Shown here: positions 1 to 64,000 of the stretch, piece by piece
Layout of the letters: the number at the start of each line of letters is the position of its first letter
Position numbering within the stretch: the first letter of the stretch is position 1
Assembly: GCF_001889405.1 (NCBI RefSeq)
Contig: NZ_CP017921.1
Location: 1,812,057 to 1,876,056 of the forward strand
From: Methanohalophilus halophilus
GTDB taxonomy: Archaea > Halobacteriota > Methanosarcinia > Methanosarcinales > Methanosarcinaceae
Length of the DNA stretch: 64,000 nucleotides
Reading direction: 5' to 3'
The notes under the pieces: model-generated
What the model saw: the letters and a program-made list of their open reading frames with translations, nothing else
Databases searched by the model: none
Told to the model about the DNA's origin: nothing
Position numbers and translations under genes: made by a program

Positions 1-926
1 AGGATGGAAAGGTAACGTATTTGCAAGGTATCATTGTAGACATCACAGAAAGAAAGCATTCTAATGATTTCATGCATCTGCAGTATGATCTTGACAGTGT
101 CCTCAGTTCTGCCACATCAAATAGCGAGACATTCAACAGGCTACTGGAACTTGCACTGAGAATCACACCCATTGATTCAGGAGCCCTGTACCTTGTTGAC
201 GATAAAACAGGAGACCTGGACCTGGTAGCTCATCACGGACTGTCTGATCAGTTTGTGAATAGCACCTCCCACTATGAAAGGAATTCAGTACAGACACGAC
301 TGGTTATGAGTGGACAGGCGGTGTATAAACATCATTCCGAACTCAGCGCAATTACCAGCGGCAAGAACCTCCGGTATGAAGGCTTGCATGGAACTGCAAT
401 AATTCCGATTCGATACCACAACGAGATAATAGCTGCTCTCTATCTGTCCTCGCATTCTGAATATGAGATCCCCGATAAATCCAGACATGATCTCGAAACT
501 ATAGCAAAGCAAATCGGGGAAGTCCTATCAAATATGCACAAAGAAGCATCCGTCCAAAAGGAGATCAGTGATTTGCAGATATTGATTGACAATGTAAAAG
601 AAGGGATTGCCGTTACCGATAAAAAAGGAGCGTTGCTTTATACAAACAAGATACTTGAGAAGTGGATACGATACTCTGCAGATGAACTTAAAAAAATGGA
701 CATTACAGATCTATATCCGCTGAGATACAGGCATGTCCTGGATTCTGTAAACAAGCCAATAAACCAAAACCGGCCTTATAGCGAAGATATCAGGCTACAT
801 TCCAGCACAGGAAGAGAAATTCCCTGCAGAGTAACTCTTAAGAATATAAAATGGAACGAAAAAGATTGCATACTTGGAATCTACGAACACATCAATACAT
901 CAGCAACCTCCATTCATAATACATAA
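1..926 (+). CDS. GAF/PAS sensor protein, C-terminal part (gene runs off left edge)
   Basis: The frame is open from the first bases: nucleotides 3-20 read DGKVTY and lead into a typical PAS C-terminal ending (GIIVDITERK), so the gene starts outside the window. A GAF domain follows (about nt 100-550, with GALYLVDDKTGDLDLVAHHG and a later TAIIPI strand), then a PAS domain (about nt 575-890, ILIDNVKEGIAVTDKKG). The protein ends soon after this PAS (EHINTS), with no HisKA or HATPase domain. It is therefore a sensory protein without a C-terminal transmitter, or one whose output domain lies upstream. PAS/GAF proteins of this layout are abundant in Methanosarcinales, usually cytoplasmic, and sense redox state or small ligands. 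The ligand cannot be told from sequence. Confidence 0.85.
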   Translation, partial: DGKVTYLQGIIVDITERKHSNDFMHLQYDLDSVLSSATSNSETFNRLLELALRITPIDSGALYLVDDKTGDLDLVAHHGLSDQFVNSTSHYERNSVQTRLVMSGQAVYKHHSELSAITSGKNLRYEGLHGTAIIPIRYHNEIIAALYLSSHSEYEIPDKSRHDLETIAKQIGEVLSNMHKEASVQKEISDLQILIDNVKEGIAVTDKKGALLYTNKILEKWIRYSADELKKMDITDLYPLRYRHVLDSVNKPINQNRPYSEDIRLHSSTGREIPCRVTLKNIKWNEKDCILGIYEHINTSATSIHNT

Positions 927-998
927 AGTCCGAAGATATTTATATATTAGAAGGACTATCGTTGTTAAATTCAACAGGGATGACTGCGGAGTGAATTC

Positions 999-1877
999 AT
1001 GAGTCCTAGAAAAAAAGATGAGAAAAAATATACAAAATATGTAGGTATATTCCTTGCAGTAATAATGGTCGGATCAATCGGCATGTTCTTTTTCAGTGGA
1101 GCAGGAAACAACAACAATAATGAACAAACATCTGAAAATGGTCAGGTATCTGGTTTTGAGAGTGTGCCGGGTGAACATATAGAAATAACATTAAACTCCA
1201 TTCAGGATGGTCTGCAGGTAACTCCAGATAATGTTACTACAGCCAGATACATGAACATTGCCTCCCTGAAAGGTACACCACTGCAATATCTTACCGGTAA
1301 TACATCCGTTTACAATAATTTCTACGGGTCAAATGTAACCAAACTGTATTCAGCAGGATATGATAATTCTTCATGGATAGAAATGCATGAGATTGACCCA
1401 AAGGTTGTGGCATTCCAGTATTATACTGCCCCTGAAACATATAAGGGATACCAGCCCCTTTCCAGAGGTCAGGGCATCTACAATGTCATAGGAACTCCCA
1501 TGGTATTGGGAGAACAACAGAGTGTTGAAGACACAATAGATGTAATTGAAGGAGATGCAGAATCTGCCCAAAAGTTCAATGAGATTCTCCAATTCGCAAG
1601 TACAGATGCCCCTATACAGCAGGTTGTTGATCTGGAAAATGAGTTCGCAGACCAGTATTATGTTGAGTGGGATATTGAAGATGATAACAGTTTCAGAAGA
1701 ACTGCCCTTTATGCTGATCCCACAGAAAACACAATGACCAACCTGACAACCAGGGCATCCAACACAAGCCAGAGAGGCCTAAATTACAATATTACAGAAT
1801 ATGGGAATATTATCAAGGTGGACATCACTGCCAATGCATCTAACTTCTATGCAATGGCCATGGAACCCATCCAGTAA
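999..1877 (+). CDS. Membrane-anchored hypothetical protein
   Basis: This is a 292-residue protein I do not recognise. It starts with a short basic stretch (MSPRKKDEKKYTKY), then one transmembrane segment (about residues 15-35, VGIFLAVIMVGSIGMFFF), then an Asn-rich linker (GNNNNNEQ). The remaining ~240 residues would lie outside the cell: polar, with several N-X-S/T sequons (NTS, NVT, NTT) that archaeal N-glycosylation could use. There are no cysteines or obvious catalytic motifs. A TATA-like stretch (TTTATATAT, about 939-947) sits in the 72-bp gap after the sensor gene, so it probably has its own promoter. Homologues limited to methanogens are expected, but that is inference. Confidence 0.75.
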   Translation: MSPRKKDEKKYTKYVGIFLAVIMVGSIGMFFFSGAGNNNNNEQTSENGQVSGFESVPGEHIEITLNSIQDGLQVTPDNVTTARYMNIASLKGTPLQYLTGNTSVYNNFYGSNVTKLYSAGYDNSSWIEMHEIDPKVVAFQYYTAPETYKGYQPLSRGQGIYNVIGTPMVLGEQQSVEDTIDVIEGDAESAQKFNEILQFASTDAPIQQVVDLENEFADQYYVEWDIEDDNSFRRTALYADPTENTMTNLTTRASNTSQRGLNYNITEYGNIIKVDITANASNFYAMAMEPIQ

Positions 1878-1960
1878 TTTTTCCTTTTACTTTTTTAAAT
1901 CGATACCAGAAGTTTTATAATCGATAGGCATATTCAAGAAGTGCTATCGAATTGTCGCAA

Positions 1961-1969
1961 GTTATATAT
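1961..1969 (+). promoter_or_regulatory. TATA box of the ribosomal protein operon
   Basis: GTTATATAT is a strong archaeal TATA element preceded by a BRE-like CGCAA. Transcription would begin near 1990-1995, leaving a leader of about 110 nt before rpl7ae. A nearly identical CGCAA-(G/C)TTATATATG block precedes the ABC transporter at 39543-39557. Confidence 0.55.
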
Positions 1970-2060
1970 GTACCAGTGGCGATTCATACCAAATACTCCA
2001 ACGAATGTAAACAGTATGGTAGAATTGACCTTTGTTTGCATCTATACAATGAATAATGAC

Positions 2061-2084
2061 AAACCGCGGTGTAAACCGTGATTT
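2061..2084 (+). promoter_or_regulatory. Leader hairpin with GUAA tetraloop upstream of rpl7ae
   Basis: The sequence folds as AAA-C-CGCGGT-(GTAA)-ACCGTG-A-TTT: six pairs (one G.U), a C/A mismatch, then three A-U pairs, capped by a GNRA loop. It ends three bases before the AAGGAG ribosome binding site of the L7Ae gene. Leader hairpins can mediate autoregulation of ribosomal protein operons. L7Ae itself binds kink-turns, and no canonical k-turn is evident here, so a regulatory role is inference. Confidence 0.4.
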
Positions 2085-2101
2085 CGAAGGAGATAGAAAT
2101 T

Positions 2102-2455
2102 ATGGCAAAATTTGATGTTCCAGATGAACTAATAGATAAAGCTCTTGAAGCAGTAGAAGTTGCCAGAGATACTGGCAAGGTAAAAAAAGGAGCTAACGAA
2201 GCTACAAAGGCTGTAGAAAGAGGTATTGCAAAACTGACAGTCATTGCGGATGATGTTGAACCTGCAGAAGTAGTAGCTCACATTGGTCCCCTTTGTGAAG
2301 AAAAGAATGCACCTTACATCTACGTAAAACAGCAGAAAGAACTTGGAGCCGCCTGTGGAATAGGCGTTGGCTGTGCTGCAGTAGTAATTACAGATGCAGG
2401 TAAGGGCGCAGAGACCATCGAGGACCTGGCCGAAAAAGTCAGTGCCCTCAAATAA
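2102..2455 (+). CDS. rpl7ae: 50S ribosomal protein L7Ae
   Basis: 117 residues, the usual length of archaeal L7Ae. It has the family signatures [14 protein letters not shown] near the N terminus and [15 protein letters not shown] near the C terminus. L7Ae binds kink-turn and K-loop RNAs. In archaea it is both a ribosomal protein and a core part of box C/D and H/ACA RNPs and of RNase P. The start at MAKFDVPDE is chosen because AAGGAG lies nine bases upstream; an in-frame codon eight residues earlier lacks such a site. It is the first gene of the cluster L7Ae-S28e-L24e-Ndk-aIF5B-S6e, a gene order widely conserved in Euryarchaeota. Confidence 0.97.
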
Positions 2456-2484
2456 ACTTATCCATAAAAAAGGAGTAATTCTCC

Positions 2485-2700
2485 ATGGCAGATGAAAACT
2501 TAGGATATGCCGCGGAGGTCATAGATGTCATCGGCAATACCGGCATGCATGGCGAAGCAAGCCAGATCCAGTGCAGGGTACTGGATGGTCGGGACAAGGG
2601 CAGGATCATCACCCGTAACTGTATGGGCCCTGTTCGTATCGGCGATGTGCTGATGCTGATGGAGACTTCCAGAGAGGCAAAGAAACTTACAACAAGGTGA
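2485..2700 (+). CDS. rps28e: 30S ribosomal protein S28e
   Basis: 71 residues, matching the family throughout: [20 protein letters not shown] in the N-terminal OB-fold strands and the closing [10 protein letters not shown]28e is an archaeal/eukaryotic small-subunit protein near the mRNA exit channel. A ribosome binding site (AAAGGAG) lies 13 bases upstream. It is followed six bases later by rpl24e, so translation is probably coupled. Confidence 0.97.
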
Positions 2701-2706
2701 TGCGCA

Positions 2707-2895
2707 ATGGAAACCAAGAAATGCTCTTTCTGCGGAACTAAACTGGAACCTGGAACTGGTATCCTTTTTGCAAAGAAGGACGGTTCTACTTACAACTTTT
2801 GCTCCTCTAAATGCAGGAACAATTACAAGATGGGTAGACTTCCAAGGCGTACTATCTGGACCGAAACGGGCAGAACCTACATGAAAAAAGCCTGA
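2707..2895 (+). CDS. rpl24e: 50S ribosomal protein L24e
   Basis: 62 residues with the zinc ribbon of the L24e family: CSFCG at residues 6-10 and CSSKC at about 36-40, followed by [15 protein letters not shown]. It binds the large subunit as part of the interface bridge. It sits between S28e and Ndk with gaps of only 6 and 14 bases, consistent with a single transcript. Confidence 0.97.
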
Positions 2896-2909
2896 TGAGG
2901 AATTAATCA

Positions 2910-3359
2910 ATGGAACGCACATATGTTATGATCAAACCAGATGGAGTCCAGAGGGGACTTATTGGTGAGATCATAGGAAGAATCGAAAGGAGAGGCCTCA
3001 AGATAAGTGCCATGCGCATGAATGTTATCGATGAGAATGATGCAAAGGAACATTACAGCGAACACTGCGAAAAGCCATTTTTCGGTTCACTTATATCCTA
3101 TGTAATTTCCGCTCCTTCAGTTTCAATGATTGTTGAAGGTAAGGATGCAATAAAATCCATGAGAACAATAAATGGTGCCACCAATCCATCCGAAGCAATG
3201 CCTGGTACTATCAGGGGCGATTTTGCTCTTGAAACCGGTAGAAATGTGGTACATGCATCCGATTCAGTAGAATCAGCTGAAAGAGAAATCAACATCCATT
3301 TCAAGGATGATGAGACAAACGAATATACCCGTATAGACGAAGAATGGCTCTATGAGTGA
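2910..3359 (+). CDS. ndk: Nucleoside diphosphate kinase
   Basis: 149 residues. It opens with [20 protein letters not shown], carrying the nucleotide-binding lysine, and contains [16 protein letters not shown] with the histidine that is phosphorylated in the ping-pong transfer of the gamma-phosphate from ATP to other nucleoside diphosphates. It is slightly shorter than the bacterial oligomeric form but complete. Its stop region overlaps the upstream open frame of the aIF5B gene, and the preferred start of that gene lies 38 bases further on. Location in this translation cluster is typical for archaea. Confidence 0.97.
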
Positions 3360-3397
3360 GTACCCTTTTGCTCACTCTCCTGTTTCTTAAGGAAGGG

Positions 3398-5179
3398 ATG
3401 CATATTACCGATAACGAAAATCTCAGGACACCCATTGTATGCGTTATGGGACATGTGGATCACGGTAAGACCACACTGTTAGACAGAATACGCGGTAGTT
3501 CTGTGGCTGCAGGAGAAGCCGGTGCGATCACCCAGCATATCGGTGCAACGGAAGTAATGATCGATTCCATAATAGAACGTAGTGGTGCTTCCGGGATGAA
3601 GAACAATTTCATCGTACCCGGCCTTTTATTCATAGATACACCGGGACACCATGCATTCACATCCCTGCGTAGCAGAGGAGGAGCACTTGCAGATCTGGCA
3701 GTGGTAATTGTAGATATAAATGAGGGCTTCATGCCCCAGACAAAAGAAAGTCTGCAAATACTCAAACGATTCAAAACTCCCTTTGTGGTTGTGGCAAATA
3801 AGATAGACAGGATACATGGTTGGCAACCACATGAAAACGCGAGTTTTCTGGAAACTTACAACAAACAAAGTGAACGTGTAAGAGCCGATCTTGATAACAA
3901 GTTCTATGAAATTGTCGGGGAACTATATAACAGTGGTTTTAATTCTGAACGCTATGACCGTGTTTCTGACTTCCAGAGAAATATAGGAATAATACCAATA
4001 AGCGCGGTTACCGGCGAAGGTATACCTGACCTACTTATGGTATTACTCGGGCTGGCCCAGAAATTCCTCGAATCTAATCTTCATTATAACGCAAGTGGAC
4101 CTGGTGAAGGAACAATACTTGAAGTAAAGGAAGAAAAGGGCTTGGGAACTACCATCGATATTATTCTCTATGATGGAACCCTCAAAAAAGGGGATACTAT
4201 TATAGTCGGAAGTCTTGGGGAGCCTATTCAGACCAAAGTGAGGGCTTTGCTAAAACCCAATCCAATGGGAGAAATATCCGCCGAGGAAAAGTTCCAGAAT
4301 GTGGAATCAGTTACGGCTGCTATTGGTGTAAAGATATCTGCGCCAAATCTTGATGATGCACTCTCAGGAGCCACTGTAAGAGCGGCTAACCCGGAAAACC
4401 TTGAAACAATTGTCAAAGAGGTTCAAGAGGAACTTGAAGAGGTACAGATTAGTACGGGCACCATAGGTGTGACTCTTAAAGCAGATACCATCGGATCACT
4501 GGAAGCGCTTGTTAATGAGCTCCAGAAGGAGGATATACCCATCAGAAAAGCCGAAGTAGGAGACATATCCCAGAGGGATATTATCGAGGTTTCGGCTATT
4601 GAAGATCCTTTTAATGCGGTTCTTATCGGCTTTAATGTGAAAATGTTACCTGATGCAAAAGAAAAAGCAAAGGGTGCCGATCTCAAAATATTCCAGAATG
4701 ATGTTATTTACAGGCTTATTGATGATTACAAAGACTGGGTCAAAGAAAAGAAGGAGAAATCCGAAAAAACAATATCCCAGCTCATAGTCAAGCCTGCAAG
4801 ATTCCTGCTTCTTCCAGAATGTACGTTCAGACAAAGCAAACCTGCTGTTGTTGGTGTAAGAATCACAGGTGGAAAGGTCAAAACTAACATCGGTGTTACA
4901 GATAACAGTGGTAGAGTTGTAGGCACAATAAAAGGACTCCAATTAGAAGGAGAAAACATCAAGGAAGCCAGTGCAGGGATGGAAGTTGCAATGGCGATTG
5001 ATGGACCTACAATAGGTCGCCAGATCAAAGAAGGTGATGTACTTTATTCAAATATTCCCGAAAAGCATGCAAAGGTGCTTGAAACGGAGATACTTGACTC
5101 ACTTTCGGCAGATGAAATGGAAACCCTCGATGCTTTCCTTGAAATCAAACGCAGGGATAATCCGTTCTGGGCCAAGTAA
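3398..5179 (+). CDS. infB: Translation initiation factor IF-2/aIF5B
   Basis: 593 residues, the archaeal/eukaryotic aIF5B type rather than bacterial IF-2. The G domain is at the N terminus, with G1 GHVDHGKTT, G3 DTPGHHAF and G4 NKID. Domain II, the long linker and a C-terminal barrel (RITGGKVKTNIGVTDNSG) follow. The G1-G3 interval is clean, so no intein is present. The factor promotes subunit joining and stabilises initiator tRNA. The start at MHITDNENLRTP is chosen because GGAAGG lies just upstream and homologues begin a few residues before the G1 loop. An earlier ATG at 3356 would add 14 hydrophobic residues ([11 protein letters not shown]) with no family match. Confidence 0.95.
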   Translation: MHITDNENLRTPIVCVMGHVDHGKTTLLDRIRGSSVAAGEAGAITQHIGATEVMIDSIIERSGASGMKNNFIVPGLLFIDTPGHHAFTSLRSRGGALADLAVVIVDINEGFMPQTKESLQILKRFKTPFVVVANKIDRIHGWQPHENASFLETYNKQSERVRADLDNKFYEIVGELYNSGFNSERYDRVSDFQRNIGIIPISAVTGEGIPDLLMVLLGLAQKFLESNLHYNASGPGEGTILEVKEEKGLGTTIDIILYDGTLKKGDTIIVGSLGEPIQTKVRALLKPNPMGEISAEEKFQNVESVTAAIGVKISAPNLDDALSGATVRAANPENLETIVKEVQEELEEVQISTGTIGVTLKADTIGSLEALVNELQKEDIPIRKAEVGDISQRDIIEVSAIEDPFNAVLIGFNVKMLPDAKEKAKGADLKIFQNDVIYRLIDDYKDWVKEKKEKSEKTISQLIVKPARFLLLPECTFRQSKPAVVGVRITGGKVKTNIGVTDNSGRVVGTIKGLQLEGENIKEASAGMEVAMAIDGPTIGRQIKEGDVLYSNIPEKHAKVLETEILDSLSADEMETLDAFLEIKRRDNPFWAK

Positions 5180-5207
5180 TAATATTAATTGATGTTGGAG
5201 GTAAATA

Positions 5208-5612
5208 ATGGTAGATTTCAAAATTGTCGTATCAGATCCAAAAGCCAAAGCATACCAATTCGATGTGAGTGGTGCCGAGGCAAATAAGTTCATAGGAAAA
5301 GCAATAGGCGAAACTGTAGAAGGAACGGTAGTCGGTCTCCCCGGTTACACCATCCAGATTACTGGAGGAAGTGATAGAAGCGGTTTTGTCATGCTTAAGA
5401 ATGTACCCGGTCCCAAGAGGCAGAGATTACTCGTAGCCGAGGGTGTCGGATATAAGCCAAAAGACAAAGGAATGCGTCGCCGTAAATTCCTAAGAGGAAG
5501 GGAAATAGCTCCGGATATTGTCCAGATCAACACAAAGGTTGTTGGATACGGAGACAAAACCATCGAAGAAATTCTCGGTGGCGGTGAAGAGGGAGAAACT
5601 TCCGAAGAGTAA
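5208..5612 (+). CDS. rps6e: 30S ribosomal protein S6e
   Basis: 134 residues with the S6e core: [20 protein letters not shown], then the GSDRSGFVM and PGPKRQRLL segments and the basic [13 protein letters not shown] stretch. Archaeal S6e lacks the long C-terminal tail of the eukaryotic protein and here ends in an acidic [11 protein letters not shown]. An excellent ribosome binding site (GGAGG) precedes the ATG. It is the last gene of the cluster, followed by a hairpin and T-run. Confidence 0.97.
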
Positions 5613-5630
5613 ATCTCCCGCCCTTTTTTA
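5591..5630 (+). terminator. Terminator of the ribosomal operon
   Basis: GGGAGA (5591-5596) pairs with TCTCCC (5614-5619) around the S6e stop codon, and a run of six T follows (5624-5629). Stem plus T-run at the end of a tandem cluster suggests transcription termination. In archaea the T-run is the more important element. Confidence 0.5.
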
Positions 5631-5763
5631 TTTCAAGTGACATTTCACTCCGGATACTCGTTATAGGTTACACATTATTATATCTTCAATTACATTATAA
5701 TACAATAGTTATTTATAAAAATTAATTATATTGTATGTATAGAGAATTGGGGATAGATGTGGC

Positions 5764-6123
5764 ATGGATATCCGGAATTCAAATATAAAACAGCTTTTCT
5801 CTTATGAGAAGAAAGCCAGCAGACTGGAATTATTTTTCAGGATCATTTATTCCATTCTTATAGGAATTGTACTCTATATATACGGGATATTTACAGGAAT
5901 CTGTCTTGTCCTTCAATGGTTAGTAATCCTTATTGCAGGAAGAAGGATCGAAGGATTAAACCGTATCATAAAGGGCTACCTTGAGTACTATACTCATGTC
6001 ATAGGTTATCTTTTCCTAACAACTGATATCAGGCCTTCCATAAAACCACCCTCAATAGCAATATTTGAAAAGAAGCTGTACTATGACAGGGATACAGTAG
6101 AGATAATAAAAAAAGATAACTGA
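5764..6123 (+). CDS. DUF4389-type membrane protein
   Basis: 119 residues. It contains the DUF4389 pattern: an N-terminal amphipathic start (SYEKKASRLELFFRIIYS), two hydrophobic segments (about residues 28-60, IIYSILIGIVLYIYGIFTGICLVLQWLVILIAGRR, given here as landmarks), and the conserved NRIIKGYLEYYTHVIGYLFL followed by a short cytosolic-looking tail. The family is widespread in archaea and actinobacteria, and its function is unknown. The gene has its own upstream AT-rich region and stands alone between the ribosomal operon and the FilR1-type regulator. Confidence 0.7.
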   Translation: MDIRNSNIKQLFSYEKKASRLELFFRIIYSILIGIVLYIYGIFTGICLVLQWLVILIAGRRIEGLNRIIKGYLEYYTHVIGYLFLTTDIRPSIKPPSIAIFEKKLYYDRDTVEIIKKDN

Positions 6124-6249
6124 TAGTAAAACGAAACCCACTCAAAAGTATAGATAGATGAAATCCAATGAACATATATTAAATATATAAAAGAAGTCAA
6201 TTTGTGGACATATTTTATACCAATTTAACGCAAAGCAGGAAGAATAGAC

Positions 6250-7038
6250 ATGAGGCGCTCACTTATTGACATTACATGTTTTTCCGAAAAACGTAAGGGT
6301 CTTCTTCTCCTGCTTATGGAAGGCAATAAGGATATTGATGAAATAAAAGAAATCCTTGATGAAACTTCGCCTTCAATTCTTCCCCAGATAAAAATATTAA
6401 AAGAAAACGGCCTCATCGTTCAGGAAAATGGAATGTATTCATTAACCAGAATTGGCATGCTGCTGGTGCACATGCTCCAGGAGGTCTTTAAAACATTTGA
6501 TGTACTTGAAGATCATTTCGATTATTTAAATGAACATGATTTAACCCCTATTCCAAAGGAATTATTACATCATATCGGAGAATTAAATAATAGTGAATAT
6601 GTCGTACCATCCCTTACAGATGCATTCGATCCTTTCGCAAAGATAAAACCACTTACAAAAATGTCTATCTGGATTAAAGCTTTTATTGCAGTCTATCATC
6701 CAGAATATCCCCCGTTTGCCTCTGAAATGGTCTCAAAGGGAGCAAACTTATCGCTGATAATGACAGAACCGATATTTGAAAAAATGAAAAATGATTATCC
6801 TGAAGCAACCCAGATACTCAAAAATTCAGACAATTCCCAGATATTGATCTACAAAGGAGAAGTTATGCCCTCCTTAATCATTGCTTCTGATAAATACTTC
6901 CTGTTATCCCTTATGTTGAAAACATGCCGTTATGACAACAGCTACCTTATGGGTACAGAAAAAGCAGCCATCAAATGGACTACCAAACTGTATGAATGGT
7001 ATGAAAAAAAATCAGAGTTAGTCCCAAAAAAGGACTAA
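6250..7038 (+). CDS. Winged-helix regulator of the methanogen FilR1/DUF1724 family
   Basis: 262 residues. The N-terminal winged helix (about residues 1-75) has a recognition region LDETSPSILPQIKILKENGLI. The middle and C-terminal part (PKELLHHIGELNNSEYVVPSLTDAF, then ISMIT-like and LLSL-like strands) matches the methanogenesis regulatory FilR1 (DUF1724) domain. In Methanosarcina, regulators of this type control methyltransferase genes or respond to growth substrate, but the target here cannot be read from the sequence. It converges with the flavin-type gene at 7046, and a hairpin covers its stop codon. Confidence 0.8.
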   Translation: MRRSLIDITCFSEKRKGLLLLLMEGNKDIDEIKEILDETSPSILPQIKILKENGLIVQENGMYSLTRIGMLLVHMLQEVFKTFDVLEDHFDYLNEHDLTPIPKELLHHIGELNNSEYVVPSLTDAFDPFAKIKPLTKMSIWIKAFIAVYHPEYPPFASEMVSKGANLSLIMTEPIFEKMKNDYPEATQILKNSDNSQILIYKGEVMPSLIIASDKYFLLSLMLKTCRYDNSYLMGTEKAAIKWTTKLYEWYEKKSELVPKKD

Positions 7039-7039
7039 C
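7017..7039. terminator. Hairpin at the convergent 3' ends of the FilR1-type regulator and the flavin-type gene
   Basis: GTTAGTCC (7017-7024) and GGACTAAC (7032-7039) form an eight-pair stem with a seven-base A-rich loop. The regulator's TAA stop lies in the right arm (7036-7038). The opposing gene ends seven bases further on. This is one of several stop-codon palindromes at convergent junctions in the window. Confidence 0.5.
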
Positions 7040-7045
7040 ATAATT

Positions 7046-7450
7046 TCAGAGCAACTTCTTTCCGGCTTCAGGGCCGCCTTTGCACTCAAAGACATCGGTA
7101 ATTTTCATGACAATCAAAGCCTTGGCAGGATATTTCTCTCCTTTTTCCTTTGCCATGGCATATGCAGCATCGTACTCATCACCTTCAGTCTTAATTTCAA
7201 CATCGCCTTTTATCTGGAAGCAGCCCTTTGAGCCTTCACCCCATACATAAAGTGATGCTTTAGGATTTTCTTCAAGATTATTGCGGGTTTTCAAAAAATA
7301 ATTATCCACAATCCAGATAGTTGCATCATCCACCAGTTTGCACATACCAATTGGAATTACATTTGGTATACCTTCTTTAGATGCGGTGGCAAGGGGAAGC
7401 GGCCTGACATTGGCAATTGATTCTTTCATATCTTCTGTGAGTTTTACCAT
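7046..7450 (-). CDS. Pyridoxamine 5'-phosphate oxidase-like flavin-binding protein
   Basis: 134 residues, the length of single-domain FMN-binding split-barrel proteins. Family features are the PLPLATASKEGIPNVIPIGMC entry strand, TIWIVDNYFLKTRNNLEENPKASLYVW in the middle and KGDVEIKTEGDEYDAAY near the end. Such proteins bind FMN or F420. The true PdxH reaction is unlikely in a genome that makes pyridoxal phosphate with the neighbouring PdxST pair, so pyridoxamine oxidase activity should not be assumed. It is transcribed in the same direction as pdxST but lies beyond pdxT, about 76 bp downstream of it. Confidence 0.8.
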   Translation of the reverse strand: MVKLTEDMKESIANVRPLPLATASKEGIPNVIPIGMCKLVDDATIWIVDNYFLKTRNNLEENPKASLYVWGEGSKGCFQIKGDVEIKTEGDEYDAAYAMAKEKGEKYPAKALIVMKITDVFECKGGPEAGKKLL

Positions 7451-7526
7451 ATTTAAATCTCCTTGATAGATAATAAAAATAGTAAAGTAAAGGTATATTA
7501 CATTTATGATTTTTTAATTTCTGACT

Positions 7527-8126
7527 TCAGGTAACCGAAATCATATCCAGGAAATAATGATGCAACCGCAGATCAGGTGTCAGTTCGGGGTGGAAAGCCA
7601 GAGCAAGTACATTGTTTTGTCTTGCTGCTACAATTCTCCCATTAATTGTTGACAATACATCAACTTCCGGGCCTGCATCCATGATTGCAGGTGCCCGGAT
7701 GAAAATTGCTGTATAGGGAGAATCCAGGAATGGAAGATCCAGATCAACCTCAAAGGACTCCCGCTGCCTTCCAAAAGCATTCCGATTGACTTTTACATCC
7801 ATCAGACCAAGAAGATGCTGATGAGTCTTATGCACCTGTTCGTCCCCGCGGGTTGCCACAAGGATCAAGCCGGCACAGGTGCCAAGTACAGGAATGCCTT
7901 TCATTGCAGCATTCTGAATTTCACCTGCAATCCCTTCTCTTTCAATGAGGCGGCCCAATGTTGTACTTTCCCCTCCGGGCAGTATGACGGCGTCACACCG
8001 GGGGACGATGCCTTCATGACGGATTTCCAGCACTTCACCTTCAATCCCCCTTTCGCAAAGAGCACGTTCTACGGCATCAATATGTTCGGAAACATCACCC
8101 TGTATGGCGATTATACCGATACGCAT
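7527..8126 (-). CDS. pdxT: Pyridoxal 5'-phosphate synthase glutaminase subunit PdxT
   Basis: 199 residues. Class I glutaminase features are visible: GGESTTLGRL after the first strands, GTCAGLILVA with the nucleophilic cysteine, and AFHPELTPD with the catalytic histidine and glutamate near the end. PdxT releases ammonia from glutamine and channels it to PdxS. The start at MRIGIIAIQGD is chosen because the family begins exactly there; the upstream extension overlaps pdxS. It follows pdxS by 19 bases in the same operon. Confidence 0.95.
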   Translation of the reverse strand: MRIGIIAIQGDVSEHIDAVERALCERGIEGEVLEIRHEGIVPRCDAVILPGGESTTLGRLIEREGIAGEIQNAAMKGIPVLGTCAGLILVATRGDEQVHKTHQHLLGLMDVKVNRNAFGRQRESFEVDLDLPFLDSPYTAIFIRAPAIMDAGPEVDVLSTINGRIVAARQNNVLALAFHPELTPDLRLHHYFLDMISVT

Positions 8127-8145
8127 CAATTTCACCGTTGATAAT

Positions 8146-9042
8146 TTACCAGCCACGTGTCTGCAGAGCTTCTTCAGGAGGTATAGTGTCAGCACTCATG
8201 CCCTTCATTCCGGAACCAATTCCTCTGGAAATTTCTGCCAGTTTTTCGGGGTTGTCATAATTGTTAACAGCTTCCACAACTGCTTTAGCCATCATTTCAG
8301 GATTTTCAGCCTTGAAAATTCCAGAGCCTACGAATACACCATCTGCACCCAGCCTCATCATTAGGGCAGCATCTGCGGGGGTGGCAACACCACCTGCTGC
8401 AAAGTTTACCACAGGCAAACGCTGTAAGTCTGCAGACTCCAGAACAAGTTCTATGGGTGCTTCGATGTCACGGGCAACCTTAATGAGTTCTTCTTTGTCC
8501 TTACCGGCAAGTTCACGTACTTCACCCATGATCTTTTTCATGTGGCGAACTGCCTCACGGACATCCCCGGTACCTGCTTCACCTTTGGTACGTATCATTG
8601 CCGCACCTTCATTGATACGTCTCAGGGCTTCACCAAGATTTCTTGCACCACATACAAAAGGAACAGTAAAACCGGTTTTATCAATATGATACATTTCATC
8701 TGCAGGAGTCAGGACTTCAGACTCATCGACCATATCAGCTCCCAGGGATTCAAGGATTTCGGCTTCCACAAAATGCCCGATCCTGGCCTTTGCCATTACA
8801 GGAATTGTTACAGTATCAATGATCTGCGCAACGATTTCCGGATCTGCCATCCTGGCCACTCCACCGGCCTTACGGATATCAGCCGGAACTGCCTGCAGGG
8901 CCATTACAGCCACAGCCCCTGCTTCTTCGGCGATTCTAGCCTGCTCGGGGTTGGTTACATCCATAATAACCCCGCCTTTCTGCATTCTGGCAAAACCTCT
9001 TTTAATGAGTTCAGTACCGTGCCTTAAGTTTTCGAGTTCCAT
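8146..9042 (-). CDS. pdxS: Pyridoxal 5'-phosphate synthase subunit PdxS
   Basis: 298 residues, full length. It shows the TIM-barrel landmarks [29 protein letters not shown] with the catalytic lysine, [19 protein letters not shown] with the phosphate-binding glycines, and [16 protein letters not shown]. It condenses a pentose phosphate (ribose 5-phosphate or ribulose 5-phosphate), glyceraldehyde 3-phosphate and ammonia into pyridoxal phosphate, as a dodecamer with PdxT. rpiA, which makes one of its pentose substrates, lies 8 kb away in this window. A promoter should lie between 9043 and 9110. Confidence 0.96.
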
Positions 9043-9359
9043 CTCATAAGCCTTCTTCTTTTTTAATCGGATATAGGGTCAATAGTAAGTATATTTACAT
9101 AAAAAGATTTGGTCGCAGCATCCTTCTGCGGAACTATGTGGAAATGTCTCACGTGCCCTATATTCTTTTTGGGTAATTCAATAGCTTGCATGAAACCCGT
9201 TGATTGCCAGAAATAAGGCAACATCCGGCGCTTTCTTTATTGAATAAAAAAGGAACAAGCGAGTATCCCTCATATATTAACACTGTTAACCATTCCAATA
9301 AAAACATATTTATGAAATATGTTAGCATGTGTCAATATAGCATATGTAGAGGTGCCCTC
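9043..9359. other. Intergenic region between pdxS and the symporter operon
   Basis: About 317 bases without a gene I can support. It must hold the leftward pdxS promoter and the rightward symporter promoter (AT-rich, AACATATTTATG near 9304-9315). A short hairpin CGCAG...CTGCG lies at about 9114-9130 and a weaker TTGCC...GGCAA at about 9206-9224. An in-frame extension of the symporter accessory gene back to 9204 is possible, but it lacks a ribosome binding site and family similarity. Confidence 0.4.
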
Positions 9360-9485
9360 ATGCTTGGAATAGAAGACCCCCAAATATGGATAGCATACAT
9401 CCTGTGTATAGCAGGTGCGATAAGCTGCATGATATACGGTATAATAAAATGGAATGACGGCGAGGAAACAGAGGTATGCTCATGA
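9360..9485 (+). CDS. Symporter small accessory protein
   Basis: 41 residues: one transmembrane segment (about residues 9-29, IWIAYILCIAGAISCMIYGI) followed by a short polar tail (KWNDGEETEVCS). Its last codons overlap the start of the sodium:solute symporter gene by ten bases. Tiny single-span proteins directly before archaeal SSS transporters are a known accessory family. Position and form fit here, so a structural or regulatory subunit of the transporter is the likely role. The start is the ATG at 9360, preceded by GAGGTG. Confidence 0.75.
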   Translation: MLGIEDPQIWIAYILCIAGAISCMIYGIIKWNDGEETEVCS

Positions 9486-11065
9486 TAAGCACACCTGTCC
9501 TTGGTGTAATTGTCCTGGTCTACCTTATGATAATTTTTTATCTGGGAATGCTTGGATACAAAAAAACAAAGGAAATTGACGATTATATGGTCGCCGGCAG
9601 GCACATCAATCCTTATATACTTGCCCTTTCCTATGGTGCCACATTTATCAGTACCTCGGCAATCATTGGTTTTGGCGGGGCTGCCGGTGCACTGGGAATG
9701 GGATTGCTCTGGCTTGCTGTAATGAACATCATTGTCGGAATTCTCATCGCATTTGTGTTTTTCGGATCCAGAACACGCCGTATGGGATTAAGACTTAAGG
9801 CGGTTACATTTCCTGAATTACTGGGACGCAGATTCCAGTCACGTTTCATACAGGGTTTCTCGGGTGCCCTCATTGGAGTATTTATGCCCCTTTATGCAGG
9901 AATCGTCCTAATTGGAGGAGCCCGTTTTGTTGAAACCACACTCGGCATTAATTATGATGTTGCAGTCCTTTTACTTACGGTAATTGTTGCAGCATACGTT
10001 ATCACCGGGGGATTGATAGCAGTTATGTATACAGATGCCCTTCAGGGAGCATTCATGTTTATAGGAATGCTGGTCCTGCTTGCACTTACATACGTCAAAC
10101 TGGGAGGAATCACTGAAGCACACCAAGCACTCACAGCAATGACACCCCTGGTTCCTGATTCACTTGCAGCGGGGGGACATCTGGGATGGACGGCAATGCC
10201 CGCCTTCGGCTCGCCTATATGGTGGACACTGGTATCTACCCTGATACTTGGAGTTGGTGTTGGTGTACTTGCCCAACCTCAACTGGCTGTTAGATTCATG
10301 ACTGTGGAAAATGACAGGGCATTGAACAGGGCAGTCCTTGTGGGCGGCCCATTCATTTTAATGATGACAGGAGTTGCCTTTACAGTAGGTTCTCTTTCCA
10401 ATGCTTTCTTTTACAAAACAGAAGGGTTGATATCCGTAGCTGTAACGGGAGGCAATACCGACCTGATAATCCCACAATATATCAACGATGCAATGCCTGA
10501 AACTTTTGTTATCCTATTCATGTTAACCTTACTGGCAGCCGCCATGTCGACATTAAGTTCCCAATACCATACAATGGGAACATCAATAGGACATGATTTC
10601 TATCGCCAGTTTGTTAAGAGAGGAGATGTGGGCAAAACAGTCAATATTACAAGATTGGGAATTGCAACGACCATTCTGATAAGTGTGATATTGGCTTACA
10701 TCCTGCCTATAAGTATAATCGCCCGTGCCACAGCAATCTTTTTTGGATTATGTGCAGCGGCCTTTTTGCCGATGTATGCAGGAGCTTTATTCTGGCCACG
10801 TATGACAAGAGAGGGAGCAATTGCAAGCCTATTAGTTGGAACCTTTGCAAGCTTGTTCTGGCTGGGTTTTGTTCATGCAAAAGAAGCAGTCCCGCTGGGA
10901 ATCTGCAAATTCATATTCGGAACGGATACTCTCCTGACCGGCACCTGGACCGTTGTGGACCCAATTCTCGTTGCAACCCCCCTTGCAGCAGTAGTAGCCG
11001 TTACTGTCAGTTATATGACAAAGCCGACACCTACAGAACATCTGGAAAAATGTTACGGGAAATAA
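9476..11065 (+). CDS. Sodium:solute symporter (SSS family)
   Basis: 529 residues with about 13 membrane helices. SSS landmarks are DDYMVAGRHINPYILALSYGATFISTSAIIGFGG at the first helices (Na2-site region), AAYVITGGLIAVMYTDALQG in the middle, and the GVLAQPQLAVRFM loop. Substrate cannot be assigned; acetate, amino acids, betaine or proline are all possible. Compatible-solute uptake would suit a halophile but is inference. It overlaps the 41-residue accessory gene. Either ATG at 9476 or 9482 could be used. Its stop codon forms the left end of a perfect palindrome shared with gyrA. Confidence 0.9.
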   Translation: MLMISTPVLGVIVLVYLMIIFYLGMLGYKKTKEIDDYMVAGRHINPYILALSYGATFISTSAIIGFGGAAGALGMGLLWLAVMNIIVGILIAFVFFGSRTRRMGLRLKAVTFPELLGRRFQSRFIQGFSGALIGVFMPLYAGIVLIGGARFVETTLGINYDVAVLLLTVIVAAYVITGGLIAVMYTDALQGAFMFIGMLVLLALTYVKLGGITEAHQALTAMTPLVPDSLAAGGHLGWTAMPAFGSPIWWTLVSTLILGVGVGVLAQPQLAVRFMTVENDRALNRAVLVGGPFILMMTGVAFTVGSLSNAFFYKTEGLISVAVTGGNTDLIIPQYINDAMPETFVILFMLTLLAAAMSTLSSQYHTMGTSIGHDFYRQFVKRGDVGKTVNITRLGIATTILISVILAYILPISIIARATAIFFGLCAAAFLPMYAGALFWPRMTREGAIASLLVGTFASLFWLGFVHAKEAVPLGICKFIFGTDTLLTGTWTVVDPILVATPLAAVVAVTVSYMTKPTPTEHLEKCYGK

Positions 11066-11089
11066 GTGTAACCTTTAAGGTTACACTTA
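11063..11089. terminator. Perfect palindrome joining the stop codons of the symporter and gyrA
   Basis: Thirteen bases on each side of one central T are exact reverse complements. The left arm begins with the symporter TAA (11063-11065), and the right arm ends with the complement of the gyrA TAA (11087-11089). A CTCTTTTTT tract follows on the + side. It looks like a bidirectional terminator or a shared mRNA 3' hairpin. Confidence 0.65.
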
Positions 11090-13561
11090 ATCCTCTTTTT
11101 TAATCCTGGCCAAACTGACCAATTTATCCTTCTCCCTTATATTCATAATTTTTACACCCTTGGTATTACGTCCCTGCACCCTAATATCTGTCACAGGGAT
11201 ACGTATCACAATGCCGGCAGAGCTTGTCAGGATGATCTCATCATCATCTTCCACTGTTTTTACAGTGACCACCGGACCATTGCGCATATCAGTGAAAATG
11301 GTTATTACTCCCTGCCCTCCACGACGAAGGGTGCGGTACTCATCAAATGGCGTGCGTTTGCCAAAACCATTCTCTGTAACGGTCAGCAGGGTAGCATCAG
11401 AATCTACAACATCCAAGCTTACAATAACATCCGGACCTGTCAATTTCATACCCCTCACACCACGTGCAGTCCTGCCCATCACACGCACATCTTCTTCAGA
11501 GATACGCAGGGCTTTACCATGCCTTGAAGCCAGCATTATATCCTGATTTCCGTCGGTCTGGAGAACATTTACAAGTTCATCCCCCTCTTTCAGGGAAATC
11601 GCAATAATACCGGCCTTGCGAGGATTACGGAAATCCGAAAGACTGCAACGTTTCACGGTCCCATCCCGGGTGCCCATGAACAGGTAGCGATCATTCTCAA
11701 AATCATGTACCGGAATCATAGCATTTACTGATTCACCGTCAGCAAGTTCCAGCAGGTTAACAATGGCCTTTCCTCTGGACTGGCGACTTCCACGGGGAAT
11801 ATCATAGACCTTTTGCCAGTAAACCTTACCACGGTTTGTGAAAAAGAGGATGTAATCATGGGTAGAAGCCACAAAGATGCTTCCCACAGTGTCATCCTCC
11901 TTTGTTTCCATACCTCTCACACCACGACCGCCCCGATGTTGCATATTATATGTCTGGAGAGGTATATTCTTGATATAACCACTCTGAGTAGAGGTTACAA
12001 CCACTTCTTCTTCGGGTATCAGGTCTTCATCTGCAAGTTCTTCACGGCTACCCTGAATAAGGGTTCTGCGCTCATCACCATATTTATCTTTCAGCTCCAG
12101 TACTTCATCCTTGATAATCGCATATTTACGCTCATCATTTGCAAGGATGTGCTTAAGATCGGCAATCGTGTCGATCAGACCATTGTACTCTTCATCGATC
12201 TTTTGCCTCTCCAATCCAGTCAGGCGCTGCAGCCTCATGTCCAAAATGGCTTTGGCCTGAATTTCATCCAGATCGAAATTACTTATAAGCCCTTCTCTTG
12301 CCTCCTCTGTGGTAGAAGAGCCGCGTATCAATTTGATAACCTCATCGATATTATCCAGAGCTATTTTAAGCCCCTGGAGAATATGTGCTCTTTCCTCGGC
12401 TTTTCTTAGATCAAAAGCTGTACGTCGACTGATAACATCTATACGATGTTTGAGATATATCTGGATCAGTTCCCTGAGATTAAGAACACGTGGGACCCCG
12501 TCAACCAGAGCCAGGTTAATGATACCAAATGTGGTTTCAAGCTGGGTCTGTTTGTAGAGCTGGTTAAGCAGGACTTTAGGATTGGTTCCTTTCTTAAGCT
12601 CAATAACCACCCGCATACCTTCCCTGCCGGATTCATCCCGCAAATCCGAGATACCTTCAATTTTTTTATCCCTCACGAGGTTGGCGATGGATTCCACAAG
12701 GCGTGCCTTGTTCACCTGATAAGGAAGTTCGTATACCACTATGCGGTATTTATCATTCTTCATCTCCTCTATCTCGGTCACGGCACGCAGGTGGATAGGG
12801 GAGCGTCCGGTCTCATAGGCACTTTTGATCCCACTGGTACCCATTATGATACCACCAGTAGGAAAATCCGGTCCTTTCACGATCTTGCGAAGCTCTGCAA
12901 GTTCAGTATCAGGGTCATCAATCAATTTGACAGTAGCATCCACGACCTCCCGGAGGTTATGGGGAGCCATGTTGGTCGCCATTCCCACAGCAATACCGGT
13001 GGAGCCGTTCAAGAGCAGATTGGGCAACTTTGAAGGCAGGACTTCAGGCTCCTCCAGGGAACCATCATAGTTGGGCTTGAAATTAACAGTTTCCTTCTTG
13101 ATATCCTCAAGCATTTCAGTGGTTATCTTATCCATGCGGACTTCTGTATAACGCATTGCTGCAGCAGAATCACCATCAACAGATCCAAAGTTACCCTGTC
13201 CGTCTATTAACGGATAACGCAGGGAAAAGTCCTGGACCATACGCACCAAACTGTCATACACGGCAGTATCACCGTGTGGATGGAATTTACCCAATACATC
13301 ACCCACTACACGGGCAGATTTCTTGTACGCCTTATCATGGGTAATACCGGCTTCATTCATTGAGTGAAGAATACGGCGATGTACCGGTTTCAGACCGTCA
13401 CGGGCATCAGGTAGGGCCCTTCCCACAATTACACTCATAGAGTAATCAATATAAGAACGCTTCATCTCATCCTGGATAAGCACCGGAACTACACGTCCAC
13501 CTTCCCCATCATGCTGTTCGATTGTTTCATCGAGAGGATTTATATCATTATCGTCTGCCAT
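11087..13561 (-). CDS. gyrA: DNA gyrase subunit A
   Basis: 824 residues. The N-terminal breakage-reunion domain includes [38 protein letters not shown] and [11 protein letters not shown], the last holding the active-site tyrosine. The C-terminal beta-pinwheel carries a GyrA box variant ([10 protein letters not shown]), the element needed for DNA wrapping and negative supercoiling. This identifies it as gyrase rather than topoisomerase IV. It follows gyrB by ten bases. Gyrase in Methanosarcinales is accepted as an ancient acquisition from bacteria; base use here does not differ visibly from the neighbours. Confidence 0.97.
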
Positions 13562-13571
13562 TTATACCACC

Positions 13572-15500
<1,929 letters not shown>

Positions 15501-15729
15501 TTAAATAATAAATGCAAAAAATAAACAAAAAGAGAACACAAAAACTGTAGCTAGCGTCTCCTATTGAGTTTTGCTCCTCCTATGTGTTCATTTATTAAAT
15601 AGTTAAGTATAATCTGTTACAGGACCCTTTAACTAATGGTTAGATATATTTACAGGAATGTTTTTTAAGAGGAAAACCGATAATGACCAGAAATCATATT
15701 CACAATATCAATAAAATCAAGGTGAGCAA

Positions 15730-17061
15730 ATGTCATTGGCAAATTTAAGGACGCATTATACTACACAAATCAACCCCGGTAAAATCGGAGACGACAAGGT
15801 TGCTCTTGCAGGTTGGGTACATGAGGTACGTGATCTTGGAGGAATCTGTTTTGTTGTATTAAGGGACAGACAGGGAAGAGCCCAGGTTACTCTTGTAAAG
15901 AAGAAAATTGATAGGGAACTATTCAATTTCGCCAGAAAACTTATCCGAGAATCAGTTATCTCTGTCAGGGGCAGTATTAAGCCCGAAGAAAAAGCCCCTA
16001 ATGGTTATGAATTGATACCTGATGAGATAGAACTGCTCAATGAAGCAGAATCTCCCCTGCCTCTGGACACCACAGGAAAAGTGGATGCTGAACTCGACAC
16101 AAGACTGGATTCACGTTTCATAGATTTGAGAAGAAGCAGGACAAATGCCATATTCAGGATAAGACATGAGGTTCTGCATGCTGTCAGGAATTATCTTGCA
16201 AATGATGGATTCCTGGAAACGTCAAGTCCCAAGGTTGTGGCCACAGCAACCGAAGGAGGTACTGCCCTATTCCCGATTACTTATTTCGACAGGGAGGCCT
16301 TCCTCAACCAGAGTCCCCAGCTTTTCAAGCAGATCCTGATGTCCGGTGGAATGGACAGGGTATTTGAGATCGGACCGATCTTCCGTGCAGAGGAACACGA
16401 CACCCGCCGCCACCTGAACGAAGCTACATCTATTGATATAGAGGCGAGTTTTGTTGACCACTTCGATGTAATGGAAATCCTTGAAAGCATGGTGGAATAT
16501 GTTTACACCCAGGTAATAGAGAACGTACCCGATGCTCTTGAAGTACTGGGAATTGAACTCAAGGTCCCGAAAACCCCATTCCTCAAACTGACATATCAGG
16601 AAGCGATAGAAATTGTCAATTCCCATGGCGAAGAGGAATTGAAATGGGGAGACGATCTTTCCACCCTTTCCGAACATACAATCGGAGAACATGTATTTCA
16701 GGAAACAGGGGAAGAACACTATTTCATCATAGACTGGCCAACCGAAATAAAACCATTCTACGCCATGCCCTACGAGGAAAAACCTGAATTCTCCAAGTCC
16801 TTTGACATGATGCACAGGACCATGGAACTCTCCTCCGGTGCACAGCGTATACACGTTCCGGAAATGCTCAAAAACAGGATAGCAGATCAGGGACTTGATC
16901 CTGAAGGTTTTGATTTCTATCTGCGCGCTTTCAGTTACGGAATGCCCCCTCACTCCGGCTGGGGTTTGGGTTGTGAAAGATTTGTGATGACCATGCTTGG
17001 CGTGGAGAACATCCGCGATGTCGTACTGTTCCCCAGAGACCGCAGGCGTCTTTCCCCATAA
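15730..17061 (+). CDS. aspS: Aspartyl-tRNA synthetase, archaeal type
   Basis: 443 residues, the short archaeal/eukaryotic class IIb form. The N-terminal OB-fold binds the anticodon ([26 protein letters not shown], given as a landmark). The catalytic domain has motif 2 ([19 protein letters not shown]) and motif 3 ([13 protein letters not shown]). Archaeal enzymes of this type are often non-discriminating and also charge tRNA-Asn for the amidotransferase route; sequence inspection alone does not settle this. AGGTGAGC just before the ATG provides the ribosome binding site. rpiA follows 12 bases later. Confidence 0.96.
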
Positions 17062-17073
17062 GAAGGCAGGATA

Positions 17074-17766
17074 ATGACAGATAGAAACGCAAAAAGTCAT
17101 CATCCGGGCAAGGAAGCCGCCGGCAGGGCCGCAGCAGAACTTGTCAAGGATGGAAATATTGTGGGGCTGGGTACCGGCTCCACAACTGCCTATGCAATAA
17201 AAGCCCTCGGAGAAAAGGTCAAAAAGGGACTTGACATCAGGGCAGTTGTCACATCATATCAGTCGGAAATGATGGCGATACAGGCAGGCATACCTCTGAC
17301 AAGCCTGGCTGAAAACCCCGTGCTTGATATTGCAATCGACGGTGCCGATGAAGTCGATGCAAATCTCAATGTGGTAAAGGGAGGCGGAGGTGCACACTTT
17401 CGGGAAAAAGTAGTATCCCTTTCCGCCAACAAATTCATTGTAGTTGTGGATGACTCAAAGATAAGCGATACAATATCAATGGCTATACCATTGGAAGTCC
17501 TGCCATGTGCCCGTGAACTTGTACAGCACCAGGTTGCTCAAATGGGTGGAGAAGCCAGTATACGTCCTGCATCCAGAAAAGATGGGCCCGTTATATCCGA
17601 CAATGGTAATTTCATTATGGATGCTGCTTTCGGAGAGGTCCCAAATCCACAGGAATTTGCAGATAAACTGTCAAATGTTGTCGGAATCATAGAACACGGA
17701 ATATTTACCAATACCGACAAAGTGTATATCGGTTACAAAGACGGAAAAATAGAACTGAGGGAATGA
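17074..17766 (+). CDS. rpiA: Ribose-5-phosphate isomerase A
   Basis: 230 residues with the RpiA signatures VGLGTGSTTAYAI, DIAIDGADEVDANLNVVKGGGGAHFREK (landmark) and the C-terminal GIIEHGIFTN. It interconverts ribose 5-phosphate and ribulose 5-phosphate. In methanogens it supplies nucleotides from the reverse ribulose-monophosphate route. It probably shares a transcript with aspS. Its stop codon abuts that of srp54 with no bases between. Confidence 0.96.
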   Translation: MTDRNAKSHHPGKEAAGRAAAELVKDGNIVGLGTGSTTAYAIKALGEKVKKGLDIRAVVTSYQSEMMAIQAGIPLTSLAENPVLDIAIDGADEVDANLNVVKGGGGAHFREKVVSLSANKFIVVVDDSKISDTISMAIPLEVLPCARELVQHQVAQMGGEASIRPASRKDGPVISDNGNFIMDAAFGEVPNPQEFADKLSNVVGIIEHGIFTNTDKVYIGYKDGKIELRE

Positions 17767-17776
17767 TTACATTCCC
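17759..17776. terminator. Palindrome over the abutting stop codons of rpiA and srp54
   Basis: GGGAATG (17759-17765) pairs with CATTCCC (17770-17776) around an ATTA loop. The rpiA TGA occupies 17764-17766 and the complement of the srp54 TAA occupies 17767-17769, so the two genes meet inside the hairpin. Confidence 0.5.
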
Positions 17777-19086
17777 ATCTTTTTCATCATTTTCTTCATG
17801 TTGAATTTGCCGCCACGCATACCTTTCATGGCGTTTTGCATCTGTTTATGATATTTCAGCAGCTCACGAACAGTTTCCGGATTAGAACCGGCACCTATGG
17901 ATATCCTTTTAATGCGGGAACTGCCGATAATACGCGGATTTATCATTTCTTCTTCTGTCATTGAATCCATGAGGGTTTTGTACTGTGCCATTTTTTGTCC
18001 CGTAACTTCATAAGCATCATCGGAAACTTTCATTCCCATACCACCCAGTGGCAACATTTGCATGATCTGCTTCATGGGACCCATCTTGTTCATGGCTTCA
18101 AGCTGTTTGTACATGTCCTTGAGGGTAAATTTCCCCTTCATCATGGACTCTACATCGAGTTCATCTTCTGAGAGGGATTCTTCTGCCTTTTCCATCAGGG
18201 ACCTGAGATCCCCCATCCCAAGCAGGCGGGAAATGAACCTGTCTGCCTCAAATTTTTCCAGGTCTTGTGGTGTTTCACCAACACCAATGAAGGCTATCGA
18301 GGAATCGGTTGCGGCAACAGCGGACATAGCACCACCACCCTTTGCGGTACCATCAAGTTTTGAGATTACAACACCGGAAATCCCAATTGAGTCGTTGAAT
18401 GCTTTTGCCTGTTCGCTTGCCTGTTGACCTATACCGGCATCAAGTACAAGCAATTTATAATCAGGACTGGAAATTGCGTGGATTCTCTCCATCTCATCTA
18501 TAAGATCGTTTTCGAGAGAGTGGCGACCTGCCGTATCAATAATCTTCACATCATATTTGTCAATTTCAGCAAGACCTCTTTCGACTATACCCACAGCATC
18601 AGGATTGCCTTCTTCACCATAGAACGGCACATTCAGGGATTCACAAAGGGTTTTAAGCTGCTGGTAAGCCCCCGGCCTGAAAGTATCAGCACAGATCACA
18701 GCAGGTTTGAGCCCTTTACGCTGGAAATAGTGGGCAAGTTTGGACGTGGTTGTAGTCTTACCACTACCCTGCAATCCAATCATCATTATTTTTTGAGGTT
18801 TTAGCGGGATATCGGTGCCTTCACCCACAATTTTCATTAGTTCCTCATAAACGATGCGTATCACATGCTCCCGGGGATTCATACCCTGGGGAACATCCTC
18901 CTCAAGAGCTCGCTCTTTTATGCTCTTGGAAAGCTGCATCACCATCTTGACATTAACATCGGATTGAAGAAGCGCCCTCTGGATATCCTTTACAACATCG
19001 TTTACCGTCCGCTCATCAATGCGTCCGGCACCTACGAGTTTTTTGAGGGCATCCTGCAGGGAATTACTGAGTTTGTCCATTACCAT
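17767..19086 (-). CDS. srp54: Signal recognition particle protein SRP54
   Basis: About 439 residues. Domains in order: N helical bundle, Ras-like G domain ([51 protein letters not shown]), and a methionine-rich M domain that ends [15 protein letters not shown]. It binds the signal sequence and 7S RNA and delivers ribosomes to FtsY and the translocon. The start is set at [10 protein letters not shown], where homologues begin and where AAGGA lies about ten bases upstream; MDKL two codons later is equally possible. The longer reading to 19119 adds residues that fit no family. Confidence 0.95.
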
Positions 19087-19171
19087 AATAGGGATCGTCC
19101 TTTTTAAGTTCTGCTTCAATAGTACTCGATTGTTTTATATAATTATTTTGTGACAAATGGTCAGTACCCTA

Positions 19172-20020
19172 TCAAACAGACAGCAAAATAACTGAAAACA
19201 AAGCCATAAATACGCCCATCCATTGTCTGGAAGATAGATATTCACCAAGCACTATCCAGGAAAGCAGGACTGTGCCTGCCGGGTAAAGAGCAGATGTGAC
19301 CGTGGCAATATCCAGCCTTCCTACCTGACTTGCTGCTGTGAAAAAGATACTGCCTGCAGTGTCACCAATACCTGCAATAAGAATGGGAAGAGCCACTTTT
19401 TTAGCCGGTATGCATAGATTGCCTTTTGAGAGTAGAAACAATAGCAATATTGTTGCACCTTCAATTTTAGCAACTGCCAGTGTCCAGAAGATTGAAACTC
19501 CACTGAAATTGCCGATCGAGATATAAACCAATCCAAATCCCAGTCCTGCAAGAAAAGGGAGTTTGAGATCACCTGTATTGATTTTTGCCAGGCTGCTGCT
19601 TGAGACCAACCACACACCTGCAAGAGCAATACCAAATCCCAAAACTTTATGGAATTCAGGTAACCCTTCTGAAAAAAGGCTATAAATAACAGGAACAAGA
19701 ACGGCAACAACCGCAGATACAGGTGCTACAAGCCTCATTTTCCCCGATGAAAGGCCCTTGTAAAGGGAAAGAATTCCTACATTCCCGAATATCCCTACCA
19801 GAAGGGCCCATAAATAATCAATTTTTAAAGGAAAGGGTTCCGAGGTTATGTGGCCTGTAGTAACAAGTAAGAAGAAACCTATGAACTGGGTTATCATAAC
19901 AACTATGTAAACACTGGTCTTTCTGGTTGCAATACCGCCACTGAAGTCTCCCGTGCCCCAGGACATAGCAGCTGCAAGACCAAAAACTACGACTAGCAAT
20001 TCAGCAGGAAATGGAAACAT
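19172..20020 (-). CDS. DMT/EamA-type membrane transporter
   Basis: 282 residues with ten predicted membrane helices in two EamA-like halves. The halves start at AAMSWGTGDFSGGIATRKTS and at LAGLGFGLVYISIGNFSG. The closing helix pair is ALYPAGTVLLSWIVLGEYLSSRQWMGVFMAL, with the typical conserved glutamate. The DMT superfamily moves metabolites such as amino acids, nucleosides or sugars, and substrate is unknown here. It lies upstream of srp54 on the same strand, with an 85-bp gap likely to hold a promoter for srp54. Confidence 0.85.
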   Translation of the reverse strand: MFPFPAELLVVVFGLAAAMSWGTGDFSGGIATRKTSVYIVVMITQFIGFFLLVTTGHITSEPFPLKIDYLWALLVGIFGNVGILSLYKGLSSGKMRLVAPVSAVVAVLVPVIYSLFSEGLPEFHKVLGFGIALAGVWLVSSSSLAKINTGDLKLPFLAGLGFGLVYISIGNFSGVSIFWTLAVAKIEGATILLLFLLSKGNLCIPAKKVALPILIAGIGDTAGSIFFTAASQVGRLDIATVTSALYPAGTVLLSWIVLGEYLSSRQWMGVFMALFSVILLSV

Positions 20021-20125
20021 ACTGCCTAGAATGTGTCTGGACCCTTAAATTTGACGATATTGAACAATACCGGCGATACTCTTGGAAGTTAAAATGAAAG
20101 TTGATATTTTCAAAAGAAGAGTGTA

Positions 20126-20200
20126 TAGCGGGGGATGGATTCGAACCATCGGTCTACGGGTTATGAGCCCGTCGGGATCTCCTGGCTACCCCACCCCGCT
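20126..20200 (-). tRNA. Initiator tRNA-Met (CAU), copy 1
   Basis: 75 nt. The acceptor stem AGCGGGG pairs with CCCCGCT, leaving A73, so position 1:72 is A:U, the archaeal/eukaryotic initiator feature. The anticodon stem-loop is ACGGGCTCATAACCCGT: anticodon CAT flanked by three G:C pairs, also diagnostic of the initiator. The T-arm contains GGTTCGAATCC. CCA is not encoded. It is identical to the second copy 138 bases away. Confidence 0.93.
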
Positions 20201-20263
20201 ACGGGTGGATACTCCAACAATCACAATACAGCAAAAACTAGCCATCTCCAATTAAAAGATGTA

Positions 20264-20338
20264 TAGCGGGGGATGGATTCGAACCATCGGTCTACGGGTT
20301 ATGAGCCCGTCGGGATCTCCTGGCTACCCCACCCCGCT
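20264..20338 (-). tRNA. Initiator tRNA-Met (CAU), copy 2
   Basis: Identical 75-nt copy of the neighbouring gene, in the same orientation and upstream of it in transcription. AATATAAG lies about ten bases upstream of its 5' end (plus-strand 20347-20356), closer than usual for a TATA box, so promoter assignment is uncertain. Both copies have intact stems. Confidence 0.92.
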
Positions 20339-20473
20339 ACGGGTGGCTTATATTGTGTTTGTCGAGGAACCTGATAACGGTATTATGGTACATAAAGGTT
20401 GTGCATGGAAAAACAACATGAAAAAAGATATAATACAGCACGGTTAAACCAGTCCATAGTAGGAGGAAATTCA

Positions 20474-21172
20474 ATGGCATTACCTGATAAATTCAAATGT
20501 GTTATTACAAATTGGGATTACATCTATAATCTTTGCAGGGACGTTTCTGAAGACGTAAAAAATTCAGGTTATGAACCCGATATCATTATTGCACTGGCCA
20601 GAGGCGGATGGTTTGCCGGTCGCGTGATGTGTGATTTTCTGGGACTCGATGATCTTACAAGCCTTAAGATCGAACATTATACAGGAACTGCCGTTGCAGG
20701 CGACGAACCACTGATACGCTACCCATTGGCAGAAAATGCTGCTACTGGCAAGAAGGTACTCATTGTGGATGATATAACAGACAGTGGCCAGAGTATGCTT
20801 CATGCAAAGGATTATATTCAGAAACAAGAACCAAAAGAGATCAGGACCGCCACTCTCCAGTACCTCTATAACTCTGCTATTGATCCCGATTATTGTGGTG
20901 AAAGATTGGAGGAATGGGCATGGATAGTCTATCCCTGGAATTTCATCGAGGATATGACCGACATCATTAATGGCACCATGGAGCGGGAAGAAGCCGAATA
21001 CTGGGACATTCCCGCTCTGAAACATGTTCTCTATAAACACCATTCCGTGGAATCCATATCTTTTGAAATAGCCCAACCCGGCCGTCTTGTTGAAGTACTC
21101 AGGGAGATGGAAAGAAGAGGAATTTTAACTTCCGAAACCACACGGGGCAAAACATTCTGGAAAAAACTTTGA
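20474..21172 (+). CDS. Phosphoribosyltransferase, purine type
   Basis: 232 residues. It has a type I PRTase fold: PDIIIALARGGWFAGRVMCDF at the first strands and the PRPP-binding loop KKVLIVDDITDSGQSM at about residues 95-110. After this catalytic part, about 80 residues (WIVYPWNFIEDMTDII, then a small winged-helix-like end VLREMERRGILTSETTRGK) extend the protein. Archaeal proteins of this form are annotated as hypoxanthine/guanine or general purine PRTases. The next gene, a methylthionucleoside phosphorylase, produces purine base, so a salvage pair is likely. The start is the ATG at 20474, with AGGAGG nine bases upstream. Confidence 0.85.
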   Translation: MALPDKFKCVITNWDYIYNLCRDVSEDVKNSGYEPDIIIALARGGWFAGRVMCDFLGLDDLTSLKIEHYTGTAVAGDEPLIRYPLAENAATGKKVLIVDDITDSGQSMLHAKDYIQKQEPKEIRTATLQYLYNSAIDPDYCGERLEEWAWIVYPWNFIEDMTDIINGTMEREEAEYWDIPALKHVLYKHHSVESISFEIAQPGRLVEVLREMERRGILTSETTRGKTFWKKL

Positions 21173-21186
21173 AAAAAGGTGATACA

Positions 21187-22047
21187 TTGAAGGGCTATGC
21201 AGACATTGCAATTATCGGTGGAAGCGGCGTATATGACGTAAATCTATTTGACAACATAAGCCAGATAGAGGTGGATACACCTTTTGGCAAACCGTCGGAT
21301 TCAATTACAGTGGGAGATTTTGGAGAAAAGAAAGTCTGTTTCCTGCCGCGACATGGAACAGGACACAGGGTATCTCCAACAAACCTGAATTCCAGAGCCA
21401 ACATTTTTGCCCTGAAAAAACTTGGTGTCAAACAGATAATAGCCGCCTCAGCTGTTGGAAGCCTGAAAGAAAACATAAAGCCTCTGGACATTGTAATTCC
21501 TGACCAGATATATGACAGGACAAAACTTCGTCCTTCAACTTTTTTTGATCAAGATATAGTTGTCCACACTGGTTTTGCTGATCCTTTTTGTTTCGGGATG
21601 TCAAATTTGCTCCATAAAATTGCAATTGGAAACGGCTACAACAGTCATCCCGAAGGGACCTACGTATGTATCGAAGGGCCCCAGTTTTCAACCAGGGCCG
21701 AATCAAATGTTTATAGGTCACTGGGTTTTGATATAATCGGAATGACTGCCACACCTGAGGCAAAACTTGCACGGGAAGCTGAAATCTGCTATAGCACCAT
21801 TGCAACTGTAACCGATTATGATGTATGGCATGAAGAAGACGTGACTATGGAAACTATCATCGGAAATGTAATAAAAAACGAAAAAGCAGTTAGAACAATT
21901 ATTCGTCAGGCACTTGAATCCCTTGATATTGAGCAGGATTGTGAATGCAGGCATGCTCTTAATGGAGCAATAATGACTGATTCGGGAATAATACCTTACG
22001 AAACAAAGTACAGACTAAAAACTCTTATTGGCAAATATATCGACTAA
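21187..22047 (+). CDS. mtnP: 5'-methylthioadenosine/methylthioinosine phosphorylase
   Basis: About 286 residues. MTAP family motifs are IIGGSGVY at the start, FLPRHGTGHRVSPTNLNSRAN (landmark), AASAVGSLKENIKPLDIVIPDQ, CIEGPQFSTRAES and GMTATPEAKLAREAEICYS. It splits methylthio-nucleosides formed from S-adenosylmethionine into base and methylthioribose 1-phosphate. In methanogens the substrate is often methylthioinosine, because a deaminase acts first, so MTA against MTI specificity is open. No ATG fits; TTG at 21187 preceded by AGGTGAT is the likely start. A TTG at 21169 overlapping the upstream stop is an alternative. Confidence 0.9.
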   Translation: MKGYADIAIIGGSGVYDVNLFDNISQIEVDTPFGKPSDSITVGDFGEKKVCFLPRHGTGHRVSPTNLNSRANIFALKKLGVKQIIAASAVGSLKENIKPLDIVIPDQIYDRTKLRPSTFFDQDIVVHTGFADPFCFGMSNLLHKIAIGNGYNSHPEGTYVCIEGPQFSTRAESNVYRSLGFDIIGMTATPEAKLAREAEICYSTIATVTDYDVWHEEDVTMETIIGNVIKNEKAVRTIIRQALESLDIEQDCECRHALNGAIMTDSGIIPYETKYRLKTLIGKYID

Positions 22048-22108
22048 AATAAGCTATTTACTCGTAAGGGTTAAAAGACAGATATCCAAATAGTAAACCG
22101 GTGAACTA

Positions 22109-22537
22109 ATGCCTCACAAATGTACTAAATGTGAGACTGTATTTGAAGACGGGGCCGAAGTTATCCTCAATGGCTGCCCGAACTGTGGATGGAACAAATT
22201 TCTCTACGTAAGCAAAGAGTCCGAAAAGGAAACTGATGAAGTAGAGAAAGATAGTGAAACCACAAAAGAGGTTACTGAGGAAAAAGAAAAGACATCTCCT
22301 TCCGAAGAATTCATTCATGAAGTTGATGAATTCATAGGGATTGAGCATAAAGAAAGCACCATTATCGAAGACGATGGGGAGAAAGTTGAATCTGTACGTA
22401 TTATTGGCCCGGGTTCCTATGAGTTGAACCTTGACTCACTGCTTGAACGCGAGGAAATCATCATGGCAATCAAGGAAAACGGGACCTATGCGGTAGACCT
22501 GGCCTCCACATTCCACAGCAAGCGCAAGAAAAAATGA
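22109..22537 (+). CDS. OapC/ArvC-type zinc-ribbon protein (DUF2072)
   Basis: 142 residues. The N-terminal zinc ribbon has CTKCE and CPNCGW. A highly acidic, probably disordered linker follows (about residues 45-85, EKETDEVEKDSETTKE), then a C-terminal segment RIIGPGSYELNLDSLLER with a basic tail HSKRKKK. This matches the Zn-ribbon containing (DUF2072) family of Euryarchaeota, some members of which are named OapC/ArvC. Exact function is unknown. It is downstream of mtnP with a gap of 61 bases. Confidence 0.75.
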   Translation: MPHKCTKCETVFEDGAEVILNGCPNCGWNKFLYVSKESEKETDEVEKDSETTKEVTEEKEKTSPSEEFIHEVDEFIGIEHKESTIIEDDGEKVESVRIIGPGSYELNLDSLLEREEIIMAIKENGTYAVDLASTFHSKRKKK

Positions 22538-22552
22538 TATTATCCATTTTTC

Positions 22553-23326
22553 ATGGTAAAATCAATGGTACTGCCTGAACAACGTTTCTGGGAAGTGGAC
22601 CTTTTACGGGGCTGTGCCATTGTACTTATGATTATATACCACACATTTTATGATCTGGACCTGCTGGGGAATTTTTCTTTTGCTGTAAACCAGGGTGAAT
22701 TATGGATAATCGGCAGAAGTTCAGCAGTTCTTTTTATATACACTGCAGGGATTGCCCTGAGCCTTAGTTATTCACGATACCGTTTGAAACATCCCGAAAA
22801 CAGAAACCCCTGGCAAAAATATGTAAAAAGAGGAATCAGGCTATTTCTCTGGGGAGGATTGATTACAGCAGTAAGCTGGTTTGCGTTTCCCTCAATGTCA
22901 ATAATATTCGGAATCCTCCATTTTCTGGGAATTTCAATAATATTTGCCTATCCGTTGATTGAAAAGAAACATGCCAACCTGATTATCGCGGGAGTTGTAA
23001 TCGCAATTGGATTTTACCTGAAAACGATACGTGTGCCAAATGACTGGTTTTTGTGGCTGGGACTGCATTCCACTTCATTCCAAACACTGGATTATTTCCC
23101 CCTGCTTCCCTGGTTTGGCCTGGTACTGATAGGTATTGCTACAAGCAATCACCTCTATCCAGGCTATGAAAGAAGATTTAGCATTCCTGATATGACAGAG
23201 CTCGCTCCGGTACGACTGCTCACTGCAATGGGAAAAAGATCTCTTGCAATGTACCTGTTGCACCAGCCGGCCATAATACTGATCCTTTACCTGCTGGGCC
23301 TGATCAGGTTTCCATTTTCATTCTGA
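22553..23326 (+). CDS. DUF1624 membrane protein, heparan-alpha-glucosaminide N-acetyltransferase-like
   Basis: 257 residues, about seven membrane helices. It opens with the DUF1624 hallmark RFWEVDLLRGCAIVLMIIYH, with the Arg-Gly and His that are conserved in acyl-transfer membrane enzymes. It ends with RSLAMYLLHQPAIILILYLL, where the second histidine lies. The family transfers acyl groups across the membrane onto surface sugars or similar acceptors; substrate is unknown. The ATG at 22553 and the one at 22565 are both possible. Its last 40 bases overlap the end of dinB on the other strand. Confidence 0.8.
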   Translation: MVKSMVLPEQRFWEVDLLRGCAIVLMIIYHTFYDLDLLGNFSFAVNQGELWIIGRSSAVLFIYTAGIALSLSYSRYRLKHPENRNPWQKYVKRGIRLFLWGGLITAVSWFAFPSMSIIFGILHFLGISIIFAYPLIEKKHANLIIAGVVIAIGFYLKTIRVPNDWFLWLGLHSTSFQTLDYFPLLPWFGLVLIGIATSNHLYPGYERRFSIPDMTELAPVRLLTAMGKRSLAMYLLHQPAIILILYLLGLIRFPFSF

Positions 23327-24417
23327 TTCCCACTTATGAAATCTTCCAGGGTAGTCTGTTGAGAATCTATCTTCATCAGGCTCGAAACACCTATCCCGAT
23401 AAGTCTTACCTTCTTCTTGCAGCTGAATTCCTGTAACATACGGGTGCCTACTTTGCAGATCACAGAAAGGTCATTGCTGGTTGCCCTGAGAGAAAAAGCC
23501 CGTGTGTATGTAGTAAAATCCTCGAAACGTATCTTTAGGTTGACAGTACGGAACACATAACCATGCCTGACCAGCCTGCTGTGTACCTGTTGCGCAAGCC
23601 TGTCCATAGTTTCCCTTAATAATTCCATATCCCCGACATCTTCTTCAAAGGTATCCTCCTTGCTGATGGATTTAACCTCACTTTTACCGGCCACCTTACT
23701 GTGATAATTACCCAGCGCCATCTGGCGCAATTTAAGGGCGGATTTGCCCAGACGGGATACGAGCAGTTGCACATCGGTGCGTGCCAGGTCCCCAATAGTC
23801 CGGACACCCATTTTATCCAGGATCTCACGGGTACGCCTGCCTACACCGGGAATGGCAGATACTTCCATCGGAAACAGGAATTGCTGTACAGTTTCAGGCT
23901 TCACAACCGTCAGACCGTCGGGTTTTTGGTAATCAGAAGCAATCTTGGCCACAATCTTGTTGGGTGCTACCCCGATAGAACAGGTGAGATTTTCGTCATC
24001 ATACATCTCTTTCTTTATCCTGAGAGCAAGATCCTGTGCCTCAGTGTAGGTTTTCACAATACCAGTAACATCCAGGTATGCTTCATCCACACTTACCTGC
24101 TGGAAAACAGAAGTGTAGCGCTGCAGCAGAAGCATTATATTTTCCGATGCCTGCTTATAGAGGGCCATATTCACCCGCAAAAAGACCGCATCCGGGCAAA
24201 GCATGTAGGCTTTTGAAATGGGCATTGCAGAATGGATGCCGTACTTGCGCGCCTCGTAGGAACACGTACTTACCACGCCCCTTCCTTCCCCTTTTTTGGG
24301 GTCAGACCCAACCACGACTGGGAGTCCCTCAAGGGATGGTCTTCCACGTACTTCTACCGAGGAGAAAAAACTATCCATATCAATATGGAAAATTATTCGG
24401 GATGGAGGCATCTGCAT
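23287..24417 (-). CDS. dinB: DNA polymerase IV (Y family)
   Basis: 376 residues. Palm motifs are FHIDMDSFFSSVE at the N terminus and VSVDEAYLDVT around residue 107, together holding the catalytic acidic residues. The helix-hairpin-helix IPGVGRRTREILDKMG and the little-finger domain follow. A PCNA-binding motif QQTTLEDFI lies near the C terminus, but it is followed by about 15 extra residues (SGNQNENGNLIRPSR), whereas such motifs usually end the protein. That tail is encoded in the overlap with the DUF1624 gene. It performs error-prone translesion synthesis. The start at 24417 or two codons later is undecided. Confidence 0.93.
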   Translation of the reverse strand: MQMPPSRIIFHIDMDSFFSSVEVRGRPSLEGLPVVVGSDPKKGEGRGVVSTCSYEARKYGIHSAMPISKAYMLCPDAVFLRVNMALYKQASENIMLLLQRYTSVFQQVSVDEAYLDVTGIVKTYTEAQDLALRIKKEMYDDENLTCSIGVAPNKIVAKIASDYQKPDGLTVVKPETVQQFLFPMEVSAIPGVGRRTREILDKMGVRTIGDLARTDVQLLVSRLGKSALKLRQMALGNYHSKVAGKSEVKSISKEDTFEEDVGDMELLRETMDRLAQQVHSRLVRHGYVFRTVNLKIRFEDFTTYTRAFSLRATSNDLSVICKVGTRMLQEFSCKKKVRLIGIGVSSLMKIDSQQTTLEDFISGNQNENGNLIRPSR

Positions 24418-24550
24418 ATCTTCTGTTGTCCAGAATTAAAATGTTTCCACCAGATATCATGATACCGATAAATTCTCCTTTCATCACTTACTCAAAACTA
24501 TTTATCTCTGGAGGACTATTAAACCTAAAAGAAACAAGGAAGGTATATAA

Positions 24551-25603
24551 ATGGAAATAGAAAAACTTCTTGAAGAACTGGCAAACGCCCACGGAATTTC
24601 CGGCAATGAAGAAAGTATCCGCAAAATAATGGAGAGGGAAATCAAGCCCTATGTCGATACCATTGAAGTAGATAAAATGGGAAATCTCATAGGTACCAAA
24701 AAAGGCACAGGTCCTTCCATTATGCTTGCTGCACATATGGATGAGATAGGGCTTATGGTAAAATACATCGATGAGAATGGATTTCTCCGATTTGTGACTA
24801 TCGGCGGCTGGTTTGACCAGACACTTCACAGCCAGCGTGTCATGGTGCACACCAACAAGGGACCGATCCCGGGTGTCATCGGTTCCAAACCCCCACATGT
24901 AATGAAAGATGAGGATAAAAAGAAACCGATAAAGGCAGAAGAAATGTTTGTAGATGTCGGGGCAAAGGACAAGGAAGATGCCGAAAACTTAGGGATTGAA
25001 GTTGGTACACCCATTTCTATAGACAGGAATTTCGTGGCATTGCAAAATGGCCTCTACACCTCTAAAGCCTTTGATAACCGGGTTGGAGTTGCCATGGTGA
25101 TCGACGCCCTGAAACAAATTTCCGAGATGGATATTGATGCCACGATTTATGCTGTGGGAACGGTTCAGGAAGAGGTGGGGCTTAAAGGTGCACGCACATC
25201 TGCTTTCGGCCTGGAGCCGGATATTGCAATTGCAACAGATGTCACCATCCCCGGCGATCATCCCGGCATAGAAAAGAAAGATTCAGCCCTGGAAGTTGGC
25301 AAGGGTCCGGTAATTACTGTAGTTGATGGTGCTGGCAGGGGCCTGATGGCAGACAAACAGGTAGTCAAATGGCTAAAAGAAACAGCACAGGAGAATGACC
25401 TGCCCCACCAGCTCGATGTGGGAGACGGAGGAACCACCGACGCAACCGCAATACACCTGACAAGGGACGGTGTGCCCTCAAGTACTATCAGTGTAGCTGC
25501 AAGGTATATTCACTCACCGGTAGAAGTGATTTCCATTGATGATCTTAAAGCAAGCGCCTCCCTTGTTGCAAAAGCAGCTAAAAATGTAGGGAAGTATTTC
25601 TAA
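24551..25603 (+). CDS. M42 family metallopeptidase
   Basis: 350 residues with the M42 pattern: LLAAHMDEIG-type zinc site (MLAAHMDEIGLMV), IDRNFVALQNGLYTSKAFDNRVG, TVQEEVGLKGA with the catalytic and metal-binding glutamates, ATDVT, and the C-terminal RYIHSPVEVISIDDL with a histidine ligand. These form dodecameric tetrahedral (TET) aminopeptidases that degrade peptides released by the proteasome. Older entries call them endoglucanase M, which is a misnomer. It stands alone; its upstream region is shared with divergent dinB. Confidence 0.93.
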   Translation: MEIEKLLEELANAHGISGNEESIRKIMEREIKPYVDTIEVDKMGNLIGTKKGTGPSIMLAAHMDEIGLMVKYIDENGFLRFVTIGGWFDQTLHSQRVMVHTNKGPIPGVIGSKPPHVMKDEDKKKPIKAEEMFVDVGAKDKEDAENLGIEVGTPISIDRNFVALQNGLYTSKAFDNRVGVAMVIDALKQISEMDIDATIYAVGTVQEEVGLKGARTSAFGLEPDIAIATDVTIPGDHPGIEKKDSALEVGKGPVITVVDGAGRGLMADKQVVKWLKETAQENDLPHQLDVGDGGTTDATAIHLTRDGVPSSTISVAARYIHSPVEVISIDDLKASASLVAKAAKNVGKYF

Positions 25604-25800
25604 TACTTCCCCACTTACTTTTTCACATTAAAAACGGCTTATACCATCAATTATTTTAATAATAGACTTCTACTTTTCACAGCATTTCATGATTATACCT
25701 TTTGTATGCATGAAAGGCTGACAGTCATGTGGCCAACGCGAACTTATATTTAATATGAACGTGTCACATGGTTGCACAATATTCATAAAAATCGTGAGGG

Positions 25801-27282
25801 ATTGCATTATTCGAAAATGTACGCTTTCTGGACACTACCCTGAGAGACGGTGAACAAACACCCGGTGTAGCACTGACTTGTGAAGAAAAACTCTGGATCG
25901 CCCGTAAACTGGACGAGATGGGAGTACACATCATCGAAGCAGGCTCTGCCATCACCTCCGAAGGTGAGAGAAACGCTATAAGAGGCATCACTGCTGAAGG
26001 TCTTGATTCTGAAATATGCAGTTATTGCCGTATAATGAAACAGGATGTAGACTACGCTCTGGAATGCGATGTGGATTCAATCCATCTGGTCGCACCTGTA
26101 TCAGACCTGCATATCAATGTGAAATTGAAAAAGGACAGGCAAGCAGTCAGGGAAATGTCAACCAGTGTAATTGAATACGCAAAAGACCATGGCCTGATTG
26201 TTGAATTCAGCGGGGAAGATGCATCCAGAGCAGATTTTGATTTCCTGAAAAGCCTCTATCAGGAAGGGATCGATGCTGGAGCCGACAGGTTATGCTATTG
26301 TGATACTGTGGGAATGCTGGTTCCCGAAAAAACGGAAAATATTTTCAGCGAACTTTCCAGGGCATGCAATGTACCGGTAAGCATTCACTGCCATGATGAT
26401 TTCGGACTATCGGTAGCCAATACTATAGCTGCCCTGAAAGCCGGGGCCGGGGAAGCCCATATGACCATAAATGGGATCGGTGAAAGGGCCGGGAATACCT
26501 CGCTGGAAGAAGTTGTGATGATCCTGGAATGGCTTTATGATCACAGAACCGGTATAAAATCAGAAGAAATTTATAAAACATCCAGACTGGTCAGCCGCTT
26601 GACCGGCATACCTGTGGCCATCAACAAATCGCTCGTCGGAGGCAATGCATTCACCCATGAAGCAGGCATTCATGTACACGGACTGCTGGCAGACACTTCG
26701 ACATATGAGCCCCTGAAACCCGAAGTTCTGGGCAGGGAAAGAAAAATAGTTCTGGGCAAACACGCCGGCAAAAGCTCAGTAACCCTGGCATTGAAAGAAC
26801 TGGGACTTGAAGTAGACGATTCACAACTCAATGAGATTCTCAGCCGGGTCAAGGAAATAGGTGACCATGGAAAACATGTCACAGATTCCGATTTACAAAC
26901 AATTGCTGATACCGTACTGAACATTTACAGGGAATCCCGGGTCAAACTCAAAGATTTCACCATCGTATCCGGTAACCAGGTTATGCCAACCGCATCGGTA
27001 AGGATAACCGTGGATGGTGAGGAAGTTGTGGAAGCCGATATCGGGGATGGTCCCGTAGATGCAGTTGTAAAAGGAATACGCAAGGCTGTATCAGGTATTG
27101 GGGATGTACAGCTGGAAGAATACCACGTCGACGCGATTACCGGCGGTACTGATGCTCTGGTGGAAGTGCGTGTTAAACTTTCAAAGGATGGAAAAATGGT
27201 TAGCTCCCGGGGTGCCCGTACAGATATAATCACAGCATCCGTTGAAGCTGTGATAAATGCAATAAACCAGCTAATGAATTGA
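25801..27282 (+). CDS. leuA: 2-isopropylmalate synthase / (R)-citramalate synthase family, no ordinary start codon
   Basis: The conserved N-terminal [19 protein letters not shown], with catalytic arginine and metal aspartate, is encoded from 25819. The last in-frame stop is at 25795-25797, and no ATG, GTG or TTG lies between. An ATT at 25801 is used here, giving 493 residues. The HMGL-like barrel contains SIHCHDDFG with metal histidines and NGIGERAGN. The C-terminal LeuA allosteric domain begins about [16 protein letters not shown]. The enzyme condenses acetyl-CoA with 2-oxoisovalerate (leucine) or pyruvate (isoleucine via citramalate). Position before ilvBNC supports either role. Alternatively, adding one A to the run at 25814-25817 would connect a TTG start at 25802 (reading LHYSKNVRF). 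Confidence 0.85.
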
Positions 27283-27316
27283 AGTTAGAAGCAAGAGAAG
27301 AAAACGAAGGGATATA

Positions 27317-29017
27317 ATGAGTGAAAATAACAACAAGATGACAGGTGCACGCGCAATCATCGAGTGCCTCTATGAGGAAAATGTGGAGGTTATCTTCGGC
27401 TATCCCGGTGGTGTCCTTCTTCACATATATGATGAGATATACAAGTCCGATCTCAGACACATTCTTGTCAGGCATGAACAGGCAGCAGCCCATGCCGCAG
27501 AAGGATACGCAAGAGCAACCGGCAAGGTTGGTGTATGTCTTGCAACTTCCGGACCCGGAGCCACCAACCTTGTAACCGGTATCGCAAATGCCTACATGGA
27601 TTCTATACCTATGGTCGCACTCACAGGACAGGTTCCCAGTTCAATGATAGGTAATGATGCGTTCCAGGAAGCAAATATAACCGGCATCACAATGCCAATC
27701 ACCAAGCATAACTATCTTGTACAGGATGCAAAAGATCTGCCCCGTATAATCAAGGAGGCTTTCCACATTGCATCCACAGGAAGACCGGGGCCCGTGTTGA
27801 TAGATATACCCAAGGATATCACAACCGAGGAAATCGAATTTTCCTATCCGGATAAAGTGGACCTTAAAGGTTACAAACCAACCTACAAGGGAAATCTCCA
27901 GCAGGTAAAGCGGGCTGCATCTGCAATTGAAAAGGCCCATCAGCCTTTGATATATGCAGGTGGTGGAATACTGGGGTCCAATGCCAGTGGAGAACTACTG
28001 CAGTTTGCTGAACATGTACAGACGCCCGTTACCACTACCCTCACCGGAATAGGAGGGTTCCCGACACAGCATCCCCTGTACGTAGGAATGCCCGGCATGC
28101 ACGGAACTAAATATGCCAACTACGCCATACAGGAATGTGACCTTCTCATAGCAGTCGGTGCCAGATTTGACGACCGTGTGACGGGGAAACTTGCATCCTT
28201 TGCACCCAATGCAAAAATCCTGCATATTGACATCGATCCTGCTGAGATTTCCAAGAACATACAGGTGGATATACCGATTGTCGGGGATGCAAAGAACATC
28301 CTAGCCTCCCTTTACAAATATGTAAAGCCTGTTGAGAAAGAAACCAGGAAAGAGTGGCTTGACAGAATAGAGGGCTGGAAAAAATCCTATCCACTGCACT
28401 ATGTTGGGGAACAGGACGGGCTCAAACCCCAGTACATTATTGAACAGATCTATGAAGCATGCAAAGATGCTATCATAGTTACTGAAGTCGGCCAGCACCA
28501 GATGTGGGCAGCCCAGTATTACAAATTTAGCCAACCTCGCAGTTTCATCACATCCGGAGGACTTGGGACAATGGGATACGGCTATCCTGCATCAATCGGT
28601 GCCAAGGTCGGAAAGCCCGATAGGGTTGTATTCAATATTGCGGGTGATGGTTCGTTCCAGATGAATTCACAGGAAATCGCAACTGCTGTCCAGAATGACA
28701 TCCCGGTGATCGTAGCCATAATGAACAACGGTTATCTGGGAATGGTCAGGCAGTGGCAGGAATTGTTCTTTGAAAAACGTTATTCACATACCTGCATCCG
28801 GGACAGTGTTGATTTCGTGAAACTGGCCGAAGCTTATGGTGCGGTTGGTATCAGGGTCGAGAAAACTTCCGAGGTAAAACCGGCCCTTGAAAAAGCGATG
28901 GATTCCGGTAAACCGGTAATTATAGACTTTATTGTAGAATGTGAAGAGAACGTATCACCAATGGTGCCTGCAGGTGCACCTATCAATGAAATACTTGACC
29001 TGGAGAGGAAAGAATGA
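27317..29017 (+). CDS. ilvB: Acetolactate synthase large subunit
   Basis: 566 residues, ThDP-dependent. Features are [16 protein letters not shown], the catalytic glutamate segment [35 protein letters not shown], the FAD-like middle domain, and the C-terminal ThDP motif [25 protein letters not shown] (GDG...NN landmark). It joins two pyruvates, or pyruvate and 2-oxobutyrate, in valine and isoleucine synthesis. It follows leuA by 34 bases and overlaps ilvN by four bases. Confidence 0.96.
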
Positions 29018-29499
29018 GACACACACTTGCAGTTCTGGTAGAGAATAAGTTCGGAGTGCTGTCAAGGGTGGCAGGGCTCTTTGCAAGACGCGGTTATAAT
29101 ATCGATAGTCTTGCAGTAGGAGTTACCGAAGATCCTAACGTCTCCAGAATGACCCTGGTGGTCCGCGGAGATGACCATGTAGTAGAACAGGTTAGCAAAC
29201 AACTGAATAAGCTGATCGATGTAATTCGTGTTACAGATCTTGGTGCTGACGAATCCGTGGAAAGGGAACTGGCTCTTATCAAGGTCAAGTCCGATAAAGA
29301 TACAAGGGCAGAGATAATCCAGATAGTGGATATCTTTCGTGCACGTATTGTTGACGTAGCGTCAAAATCCATTACCATTGAAGTTACCGGTGATGAAGAA
29401 AAAATTGCCGCTATCGAGAAACTTCTCAAACCCTTCGGAATCAAGGAACTTGTCCGTACAGGAAGAATTGCCCTAACAAGGGGCTCAAAAAGTTCATAA
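29014..29499 (+). CDS. ilvN: Acetolactate synthase small regulatory subunit
   Basis: 161 residues. The N-terminal ACT domain ([29 protein letters not shown], landmark) carries the valine-feedback site. A second ACT-like C-terminal domain ([17 protein letters not shown], then [19 protein letters not shown]) follows. The ATGA overlap with ilvB implies translational coupling and a fixed subunit ratio. Confidence 0.96.
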
Positions 29500-29528
29500 T
29501 TATAATATTTAACAGGAGATTGAAATAA

Positions 29529-30536
29529 ATGGTAGAGTTATATTACGATGAAGATGCTGATTTTTCAGTGATGGATAACAAGAAGATTGCAGTTATAGGT
29601 TATGGCAGCCAGGGACATGCACAGGCACAGAACCTTCATGACTCCGGTCTTGATGTAGTAATCGGCCTGAGGGTTGGTAGCAGACGCTGGAAACAGGCAG
29701 AAGAAGATGGCCTGAAGGTAATGTCTGTTGAAGATGCTTCAAGGGAAGCCGACATTATCCAGATTCTCATGCCCGACGAGGTACAGGCTGATGTATACAG
29801 GGATAAAATCGAACCTGGACTTGAAGGAGGTAATGCACTTGTCTTCTCCCACGGATTCAACATCCACTACAACCAGATCGTTCCCCCTGCAGATGTTGAT
29901 GTCTACATGGTTGCTCCAAAGAGTCCGGGACATCTGGTCAGGAGGACCTACATGGACAATGCCGGTGTGCCCGGTCTGATCGCGATCTACCAGGATGCTA
30001 CAGGCAATGCAAAGAAACTGGCCCTTGCCCATGCCCGGGGTGTGGGATGTACCCGTGCGGGTGTCATCGAAACAACTTTCCGTGAGGAAACCGAGACCGA
30101 TCTTTTCGGTGAACAGGTAGACCTCTGTGGTGGTGTCGCTTCCCTGATCAAAAATTCCTTTGAAGTTCTTGTCGAAGCAGGTTACAAACCGGAAATGGCA
30201 TATTTTGAAACACTGCACGAAGTAAAACTTATCGTAGACCTCATCCACGAAGGCGGACTGGAAAAAATGTGGTACTCTGTCTCCAACACAGCAGAATACG
30301 GTGGAATGACAGTTGGACCCAGGGTCATCAACGATGAGTCCAGACTGGCAATGTATGAAGCCCTGGATCGCATCCAGAATGGTGAATTTGCAAAAGATTT
30401 CGTACTGGAAAATAAAGCCAACAATCCTGTCCTTAAAGCGATGGAACGTCAGGATAGGGAACATCCGGTTGAAGAGGTAGGCAGGAAACTGCGTGCAATG
30501 ATGCCCTGGCTTAACAGTGAACTCAACGAAAAGTAA
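29529..30536 (+). CDS. ilvC: Ketol-acid reductoisomerase
   Basis: 335 residues, class I short form. The Rossmann motif [17 protein letters not shown] is followed by [16 protein letters not shown], whose beta2-alphaB residues decide NADPH against NADH use. The catalytic [13 protein letters not shown], the metal-binding [12 protein letters not shown] and [13 protein letters not shown] complete the set. It converts acetolactate or acetohydroxybutyrate to dihydroxy acids. It is the last of the ilv genes, followed by T-rich DNA (30541-30573) that may end the transcript. Confidence 0.97.
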
Positions 30537-30577
30537 TCTTTTTCTCTCTTTTTCCCTTTCCTTTTTTGGAGGAAAAC

Positions 30578-31096
30578 ATGAACACCTTAGATAATATCTA
30601 CAACCGCAGAAGTGTACGCCGTTTTACGGAAAAGGATGTGGATGATGAGACCGTCACAACTCTGTTGGAATGTGCCCGCTGGGCCCCTTCGGGACTCAAT
30701 AACCAGCCCTGGAAATTTGTGGTGATTCGCAGGGAAGATACTATCGCTCAACTAGCCGGTTGTACCCATTACAGTGACACTGTGAAAGGGGCAAAAGTAC
30801 TTGTTGCTTTCTATTTAGATAAGGAAAGCGGATACAACCGTACCAAGGACATCCAGTCCATAGGTGCTTCGATAGAGAACATGCTTCTTGCATGTAATGA
30901 ACTTGGCCTGGGTGCTGTCTGGCTGGGAGAAATACTCAATCAGGATGAGAAAGTGAACTCAATTCTCAAAGCACCGGCATATATGGAACTTATGGCGGTT
31001 ATCGCCATCGGCCATCCCACAGACGAGGAAAGGTCATCCACAAGGAAATCCCTGGCAGAAATTACATACAGGGATGATTTTGAAAATGAATGGTGA
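30578..31096 (+). CDS. Nitroreductase family protein
   Basis: 172 residues, FMN-binding. Features are IYNRRSVRRFTEKDVDDE at the N terminus, CARWAPSGLNNQPWKFVVI (flavin-site serine/asparagine), SIGASIENMLLACNELGLGAVWLGE and the final AVIAIGHPTDEE. Members reduce nitro compounds, quinones or other flavin-linked substrates; the physiological substrate is unknown. The start is the ATG at 30578, directly after GGAGGAAAAC. It lies 41 bases after ilvC but beyond a T-rich tract, so co-transcription is uncertain. Confidence 0.9.
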   Translation: MNTLDNIYNRRSVRRFTEKDVDDETVTTLLECARWAPSGLNNQPWKFVVIRREDTIAQLAGCTHYSDTVKGAKVLVAFYLDKESGYNRTKDIQSIGASIENMLLACNELGLGAVWLGEILNQDEKVNSILKAPAYMELMAVIAIGHPTDEERSSTRKSLAEITYRDDFENEW

Positions 31097-31111
31097 TTCT
31101 CAGGAATCATC
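31092..31111. terminator. Stem-loop at the convergent ends of the nitroreductase and GIY-YIG genes
   Basis: GGTGATTC (31092-31099) and GAATCATC (31104-31111) pair over eight positions (one G.U) around a TCAG loop. The nitroreductase TGA (31094-31096) is in the left arm and the complement of the other gene's TGA (31100-31102) is in the loop. Confidence 0.5.
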
Positions 31112-31543
31112 ATTTTCACTCAATGTTCTTGGTTTTTGCCCGATTTCCTCGATTGCTGATTTTATTTCATTTACAGGATAGGTCAACCTGTAGAAAAGAT
31201 GGGATTGACAGGAACAATCCGAACAACCGAAGTTCGACACATAATTACCCTGCAGGTTGCCAGCAATGCAACATTCGATATGTTTTTCAGAGCAGGTGTA
31301 GACAGCATCCACAAATTCAAAATCCGGACGGATAAGTAAATAATCAATATGCCATCTGGGTTTTTTGTCCTTTTCCCGGGCAAACTTTTGATGGCGATGC
31401 ATACGTTTGAGTCCGCCGGGACCCAGAGCAGACCCCACATATACATAAAAACCTGCTTCAAATACTATGGATTTGAGACTGCCTACACTAACCGTACAAC
31501 CACCCGTTTTCAGTATAAGGCAGTAAGTCCCTTTGGGACACAT
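31100..31543 (-). CDS. DUF123/GIY-YIG family protein
   Basis: 147 residues. The fold core is visible: GTYCLILKTGG, FYVYVGSALGPGGLKRMHRH (the YVGSA...R portion of a GIY-YIG active site) and WHIDYLLIRPDF with IECCIA. This matches the DUF123 (COG1833) branch, a Uri-like nuclease family of unknown substrate. It follows topA by nine bases on the same strand, so the pair is probably co-expressed and may act on DNA. Confidence 0.85.
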   Translation of the reverse strand: MCPKGTYCLILKTGGCTVSVGSLKSIVFEAGFYVYVGSALGPGGLKRMHRHQKFAREKDKKPRWHIDYLLIRPDFEFVDAVYTCSEKHIECCIAGNLQGNYVSNFGCSDCSCQSHLFYRLTYPVNEIKSAIEEIGQKPRTLSENDDS

Positions 31544-31552
31544 AATATAACC

Positions 31553-33883
31553 TCAAAGCAGATTCTTGAATTTTTTATTGCATTTGCGGTTAATGCAATA
31601 ATGCCTGGCGTCCTTCTTGGGTTCCTTTACCCTGACTATTTTCCACCCACATTCTTCACAGGTCTCATCCCGAAGTGTAACACGACCCTTTTGGGGATAT
31701 GAACACGTAAAACCACAGCGTCTTGCACATCCCAGGAATTTCGAATCTTTGGTTTCAATCAATATCATGTCACAGCCACAGGAAGGACATTTACCTATCA
31801 CAGTAGGCGGGAAGCATAGTTTTTGTTTTTCACAATTAAAACAAGGACCAATCCCTACGCTCCAGTAATATTTTCCACCGCTGACCTTGAGTACGGCAAA
31901 TCCACCGTTTTTGCACCCCCGGGAGCGCATTACATCCAGGGAACCTTTTCGGGGAAGAGGATACGTATTGCGACATTCCGGATAACCGCTGCAACCTACA
32001 AAACGACCCTTATCAGTACGTATAATACTCAGTGTCCTGCCACATTTATCGCATTTGCCAATGTGATTATTCTTATCTTCAGCCAGTTTTTCATCCTTTA
32101 TAGAACCTGCAATACGCAACACAATATCGCCTTTACCGGACTTGAGCCGGGTATACATTTTCTGTATAAGGACGGTACCTTCACTGATGGCCTCGGCAAA
32201 GGGTTTCTTCCCTTCCTCAACATCCTCTATCAACCCTTCAATTTTTGCCCTGATTTCAGGTTGTATCAATATAGGTACTGAAACACCCAGCGCATCCATG
32301 AGATTAAAACCGGTGTCCAGCATAGAAATGGTCTTGCCTTTAATCTCAAAATAGCCTCTTTTCTTGTTTGTTTCGATATGTGAGGGGGCTGTTGCCTTGG
32401 TTCCAATACCATGTTTATCCATGAGGGTCAGAAGTTCCGCCTCAGTTAGACGTTTGGGGGGTGTGGTCTGGGATTTGGTGTTTGTGAGTTTGTTTACAGC
32501 CACCTTATCCCCTTCTGCTGCAGGAGGGAGGAGGTTTTCTTTTGATATCTCAAACGGATAGACCTGTTTCCATCCTTCAGATTTCATAACCGAACCCTTA
32601 CAATCAAAAGGCTCATCCTTCACATGCACTTCCATGTGAGTTTTTTCAAATAGGGCAGGATCCATAAGGTTAGCAAGAAAATGACGCACAATCAGGTCAT
32701 ATACTTTCCAGGAATTATCCAGTTTAACTGCATTTTTGATCTGTTTTTCGGAAACTGCCTTTATAGGATGGATAGGTGGGTGATCATGGCCATCCTTTTT
32801 CCCATTACGGGGAGATACTGTTGTTTTGAGTAAGTTTTCTGCAAAGGAGGCGTATTCACCTATCCGGAGTAGGTTTTTAAGCATCGATTTGAAATCATGG
32901 TCTTCAGGATAGCGGTTTGTTTCTGTCCTGGGATAACTGATAAAGCCGGCCAGGTAAAGCTGCTCTGCAAGTTCCAGAGCCTTTTCCGGACTGATATCCA
33001 GGAATTTGGATGCCCGTTTAAGAAATTCATTCGTATTTAGGGGATAAGGAGGATTTATCTGTTTTTCTTTGATATTGAGACGGAAAACTGTCGCTTCTTT
33101 GATGCCTTCCAATTTTTCATATATCTGTTTTGCAAGTTCAACATCCCGAATGTTGCCTTTACGGTGCACACCTTCAAATTCACTGGATCCTGCCTGGAAA
33201 ACCGCTTCTATCTTCCAGAAATCCTCGGGTTTAAAATCACGGATGGCTTTTTCCCTTTCATATACAAAACCGCAGGTTGGAGTCTGACAGGGACCAATTG
33301 ACAGGATGTTTTTTGTGTATGCCTTCTCGCGGACAGCAAGGGTCATAAAACGGGTGAAAGCCGCACCCATTCTCAGGTCAAGTATCTGGCGGGTATCCGC
33401 GGACAGGGCCAGATTGGCATCCGGCTCTACAAGATTATCGAAAGCCTTTTGCACCTCATTTGCAGACAGGGAAGAAAACCTGGCCCTTTTTACCGGCACT
33501 TTCCTCACCTGCAGAGCAATATCACGTGCCTCAAAGCCGATATTTTCTCCTTCCCGATCATAGTCACAGGCAAGTACAATGGAATCTGCTTGTTTTGCAA
33601 GTTGCCTGACAGCCCGTTCATAGTTTTTCTTGGTGATATTTTTAATAGGGTTGGTTGTCAGCAGGACAGCAGGATCAATTGCCTTCCAGTCCCGGTAAGC
33701 CGGATCAAAATCATAGGATGTAATGTGTCCGGCAAGACCTATTATTTTGTATTCCTCTCCTTTAGCCACAAAGGAATACACCGGCAGGTCAGCCATATGC
33801 TCTCTGGTACTATTTCCTCCGCTCAAAATAGTCGCAAGTTTGGCTGCAGCCTTGTTTTTTTCAGCAAATACAACAACAGTCAT
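31553..33883 (-). CDS. topA: DNA topoisomerase I (type IA)
   Basis: 776 residues. TOPRIM has VFAEKNKAAAKLATILSGG and VLACDYDREGENIGFEARD. The active-site tyrosine is in LAGFISYPRTETNRYP (about residue 320). The strand-passage gate runs to about residue 590. Three C-terminal zinc-ribbon modules follow: CDKCGRTLSIIRTDKG, CPSCGCDMILIETKDS and CEECGWKIVRV. It relaxes negative supercoils and may also decatenate single-stranded regions like Topo III. With gyrase at 11-15 kb, the window holds both enzymes that set supercoiling in opposite directions. Confidence 0.95.
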   Translation of the reverse strand: MTVVVFAEKNKAAAKLATILSGGNSTREHMADLPVYSFVAKGEEYKIIGLAGHITSYDFDPAYRDWKAIDPAVLLTTNPIKNITKKNYERAVRQLAKQADSIVLACDYDREGENIGFEARDIALQVRKVPVKRARFSSLSANEVQKAFDNLVEPDANLALSADTRQILDLRMGAAFTRFMTLAVREKAYTKNILSIGPCQTPTCGFVYEREKAIRDFKPEDFWKIEAVFQAGSSEFEGVHRKGNIRDVELAKQIYEKLEGIKEATVFRLNIKEKQINPPYPLNTNEFLKRASKFLDISPEKALELAEQLYLAGFISYPRTETNRYPEDHDFKSMLKNLLRIGEYASFAENLLKTTVSPRNGKKDGHDHPPIHPIKAVSEKQIKNAVKLDNSWKVYDLIVRHFLANLMDPALFEKTHMEVHVKDEPFDCKGSVMKSEGWKQVYPFEISKENLLPPAAEGDKVAVNKLTNTKSQTTPPKRLTEAELLTLMDKHGIGTKATAPSHIETNKKRGYFEIKGKTISMLDTGFNLMDALGVSVPILIQPEIRAKIEGLIEDVEEGKKPFAEAISEGTVLIQKMYTRLKSGKGDIVLRIAGSIKDEKLAEDKNNHIGKCDKCGRTLSIIRTDKGRFVGCSGYPECRNTYPLPRKGSLDVMRSRGCKNGGFAVLKVSGGKYYWSVGIGPCFNCEKQKLCFPPTVIGKCPSCGCDMILIETKDSKFLGCARRCGFTCSYPQKGRVTLRDETCEECGWKIVRVKEPKKDARHYCINRKCNKKFKNLL

Positions 33884-33967
33884 GTACAGGACATTTAGAT
33901 GTGGCCATGGTTACATAAAGGTAGCTGGAAACATTTCTTTAAATATTTATTAAGGCAAGAAGTTATA

Positions 33968-34029
33968 TTGTTTGTTTATATACAAACAAATACATTTAAA
34001 AGTTGAAATCAATACAACTTTTTTGTATA
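33968..34029. promoter_or_regulatory. AT-rich region with nested inverted repeats between topA and the PAS kinase
   Basis: Three inverted repeats share 62 bases: TTGTTTGT (33968-33975) with ACAAACAA (33982-33989); AAAAGTTG (33998-34005) with CAACTTTT (34015-34022); and TATACAAA (33979-33986) with TTTGTATA (34022-34029). They sit in the 227-bp divergent promoter region. Function is unproven; operator sites for one or both genes are the simplest reading. Confidence 0.4.
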
Positions 34030-34110
34030 TACATAACATGATTAAAATTATAGTTATGTAAAACACTATATGCCTAAAAATCATTATACTTACACTGGAG
34101 AGTGCTTTTA

Positions 34111-37100
34111 GTGGAGAAGGAAAAACTTCTAGTCCTCCAAAGGGATATTGCTATTGAACTTGGTTCATCAAATAGTTTACAAGCTGCTTTTCATTCTCTA
34201 TCAAAACATATTCTTTCCCTGAAAGATATTGATGTCACAGCGATATATCTCAAATCAAAAAATGGTGGATCAGACCTCATAGCCTATGGGGGAGACATAC
34301 CTGAAGACATCTTGAAAAATATCCAGCATTACCCTGCGGATTCATTACAGGCAAAGATCGTTGAAGAAGGTAAAATTCGTTATATGTCACCTGAAGAAAT
34401 TGCAGGAACACTCCAGGACAAAGAATATATCAAAGAAATGGAAACAGTTGCCGTCATTCCTATAAAGAAAGATGATGGAGAGGTAATTGCTTCATTTATA
34501 ATTTTGTCATTTAATCCTGAAGGAATTGCTGAAGATACAAAAATAATTCTGGAATCTATTGCCGGCCAGATAGGAAACTTGATCTTAAGGATTAAAAGCG
34601 AAAATGAACTTGAACAGACAAAAACCTGTCTTGATGATCGGGCCAAATTCCTAAAAAAATTGATGGATACTATTCCTGGTCCTATTTTTTATAAGGATGT
34701 AAATGGTGTATACAAAGGATTTAATGAAACCTTCTGTAAAGACATTCTTGGCATACCATGTGAAAAAGCAGTTAACCATACTTTATTCGAACTGCCTGAG
34801 TATATCCCCCATGAACTTGCCACCATATACCATGAACATGACATGGCACTCATAAACAACCCGGGAAAGCAAATATATGAAAGTAAGGTCCGGTGTGCAG
34901 ACGGAAAAGATAAAGAATTTAGGTTTTACAAAGCAACATATAATGACAGGGATGGAAACGTTGCCGGTATTATCGGTTCGATGCTTGACATAAGTGATCT
35001 GAAGGCAAAAGAGAAAGAATTAAGGGAAGAAAAGGAAAGGACAGGTGAATGTCTGGATGCCGCAGAAGTCATTTTTGTCGTACTGGATCCTGAAGGAAGA
35101 GTTACTTTCTCCAACCAAAAGACTTCAGAATTACTTGGATTTCCCAAAAACGAAATTATTGGAAAGAACTGGATAGATAATTTCATTCCTCCTGAATACA
35201 AAGAACCTGTCAGACAGGTCTTAAGTGGTATCGAATCAGGCAAAATTGAAATTGTACAGGGTTATGAAAACCCGGTAATAACTTCCGACAATGAAGAACG
35301 AATAATCGAATGGCATAACTCAGTGCTAAGAGATTATAATGGAAAAGTAGAAAGCATAATCGCTTCAGGATTGGATGTTACCGAACGCAAATTAGCCCGG
35401 AAAGAGATTCAAAAATTTAAAAATATAGCTGATAGGGCCAATTACGGCAACCTCATTGTTGAGCTTAATGGCAATATCATATACATAAATGATTATTTTG
35501 CAAATATTCATGGATACACTCCTGAAGAATTAATTGGGAAAAATATTTCTCTTTTCCACAGTGGGAAACAACTGGAAGATGCGCACAAATTTAGAGATAA
35601 ACTCATTGAAGATTCTGATTACAAGCATCGTGAGATCTGGCACACACATAAGGACGGAAGCGAATTTCCTATGTTGATGGGGGCCGTAGTTCATGAGAAT
35701 GAAAAGGATAACGACCGGTATATAGCGGCTACCGGGATTGATATTAGTGAACTAAAGAACACGGAAAATGCCCTAAAGAAAAGTGAAACGAAGTTCAGGA
35801 ATTACATTGATAATGCTCCTGATGGTGTTTTTGTTGCAGACGAAAACGGAGATTATATTGAAGTCAATAAAGCAGCCTGTGAAACAACAGGATATTCGAA
35901 AGAGGAACTCATCTCGATGAACCTCATAGACCTCATACCCCCAGAAGATCATGAAAAGGTCATTGAAGCATTTGGAAGCTTAGTTAAAAAAGGATTTGTT
36001 GATGCTGAATTCCATTTTGTAAAAAGGGATGGAAACAGAAGATGGTGGCGTGTAACTGCTACTAAACTTTCAGACACCCGCTATTTAGGTTTCACAAAAG
36101 ACATCACAGAATCCAAACTTATGGAAGAGGAATTGATTGAGAGCAAGTTGTTCCTGAACAGCATCATTGAAAGCATAAAGGACGGGGTCAGCATACTTGA
36201 CGCAGACCTGAATATTGTACGTGTAAATGATGCCATGAATAAATGGTTTGCAGAGAATATACCACTTGAAGGCAAGAAATGTTATGAAGCATATCATGAC
36301 AGGGACAGCCCCTGTACAACCTGCCCGATAATCAGGTGCATGGAAACAGGCGAGACAGAAAGAAATATTGTACCGGGTTTACCGGGCTCAGAAGCACAAT
36401 GGCTCGAACTTTTGGGTTATCCACTACAAGACTCAACCACCGGTGAAATTACCGGTACAGTCGGATTCGCAAAAGATATTACAGATCATAAGCGTGCTGA
36501 GGCAGAACTTGCAGAAGCCAGGCTTCATGCCAGGGAAGTAAGCAAAACCAACTCTGAATTAAAGGCCAATTTGAGTCATGAACTGAGAACTCCATTAGGT
36601 ACCATAATTGGTTTTACCCAGATGCTTCGGAGCGATATATATGGAAAACTCAATCCAAAACAGCAAAAGCACATTCAAGGTATACAAAAAAGTGCAGAAC
36701 ATTTGATGAGTTTAATTGATGATATTCTGGAAATATCAGATGTTGAAGCAGGGAAAATGGAACTCAATATTGAGAGTGTTTCCATTCGTGGGTTACTCAA
36801 TGAAATTTTGAAACTCCTTAAACCTTTTGGAGAGGACAGGAATGTTGAAATAACTACCGATATACCTGAATACATCCCGGAAATAAATGTGGACAAAGTA
36901 AAAATCAAGCAGGTAATATATAACCTCATCGTCAATGCAATACACCTTAGTCCAGAAGGAAAAAGTGTACATGTCAGTATCGAATGCAGCAGTTATGACC
37001 TGAAGTTTGAAGTAAATGATTCCGGAATTGGCATTTCCCCGAGTCATTTGAAAGAATTATTTAGACCTTTCAAAGAAATATATTCCGAATCCGGAATGAA

Positions 37101-37233
37101 ACCGCATGACAGTATCCTGGGTCTTTCACTGGCTAAAGAATATATAGAATTACATGGCGGAGAGATAGAAGTGGAAAGTGAACCCGGAGCAGGAAATTCC
37201 TTTATATTCACTATTCCAATCCAACCCATTTAA
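34111..37233 (+). CDS. Large multi-PAS sensor histidine kinase
   Basis: 1040 residues with no membrane segment, so cytoplasmic. Order: an N-terminal GAF domain (to about residue 165), then five PAS domains (about 180-300, 310-430, 435-545, 560-675, 685-800), then HisKA with the phospho-acceptor NLSHELRTPLG (His about 823), and a HATPase whose G boxes read VNDSGIGIS and LGLSLAKEYIELHGG. The last PAS contains CYEAYHDRDSPCTTCPIIRC, a cysteine-rich motif seen in methanogen PAS domains that may bind metal or sense redox state (inference). GTG at 34111 is preferred: GGAG lies ten bases before it, whereas GTG at 34102 is too close. No response regulator is adjacent. Confidence 0.9.
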   Translation: MEKEKLLVLQRDIAIELGSSNSLQAAFHSLSKHILSLKDIDVTAIYLKSKNGGSDLIAYGGDIPEDILKNIQHYPADSLQAKIVEEGKIRYMSPEEIAGTLQDKEYIKEMETVAVIPIKKDDGEVIASFIILSFNPEGIAEDTKIILESIAGQIGNLILRIKSENELEQTKTCLDDRAKFLKKLMDTIPGPIFYKDVNGVYKGFNETFCKDILGIPCEKAVNHTLFELPEYIPHELATIYHEHDMALINNPGKQIYESKVRCADGKDKEFRFYKATYNDRDGNVAGIIGSMLDISDLKAKEKELREEKERTGECLDAAEVIFVVLDPEGRVTFSNQKTSELLGFPKNEIIGKNWIDNFIPPEYKEPVRQVLSGIESGKIEIVQGYENPVITSDNEERIIEWHNSVLRDYNGKVESIIASGLDVTERKLARKEIQKFKNIADRANYGNLIVELNGNIIYINDYFANIHGYTPEELIGKNISLFHSGKQLEDAHKFRDKLIEDSDYKHREIWHTHKDGSEFPMLMGAVVHENEKDNDRYIAATGIDISELKNTENALKKSETKFRNYIDNAPDGVFVADENGDYIEVNKAACETTGYSKEELISMNLIDLIPPEDHEKVIEAFGSLVKKGFVDAEFHFVKRDGNRRWWRVTATKLSDTRYLGFTKDITESKLMEEELIESKLFLNSIIESIKDGVSILDADLNIVRVNDAMNKWFAENIPLEGKKCYEAYHDRDSPCTTCPIIRCMETGETERNIVPGLPGSEAQWLELLGYPLQDSTTGEITGTVGFAKDITDHKRAEAELAEARLHAREVSKTNSELKANLSHELRTPLGTIIGFTQMLRSDIYGKLNPKQQKHIQGIQKSAEHLMSLIDDILEISDVEAGKMELNIESVSIRGLLNEILKLLKPFGEDRNVEITTDIPEYIPEINVDKVKIKQVIYNLIVNAIHLSPEGKSVHVSIECSSYDLKFEVNDSGIGISPSHLKELFRPFKEIYSESGMKPHDSILGLSLAKEYIELHGGEIEVESEPGAGNSFIFTIPIQPI

Positions 37234-37282
37234 TGGAAGGAAATGTTAACGATAGAGTTTCATTCTATTTTCTTTTTCTTTT

Positions 37283-37296
37283 TTTCACCTGTGAAA
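37283..37296. promoter_or_regulatory. Palindromic candidate operator at the thiC promoter
   Basis: TTTCAC-CT-GTGAAA is a perfect dyad lying directly against the thiC TATA box (CTATATATG, 37298-37306), over the BRE. A repressor bound here would block TFB. ThiR-type regulators control thiamine genes in archaea, but no thiR is visible in this window, so the link is inference. No TPP riboswitch was seen in the leader. Confidence 0.4.
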
Positions 37297-37353
37297 CCTA
37301 TATATGCGAATACATATTATTCTGGAATAAATTAAGCACGGCAGGCGTTAAAA

Positions 37354-38634
37354 ATGACATTGATGGATGAAGCTAAGAAGGGAAATATACCCCCGCAGAT
37401 AAATAAGGTTGCAGAGGAAGAGGGTATTGATCCCGAAATCGTAAGAAAGTATGTGGCAGAGGGGGTCATTACTATCCCAAAAAATGTGCTCAGAGAAACA
37501 TCCCCCAAAGCCATCGGAAAATGTATGGGTGTCAAGGTCAACGCCAATGTCGGAACTTCAAGGGATTTTGTTGATGTGGAAGATGAAGTTAAAAAGGCAG
37601 AAACTGCCGTTAAGTACGGGGCAGATAGCATAATGGACCTCTCTACAGGGGGAGATCTGGATTCCACCCGCAAACTTCTCATGAAAGCCGTAGATGTACC
37701 CTTTGGCACAGTGCCAATCTATCAGGCTGCTTCATCCCAAAAAACTGTAGTTGATATGACATCTGATGACATCATCAATGCTGTGCGCAAACATGCAGAA
37801 GATGGTGTCGATTTTGTGACAATCCATGCAGGAGTGAATCAGAACGCTCTCCAACGCCTGCGTAAAGGAGACAGGATAATGGATGTTGTCAGCAGGGGTG
37901 GCTCATTTACTATTGCCTGGATGATACACAATGAGCAGGAAAATCCCCTCTACAGTGAATTTGACTACCTGATAGAGATAGCAAGAGAATATGATATGAC
38001 CCTGAGCCTGGGTGATGGGATGCGTCCAGGTTGTATCCATGATGCCTCAGATAATGCAAAATTCATGGAATTCATAACCCTGGGTGAACTTGTAAAAGAG
38101 GCACGTAACTCCAATGTCCAGACCTTTGTGGAAGGACCCGGACATGTGGCAGCTGACGAGGTACAGCTGAGTGTGAAAAGCATGAAACAACTATGTCACG
38201 ATGCCCCACTCTATCTGCTTGGACCCCTTGTTACGGATATTGCACCCGGCTATGACCATATTACAGGCGCAATCGGTGGAACCATTGCCGGCATGTCTGG
38301 AGCGGATTTTCTGTGCATGACCACCCCCGCAGAACATCTTGCCCTTCCCACAGCAGACGATATCAGGGAGGGAGCGATCATCACAAAGATTGCAGCACAT
38401 GCTGCAGATCTTACACGGCATGGACAGCGTGAAAAGGCAAGACAAACAGACCTCCGGATGGCACAAGCCAGACGTGACCTCGACTGGGAGAAACAATTTG
38501 AAGTTGCAATTGACAGTGAAAAACCTGCTGCCATCCGCCAGAGCCGCAAGACAGGAAGTGATGCTTGTTCCATGTGCGGTGAACTCTGCGCCCTGAAAAT
38601 AGTACAGGATGCCCTAAAAGGTAATACTAAATAA
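37354..38634 (+). CDS. thiC: Phosphomethylpyrimidine synthase ThiC
   Basis: 426 residues, the short archaeal form. Landmarks: [72 protein letters not shown], and the C-terminal radical-SAM [4Fe-4S] site [11 protein letters not shown] (CX2CX4C). It rearranges 5-aminoimidazole ribotide into the pyrimidine of thiamine. The start [14 protein letters not shown] fits the family. A TATA box and a dyad lie upstream. Confidence 0.95.
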
Positions 38635-38656
38635 CAGGGCCACAATTTTTTTCTTT

Positions 38657-39496
38657 ATGAAAATCACAGTGCTTGTGGATAATAATACCCTAATAGACAA
38701 TTATTTTGAAGGTGAACCTGCTCTTTCCTTTTTTATCGAAGAAGGAGAAAAGAGGGTTCTTTTTGATACCGGTTATTCAGGTTTGTTCCTGAAAAATGCC
38801 ACTCTAATGGGAATAGATCCTGCAGGACTGGATTATGTAGTATTATCCCATGGGCATCTGGATCATACGTGGGGATTGACCGAACTGGTAAAGTACTACA
38901 CAAACCGGGATTTCCAGGGAAAAAAGATACATAACCCAGCTCTTTTGTGCCATTCCCTTGCTCTGACACCTACTATTTTTGAAAATACAACACATATTGG
39001 CAATATCATAAACGATGAAGTTCTCAAAAAATACTTTGACCTGAATTTGACAACAAAACCCTTCTGGGTTACCGAAAACCTTGTTTTCCTGGGTGAAATT
39101 CCCCGACAACTGGAATTTGAAACCACGGAGGCAATTGGGGAAAAGCAAAATCCAAAAGGAGATACCACACCAGACGAAATTTATGATGATTCTGCACTTG
39201 CGTGGTGCTCTGAAAAAGGAATTGTCATCATAACAGGTTGCTCCCATTCGGGAATTTGCAATATAACTGAATATGCAAAACAGGTCTGTAAAAATGATAC
39301 AATTATTGATATTATAGGTGGTTTTCACCTTTTATCTGCTTCTAGACAGCAACTCCGGAACACAGCAGAATATCTATACCAGAGAAATGTAAAAGATATC
39401 CACCCCTGCCATTGCACTGATCTTGAAGCAAAGATATTCCTTTCCGGATACTGCAATGTTAGAGAGGTTGGTGTCGGTTCAACTTTTAAGTTTTAA
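38657..39496 (+). CDS. MBL-fold metallo-hydrolase, COG1237 type
   Basis: 279 residues. Metallo-beta-lactamase fold: DNNTLID N-terminal strand, FDTGYSG, the metal motif SHGHLDHTWGL (HXHXDH), GCSHSGICNI and GGFHL with further metal ligands. The COG1237 branch includes an archaeal enzyme proposed to act in methanopterin synthesis as a dihydropteroate-synthase-like protein, as well as uncharacterised hydrolases, so only family-level assignment is safe. It follows thiC by 22 bases and may be co-transcribed, which would fit a cofactor-related role. Confidence 0.8.
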   Translation: MKITVLVDNNTLIDNYFEGEPALSFFIEEGEKRVLFDTGYSGLFLKNATLMGIDPAGLDYVVLSHGHLDHTWGLTELVKYYTNRDFQGKKIHNPALLCHSLALTPTIFENTTHIGNIINDEVLKKYFDLNLTTKPFWVTENLVFLGEIPRQLEFETTEAIGEKQNPKGDTTPDEIYDDSALAWCSEKGIVIITGCSHSGICNITEYAKQVCKNDTIIDIIGGFHLLSASRQQLRNTAEYLYQRNVKDIHPCHCTDLEAKIFLSGYCNVREVGVGSTFKF

Positions 39497-39548
39497 CTTT
39501 TTTCTCATATCTGAATATATTAAAAATAACTAGTCGATATATCGCAAC

Positions 39549-39557
39549 TTATATATG
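39549..39557 (+). promoter_or_regulatory. TATA box of the ABC transporter operon
   Basis: TTATATATG preceded by CGCAAC and by a 10-base palindrome CGATATATCG (39535-39544). The start codon at 39607 is about 50 bases downstream, giving a short leader. Confidence 0.5.
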
Positions 39558-39606
39558 CAACTTCGCCATAGTCTGACCTGTCTAAAAATAGCCACTCCTT
39601 GCTATA

Positions 39607-40332
39607 ATGTTGAGGTGCGAAGATATGCATCAACATGAAAGAGAATACAAAACACCATATAACCCTGCTATTGAAACTATAGGCCTGCTCAAAAGCTACA
39701 GGCTTGCTGATCAGGAAATTCCGATATTGCATGGACTTGATCTCACAATAAACCGCGGAGAATTCGTGGCGATAATGGGGCCTTCAGGTTCCGGAAAAAG
39801 TACACTTATGAATATGCTTGGTTGCCTTGACAGGCCCACAATGGGAGAGGTACGTATAGACAATCGTAACATAAGTGAACTTTCTGATAGTGAAATCGCA
39901 AAATTACGAGGGCTGGAAATCGGTTTTGTCTTCCAGAATTTCAATCTTATTTCACGTATGAATGCTCTTGAAAATGTCCTGCTTCCAACCTACGAGAACA
40001 GCAAGGATAACGTGGAGCCGGAAAAAAGAGGCATTGAACTCCTTGAACTCGTCGGACTGGGAAACCGGATGGATCACAAACCTTCCGAAATGTCAGGGGG
40101 CCAATGCCAGAGGGTTGCCATAGCACGCTCACTTATCAATAGCCCCTCGATAATTCTTGCCGATGAACCCACAGGTAATCTGGACTCTAAAACCAGTCTG
40201 GAAATAATGAAGCTCTTCTCCAAACTGCATCGGCAGGGAAGTACAGTAATAATGATAACACACGATCCGGAAACCGCTGAGTATGCAAGCCGGACCATAC
40301 ACCTGAAAGATGGATACATAGAAAACAACTGA
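39607..40332 (+). CDS. ABC transporter ATP-binding protein (LolD/MacB type)
   Basis: 241 residues. Motifs: Walker A MGPSGSGKSTLMNMLG, Q loop FVFQNFNLIS, signature MSGGQCQRVAIARSL, Walker B IILADEPTGNLDSKT, H loop ITHDPETAEYA. The sequence around it (PTMGEVRIDNRNISELSDSE) is typical of the LolD/MacB branch, which powers mechanotransmission or export across the envelope. It is followed one to ten bases later by the secreted COG1361-like gene and then the cognate permease, so the three should form one complex. Confidence 0.93.
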   Translation: MLRCEDMHQHEREYKTPYNPAIETIGLLKSYRLADQEIPILHGLDLTINRGEFVAIMGPSGSGKSTLMNMLGCLDRPTMGEVRIDNRNISELSDSEIAKLRGLEIGFVFQNFNLISRMNALENVLLPTYENSKDNVEPEKRGIELLELVGLGNRMDHKPSEMSGGQCQRVAIARSLINSPSIILADEPTGNLDSKTSLEIMKLFSKLHRQGSTVIMITHDPETAEYASRTIHLKDGYIENN

Positions 40333-40342
40333 GGTGAAACAA

Positions 40343-41554
40343 ATGAATTACAGGAAAGCGTTGACTTATATTTCACTCATGATACTGCTTATCGCACTGA
40401 CTCCAATTAACTCAACCGCAGCAGTCTCATCGCCAAACACTCTCGATGTAAGCGTGATGCGCTATAGTCCTTCACCGGCCGAGATAGGCCAGTACGTGGA
40501 CGTATGGATAAAAATAGAAAACATAGGAAGTGGAGAGGCAGAAGATGTCTCCATTGAAATGTTCCCCGAATATCCACTGGCTTTGGATTCCTCATCCAAT
40601 GCTGCCAAAAATATCGGGAGACTGAAACCGGACACGGCATCTGTGCATAAGTATCGCCTGTACGTGGACGAAAAAGCAAAGTCAGGATCTGTCGAATTTG
40701 ATATCAGATATCAACCTGAAGATTCTATTTGGTTGAAAAATACCTTTGAGATCAAAGTGGGATCAACAGCCTATGACAGCAAAGGTTCAATTGAACTTGA
40801 AGAAGTAAGTGCCGAGCCTGAAGTATTTTCACCAGGTGACAGTGGAACGATTACTTTTACCCTGAAAAACAGTGCAACAACCCATTCTGTAACTATTGAT
40901 GGTGAAGAGTACGACACCAATGCCCATGTCCAGTCATCTTCCCTGACAGCTGATGAAGGAATTAAAGTATCAAGCATATCCGATACTTCCGGATTACTGG
41001 GACCCGGGGATAAGATGGACATAACTTATAACCTTGAAATGGATGAGCAGCTTTGTGCAGGTACTCATTACCTGAATCTTGCAATCAAGAGTAACTCCCA
41101 TATATATGACTGCAACTGGGAAATTCCTGTAAAGATTGATAATGCGGATGTAAAAGTAATACCAACCATTACCCCTAGCCTGGTTAACGGGGAAGGAACA
41201 ATAGAATTTGATGTGGCAAATATACGGCAGAATACCCTTTACTCGGTCAACGTAATACCAGAAGCAGAAGGTATTGAATTTTCACCCAGAGAATATTTCG
41301 TGGGTACAATGGAACCTGATGAACTGTTCTCCATCCAATTCGAAGCCAACCAGGTGACAGAAAATATCACACAACCTCTGGAAATAACCGTTGAATATCG
41401 CAACGGAATGAATGAACACCAGACCACATCACAAATGGAAACTTTCAAAACGGTACAAGAAGACGAAAACGGAATTAGCAATATTGCAGTTGCTGCCCTT
41501 GCACTTGTTGGCCTGCTGATTCCTGCAGCTGTACTGTACAGAAGAAAGAACTAA
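40343..41554 (+). CDS. Secreted/membrane-anchored COG1361-like protein in ABC operon
   Basis: 403 residues. It has an N-terminal signal peptide (KALTYISLMILLIALTPINS, cleavage near STAA). Two or three immunoglobulin-like beta-domains of the COG1361/NEW3 kind follow (VWIKIENIGSGEAEDVSIEM; ITFTLKNSATTHSVTIDG; IEFDVANIRQNTLYSVNVIP). The C-terminal anchor is NIAVAALALVGLLIPAAVL followed by RRK. The body would sit outside the membrane between ATPase and permease genes, the place taken by periplasmic adaptor proteins in bacterial MacAB; it may be an archaeal analogue (inference). GAGGTGA precedes the ATG at 40343, which is preferred over GTG at 40334. Confidence 0.8.
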   Translation: MNYRKALTYISLMILLIALTPINSTAAVSSPNTLDVSVMRYSPSPAEIGQYVDVWIKIENIGSGEAEDVSIEMFPEYPLALDSSSNAAKNIGRLKPDTASVHKYRLYVDEKAKSGSVEFDIRYQPEDSIWLKNTFEIKVGSTAYDSKGSIELEEVSAEPEVFSPGDSGTITFTLKNSATTHSVTIDGEEYDTNAHVQSSSLTADEGIKVSSISDTSGLLGPGDKMDITYNLEMDEQLCAGTHYLNLAIKSNSHIYDCNWEIPVKIDNADVKVIPTITPSLVNGEGTIEFDVANIRQNTLYSVNVIPEAEGIEFSPREYFVGTMEPDELFSIQFEANQVTENITQPLEITVEYRNGMNEHQTTSQMETFKTVQEDENGISNIAVAALALVGLLIPAAVLYRRKN

Positions 41555-41566
41555 GGGGCAACACTC

Positions 41567-42781
41567 ATGGTAAATCCCAAACAGGCATTCAAAATAGCCC
41601 TTGGGAGCATACGCAGTGCAAAACTGCGTTCCCTCCTAACTACCCTGGGAATTGTAATAGGAGTGGCAGCAGTAATAGCCAATGTGTCACTGGGCGCCAG
41701 TTTCAACCAGTTTTTTACCGATGAGATCGGAGCCGTAGGTTCAAATTTCATTATAGTGGAAAGTAAAGAACCGGGTACTCTTGGCAAGGAGGAAATGAGC
41801 CTTATTTCCAATCTGCAGGAAGTGGACGGAATTTCACCTATAAATAGCCAGACTGCGACTGTCAGCTATCAGTCTTCCCGGCGTCATATAGGTATAATGG
41901 GGGTGACAGAGGATTACACCGAAGTGGCAAACCTGCGGCTGGCGGAAGGAAATTTCCTGACAGATAAAGACAGCTATGCTGCAGTGATTGGTTCGGAAGT
42001 TGCAGAAGAAATCTTTGACAGGCCTGTAGGCAATAAGAATTCAATCGACTTGACTTTTACCAAAAACAATGGAGAAAGTATCACTCACAGGTTTGTTGTA
42101 AAAGGAATACTCCAAAGTCCTGATACACAACTGGTACAATCGGGAATTGAACCTGACAATAGAATATTCATACCGATTTCCACAATGAATTCCATGCTTG
42201 AAGAAAATCATTATAATTCATTTTTTATAAAAGCAAAAAGTATGGAAGTGGTTGAGCAAACATCAGAGGAGATTGATGAGAAGCTGGGACGCCAGTTCGG
42301 CATAGACTCAAGACAAATGGATAATGACAACGCTAAACCCTATTTCATAATGGACCAGGTGGAAATCCTGGAACAAACAAAACAACTATCTGATTCACTG
42401 GGTGCACTGCTAACCGCTGTCGCTCTGATATCCCTTGTAGTTGGATCAATCGGAATAATGAATATTATGCTTGTCACGGTGACTGAAAGAACACAGGAAA
42501 TCGGTTTGATGAAATCCCTGGGATATACGAATACAAGTATACTGAATCTCTTTATCGTAGAGGCCATGATCGTAGGACTTTTCGGAGGGATTGCAGGAAC
42601 TTTGATGGGAATGGCAGGTGCCTACATAGCTGAAAGTTACATGGGTTTGCCGGTAGCATTCCCCTTATCCAAAATCGCAGCAGGGTTTATAATTTCAGTC
42701 TTTGTAGGGCTTGTAGCAGGGGTATATCCCGCCAACAAGGCTGCAAAGATGAATCCGACAGATGCTTTAAGAAACGAATGA
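41567..42781 (+). CDS. ABC transporter permease (MacB/FtsX family)
   Basis: 404 residues. It has the MacB layout: a first helix (SLLTTLGIVIGVAAVIANVSLGA), a large extracytoplasmic domain of about 220 residues (MacB_PCD), and three C-terminal helices with LISLVVGSIGIMNIMLVTVTERTQEIGLMKSLGYT, VAGVYPANKAAKMNPTDALRNE at the end. It is expected to dimerise and work with the ATPase upstream. The stop codon overlaps a GAGGTGAT site for the next small gene. Confidence 0.93.
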   Translation: MVNPKQAFKIALGSIRSAKLRSLLTTLGIVIGVAAVIANVSLGASFNQFFTDEIGAVGSNFIIVESKEPGTLGKEEMSLISNLQEVDGISPINSQTATVSYQSSRRHIGIMGVTEDYTEVANLRLAEGNFLTDKDSYAAVIGSEVAEEIFDRPVGNKNSIDLTFTKNNGESITHRFVVKGILQSPDTQLVQSGIEPDNRIFIPISTMNSMLEENHYNSFFIKAKSMEVVEQTSEEIDEKLGRQFGIDSRQMDNDNAKPYFIMDQVEILEQTKQLSDSLGALLTAVALISLVVGSIGIMNIMLVTVTERTQEIGLMKSLGYTNTSILNLFIVEAMIVGLFGGIAGTLMGMAGAYIAESYMGLPVAFPLSKIAAGFIISVFVGLVAGVYPANKAAKMNPTDALRNE

Positions 42782-42794
42782 GGTGATTGATAGA

Positions 42795-43013
42795 ATGTTT
42801 GATTGGATAGCACTACCTTTCTTTAATGTTATCTTCTTTTTGGGGATAGGATTACTCGCAACGGCATTCTGGATATGGATGCTTATAGATTGCATCACAA
42901 AGGAAACAGACAGAAGCAATGAGAGACTGATCTGGATAATAGTTATTGTGTTTACCCATTTACTGGGAGCCATACTGTACTTTATCCTCAGGAAGAATAA
43001 ACGCAACCGATAA
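42795..43013 (+). CDS. Small PLDc_N-like membrane protein
   Basis: 72 residues with two membrane helices (FFNVIFFLGIGLLATAFWIWML and IWIIVIVFTHLLGAILYFIL) separated by a charged loop (DCITKETDRSNER) and ending in RKNKRNR. This is the phospholipase D N-terminal-like (PLDc_N) fold, often found as an isolated small protein or ABC/immunity neighbour, with no catalytic residues. The start at 42795 follows GAGGTGAT with seven bases between, so it is translationally linked to the permease. Confidence 0.75.
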   Translation: MFDWIALPFFNVIFFLGIGLLATAFWIWMLIDCITKETDRSNERLIWIIVIVFTHLLGAILYFILRKNKRNR

Positions 43014-43040
43014 TAGAAATATAAAACAGCAGGAATTGTG

Positions 43041-43703
43041 ATGAGAAACATAAACAAATTGTTCAGTTCATTTTTTGGCGTGATTTTTCAACGCCAGACG
43101 TACCTGAACCTGCTTTATGTCATATTCACATTTCCCCTGGGTACCGCATATTTCTTATTCCTGACATCTGGCCTGCTTGTAGGCTTAAGTTTTTCCATAA
43201 TTATCATCGGACTACCCGTACTTCTGCTGGTACTGGTAGCATGGTGGGAATTGGTGAATTTTGAAAGGGAACTGGCAACCAGATTGCTTGGTGTAGATAT
43301 AACGCCGCTTTCCTATGAGGAAAAACCCCTTGTAAACTTCTGGGGTGACATTAAAAACAGGTTTGCAGATCCAACTGCCTGGAAGGGAATGATGTTTTTA
43401 TTCATCAAATTTCCCTTCGGGATATTTACACTTATAGTACTGGCTATCTGCTTTACCCTGACCCTTGGACTTATATTCGCACCGTTTACCACTATATACT
43501 GGTCTTTAGGAAATTCAATAATCCTGATAGACAGCTTGCCCGGGGCACTTTTAACAGCCAGTCTGGGAATAATAATTGCAGTCTGTACACTTCACATAGC
43601 CAATACCCTTGCGGCCATATCCGGCAGTATTGCAAAAATCATGCTTGGAAAGAATGACAATAGCCTACATCCGGAAACATTGGATGGACAAAAATCCTAT
43701 TAA
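43041..43703 (+). CDS. Membrane protein with 'putative sensor' domain
   Basis: 220 residues with four to six membrane helices in two hairpins: LLYVIFTFPLGTAYFLFL and IIIIGLPVLLLVLVAWWEL, then MMFLFIKFPFGIFTLIVLAICFTLTLGL (landmark) and ALLTASLGIIIAVCTLHIAN. Between them is ERELATRLLGVDITP. This repeat pattern matches the Pfam 'Sensor' domain often found in front of histidine kinases in actinobacteria and alone in archaea. It completes the ABC operon and may pass an envelope signal. Function unknown. Confidence 0.7.
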   Translation: MRNINKLFSSFFGVIFQRQTYLNLLYVIFTFPLGTAYFLFLTSGLLVGLSFSIIIIGLPVLLLVLVAWWELVNFERELATRLLGVDITPLSYEEKPLVNFWGDIKNRFADPTAWKGMMFLFIKFPFGIFTLIVLAICFTLTLGLIFAPFTTIYWSLGNSIILIDSLPGALLTASLGIIIAVCTLHIANTLAAISGSIAKIMLGKNDNSLHPETLDGQKSY

Positions 43704-43714
43704 GAATTAATCGG
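43696..43714. terminator. Palindrome over convergent stop codons of the sensor-domain gene and the winged-helix gene
   Basis: ATTAA (43699-43703) and TTAAT (43707-43711) pair around GAA, extended by two C:G pairs beyond a mismatch (43696-43697 with 43713-43714). The + TAA (43701-43703) and the complement of the - TAA (43707-43709) lie in the arms. Confidence 0.4.
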
Positions 43715-43988
43715 AAAACTTCTGGATACGATCATAGAATTCAAGGACAAGCTGTGTCAGTTCACTATCCATATTGAGACTGAAAGTACGTATCTGTTTT
43801 CCCAGGGGTTTCTCTTTAACGATACCTGTTTCTACAAGAGGTGCGATTACACGGGCAACACTCGAATGAGACAAACCTGTCTCTTCTGCAATACCTGAGA
43901 GATAGGTAGAGTCACCCTTATGGGATATCAGGTTTTTGAGAACTGTCATTTGTGCAGTCTTGCCGAATATCTTTTCAAGAACATCCAT
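43707..43988 (-). CDS. Small winged-helix transcriptional regulator
   Basis: 93 residues: an N-terminal dimer helix (MDVLEKIFGKTAQMTVLKNLISHK), then HTH and wing (YLSGIAEETGLSHSSVARVIAPLVETGIVKEKPLGKQIRTFSLN, landmark), then a C-terminal helix (TQLVLEFYDRIQKF). It resembles MarR/ArsR-like archaeal regulators. It lies convergent to the ABC operon and divergent from the two-component genes, so either could be its target; a dyad in the 43989-44133 region was not clear to me. Confidence 0.8.
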   Translation of the reverse strand: MDVLEKIFGKTAQMTVLKNLISHKGDSTYLSGIAEETGLSHSSVARVIAPLVETGIVKEKPLGKQIRTFSLNMDSELTQLVLEFYDRIQKFSD

Positions 43989-44133
43989 CCTGTTTACTTA
44001 CAATATTATATTTTATAAGGTTTTCTAATTATGGTCAACTTATATCTCTAAATAACAGGTCTTCCATATATTTGGAAAAGCTTTAATAGCATAGACTATT
44101 TGATAGGAATAACGAAATTATTTAGTGGTCCTT

Positions 44134-44646
44134 ATGCCCGAAAAAGAACTTGACGATAAGATACTCAGTCTTCTTGAAAAGAATCCGGCCCTTTCTGCAG
44201 TCGAACTGGCAGATGTACTGAACATATCTGAAAAAGCAGTACAAACAAGACTTGAAGAGATGGGAGATTCCAGGCAAACCATCCTGATAATAGATGACGA
44301 GCCCGACGCCATAATTGCTGCAAAAAGAGCGTTGCAGGCAGAAGGATATAATGTTATTGAGGCATATAACGGGAAAACCGGTCTCGAAGCAATTGAGGAA
44401 AAAATACCAGACCTTATTCTTCTGGATGTCATGATGCCGGATATGGATGGTTTTGAAGTATGCAAACACCTGAAAGAAGATGAACTGCATAACCACATCC
44501 CCATAATAATGCTTACTGCAAAAGGCGAAGTTGATGACCGGGTAGAAGGAATCGAGACAGGTGCAGACGATTATATTACAAAGCCCTTCAACCTGAGAGA
44601 ACTTAAAGCCCGAATTCAAATGGTATTGCGCCGGGCACAAAGCTGA
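44134..44646 (+). CDS. Response regulator with N-terminal HTH and C-terminal receiver domain
   Basis: 170 residues. Residues 1-45 form an AsnC-like winged helix (LDDKILSLLEKNPALSAVELADVLNISEKAVQTRLEEM, landmark). Residues 47-170 are a REC domain: ILIIDDEPDAIIAAKRAL, phosphorylation site LILLDVMMPDMDGFEV (Asp about 98), IIMLTA and DDYITKPFNLRELKARI. The HTH-before-REC order is the reverse of OmpR-type regulators. It is eight bases before a histidine kinase gene, so partnership is likely. ATG at 44134 is preferred; GTG at 44125 is an alternative. Confidence 0.85.
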   Translation: MPEKELDDKILSLLEKNPALSAVELADVLNISEKAVQTRLEEMGDSRQTILIIDDEPDAIIAAKRALQAEGYNVIEAYNGKTGLEAIEEKIPDLILLDVMMPDMDGFEVCKHLKEDELHNHIPIIMLTAKGEVDDRVEGIETGADDYITKPFNLRELKARIQMVLRRAQS

Positions 44647-44654
44647 TCATTCCC

Positions 44655-46382
44655 ATGTTTTTCAGTAATCGACGATATAACATAATAATCATAACTTTCA
44701 TTGCCCTTCTTTTTATAGGTTCTGTTGTTTTTTTGGGGGCACGTTCAAACTTTGAGGTCCAGGAAATCTTTGAGGAGCAATATACAGAACAACAGACCCT
44801 CAATGCAAAGCAAATATCCTCAGGCGTCACAGAGTTTCTGAATGAGAAGATCGTAGCCCTGGAAGTAATAGCAGGTGCTGAAAATGGAGTTCCTGATGAC
44901 TTCTATATGATATCATTCAAATCCCTTTACGAAAGGTCGCAGGGATTTTATGCCCTTGAGTATATTGATGAAAGCGGCACCATTGTCTCAGGTTATCCTG
45001 AAGATAGAGCACCTCTGGGATATAACCTGTATGAAAACAATATGGAGCAAGCTTTCCAAAAAACAAAATCAATGGGCAGGACCTATATTACCGATCCTAC
45101 ATACACGTTTGAAGACGAACTTGCAATGTATGTTTGGGTTCCCGTCTATTCTGGAAATGATTTCAAAGGAACTGTCCTGGCAATAATACGTATCGAGGAA
45201 ATCACAGAAAGGGTCATACAAAGTTATGATTCATCAGCCGGTTATGTCTATATTATTGATGATAGGGGGAAACTGCTGTATCACAGTGACAACCCAAAAG
45301 AAACAGGAAAAAATTATTTCGATATTCTCAATGAGCCCGACCAAGACCGTCTTTACATACTTGGGGAACAGACAGAAGGAAAAGAAGGCGGGGGTCGTTT
45401 TGAGGAACTCAACGAAAACAATGAACTGGAAGAAAAACTCGTATCATATGTACCAATAAAATGGTACAATCAGGTGTGGTCTGTAGGTGTTGTGACACCT
45501 GTACCTTTCATAACCTCAATTGTACGCTCCATATACCTGAAACAGGCAACCTTTATGATAATAACGACATTTTTCATTTTGTTCTTCACTTCATTGATAT
45601 CATTGATCTTTTTATCCTGGAATCGTAAATTAGAGGAAGAAGTACATAAAAAAACCGAACAACTTGAAAATTCCAACCAGCGCCTGCAAAAACTCAACCG
45701 CGTGAAGAATGAATTCCTATCCATGGTATCCCATGAATTGAAAACTCCTCTAACAGCCATGCGCACATCAAGTGAATTCCTCAGGGAAGAAGACTGTGAC
45801 AAAGAAACACAGGAAGAAATGCTTGACCTCATAATCCGCAATATAGACAGGCAATCCCGGATGGTTGATGACCTGCTGGATATTTCCCGCATTGAATCAG
45901 GCAGGATGGTTTTCAAAGAAGAAAAGATCGACCTCAAAGATATCATTGATAATGCAATCCAGATGATGGAACCAATGGCAACAAAGTATGGAATTGCCAT
46001 TGAAAGAGAAGTGGATAATGATCCACGGGTCAAAGCAGATAAGGATAAACTGCTGAGGGTTTTTGTCAATTTACTCAACAACGCTATCAAATTCACAGCC
46101 AATAAAGGCGAAAACATAAAAATTAAAACTGAAGAAATCAGAGATTTCGTGGAAATAAGTGTCACAGACAGGGGTATAGGCATACCTGAAAATGAGCAGG
46201 ATAAAATATTTGAAAAATTCTATCAGGTAGACAGTACCTCACGCCGCAAAGTGGGAGGTAGTGGTCTTGGGCTTGCGATTATTAAGGGAATAATAGAAGG
46301 CCAGGGCGACTCTATAAGGGTGAAAAGTGAGCCCGGGGTTGGCAGCACATTTATATTTACATTGAGGAAGTGGGAAAAATGA
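44655..46382 (+). CDS. Membrane sensor histidine kinase with Cache domain
   Basis: 575 residues. First membrane helix about residues 10-30 (IIIITFIALLFIGSVVFLGA). A double-Cache extracellular domain follows (GFYALEYIDESGTIVSGYP, YITDPTYTFEDELAMYVWVPVYSG, GYVYIIDDRGKLLYHSD). The second helix is at about 297-318. Then a coiled linker (EEEVHKKTEQLENSNQRLQK), HisKA with MVSHELKTPLTAMR (His about 360), and HATPase with VTDRGIGIPENEQDKIF and GGSGLGLAIIKGII. Cache domains bind small extracellular ligands such as amino or organic acids; ligand unknown. It overlaps the following lipoprotein gene by ATGA. Confidence 0.93.
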   Translation: MFFSNRRYNIIIITFIALLFIGSVVFLGARSNFEVQEIFEEQYTEQQTLNAKQISSGVTEFLNEKIVALEVIAGAENGVPDDFYMISFKSLYERSQGFYALEYIDESGTIVSGYPEDRAPLGYNLYENNMEQAFQKTKSMGRTYITDPTYTFEDELAMYVWVPVYSGNDFKGTVLAIIRIEEITERVIQSYDSSAGYVYIIDDRGKLLYHSDNPKETGKNYFDILNEPDQDRLYILGEQTEGKEGGGRFEELNENNELEEKLVSYVPIKWYNQVWSVGVVTPVPFITSIVRSIYLKQATFMIITTFFILFFTSLISLIFLSWNRKLEEEVHKKTEQLENSNQRLQKLNRVKNEFLSMVSHELKTPLTAMRTSSEFLREEDCDKETQEEMLDLIIRNIDRQSRMVDDLLDISRIESGRMVFKEEKIDLKDIIDNAIQMMEPMATKYGIAIEREVDNDPRVKADKDKLLRVFVNLLNNAIKFTANKGENIKIKTEEIRDFVEISVTDRGIGIPENEQDKIFEKFYQVDSTSRRKVGGSGLGLAIIKGIIEGQGDSIRVKSEPGVGSTFIFTLRKWEK

Positions 46383-46813
46383 AAAAAATAGTAATAATAT
46401 GTGTAGTTCTGTTCCTGTTAACAGCAGGATGCCTACATGATTCAGAAGAACTACGTGCAAAGGAATATGCAGACCCCATTGCAAACCAGCTTATTAAAGG
46501 GATGCAACAGGACAATTATACACTTTTTTCGGAAAAATTCACACCTACTATGAAAAAGGCCCTGCCTGAGGAAACCTTCTATGAAGTAAACGACATGTTG
46601 ATGTCCACCGTAGGCAAACCTGTATCATTGGAATTCCTCAAGGCTGTTGAAGGTGAAAGGTTTGTAACTATTGTTTATACAGTTACATTTGAAGACGGTT
46701 CAGAAGGATTGTTCAGTATCGCCTTAAAAGAAGAAAACGGAGAAACAAGGGTTGCGGGTGCCTGGATTGATTCCCCTAAATTGCGTCAGGAGGAGGAAAA
46801 TGTGACCCTTTAA
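46379..46813 (+). CDS. DUF3887-type lipoprotein
   Basis: 144 residues. The signal sequence KKIVIICVVLFLLTAGCLHD ends in a lipobox (LTAGC), so Cys18 would be lipidated outside the membrane. The rest is the DUF3887 fold (LIKGMQQDNYTLFSEKFTPTMKKALPEETF, GRFTIVYTV-like strands), related to small NTF2-like domains found in methanogen surface proteins. It overlaps the histidine kinase stop by ATGA, so it may be a ligand-presenting partner of the Cache domain (inference). Confidence 0.75.
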   Translation: MKKIVIICVVLFLLTAGCLHDSEELRAKEYADPIANQLIKGMQQDNYTLFSEKFTPTMKKALPEETFYEVNDMLMSTVGKPVSLEFLKAVEGERFVTIVYTVTFEDGSEGLFSIALKEENGETRVAGAWIDSPKLRQEEENVTL

Positions 46814-46821
46814 CAGGTCAC
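46802..46821. terminator. Inverted repeat between the DUF3887 gene and the permease remnant
   Basis: GTGACC (46802-46807) pairs with GGTCAC (46816-46821). The DUF3887 TAA (46811-46813) lies in the loop and the remnant's stop complement (46818-46820) in the right arm. It matches the arrangement at other convergent ends here. Confidence 0.45.
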
Positions 46822-46990
46822 TCATAACGCAGTGCATCCAGTGGATTCATCATTGAGACTTTTTTAGCAGGTATACTTTTGCATTTTAAAAATAACAGTC
46901 CCGATGTCACCTGAAAGCAATGCCTGTGGCTCTACACTGTAACTTATCGCTACTGTTGGACTTATCTCTGTATCGGCAGAAGCTGTCAGT
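46818..46990 (-). pseudogene. C-terminal remnant of a second MacB-type ABC permease
   Basis: Read leftward, one frame ends VTSGLLFLKCKSIPAKK followed by VSMMNPLDALRYE and a TGA stop. That is the hallmark end of MacB/FtsX permeases, compare VAGVYPANKAAKMNPTDALRNE of the intact permease in this window. A second frame just upstream reads ADTEISPTVAISYSVEPQAL, the preceding extracellular and helix segment of such permeases. The two pieces need a frame change near 46905, and no start codon or remaining ~350 codons exist. It is a decayed tail of a gene deleted on its 5' side, where the Yip1 gene now ends. Confidence 0.65.
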
Positions 46991-47030
46991 AAAAGAGAAA
47001 AGAAGAAATAGAGTAAATATTACTTTTTTT

Positions 47031-47660
47031 TCACGCAATTCCTCCAATATAACTAATGAGGGAATAGAGAATAAGGAGACCGACAGGAAGACCGACAGAA
47101 ATCAGGGCACCCCGCAGATTTAAGTTACGTGCATTTTTGAGACCAAAAATCCAGATATTGGCACTCCACAGCTGGAATATGATACCAACAAGTGTTGCAA
47201 CCTGCATCAGGGGATCATTGGAAAGCATCTGGGCCATCTGTGCAGGGTCTGCAGCAGTTGCCTGGAGAGAAGCTGATATCTGGTTTATAACATAAAGGCC
47301 AAAGATAGAGTTCAACAGGGCGGGGATGTAACCATAACCTACAAACTCAAGGCTGCGTTTAAATGAGCCTTCCCCGCCAAACAGGGCTGACAGTCCATAG
47401 AAAACCGCTGTGTATATCGGCCATACTATCAGGACGCCCAGAAATCCTCCCAAAGCACCACCAATGGCACCTATACTGGCAAATCCTACCCCAACAGCTG
47501 CTGATGATAAAATTGCCTTTACCATTATGTAACCGGAAATTGCCCCCAGAAGGGCATTCAGGATCACAATGAAAAAAGGTATTTTGAAATGAATTCTTTC
47601 TGTCATCTTTTTTTTGAAGAAACTGTCAGGGTTTGTAAGTACGTTGATAATTTCATTCAT
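47031..47660 (-). CDS. Yip1-domain membrane protein
   Basis: 209 residues. It begins MNEIINVLTNPDSFFKKKM, the typical Yip1 lead-in, followed by five membrane helices (FFIVILNALLGAISGYIMV; GALGGFLGVLIVWPIYTAVFYGLSALFGGEG; GYIPALLNSIFGLYVI; ATLVGIIFQLWSANIWIFGL; VGLPVGLLILYSLISYIGG). The archaeal Yip1 family is of unknown function, often near transporters. Its 3' end abuts the permease remnant. Confidence 0.85.
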   Translation of the reverse strand: MNEIINVLTNPDSFFKKKMTERIHFKIPFFIVILNALLGAISGYIMVKAILSSAAVGVGFASIGAIGGALGGFLGVLIVWPIYTAVFYGLSALFGGEGSFKRSLEFVGYGYIPALLNSIFGLYVINQISASLQATAADPAQMAQMLSNDPLMQVATLVGIIFQLWSANIWIFGLKNARNLNLRGALISVGLPVGLLILYSLISYIGGIA

Positions 47661-47691
47661 AGTATTACCTCAAGAAATTATTAAATTGGAA

Positions 47692-47774
47692 GTTGCCAGA
47701 CGGAGTGAAATATTGAGAGGGGTAGTAAGGTGGCATCAATACCGATTGATGGTGCAGTAACCTTCATCTGGCAA
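47692..47774. ncRNA. Nested inverted-repeat element, possible structured RNA or leader
   Basis: GTTGCCAGA (47692-47700) is the exact complement of TCTGGCAAC (47766-47774). Inside, AAGGT...ACCTT enclose a seven-pair hairpin CATCAAT-ACCG-ATTGATG. The whole unit of 83 bases would fold into one long stem carrying an inner branch and a single-stranded purine- or pyrimidine-rich side, depending on strand. It lies 31 bases upstream of the Yip1 start, so it could be that gene's leader, or a separate small RNA. I recognise no known riboswitch. Confidence 0.4.
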
Positions 47775-47877
47775 CACCGAAAGAATAGACTATATAATTG
47801 ATAAACCTTCCTATATTTAGCCAAGTGAGGGTTGAAAAAGTCGCTTGTTTTGATATATACAGCACTTTAAAAATCTA

Positions 47878-48792
47878 TTAATTAAAATCACCTTCCAACA
47901 AACCAGTTATAAAGGGGAGCAGGGATCCGGACACATAACCAACATAATGTACGAGAACATTCGTGCGCACACCATCCGGAGAAATAATATTATCAGGAAA
48001 AAGAAAAGCAGAAGTAGCCGGAAGGAATATAATAATAGATACTGCAGTTGCGATCTCAATAATTCTTTCCTGTTTTTTTCTTCCCCATGGACGATGAATT
48101 AAATCCAGATTTTCCTGATTCCATCTACGCAGGATTAACTCGGCTCTGGAAACAATCTGGTGTAACACTTCCTGACCCCTTATAATATTGGCAAATACAA
48201 TAAGAGAACATAAAACTACTAGCCACAAGTGCCCATAAGTAAGGGATATGACCACAAGATTGGTACAGAGTACTGCAAACAGAAGATGAATCGGGTTACC
48301 AGTACCCCATTTCCGTGCCATATAAGCAAATGTAGAATACAAAAGATAACCAAACATCACTGCCACAATACCGGATATACCATTAACAGTACCTGCCGAA
48401 GGAACACCCTTGAGTGTTAATATTGAGAAAAGGACAGGTAGGAACAAAAAAAAGAATAACATGTGAATTCTAAACTTTATACGTTCAAAATTCAGGGCTA
48501 TAATAAGAGGCGTTACAAGAAGATAACTTCGCATATTGGAAAGCAGATGGGACAAGTCTACATGTGAATAATTTGATAAGAACATGGGCAATTTAGACGG
48601 ATCATTTGAATCGAGGACAAAGTACGTTGCAAGCGAGGGATCCGATTGAAGAAGTAAGTATATCACAATGTTTAACCAGGGTACAAAAAGAAGAAAAACA
48701 AAAAAATCTACAGGATCATGCATTATATTATCAAGCAATGGTTTGTATGTATCCTTTTTCACTGCAGAAATTTTCTGTCCAACAGTATTCAT
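47878..48792 (-). CDS. Divergent rhomboid-family intramembrane protease
   Basis: 304 residues, six or more helices. Rhomboid features: SHVDLSHLLSNMRSYLLVTP (the His/Asn region of TM2), VNGISGIVAVMFGYLLY with the nucleophile in GISG (Ser about 139), and a late helix NVLVHYVGYVSGSLLPFI holding a histidine (about 282) in the expected HXXGXXXG setting. The N-terminal 30 residues and a loop of about 60 residues (EVLHQIVSRAELILRRWNQE...) before the last helices are unusual. It probably cleaves membrane-anchored proteins; targets are unknown. Confidence 0.75.
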   Translation of the reverse strand: MNTVGQKISAVKKDTYKPLLDNIMHDPVDFFVFLLFVPWLNIVIYLLLQSDPSLATYFVLDSNDPSKLPMFLSNYSHVDLSHLLSNMRSYLLVTPLIIALNFERIKFRIHMLFFFLFLPVLFSILTLKGVPSAGTVNGISGIVAVMFGYLLYSTFAYMARKWGTGNPIHLLFAVLCTNLVVISLTYGHLWLVVLCSLIVFANIIRGQEVLHQIVSRAELILRRWNQENLDLIHRPWGRKKQERIIEIATAVSIIIFLPATSAFLFPDNIISPDGVRTNVLVHYVGYVSGSLLPFITGLLEGDFN

Positions 48793-48947
48793 AAATACAC
48801 CTTAAACCAAACATATATAAATTTTCATACTGGCCTGAATAAAAATTAATAGTTCTAATGGTACTAAAAAGTTGTAGTGGACGATACACCAATTACTCCT
48901 TTTAACCATTTATCCATGTTTCTTAGAATTAAATGGGGAAGCCACTG

Positions 48948-51662
48948 TCACCATCCCAGAATCCGCTCAATGGCCTTCACATCCTTTCGAATTAAGTATT
49001 TTCGGATTTCATCTATGGATAACAAAAGCAATCCAAAAGGAATTGCAAGAGCTATGTATCCAATTGCCACTGGTGAGGTATTAAATATAAGGTTTGCAAT
49101 AGGGTTCCATATTATAAAAGCAAGGATAAGCAATTCACTTCCAATACCCAGCAGGACAGTTTTGTTATCAAGCAAACTTTTTGAAAATACAGAGTCACGA
49201 CGGGTCCTGGATATGAATACATTGGCAATCTGGCATATTATCACGGCTGCAAAGAAGGCAGTTATCGCCTGTCTGTACAGGGGATTATCAAAGGGGAGCT
49301 GTTGGCCCCAGGTCCATCCACCTTCAAACAGGACTGCGAAATAACAGAAAAACCCGGCAGCAGCTTCAATCGGGCCTTTTATCCCATAGGAAGTCAAAAG
49401 TATGGGTGCGGTCAAAAGTTTTTCCGACCTTTTTCGCGGGGGCTTATTCATGATATCCCCTTCACTTTTTTCCATTGCAAGGGCAAGAGCCGGTATAAGA
49501 TCGGTACCCAGATCTATTGCCAGTATCAACTGTACAGGCATAGGAAGAGGGACAGCCAGCAGGACAAATACAATAAATGGTAAGATTTCGGGCACATTGC
49601 TTGTTAAGATATATGCCACGAATTTCTTGATATTATCAAAAACAAGCCTTCCTTCTTCTACTGCATTAACTATAGTTGTAAAATTGTCATCCAGTAGCAC
49701 CATGTCTGCAGCCTCTCTTGCGACATCTGTACCGCTTCCCATGGCAACTCCCATATCGGCATTCTTTATAGCAGGAGCATCATTGACACCATCCCCTGTC
49801 ATAGTAACAACCTCTCCGGCTGCCTGAAATGCCTGGACAATATTAAGTTTTTGAACCGGTGATGTACGGGCAAAAACAATACTTCGTTTTTTTAGCCTTT
49901 CTGCAAGTTCATCCCTTGAGAGTTCCTCGATTTCCGAACCGGTGATAATTTCCAAATTCTCGTCATCTTCATTTAAACCCACATTCTTTGCAATAGACCG
50001 TGCAGTAACAGGATGGTCGCCTGTAATCATAACCACTTTTATACCGGCACTGTGACATTTTGCAATAGCCTCTTTTATCTGTGGCCTGGGTGGATCAACA
50101 GTACCGACAAATCCCACAAAGACAAAACCTTCCTGAAACTGCCTGATATCATCCACTGCCCTGTATGCAAAAGCAATAACCCTTTCTCCTTTCTCCGCAA
50201 GTTCAATATTTTTTTTCATAAGGTCCTGTTTTCTTTCCTCATTAAGTTCAACAGTACCGTTTTTAGTCATCAGAAAACTGCACATGTCAATGATCACTTC
50301 AGGGGCACCCTTGAGATAGGCTTCAAGAGAATTTCCGGGAATGGAACAAATTACCTGCATATTCTTTGTGAGGGAATCAAAAGGAAATTCCTCAAGTCGG
50401 GGGTAATCCTTATTCAGTTTGTCAATATCCAGGAACTTATCCACATATACGAGCAATGAGCCTTCGGTAGGATCTCCCACATACCCCCGGGGAGAATCTC
50501 TGGAAAGATGAGAATTATTACAAAGTCCCATGATCCTTAAAAATACATCAGGAACCGCAGGTTTATTTTCAGGATCAATTTCCTCAGCACCGATAGTAAT
50601 GGAATTCACAGACATCTTATTCTGGGTGAGGGTACCCGTTTTATCAGTACATATAACAGTTGTAGAACCAAGAGTCTCAACAGATTCCAATTGCTTTATA
50701 AGGGCATTTTTCTTTGCCATCCTTTTAGAAGAAAGAGTAAGGGTAAGCGTAACTGTTGGAAGAAGGCCTTCCGGAACATTGGCAACAATAATGCCTATGG
50801 CAAATATGAGGTTTGCAAGAAAAATCTCCTGAATATAATATCCTGCTGCAAAAAACACTATACCTAATAACATTGCAATGGAAGAGATTATGCGGATGAA
50901 ATTGTTGAGTTCCTTCCTTAAAGGAGTATCAACAGATTCGGTATAGTGTGTCAGGCGGGCAAGCTGTCCTATCTGCGTATAGTTACCAGTTCCGGTTATT
51001 ATCGCTATGCCGTTTCCTGTCTGTACAAGAGTCCCGGAGAATACCATATTCCTGCACTCAAGTATATTATGATGAGTGCATTCGAGGGATCTAAGCTGTG
51101 GTTCAGCTTCACCTGTCAATGGAGAATTATCGACTTTCAGGGAATTTTCTTCAATAAGTCTTCCGTCTGCAGGAATCCGGTCTCCTTCCTCAATGAATAT
51201 TATGTCACCAGGAACCAGATCCCTTGCCAGAATCTCCAATGTATTTCCATCTCTCAATACCTGGCATTTGGGAGGCAGAAGCCGGTGGAAACTTGCCATT
51301 ATCTTTTCTGCCTGGTATTCCTGAATAAAAGTAAAAGTTGCATTAAGAACGACAACTACCGCAAGTGCCATCCCTATATAGAGATTACCCTGTCCGGGAT
51401 CAAGATATTCAGCCAAAAAGGAAAGGAGTGAACCTATCGCAAGCAAAATCGAAAAAAAGTTTCTGTATTGTTTCAAGTACATGCGAAAAGGAGTGATTTT
51501 GTTAGCTGCCTCCATTATGTTCTTTCCATAAGTATCGAGGCGACGGCTAGCTTCCATTTGTGAAAGACCACTCTCATCCGTATCCAATTTTACAAATAAT
51601 TCATCCAGCCCCATTTTATGTACATTTTCAAAAGGCTGGTCAAACTCCCGGTCTAACCCCAT
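48948..51662 (-). CDS. P-type cation ATPase, Na+/K+-ATPase-like (P2C)
   Basis: 904 residues. Cation_ATPase_N, actuator with LTGEAEP, M4 VANVPEGLLPTVTLTLTL, phosphorylation site ICTDKTGTLTQN (Asp about 340), nucleotide site EAYLKGAPE, hinge MTGDGVNDAPAIKNADMGVA, then M5/M6 AYILTSNVPEILPF and LAIDLGTDLIPALALAMEKSE. The M4-M6 segments match the Na+/K+ and H+/K+ ATPase alpha subunits rather than SERCA-type Ca2+ pumps (compare LTSNIPEITPF and CIDLGTDMVPA of animals). It likely exports Na+ and perhaps imports K+, important for a salt-adapted cell. No beta subunit is visible. Confidence 0.88.
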   Translation of the reverse strand: MGLDREFDQPFENVHKMGLDELFVKLDTDESGLSQMEASRRLDTYGKNIMEAANKITPFRMYLKQYRNFFSILLAIGSLLSFLAEYLDPGQGNLYIGMALAVVVVLNATFTFIQEYQAEKIMASFHRLLPPKCQVLRDGNTLEILARDLVPGDIIFIEEGDRIPADGRLIEENSLKVDNSPLTGEAEPQLRSLECTHHNILECRNMVFSGTLVQTGNGIAIITGTGNYTQIGQLARLTHYTESVDTPLRKELNNFIRIISSIAMLLGIVFFAAGYYIQEIFLANLIFAIGIIVANVPEGLLPTVTLTLTLSSKRMAKKNALIKQLESVETLGSTTVICTDKTGTLTQNKMSVNSITIGAEEIDPENKPAVPDVFLRIMGLCNNSHLSRDSPRGYVGDPTEGSLLVYVDKFLDIDKLNKDYPRLEEFPFDSLTKNMQVICSIPGNSLEAYLKGAPEVIIDMCSFLMTKNGTVELNEERKQDLMKKNIELAEKGERVIAFAYRAVDDIRQFQEGFVFVGFVGTVDPPRPQIKEAIAKCHSAGIKVVMITGDHPVTARSIAKNVGLNEDDENLEIITGSEIEELSRDELAERLKKRSIVFARTSPVQKLNIVQAFQAAGEVVTMTGDGVNDAPAIKNADMGVAMGSGTDVAREAADMVLLDDNFTTIVNAVEEGRLVFDNIKKFVAYILTSNVPEILPFIVFVLLAVPLPMPVQLILAIDLGTDLIPALALAMEKSEGDIMNKPPRKRSEKLLTAPILLTSYGIKGPIEAAAGFFCYFAVLFEGGWTWGQQLPFDNPLYRQAITAFFAAVIICQIANVFISRTRRDSVFSKSLLDNKTVLLGIGSELLILAFIIWNPIANLIFNTSPVAIGYIALAIPFGLLLLSIDEIRKYLIRKDVKAIERILGW

Positions 51663-51765
51663 TGAATCCCCCGCCTATGTAATTAACACTATTAGGAAAT
51701 AAACTAATCGCAAATCTCTTTCAATATAAAATATTGATAGGAACAAAATTAATTTTTTAGATATT

Positions 51766-52128
51766 TTAGTCCGAAATCAAAAGAATATAGATATCCATTA
51801 CATTGGCCCCTGTGGGGCCGGTAATAAAAAGGTCATCGATTTCTTTAAAGAAAGAATATGAATCATTTTCCAAAAGCATATTAAGAGCGTCAATCCCGGC
51901 CCTCTTACTTCTTATAACGGTGTGACCATCTGCAAATGCACCGGCTGCATCTGTTGGACCGTCAGTTCCATCTGTTCCTGCATCCAGGAGCAGTAAATTA
52001 TTAAGGCCGTTTACCTGGAGGGCAAATGAAAGAGCAAGTTCCTGGCATCTGCCCCCTCTACCCTCACCAGTCACAGAAACCGTGGTTTCACCACCAGCAA
52101 TTATACAGGCTGGCCGTTCCAGGACTAT
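51766..52128 (-). pseudogene. 3' remnant of a glycerate 2-kinase (MOFRL domain)
   Basis: About 120 codons in one frame with no start: IVLERPACIIAGGETTVSV, TGEGRGGRCQELALSFALQ, LLLDAGTDGTDGPTDAAGAF and the final FITGPTGANVMDIYILLI. These are the C-terminal MOFRL segments of archaeal/bacterial glycerate kinase, normally about 440 residues. All upstream parts are missing, replaced at about 52130 by the end of a YbaY-like gene. It is a deletion product, not a short gene, although GTG at 52074 could start a 102-residue peptide. Confidence 0.8.
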
Positions 52129-52600
52129 CTTCGATTAACCCAACAGGTACTTCAACAACACTTTCGACACCCGAATATGGCACATCAACATGTTGGGTCG
52201 ATAGGTAATCGCCTCCAGAAATAGCACCATCCCCATCAACATCCACATGTGCAGAGAGGGAATAAGTGTGACCCTCCTGAAGTGTTCTATAGTTGATTTC
52301 AAAAGGAATATCCGAATCAGTAATATTATTGCGGGAAACATTTTCAAGAGTTGGTTGACCTATTATTGTTGAGGGAGCGTCCGCAAGACTTACATCTTCA
52401 ATTGTAATGTAAACAGTAACGTTGGAAAATGGTTCTTCCAGTGAGTCAAAGGTAACTGCTCCATTAATTATATTTCCGGTTTCTTCTGCAACTTCCGAAT
52501 CTTTATAAGCATCAAAATCTGCATAATTAATTGCCATAAGGGATGCCACTGCTATTATCAAGATAAGAATTATTCCTATAATCAAATTACTGGTTTTCAT
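52088..52600 (-). CDS. YbaY-like lipoprotein/secreted protein with an altered C terminus
   Basis: 170 residues. An N-terminal membrane anchor (NLIIGIILILIIAVASLMA) is followed by a YbaY/YscW-type beta-sandwich: INGAVTFDSLEEPFSNVTVY, ITIEDVSLADAPSTIIGQ, DIPFEINYRTLQEGHTYSLS, AHVDVDGDGAISGGDYLSTQ. The last ~14 codons (EDSPGTASLYNCWW) are read out of frame from the glycerate kinase remnant, so the natural stop has been lost by a deletion. The domain itself looks complete to VEVPVGL. The start at 52600 is set by GAGGT seven bases upstream; earlier ATGs at 52606 and 52621 fit less well. Confidence 0.7.
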   Translation of the reverse strand: MKTSNLIIGIILILIIAVASLMAINYADFDAYKDSEVAEETGNIINGAVTFDSLEEPFSNVTVYITIEDVSLADAPSTIIGQPTLENVSRNNITDSDIPFEINYRTLQEGHTYSLSAHVDVDGDGAISGGDYLSTQHVDVPYSGVESVVEVPVGLIEDSPGTASLYNCWW

Positions 52601-52621
52601 AATCATTACCTCTGCATCCAA

Positions 52622-52970
52622 AAAAAAAGTAAGAAGATATGTACTTAACTTTAGCTACGAAATAATTTGAAGTCTTCTGATAGCTATTTATTATAGGCAG
52701 GATTAAAATAATACTTTATCGTCGTCTAATACCATATTCAACTCTAATTCTCTTTCACCCAATCTTTGTAGAATGGGTTCATGATGTTAGAAAATACGTT
52801 GGAAAGATAAAACCTGATGGGGCTTTCCGGATTAACTACATACTAGGCAAAAATCTGTAAACAATTCCTCAATTTTAACAATGTGTTCGAGTCTGCTATA
52901 ATATAACCAAATTTTTTCAGCAAACATTTATCCTAAAAAAACAGATAACTACTATAAATGGGGTGGATTC
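52622..52970. other. Intergenic region before the glycogen synthase gene
   Basis: About 350 bases. It holds the promoters of the divergent YbaY-like and glycogen synthase genes (AT-rich near 52700 and 52900). A stretch open in one + frame runs from 52684 to a TAA at 52858-52860 (58 codons, including FHPIFVEWVHDVRKYVGKIK, KPDGAFRINYILGKN) with no start codon. It looks protein-like and may be the tail of a lost gene; I do not recognise the family. Confidence 0.35.
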
Positions 52971-54776
52971 ATGCTTGAACGCAAATGCATAATAATAGCC
53001 GGCGAAGAAGCCGGGCCTAAATCCAATAAGATGGGGGGCATATGGAATGTTATAGATGCTGAAGTAAAGACACTTGCAGCACTGCTTGAGGACGGTACGA
53101 TAGATGAGGAAACAAAACCCAGGATATTTGTCGCAAGTCCCTATTTTGATCACAGCGGAGTTGACTGGAACAAGAGTCTTAACAGGATAACGGACCTGAG
53201 TGAATTGAATGAGTTTGAACTGGACGAAGAACTCAAAAAAGTTTTTGCAAAACTAAGTGAAGAAGGAATTGACCTGGTTGCCAGGTCACGCAATATAAAA
53301 GGCATAGAAATCATATACCTGATGTTCAAAACAAATGATTACTGCCGGAAAACAATTGAGTACAAAGGAAAGCCCGTCTGCCTCGAGAATAAGATTAAAG
53401 CAGAAGCTTATGACTTGATAGGGCTGGATTCCAGAACCTATGAAAGTATGGGTAACGGTAATGAGTATACCCACTACCTCAATATGTCGTATGCTGTCTC
53501 TGAATTTGTCCGTACTTTGGTCTCAATAAAAGAGGAAGAAGGCAAAAAATATACAGACAAGGCAATCTCTGAATTTGTAACTTCTCTTATGCCGACATTA
53601 TACGTATCTCTGCATTGCCATGAATTTGGCCTTTTTTACGCAATAGCCCGGCTCGAAAAATTGGGAGTAAAGGTAAACTCAGTTGCCACCTGCCATGCCA
53701 CTATTCCGGGCAGGGCAGCAGGGCATCGTTCAATCCAAAAGATTCGGGACAATGACAGCACCTGGGATGCAGGTGTACCCATAAATATGGCTAAATTGGA
53801 ATCGCTGTCTGACTATGCTGATGTTGTAACAGCTGTAGGTGATTCTACCAAAAAAGAGATATCGCTTTTTTATGGTATCGATTCAATAGTGGTACGAAAT
53901 GGTATCGAGCTCGATACAGAGAGAGAGGAGATCTCATGGGACAAAAAAAACCAATGCAGGGAACAAATTCAGGAATTTATGTCTGAAAAACTACACAATG
54001 TACATGATGGGATTCCCATAGATCCGGAAAAAATAATCCCGATTTTTAGTTTATCGCGTATAGAAATTGATAACAAGGGTTATCCGGATCTCCTTGATTC
54101 GCTTGTGCTTCTTGACAGGATGATACGAATAGAAATCGAATCTTCCCGCCTGGATGAAGGTTACAGGGTAGTATGTTTTATAATTACAGCTCATGGACCA
54201 AAAACCAATCCGCCCGAAAATTTCCCAATAGAATTGCCTGAAGAGATTTTAATAGGGTCTGAGCTCAGGCTTCAAAATATGATCCTTGAACGTGGTCTTG
54301 ATGCAGGCAAGCTGGTCAATGGGAACCGGCACGTAGGTGCAGTATTTTATCCCCAGTGGCTGTCAAGCAATGATGGGGGGCTGAATATGGAAGTAGATGA
54401 ACTCATGGCGGGCTGCATTGCGGGAATCTTTCCCTCCAGGTATGAACCCTTCCTGCTAACCGGACTGGAAGCAGGTAAGGAGGCAACCCCGAGTATTGTC
54501 AGTAAGGTTTGTGGCTTTAGTGACGCTCTGAAAACCCTCAAGCGTCTGGTTATGGGTATGGGCGGGGTCATAGTCGTCGATAATATCACTTTGCCCTACA
54601 TTGAGACTATAGCAGATTATGCATTGACAATGGATTATTTTATTGAGACCTATACTGATGACCGGATTAAGTACAACCTCCTGTGCCGGGAAGCAAATCT
54701 TCTTGCACGTGATATGAACTGGAGGGATCCGGTTAAGAATTATTATGAAATGCTGACAGGCAAAAGATTGGAATAA
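52971..54776 (+). CDS. Glycogen synthase, GT3-like (eukaryote type)
   Basis: 601 residues. The N-terminal Rossmann domain has MGGIWNVIDAEVKTLA (donor-loop region) and VSLHCHEFGLFYAIARLEKLG, then SVATCHATIPGRAAGHRSI, ADVVTAVGDSTKKEISLFYGID and VVRNGIELDTER. The C-terminal domain has GAVFYPQWLSSNDGGLN, then IFPSRYEPFLLTGLEAGKEATPSIVSK, with the catalytic E-X7-E pair. These match the GT3/GYS branch, not bacterial GlgA. It would elongate glycogen or a related glucan from UDP- or ADP-glucose. No other glycogen gene is adjacent. GGGGTGG precedes the ATG. Confidence 0.8.
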   Translation: MLERKCIIIAGEEAGPKSNKMGGIWNVIDAEVKTLAALLEDGTIDEETKPRIFVASPYFDHSGVDWNKSLNRITDLSELNEFELDEELKKVFAKLSEEGIDLVARSRNIKGIEIIYLMFKTNDYCRKTIEYKGKPVCLENKIKAEAYDLIGLDSRTYESMGNGNEYTHYLNMSYAVSEFVRTLVSIKEEEGKKYTDKAISEFVTSLMPTLYVSLHCHEFGLFYAIARLEKLGVKVNSVATCHATIPGRAAGHRSIQKIRDNDSTWDAGVPINMAKLESLSDYADVVTAVGDSTKKEISLFYGIDSIVVRNGIELDTEREEISWDKKNQCREQIQEFMSEKLHNVHDGIPIDPEKIIPIFSLSRIEIDNKGYPDLLDSLVLLDRMIRIEIESSRLDEGYRVVCFIITAHGPKTNPPENFPIELPEEILIGSELRLQNMILERGLDAGKLVNGNRHVGAVFYPQWLSSNDGGLNMEVDELMAGCIAGIFPSRYEPFLLTGLEAGKEATPSIVSKVCGFSDALKTLKRLVMGMGGVIVVDNITLPYIETIADYALTMDYFIETYTDDRIKYNLLCREANLLARDMNWRDPVKNYYEMLTGKRLE

Positions 54777-55363
54777 ACTCAACATCCTGACTGTACATTC
54801 ACAAAAAATTATATAGGAGAACTTGTTAATTGGAATATGGGTGGTGGGTACATGTCGCAAATACGCAAACACTATTTTTAGCTCAGGTGACTTATTACCA
54901 ATCACTGGAAAATATCAAACATGTTTCACTATTCAAAAACAAAGACAAAACACCAAGTTGATCTTTAAATATATCCATTCCCAATTGCTCAGACTGCCGG
55001 TTATGCCCCCGATCTGGGGAAAGAAATCCAGTATATAAATTTTTTTGAATTCGTGTCCTTACTGCAACATCTTAGTAAAAGAATGCGGAATTAATCGGCT
55101 TTTGTACCGCAATGAGGAATTTATAATGATTGCTCATTATTATTCTCGGTACATTACTAATTATGGGTTTCCCACAGGAGACAAATTCATCAGATAGAAT
55201 GAAAAGACATATAGATACATTCAATTGCAAACCAATTTGAAGTATATTGATGCTGTTTTGCATATTAGGACCAGTTGTGCAGTAAAAATGCAAAACTTAT
55301 ATATTAAGCAGTTATGTGCATTGGTTGAAATATCTTCACCAATAAAAAAAGGAAATAACAAAA
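54777..55363. other. Gene-poor stretch between glycogen synthase and DUF169 genes
   Basis: 587 bases with no gene I can support. It contains the DUF169 promoter (TATA CTTATATATT at 55296-55305). A + frame at 54823-55038 (71 codons) reads GTCRKYANTIFSSGDLLP then ITGKYQTCF, which resembles a zinc ribbon whose second, third and fourth cysteines have been lost. If so it is a decayed gene. A 43-codon frame ends at about 55096. Base composition is AT-rich, in keeping with decay. Confidence 0.35.
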
Positions 55364-56047
55364 ATGAAAATTGAAGAAATAAACCAGATGGGAAAAGAAT
55401 TGAAAGATCTGTTAAAACTCAAAAATCCACCGGTAGCTGTTTCCCTTGTGCCAGACACTCATGAAGTACCTGAAGGTATCAATAAAATTGAAGAAAAAAT
55501 GAGACACTGCCAGATGGTGGACAAAGTTCGCAAAGAGGGAAGCGAATTCTATGCCCTGGCTGATGACCAGCAATGCAAAGGTGGTGCAGCTGTTATGGGA
55601 CTGCAGGAAATGGCACCCAAACTTGCCAACGGGGATGTCTATTACAACCTGAACCGTTACAAAACAATCAACTCCGCAAGACGTACTATGCAACAGGTTC
55701 CCAGACTCAAAGCAGGATCTACAAAAGCAGTACTATATGGCCCTCTGGAAAAGGTGAGTTTCATCCCGGACGTGGTACTTGTTATCGATACACCTAAAAA
55801 GGCAATGCAACTCTCACAGGCCCTTTTGCATCGCTTTGGAGGACGGGTTAATGCAAGCTTCGCAGGAATCCAGAGCCTATGTGCTGACGGGGTTGTCCAG
55901 CCTTATAAGGATGGACACATAAGCGCATCCTTGGGTTGTGGAGGAAGTCGAAAGTATGCCAATGTTGCAGAAGATGAAATGATAATCGGTATCCCTGTGG
56001 AAAGGCTGCATGATATGATAGAAGCAGCTCATGAGATGTTTGGCTGA
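55364..56047 (+). CDS. DUF169-family protein
   Basis: 227 residues matching DUF169 (COG2043): LLKLKNPPVAVSLVPDTHEVP at the N terminus, MRHCQMVDKVRKEGSEFYAL, DDQQCKGGAAVMGL, YGPLEKVSFIPDVVLVIDTPKKAM, AGIQSLCADGVVQPYKDG, ISLGCGGSRKYA-like ending. Conserved cysteines (HCQ, QCKGG, LCAD, GCGGSR) suggest a metal or cluster site. The family is common in methanogens and other anaerobes and its function is unknown. Confidence 0.85.
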   Translation: MKIEEINQMGKELKDLLKLKNPPVAVSLVPDTHEVPEGINKIEEKMRHCQMVDKVRKEGSEFYALADDQQCKGGAAVMGLQEMAPKLANGDVYYNLNRYKTINSARRTMQQVPRLKAGSTKAVLYGPLEKVSFIPDVVLVIDTPKKAMQLSQALLHRFGGRVNASFAGIQSLCADGVVQPYKDGHISASLGCGGSRKYANVAEDEMIIGIPVERLHDMIEAAHEMFG

Positions 56048-56184
56048 ATCTTTGCACGTTATTTTATATCTTGAATATGGGGTGACATCTACAAGCCATT
56101 AAATCACCTCATTTTTATTTTAATAAATAATAAATTTTACTTTTTTACCATCCAATTATATGCTCAGATATTCACAATCGTTAA

Positions 56185-56195
56185 CTATAAATATA
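56185..56195 (+). promoter_or_regulatory. TATA box of the secreted/ArsR module
   Basis: CTATAAATATA lies 77 bases before the ATG of the secreted-protein gene. Expected transcription start is around 56215-56220, inside the dyad at 56213-56236. Confidence 0.45.
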
Positions 56196-56212
56196 CGCAA
56201 GCACACATCTAT

Positions 56213-56236
56213 ATGTGTAACAAATAGATTACACAT
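56213..56236. promoter_or_regulatory. Dyad operator over the start site of the secreted/ArsR module
   Basis: ATGTGTAA (56213-56220) and TTACACAT (56229-56236) are exact reverse complements separated by eight bases. Position just after the TATA box, covering the likely start of transcription, is that of an ArsR-family repressor site. The downstream ArsR-like regulator is the natural candidate to bind it (inference). Confidence 0.5.
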
Positions 56237-56261
56237 GTATGCAACATAAAAGGTGATGGAA

Positions 56262-56738
56262 ATGGAAAACAAAACAATTGTAGTACTCGCAGGCACCATT
56301 CTTATCGGCATAATGCTGATAGGGACCGTTTCAGCTCACTGGGCTAGTGGCGGATATGGGATGACCGACTCCCAAAACAGTGGTTATGTAGATGGAGGTG
56401 GAGCAGGTTATTACTGCAACTATGGCTATGGACAGGGATATAATGCCAACGGGGTTTATTCAGCTGAAGATGCAACATCAGTGATTAACGAAGATGAAGC
56501 AGTCTCACTTTTTGAAGAAACTACAGGTATCGATGTAAACGATGAAAACGTCTATCAGATGGGACGCTGGTGGGTAATCAACTACATTGATGAAAACACT
56601 ATTAAACAGGGACGCGTAGATTCAATAACAGAAAATGTAATCGAGGATTTTACGACCTATGTACCACAGGAATCCTATGAATACCAGAACAACTACAGGT
56701 ACCAGAGGGGAGCCGGTGGTTGCATGGGTTACCGTTAA
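56262..56738 (+). CDS. Secreted Gly/Tyr-rich protein of unknown function
   Basis: 158 residues. A signal peptide (TIVVLAGTILIGIMLIGTVSA) is followed by a Gly/Tyr/Asn-rich stretch (GGYGMTDSQNSGYVDGGGAG, with YCNYGYGQGYNANG), then a compact domain (VINEDEAVSLFEETTGIDV, GRWWVINYIDENTIKQGRVD) with a distant PepSY flavour, and a Tyr/Arg/Gly-rich tail ending GGCMGYR. It would sit outside the cell membrane. Metal or surface binding is possible but unproven. AGGTGAT precedes the ATG at 56262. Neighbours are a small membrane protein and an ArsR-like regulator. Confidence 0.7.
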   Translation: MENKTIVVLAGTILIGIMLIGTVSAHWASGGYGMTDSQNSGYVDGGGAGYYCNYGYGQGYNANGVYSAEDATSVINEDEAVSLFEETTGIDVNDENVYQMGRWWVINYIDENTIKQGRVDSITENVIEDFTTYVPQESYEYQNNYRYQRGAGGCMGYR

Positions 56739-56777
56739 TCCTCCCTTTTCTTCTTTATATAGGGGTGACACAATAAC

Positions 56778-57014
56778 ATGATGTATGGTAATATGATGTA
56801 TGGCACAGGTTTTTCCGTATGGGGAATGATACTAAATTTACTTCTTATCCTGCTGGTAGTTGGTGCTGTTGTCGTTCTTTTAACGCGCAGTGGTGCCATA
56901 AATAGTGAAAGCCAGAAAACAGCAGACTTAGAACGCTTGAACCGGCTGGAAAATGAAGTAAGGGATACAAAAAAAATGGTCGAAGAAATCAAGGATAAAC
57001 TTGACGAAATATAA
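56778..57014 (+). CDS. Small membrane protein with coiled-coil tail
   Basis: 78 residues. N-terminal MMYGNMMYGTGFS (Met/Tyr-rich), one membrane helix (WGMILNLLLILLVVGAVVVLL), then a long charged coiled coil (LERLNRLENEVRDTKKMVEE). It resembles SHOCT/PspB-like small proteins of envelope and metal-response operons. Met-rich N termini can bind copper or similar metals, but that is speculation. GGGGTGAC lies upstream, and the gene is the middle of the three-gene module. Confidence 0.65.
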   Translation: MMYGNMMYGTGFSVWGMILNLLLILLVVGAVVVLLTRSGAINSESQKTADLERLNRLENEVRDTKKMVEEIKDKLDEI

Positions 57015-57048
57015 ATTGGTTTAACCGTTACTATAAAGGGTACAACCC

Positions 57049-57366
57049 ATGCAAAAAAAACTCCAGGGGATTGTCAGCCTTGGCGAAGCTCTATCACATC
57101 CTCTGCGACTGAAACTCATATGTATGCTTGCAGACAGGGAATGGTATGTATATGAGCTTGCCAAAGAACTCGATGTTTCCAGACAGGTACTGTATCTTCA
57201 CCTGAAACGTCTTGAAAAAGCCGATATCGTTGAAGGTGATCTTCGACTGGAAGAAGATGATATGCGTGCCAAGAAATTCTTTAAGTTAAAAGAATTTGAT
57301 ATAAAGTTGGACGTTGAGGACCTTAAAAATATCTTTGAGACTGAAACAATCCCAAAAAAGAATTGA
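57049..57366 (+). CDS. ArsR-family winged-helix regulator
   Basis: 105 residues. HTH_5 features: EALSHPLRLKLICMLADREW, YELAKELDVSRQVLYLHLKRLEKADIV, wing LRLEEDDMRAKKFFKL. There are few cysteines, so metal sensing of the ArsR CXC type is not evident; another ligand or a membrane-signal route is possible. It follows the secreted and membrane genes and could repress its own operon through the dyad at 56213. Its stop codon is three bases from the end of pncB on the other strand. Confidence 0.85.
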   Translation: MQKKLQGIVSLGEALSHPLRLKLICMLADREWYVYELAKELDVSRQVLYLHLKRLEKADIVEGDLRLEEDDMRAKKFFKLKEFDIKLDVEDLKNIFETETIPKKN

Positions 57367-57369
57367 TCC

Positions 57370-58596
57370 TTATTCCTCATCAAGCCCTTTTGTGCCGAAT
57401 ATATAATTGGCCACCCTTACAGCATCCCTGTCTCCTGTTACTTTTTCCTGTGAATCACTGAGTTTGACAACAGGAATACCATTGATTTTATGCAACTTGA
57501 TCACAATATTCAAGGGAGGATTCTCCCGGAAAAAATCTGAGTTATTGGTCAGGCTTGTACCTATGCCGAAACTACATTTAATTTTATCCTTACAATATTC
57601 CTGTATCCTGATTGCATCTTCGGCTTCAAGGGAATTACTGAAAACTGCCATCTTCTGTGAAGGATCTATTCCAAGAGCTTTGTAATGTTGAATTGTCTTG
57701 TCAATGAAAGTATAAGGGTCACCACTATCATGTCTGATACCATCATAAAGACGTGCCAGGCGACCATCAAAGTTGTTAAAGAATGCGTCACAACCATAAG
57801 TATCTGCCAGGGCAATCCCGAGCCTGCCATCATAAACTTTGACCCAGTTTTCAAAGGCAAATTTGTTGGCGTTGCGCAAACCTACAAGAGCAGAATTACC
57901 CATAATCCATTCGTGACCAATCGTACCTATCGCCCGGGGCCCATATTTCATTGCAAGATATACATTACTTGTACCTGCAAAACTTGTGGCTCGACTTAAG
58001 GTTTCCACGACTTTCTCATGAAGTTCAAAACTGCGACGGCGGCGAGTTCCGAATTCACTGAGTACACATCCGGCATTATCAAGTTTGTCGGATACTTCCT
58101 TAATCATATCTCCATATTTGTCCAAGAGATCGGTCTTTGAGAGATATTCATCTGCCCAGTTATTTTCAATTGTCTCAAAATAAAGTTCGGAAACCGTAGC
58201 CATGAGCACGATTTCCCAGAGAATGGTACTATGCCACGGCCCTCTGATAAGTATATCAAGATTATTATCATCCGTCAGGGATATTTCAACTTCATCGGGA
58301 TTAAAGCGGTAATTCTGTAGATGGTCAAGATAGGTATGCTTGAAAAAAGGACAATTCTTTCCCAACCAATGCCTTTCTTCGTCCAGAAGGCGCAATTTGG
58401 GAATTTCTTCCCGGACGATATACTCAAGTTCTTCCTTAAACCGGGAATTGAAACGTTGATCTCCACGGTTTATGAAGCGATATTCTGCCTGTGCTTCAGG
58501 AAAAAGTTCAAGTACTGCCATTTGCATGGTCAGCTTGTACATATCATTATCAAGTATTGACCGGATCACCGTATTGCCTTCAGATAACTGTAACAT
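57370..58596 (-). CDS. pncB: Nicotinate phosphoribosyltransferase
   Basis: 408 residues. Landmarks: [55 protein letters not shown] (with the histidine that is phosphorylated in the family), [52 protein letters not shown] and [13 protein letters not shown]. It makes nicotinate mononucleotide from nicotinate and PRPP for NAD salvage. PncB is more typical of bacteria, so lateral origin is possible. Confidence 0.95.
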
Positions 58597-58694
58597 TTAT
58601 TAGAGGAATAACAGCCCTTCTGTATTGCATTACAACTATTTAATATAAATGCCTTCGATGTATCAAATCGAGGATTCCCCGGAGAAGAGAGCAT

Positions 58695-59321
58695 ATGGAA
58701 AAGGAAGAGGAGGGACTGGAGGGTGAAGGTTTTGATGAATTACTTCGCTATACTTTTCCGGGTTATATTTTAGGTTTGATTGCCGGTATATTCCTTGATA
58801 TTCAGGGATACCAGACCAATCCCTTTGGCCAGTGGATTGTGAGGACTCTTGCAGGCGAGGGAGAATCAATACTTGAAGGATTGTACTCCATCAGGCAACA
58901 TCTGGAAGGTGCAGCTGGATCAATGGCCCAGGCATACGGATGGGGTAAATTTTTTGGAATAACAATCCCCTGGATAATAGATGCCGCAAGCCGAATGGCA
59001 GGAGTTGATGTATATGGCATACAGGGCTTCTATATTCCTTACTTTTATGCTCTTAGTGACCAGATCGGTGCCAATATTTCCGGACTTGTGTATCTCAACC
59101 GAATCGAAGGTTCATGGTCTGCAGGAATATCGCGATACATACATCATCCTGTGATGCTTACCAGTATTGCTGTAATCCTGCTGGTACCATTGGGACTGCT
59201 AGCAGCGCGGGTCCTCGGATTCAGCCCGACCACACAGACTTTCACCGCCTTTGAAACCATAGTAGCAAATCTCTGCTGGCTACCTCCTGTTGTCGGCTGG
59301 ATGGTTCAAAGAGGTAAGTAA
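58695..59321 (+). CDS. Hypothetical integral membrane protein
   Basis: 208 residues I do not recognise. An acidic N terminus ([20 protein letters not shown]) leads into three or four hydrophobic segments ([80 protein letters not shown]). A loop [20 protein letters not shown] and [13 protein letters not shown] may be exposed. No transporter or enzyme motif seen. It may be methanogen-specific. It lies between divergent pncB and the U32 gene. Confidence 0.65.
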
Positions 59322-59396
59322 ATCGCTCGAAGCATTCATATAACTTGTACTGTTCTGTTGCATAAAAAGACAAACTGCAACGGAAACTGAAAAACT

Positions 59397-61841
59397 ATGG
59401 CCAAACATCCTGATAAAATTACTCCCCCGGAAATACTGTCGCCTGCAGGGAATTATGATGCACTGCTGGGCGCTATCAAGGGAGGAACTGATGCTATCTA
59501 TCTGGGAGTTGGTGAATTCAATGCCCGCCAGGGTGCATCCAATTTTACACCTGAAGAGATGGAAAATGCAATAGATCTTGCCCATCTGCATGGAATTTCA
59601 GTATATCTGGCATTCAATGTGCCGGTGAAAGAAACGGAACTCCAGGATGCGATTGATGTTATAGACCGTGCCTATGCAGCGGGAATTGACGCAGTTATTA
59701 TGAGGGATTTGGGGTTTATAGAGCTGGTCAAAAAGAACTATCCTGACCTGCCCATACATGGTAGCACCCAGCTCAATACCAATAACACTGAAACTGTCAA
59801 ATTTCTGGAAAAACTTGGCCTCTCAAGAATAATCGTAGCAAGGGAACTTGACACTGCAGAATTGAAACACATTATTGACAGTACCGATATGGACATAGAA
59901 ATCTTTGCCCATGGTGCTCTTTGTTATTCTTACTCCGGCCAGTGTCTCTTTAGCAGCTTTGCTGCCAACCGGAGTGCAAACCGGGGTGCATGTGCCCAGC
60001 CTTGCAGGTGGAAATTCGACCTGTTTATCAACGGCAAGAACATGAACCATCATATTGGCGGTGTATCCCCCATAAGTTGTGCTGAACTCTGTACCCTGCC
60101 AGGATTGGAAGAACTCATCAACACAGGTATCAAAAGTCTCAAGATAGAAGGGCGTATGAAAAGAGCTGAGTATGTGACCGCCAGCTCTGAAATATACAAA
60201 GAGACTGCAGAAATAACCTGTCAGGATGAAAAACCCGATTCCAACTGGTTGCAGGAAAGAGAAAACGACCTGGCAAAACTATTTTACAGAGGTTTTACCC
60301 GTGGTTTTGTACTGGGTGACAGGAATGTGACCCACCCCGAATACAGTTCCAGTTATGGGGCATTTCTGGGCAAGACACGCCGGGTAAAGAGAAGTAAAAA
60401 CGCTGCATCCATTAAGGTGAAATTAAACCAGACACTTGAAGTCAATGATGGGATAAGCATCCATACCAAACAACGGATGCTTGGGTCAAAGGTTGAGAGG
60501 CTCACAGTTGACGGCGGGGACGTTGAGGTAGCAGAAAAGGGGAGTATTCCCTACATACATATCAGTCCTAAAACGGTAAAATCTGTAAAAACTGGCGACG
60601 ATGTATACCTGAATACAGACGTATCCCTTCTGGAAGAAATGGGTGAAAGAGATGTTAAAAAGGTACCCGTGAATTTCCAGATACGTGCAAATATCGGCAG
60701 ACAACTGGAAATTACTGCTTCTGCAGGAGATATAGAGGTGCTTCATGTATCCGATTATCTTATACAGGAACCAAAAAAAGCCCCTACTTCTGTGGAACAG
60801 ATTACCGATATAATAAAAAGACTGGGAGATACCCCCTATGTCGCAGACAAAATTGAGTTGAAAGGTGAAGAAGATATCTTTATCCCCCTCGGAGAACTCA
60901 CCCGAACCCGTCGCAGTGTAGTGGAGAAACTTCAGCAGAAGCAACTGGAAAGATTCCACAGGCACCCTAAAAACCCAAAGTTACCAGCAGCCAAACACAA
61001 AACCGGAAACAAAATTCCAGGTAAATTACTTTTATCCGTAGAAGTAGCAGATATAGAGGGAGCAAAAGCAGCTGCTGACAGCGGAGCAGACGTCATATAT
61101 ATCCCTGCGGACCTGTTCGACAAAGTCGAGAATAACAAGGAACTCGTTCTAAAGGTTAAAAGGGATAATATTGAAATAGTATTCACATTGCCTGCTATTA
61201 TTCATGAAAAAGAACTTGAAGAATGGACGAATGTCCTTAGAAAAATAAAAATAAAAGAATATACTGTAGGCTGTGGTGAGCCTGGAATACTCAGTTTAGC
61301 ACACCAAATGGAAATTAAATGTGTTGCACTGAAAAGCTTCACGATTTTTAATTCCCCTACGACAAATGTGTTACAGGCAAATGGCGCATCCCGTGTAATC
61401 CTTTCCCCGGAAATTACCCTTGAAGAAATGAAGAATGTTGTGCAGGCATCAGATAATACGATCCAATTTGAGGCTATAGCCTACGGCAGGCAACAATTAC
61501 TTGTTACCGAACATGACCTGCTCAAACCGATTGTGGAAAAAGGCTTCTATGGCGAAGATAGCAATGCATTCCTGCAGCACAAAAAGAAAGACAGGTACCC
61601 CATTAAAAGGTGGAGAAACAGGACTGTGATCTATGATTCCCATGTCATCAACATGTTGAATAATCTAGATGATATGAAGAATACAGGTATCGATTATCTT
61701 CGCCTGGAATTTTCACACGAAAGCAATCGGAAAATAGCAAGTGTGGTCTCTGATTTTAGGAATATTCTGGATGGAAAAAGTAAAAAGAATATTACGGACT
61801 CAAAGGTATACTCCAAAGGACTCTATTACTCAGGCATATGA
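59397..61841 (+). CDS. U32 family peptidase (COG0826)
   Basis: 814 residues. N-terminal TIM-like U32 domain: PEILSPAGNYDALLGAIKGG, DAVIMRDLGFIELVKKNYPD, IFAHGALCYSYSGQCLFSS, ANRGACAQPCRWKFDLF and KSLKIEGRMKRAEYVT, with conserved cysteines (C-X5-C, C-X3-C) proposed to bind an Fe-S cluster. A DUF3656-like region lies at about residues 380-500, and a second, divergent U32-like barrel at about 530-700. Several U32 proteins are RNA/prephenate-related hydroxylases rather than peptidases, so the enzymatic name is tentative. Confidence 0.88.
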   Translation: MAKHPDKITPPEILSPAGNYDALLGAIKGGTDAIYLGVGEFNARQGASNFTPEEMENAIDLAHLHGISVYLAFNVPVKETELQDAIDVIDRAYAAGIDAVIMRDLGFIELVKKNYPDLPIHGSTQLNTNNTETVKFLEKLGLSRIIVARELDTAELKHIIDSTDMDIEIFAHGALCYSYSGQCLFSSFAANRSANRGACAQPCRWKFDLFINGKNMNHHIGGVSPISCAELCTLPGLEELINTGIKSLKIEGRMKRAEYVTASSEIYKETAEITCQDEKPDSNWLQERENDLAKLFYRGFTRGFVLGDRNVTHPEYSSSYGAFLGKTRRVKRSKNAASIKVKLNQTLEVNDGISIHTKQRMLGSKVERLTVDGGDVEVAEKGSIPYIHISPKTVKSVKTGDDVYLNTDVSLLEEMGERDVKKVPVNFQIRANIGRQLEITASAGDIEVLHVSDYLIQEPKKAPTSVEQITDIIKRLGDTPYVADKIELKGEEDIFIPLGELTRTRRSVVEKLQQKQLERFHRHPKNPKLPAAKHKTGNKIPGKLLLSVEVADIEGAKAAADSGADVIYIPADLFDKVENNKELVLKVKRDNIEIVFTLPAIIHEKELEEWTNVLRKIKIKEYTVGCGEPGILSLAHQMEIKCVALKSFTIFNSPTTNVLQANGASRVILSPEITLEEMKNVVQASDNTIQFEAIAYGRQQLLVTEHDLLKPIVEKGFYGEDSNAFLQHKKKDRYPIKRWRNRTVIYDSHVINMLNNLDDMKNTGIDYLRLEFSHESNRKIASVVSDFRNILDGKSKKNITDSKVYSKGLYYSGI

Positions 61842-61916
61842 AGTGTTTCAATATAAGTTGAAATAGATAGGTATTTATACCAATATTTCAAATAATACTG
61901 AAATAGAGGTTACACA

Positions 61917-62960
61917 ATGCCTGACCAATCATTAATTTATCATCTTGCTATCGTAGGACTGGAATCTGTCCAGGAATACCTGGCACTACATGTACTGTTA
62001 TGTCTGGTGCCGGCATTTTTCCTGGCTGGAGCTATAGCATCCCTTTTTTCCAAAGAATCTGTACTAAAATTCTTTGGCAATGAAACCCCAAAATACATTT
62101 CCTACCCCATCGCTGCAGTTTCAGGCTGCCTGCTTGCAGTATGCAGCTGTACTGTACTGCCGCTTTTTGCAGGAATCTATCGCAGGGGCGCAGGAATCGG
62201 GCCTGCAACCACCTTCCTGTTCTCGGCACCAGCAATAAATATCCTGGCAATTGTCTACACAGCAAAAATCCTGGGATATGACCTGGGAGTGGCAAGAGCT
62301 GTAATTGCAATCCTTCTGTCAATTGCTATTGGACTTACAATGGCGGCCCTCTTCGAGCGCCACAGGGAAAAAAAGGAAGGAATCAAGACTTTTGGTGATG
62401 AAAGGCATGCTCACAGTGCATATCTTTTCCTCCTCCTTCTGGCAATCCTCATTATCCCGGAGATACTCACAGAATGGATTCCGCTTCTAGCCGTGGAAAC
62501 TATGCTTGTTTTGCTAACGGTGTTCCTCTCATTCAACTGGTTCAGTAAGGATGAATTGAAAGACTGGATGGCAGAGACATGGTTCCTGATAAAGCAAATA
62601 ACACCTCTCCTTTTGATTGGAGTTTTCTTTGCCGGTATCATGGTGGAACTGCTACCGGCACATTATGTAGCTGCAGTGGTTGGAGGTGCCTCATTCGGTG
62701 CAAGTTTCATAGCATCGATTGCCGCAGCACTGATGTATTTCTCCACCCTGACAGAAGTACCTATAATCAGCGCCCTTACAGAACTTGGAATGGGAAGAGG
62801 TCCGGCCCTGGCAATGTTGCTTGCAGGCCCCGCCCTGAGTCTTCCGAATATGATAGTTATAAGCAGGATAATGGGAGTGAAAAAAGCTTCCGTTTACATA
62901 GCTTTGGTAGTAACAGTCGCATCAATAGCCGGCCTTATATTCGGCCTTTATTTTGTATAA
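61917..62960 (+). CDS. Permease of the DUF318/ArsP-like family
   Basis: 347 residues, eight or more helices. The signature ISYPIAAVSGCLLAVCSCTVLPLFAGIYRRGAG contains the CSC motif, and GPATTFLFSAPAINILAIVYTAKI and LTEVPIISALTELGMGRGPAL follow. Family members export organoarsenicals or other thiol-linked cargo, and some handle Zn or Cu. Substrate unknown. The thioredoxin-like gene 0.8 kb downstream is a common partner of such permeases and may reduce the CSC site. Confidence 0.85.
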   Translation: MPDQSLIYHLAIVGLESVQEYLALHVLLCLVPAFFLAGAIASLFSKESVLKFFGNETPKYISYPIAAVSGCLLAVCSCTVLPLFAGIYRRGAGIGPATTFLFSAPAINILAIVYTAKILGYDLGVARAVIAILLSIAIGLTMAALFERHREKKEGIKTFGDERHAHSAYLFLLLLAILIIPEILTEWIPLLAVETMLVLLTVFLSFNWFSKDELKDWMAETWFLIKQITPLLLIGVFFAGIMVELLPAHYVAAVVGGASFGASFIASIAAALMYFSTLTEVPIISALTELGMGRGPALAMLLAGPALSLPNMIVISRIMGVKKASVYIALVVTVASIAGLIFGLYFV

Positions 62961-62972
62961 AGAGGTAAAAAC

Positions 62973-63712
<740 letters not shown>

Positions 63713-63737
63713 TAGGAAAATGACAGGAGAAACTCAA

Positions 63738-63968
63738 ATGAAAATAGAAATTCTTGGAACCGGATGTGCAAAGTGCAAGAAGACCCTTGAAGTAGTCGAA
63801 AGAGCAGTAAAGGAAGCAGGAATCGAAGCCGATATCACAAAAGTTGAAGATATAAACAGTATTATGGATTACGGTGTAATGATAACACCCGGTGTTGTGG
63901 TCGATGGCGATGTAAAGATTGCAGGCAAGATTCCTTCGGTAGATGACGTGAAGGAATGGCTACAATAA
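63738..63968 (+). CDS. Small redox-active disulfide protein (thioredoxin-like)
   Basis: 76 residues. KIEILGTGCAKCKKTLEVVE holds the CXXC redox site (CAKC), TPGVVVDGDVKIAGKIPSVDDVKEWL the cis-Pro and end strands of the fold. This is the TIGR00412 type (small redox-active disulfide protein 2) frequent in methanogens and clostridia. An upstream ATG at 63720 adds MTGETQ; the one at 63738 is preferred because AGGAGA lies 8-13 bases before it. Confidence 0.93.
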   Translation: MKIEILGTGCAKCKKTLEVVERAVKEAGIEADITKVEDINSIMDYGVMITPGVVVDGDVKIAGKIPSVDDVKEWLQ

Positions 63969-63981
63969 CCAGAGGGAAAAT

Positions 63982-64000
63982 ATGACCGATAATAACTGTT
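63982..64000 (+). CDS. Start of a further gene (partial, runs off right edge)
   Basis: ATG preceded by GAGGG begins MTDNNC and is cut off by the window. Too little to identify; it may continue the permease/redox operon. Confidence 0.35.

Follow-up and report, generated by a model that had tools for sequence, protein, structure and literature searches.

To our knowledge, little has been established about how archaea perceive the condition of their envelope. A locus of Methanohalophilus halophilus raises this question in a compact form: it contains three genes, here termed sec, mem and reg, that respectively code for a secreted protein, a small membrane protein and a winged-helix regulator of the ArsR fold (Table 1). 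A preliminary description of the 64,000-nucleotide stretch in which they lie (hereafter the window) had presented the trio as one unit with its own operator, and had likened it to a small envelope-stress or metal-response circuit. At issue is whether reg itself perceives a cue or is informed by the two envelope proteins encoded alongside it. The best overall reading, to which we give about even credence, is that the trio forms a dedicated circuit, subject to autorepression, through which sec and mem would relay an envelope signal to a repressor that has no sensor of its own. Its parts, an ArsR fold and a PepSY-like domain, are ordinary, and their combination is less so.

Table 1. Features of the sec-mem-reg operon, numbered from the first base of the window
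Feature	Position	Strand	Description
TATA box	56186..56195	+	TATAAATATA; from sequence; operon promoter
Operator	56213..56236	.	Inverted repeat ATGTGTAA-N8-TTACACAT; exact, predicted; over expected transcription start
sec ribosome-binding site	56251..56257	+	AGGTGAT; from sequence
sec	56262..56738	+	Secreted, 158 aa; signal peptide, Gly/Tyr-rich stretch, RG/GY-rich tail
sec PepSY-like domain	about residues 75-130		Family-level PF03413 matches
mem	56778..57014	+	Small membrane protein, 78 aa; Met/Tyr-rich N-terminal tip, one span, coiled coil
reg	57049..57366	+	ArsR-fold winged-helix regulator, 105 aa; no conserved Cys

Conservation and composition of the operon

In the window the three genes are co-directional and are separated by only 39 (sec-mem) and 34 (mem-reg) nucleotides. 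Relatives of reg with at least 60% identity, two of them fragments, were recovered at 85 places among 199 genomes sampled from the class, and all 85 regions were examined. At 82 of these, distributed over 75 genomes, sec and mem lie upstream of reg on the same strand in the order sec-mem-reg. The three remaining places are a reg at the beginning of a contig, next to part of a mem gene (L144), and two truncated copies of reg (L179 and L181). Relatives with unlinked genes were thus explicitly sought, and the linkage of the trio is upheld. A profile of sec was run against 294 genomes drawn from the whole phylum and matched 39, every one of which belongs to f1 or f2, two families in the order of the window. 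The operon has been duplicated or lost in places. Searches of the open-licence literature on ArsR, PepSY, operators and coiled coils in methanogens and archaea, as well as on SdpR, recovered no description of the operon, which is strongly conserved and, in the literature searched, undescribed. A scan of contigs with a single protein yielded three Methanohalophilus relatives and two clostridial ArsR-like genes; one of the latter (L095) was rejected as a relative, being a 311-residue regulator beside carbohydrate-type genes and hence part of a different system.

The named relatives whose reg is 96-97% identical to that of the window are Methanohalophilus species. Three loci (L103, L104 and L110) from two genomes that carry the code of the window's genus (G055, which has two copies, and G119) have a reg and an operator that group with those of another genus, g4. 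Such copies are present in two of the eight genus members, and suggest either replacement by transfer or a genus drawn too widely.

The composition of the trio given in the preliminary description, a secreted Gly/Tyr-rich protein, a small Met-rich membrane protein and an ArsR-like regulator, agrees with the features of the reading frames and with the Pfam searches. We add to it a PepSY-like domain, which the sec family appears to contain: among the 43 of 82 sec proteins that were aligned, 29 match the PepSY model PF03413 at E-values no higher than 0.5, the lowest being 6.1e-5; the window sec itself has no Pfam match. A comparison with the YpmB structure (PDB: 2gu3) gave a weak match (E = 0.59). 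The domain is surrounded by Gly/Tyr-rich flanks peculiar to the sec family, and the single cysteine of sec (Cys 52) is kept in at least 90% of the 43 aligned members. Structure prediction added little: an AlphaFold model of sec built with four sequences reached a mean pLDDT of 33.6 and is unusable, that of reg (55.7) is too poor to use, and a Foldseek search with this low-confidence reg model returned no matches.

The mem protein, for which no Pfam family passes its cut-off, begins with an uncharged tip (MMYGNMMYG), followed by its single hydrophobic, membrane-spanning stretch and then by a charged coiled coil ending in KLDEI, which is predicted to be cytosolic by the positive-inside rule. Across the 82 operons this coil is near-invariant (conservation of E58 1.00, K65 0.99, V68 0.98, I71 0.99, K74 0.99, L75 0.99 and I78 0.99), and its residues vary less than do most of those in the tip and in the span. 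In 23 of the 82 operons there is a second mem gene in tandem. Since it is kept in four of the six operons of the window's Methanohalophilus lineage, being absent from the window and one other, the window operon represents a shortened form.

The constant neighbors of the 82 operons give no hint of the signal. The commonest codes for a membrane protein of about 208-250 residues that has no annotation, and is present near 24 of the 82 operons (L136, L155, L168 and others), mostly upstream and in some cases downstream, as is the window copy (58695-59321); no Pfam family passes its cut-off for this protein. A DUF169 protein is encoded directly upstream of the window operon on the same strand (55364-56047), and is found at this position at six Methanohalophilus loci only; it is outside the conserved unit. 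Elsewhere in the window two minus-strand tRNA genes (20126-20200 and 20264-20338), 63 bases apart and with equal Rfam scores, are possibly a tandem duplicate.

A predicted operator and its targets

The preliminary description had noted an exact 8-8-8 dyad over the expected start site and had proposed that relatives be searched for the trio together with this dyad. The palindrome alone is no better than chance, because the window has two exact 8-N8-8 dyads. That it is nonetheless real as a site follows from the homologous operons, in 82 of 82 of which the arms lie upstream of sec at the same spacing. When up to three mismatches are allowed, the dyad sequence occurs once in the window, against an average of 0.43 in shuffled versions. 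Two of the 82 promoters (L107 and L115), at which the assigned start codon is wrong, were omitted from the shuffle, TATA and bit-content analyses, and their operators were found afterwards. In all 80 usable promoters the best site has a spacer of 8 and agrees with one or other of two consensus arm pairs in at least 13 of 16 positions; these consensus arms derive from the very loci tested. Among 1600 shuffled promoters nine reach 13/16 and none 14, and elsewhere in the 619,058 bases of the operon regions four sites reach 13/16 and again none 14. A test less dependent on these loci used only the arms from Methanohalophilus, which found sites of at least 13/16 in 25 of the 74 other promoters, compared with 5 of 1480 block shuffles. 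With sequences weighted by genus, the information content is 1.0-2.0 bits in the arm columns and under 0.8 bit in most of the flanking ones.

The spacing between the TATA box and the start site is well established for archaeal promoters. Given this spacing, and that the best TATA-like match in the 80 relatives most often lies some 30 bases before the dyad center, the dyad lies over the start site, the position expected of a repressor, and the earlier placement holds. Taken together, the position and conservation of the predicted operator support autoregulation well, and we consider it very probable that the operon is autoregulated through it.

A possible trace of the contact between reg and its operator is seen in the recognition helix. 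Residue 49 of reg is Tyr in 37 of 40 cases in which base 8 of the arm is A, and Asn, Gln or Asp in 51 of 52 cases in which it is G. Such a pattern is what would be expected of a regulator and its own operator; it is suggestive only, because the tree shows just one or two independent switches, with which the pairing cannot reach significance. For the same reason we dropped the covariation as decisive proof of the pairing.

The same arms recur in a second architecture. In a more distant family (f3), with reg proteins 37-43% identical, the gene order is sec-reg-mem at all ten loci examined (L182-L190 and L195, a part of the f3 matches found). The sec protein of this family is longer and Met-rich, its mem is shorter, and the arms lie upstream of sec with a spacer of 7, scoring 14-16/16 at 10/10 loci. 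Further distant reg genes (L191-L194) have best operator-like sites scoring 12-15, and three of them (L191, L193 and L194) have no sec nearby.

To what extent might reg act elsewhere? In its own genome (2.02 Mb) the exact site occurs once, with one further site at two mismatches and 16 at three, versus 11 in the control. The site with two mismatches, which precedes a flavoprotein-like gene, was dropped as a second target since it is absent from the seven other genomes of the genus. A degenerate pattern run against 90 genomes of the family recovered 71 sites in 62 genomes, 56 of them within 2.2 kb of reg. A further five stand in front of sec or of a fragment of it: a whole operon (G207), two operons cut by contig ends (G114 and G186), a second sec and mem copy without reg (G057) and a fragment (G079). 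This distribution suggests that reg is dedicated mainly to its own operon. Ten of the 71 sites lie elsewhere, five of them before a gene pair coding for a membrane protein and an XRE regulator (L226-L229 and L239). The palindrome at this pair, ATATGTAAAG...TTACATAT, resembles that of sec-mem-reg but is distinct from it and is probably the operator of the XRE pair itself, and we judged these Methanosarcina-type sites more likely to belong to the pair than to be extra targets of reg. The loss of reg is a mixed natural experiment, because in G065, where sec stands with neither reg nor mem, an operator-like relic of 14/16 is retained; the sec relics of G061 and G003 have no site above 12/16.

Candidate signals and a proposed route to the regulator

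The regulator exceeds the Pfam cut-offs for HTH_20 (43.2 bits versus 27) and HTH_5/ArsR (41.8 versus 22). Among 83 relatives it has no conserved cysteine column and no Cys/His pair that stands out: 69 of the 83 have Tyr in place of the sole cysteine of the window reg (residue 25), and the only conserved histidines are His 17, in an 'SHP' turn, and His 51, within the recognition helix. For these reasons a classical metal or thiol site in reg is unlikely.

This bears directly on the metal response of the preliminary description, namely that reg might be a classical ArsR/SmtB metalloregulator (for Cu, Zn, As or the like) controlling metal-binding envelope proteins. The ArsR fold, the Met/Tyr-rich tips of sec and mem, which could bind soft metals, and an FTR1 iron permease near some operons all fit such a proposal. 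Yet, beyond the residues just described, reg scores 41.8 bits against the NCBIfam model HTH_metalloreg (NF033788), under its cut-off of 55, and no metal-transport gene is a constant neighbor of the 82 operons. We accordingly do not retain the metal response, and regard this explanation as quite improbable.

We consider a redox or thiol-stress circuit to be improbable too, if by a shade less so. In such a circuit the PepSY-like sec would handle disulfides together with a thioredoxin/glutaredoxin-like protein and reg would be told of the redox state. It draws on family f3, in which a two-domain protein of that type is encoded after mem at nine of the ten loci, the tenth ending at the contig end, hinting at a redox link. 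The conserved Cys 52 of sec, and a gene beside one f3 locus (L195) that we take from its sequence to be thioredoxin-reductase-like, point in the same direction. Against this, thioredoxin-like genes are not a recurrent neighbor of the 82 main operons, and the lack of a conserved cysteine in reg counts here as well.

A simple autorepressor deserves more weight, even if we think it unlikely: reg itself would sense a small molecule, or else a physical stimulus such as heat or salt, with sec and mem as mere effectors. Phr, the archaeal heat-shock regulator, offers a model for this, and the closest solved relatives of reg include 2p4w (E = 1.7e-5, over residues 13-98 of reg), which we take to be an archaeal-type relative of Phr, and BigR (PDB: 3pqj; E = 3.2e-6). 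The operator data fit such an autorepressor too. What it leaves unexplained is why the mem coil should be among the most conserved parts of the system, and why the envelope pair should be constant in two architectures.

The preferred mechanism is a proposed relay from the envelope. In it reg, presumably as an ArsR-type dimer, would bind the 24-base bipartite operator over the start site and repress its own operon. Because reg has no recognizable sensor residues, the signal would have to come to it from a partner, most likely mem with its conserved cytosolic coil; a conserved cytosolic surface adjoining a sensorless repressor suggests contact between the two. Outside the membrane, the PepSY-like sec and the Met/Tyr-rich tip of mem would meet the signal, be it a ligand or some part of the envelope that is misfolded or modified. 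Thereupon mem would hold reg at the membrane, turning the operon on and yielding more sec and mem. This membrane capture is a conjecture that goes well beyond the autorepression, and only tentatively do we assign to mem the role of the partner that relieves repression. The conserved coil could simply drive oligomerization of mem. That the operon senses envelope stress is a reasonable guess.

The proposal lends itself to experiment: the predicted operator is open to a single gel shift, and the operon occurs in many of the sampled relatives. Since reg seems to regulate mainly itself, the whole circuit would fit on one plasmid in a tractable Methanosarcina. The operon would thereby allow signal relay across the membrane to an ArsR-fold repressor to be tested directly in an archaeon.

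Comparison with known systems

Reg shares its winged-helix fold with the ArsR/SmtB metalloregulators (PF01022, NF033788), as its HTH_5 and HTH_20 scores attest, and differs from them in its low NF033788 score and its lack of a conserved cysteine. It resembles Phr as an archaeal ArsR-type regulator whose residues 13-98 match 2p4w; however, 2p4w has 202 residues with an extra C-terminal part, compared with the 105 of reg, and reg scores 33.3 bits against the NCBIfam model Phr_regulator, for which the cut-off is 320. Secreted PepSY proteins (PF03413) are comparable to the sec family to the extent of its 29 matching members, and differ in lacking its Gly/Tyr-rich flanks. In a related methanogen, Methanosarcina mazei, the sRNA162 target MM2440-MM2441 has an ArsR-family gene as the second cistron after a hypothetical gene, an arrangement like that of reg (PMC3510493). 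It differs in being bicistronic with overlapping reading frames, and the portion of that paper used here reports no secreted partner (PMC3510493); membership of its regulator in the reg family is conjectural.

A parallel for the proposed mechanism comes from Bacillus subtilis, in which the autorepressor SdpR is reported to be captured at the membrane by SdpI (PMC1626106). There too a secreted protein, a membrane protein and an autorepressor belong to one signaling loop, although sdpABC and sdpRI are separate operons and sec-mem-reg is one; furthermore, SdpI is polytopic (PMC1626106) whereas mem has one span, and SdpC is a 5-kDa toxin whereas sec is PepSY-like. Reg scores 23.5 bits against the SdpR subfamily model NF033789, under the cut-off of 100. 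The order and topology of the three products, and the duplication or loss of the operon in places, would also allow a literal Sdp-like killing system with sec as toxin or signal, mem as immunity protein and reg as autorepressor. We hold this to be very improbable, given that sec is long, conserved and PepSY-like, that its matches to bacteriocin models are weak and few, and that mem is tiny and single-spanning next to the polytopic SdpI (PMC1626106). More tentatively than the role of mem itself, we propose that sec-mem-reg may be an order-wide archaeal three-protein transmembrane device, in which the cytosolic coil of a single-span protein would capture a sensorless ArsR-fold repressor once a secreted PepSY-like protein detects an envelope signal, as an independently assembled counterpart of the Sdp relay. 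On the best reading, sec-mem-reg would work like SdpC-SdpI-SdpR and be unrelated to it.
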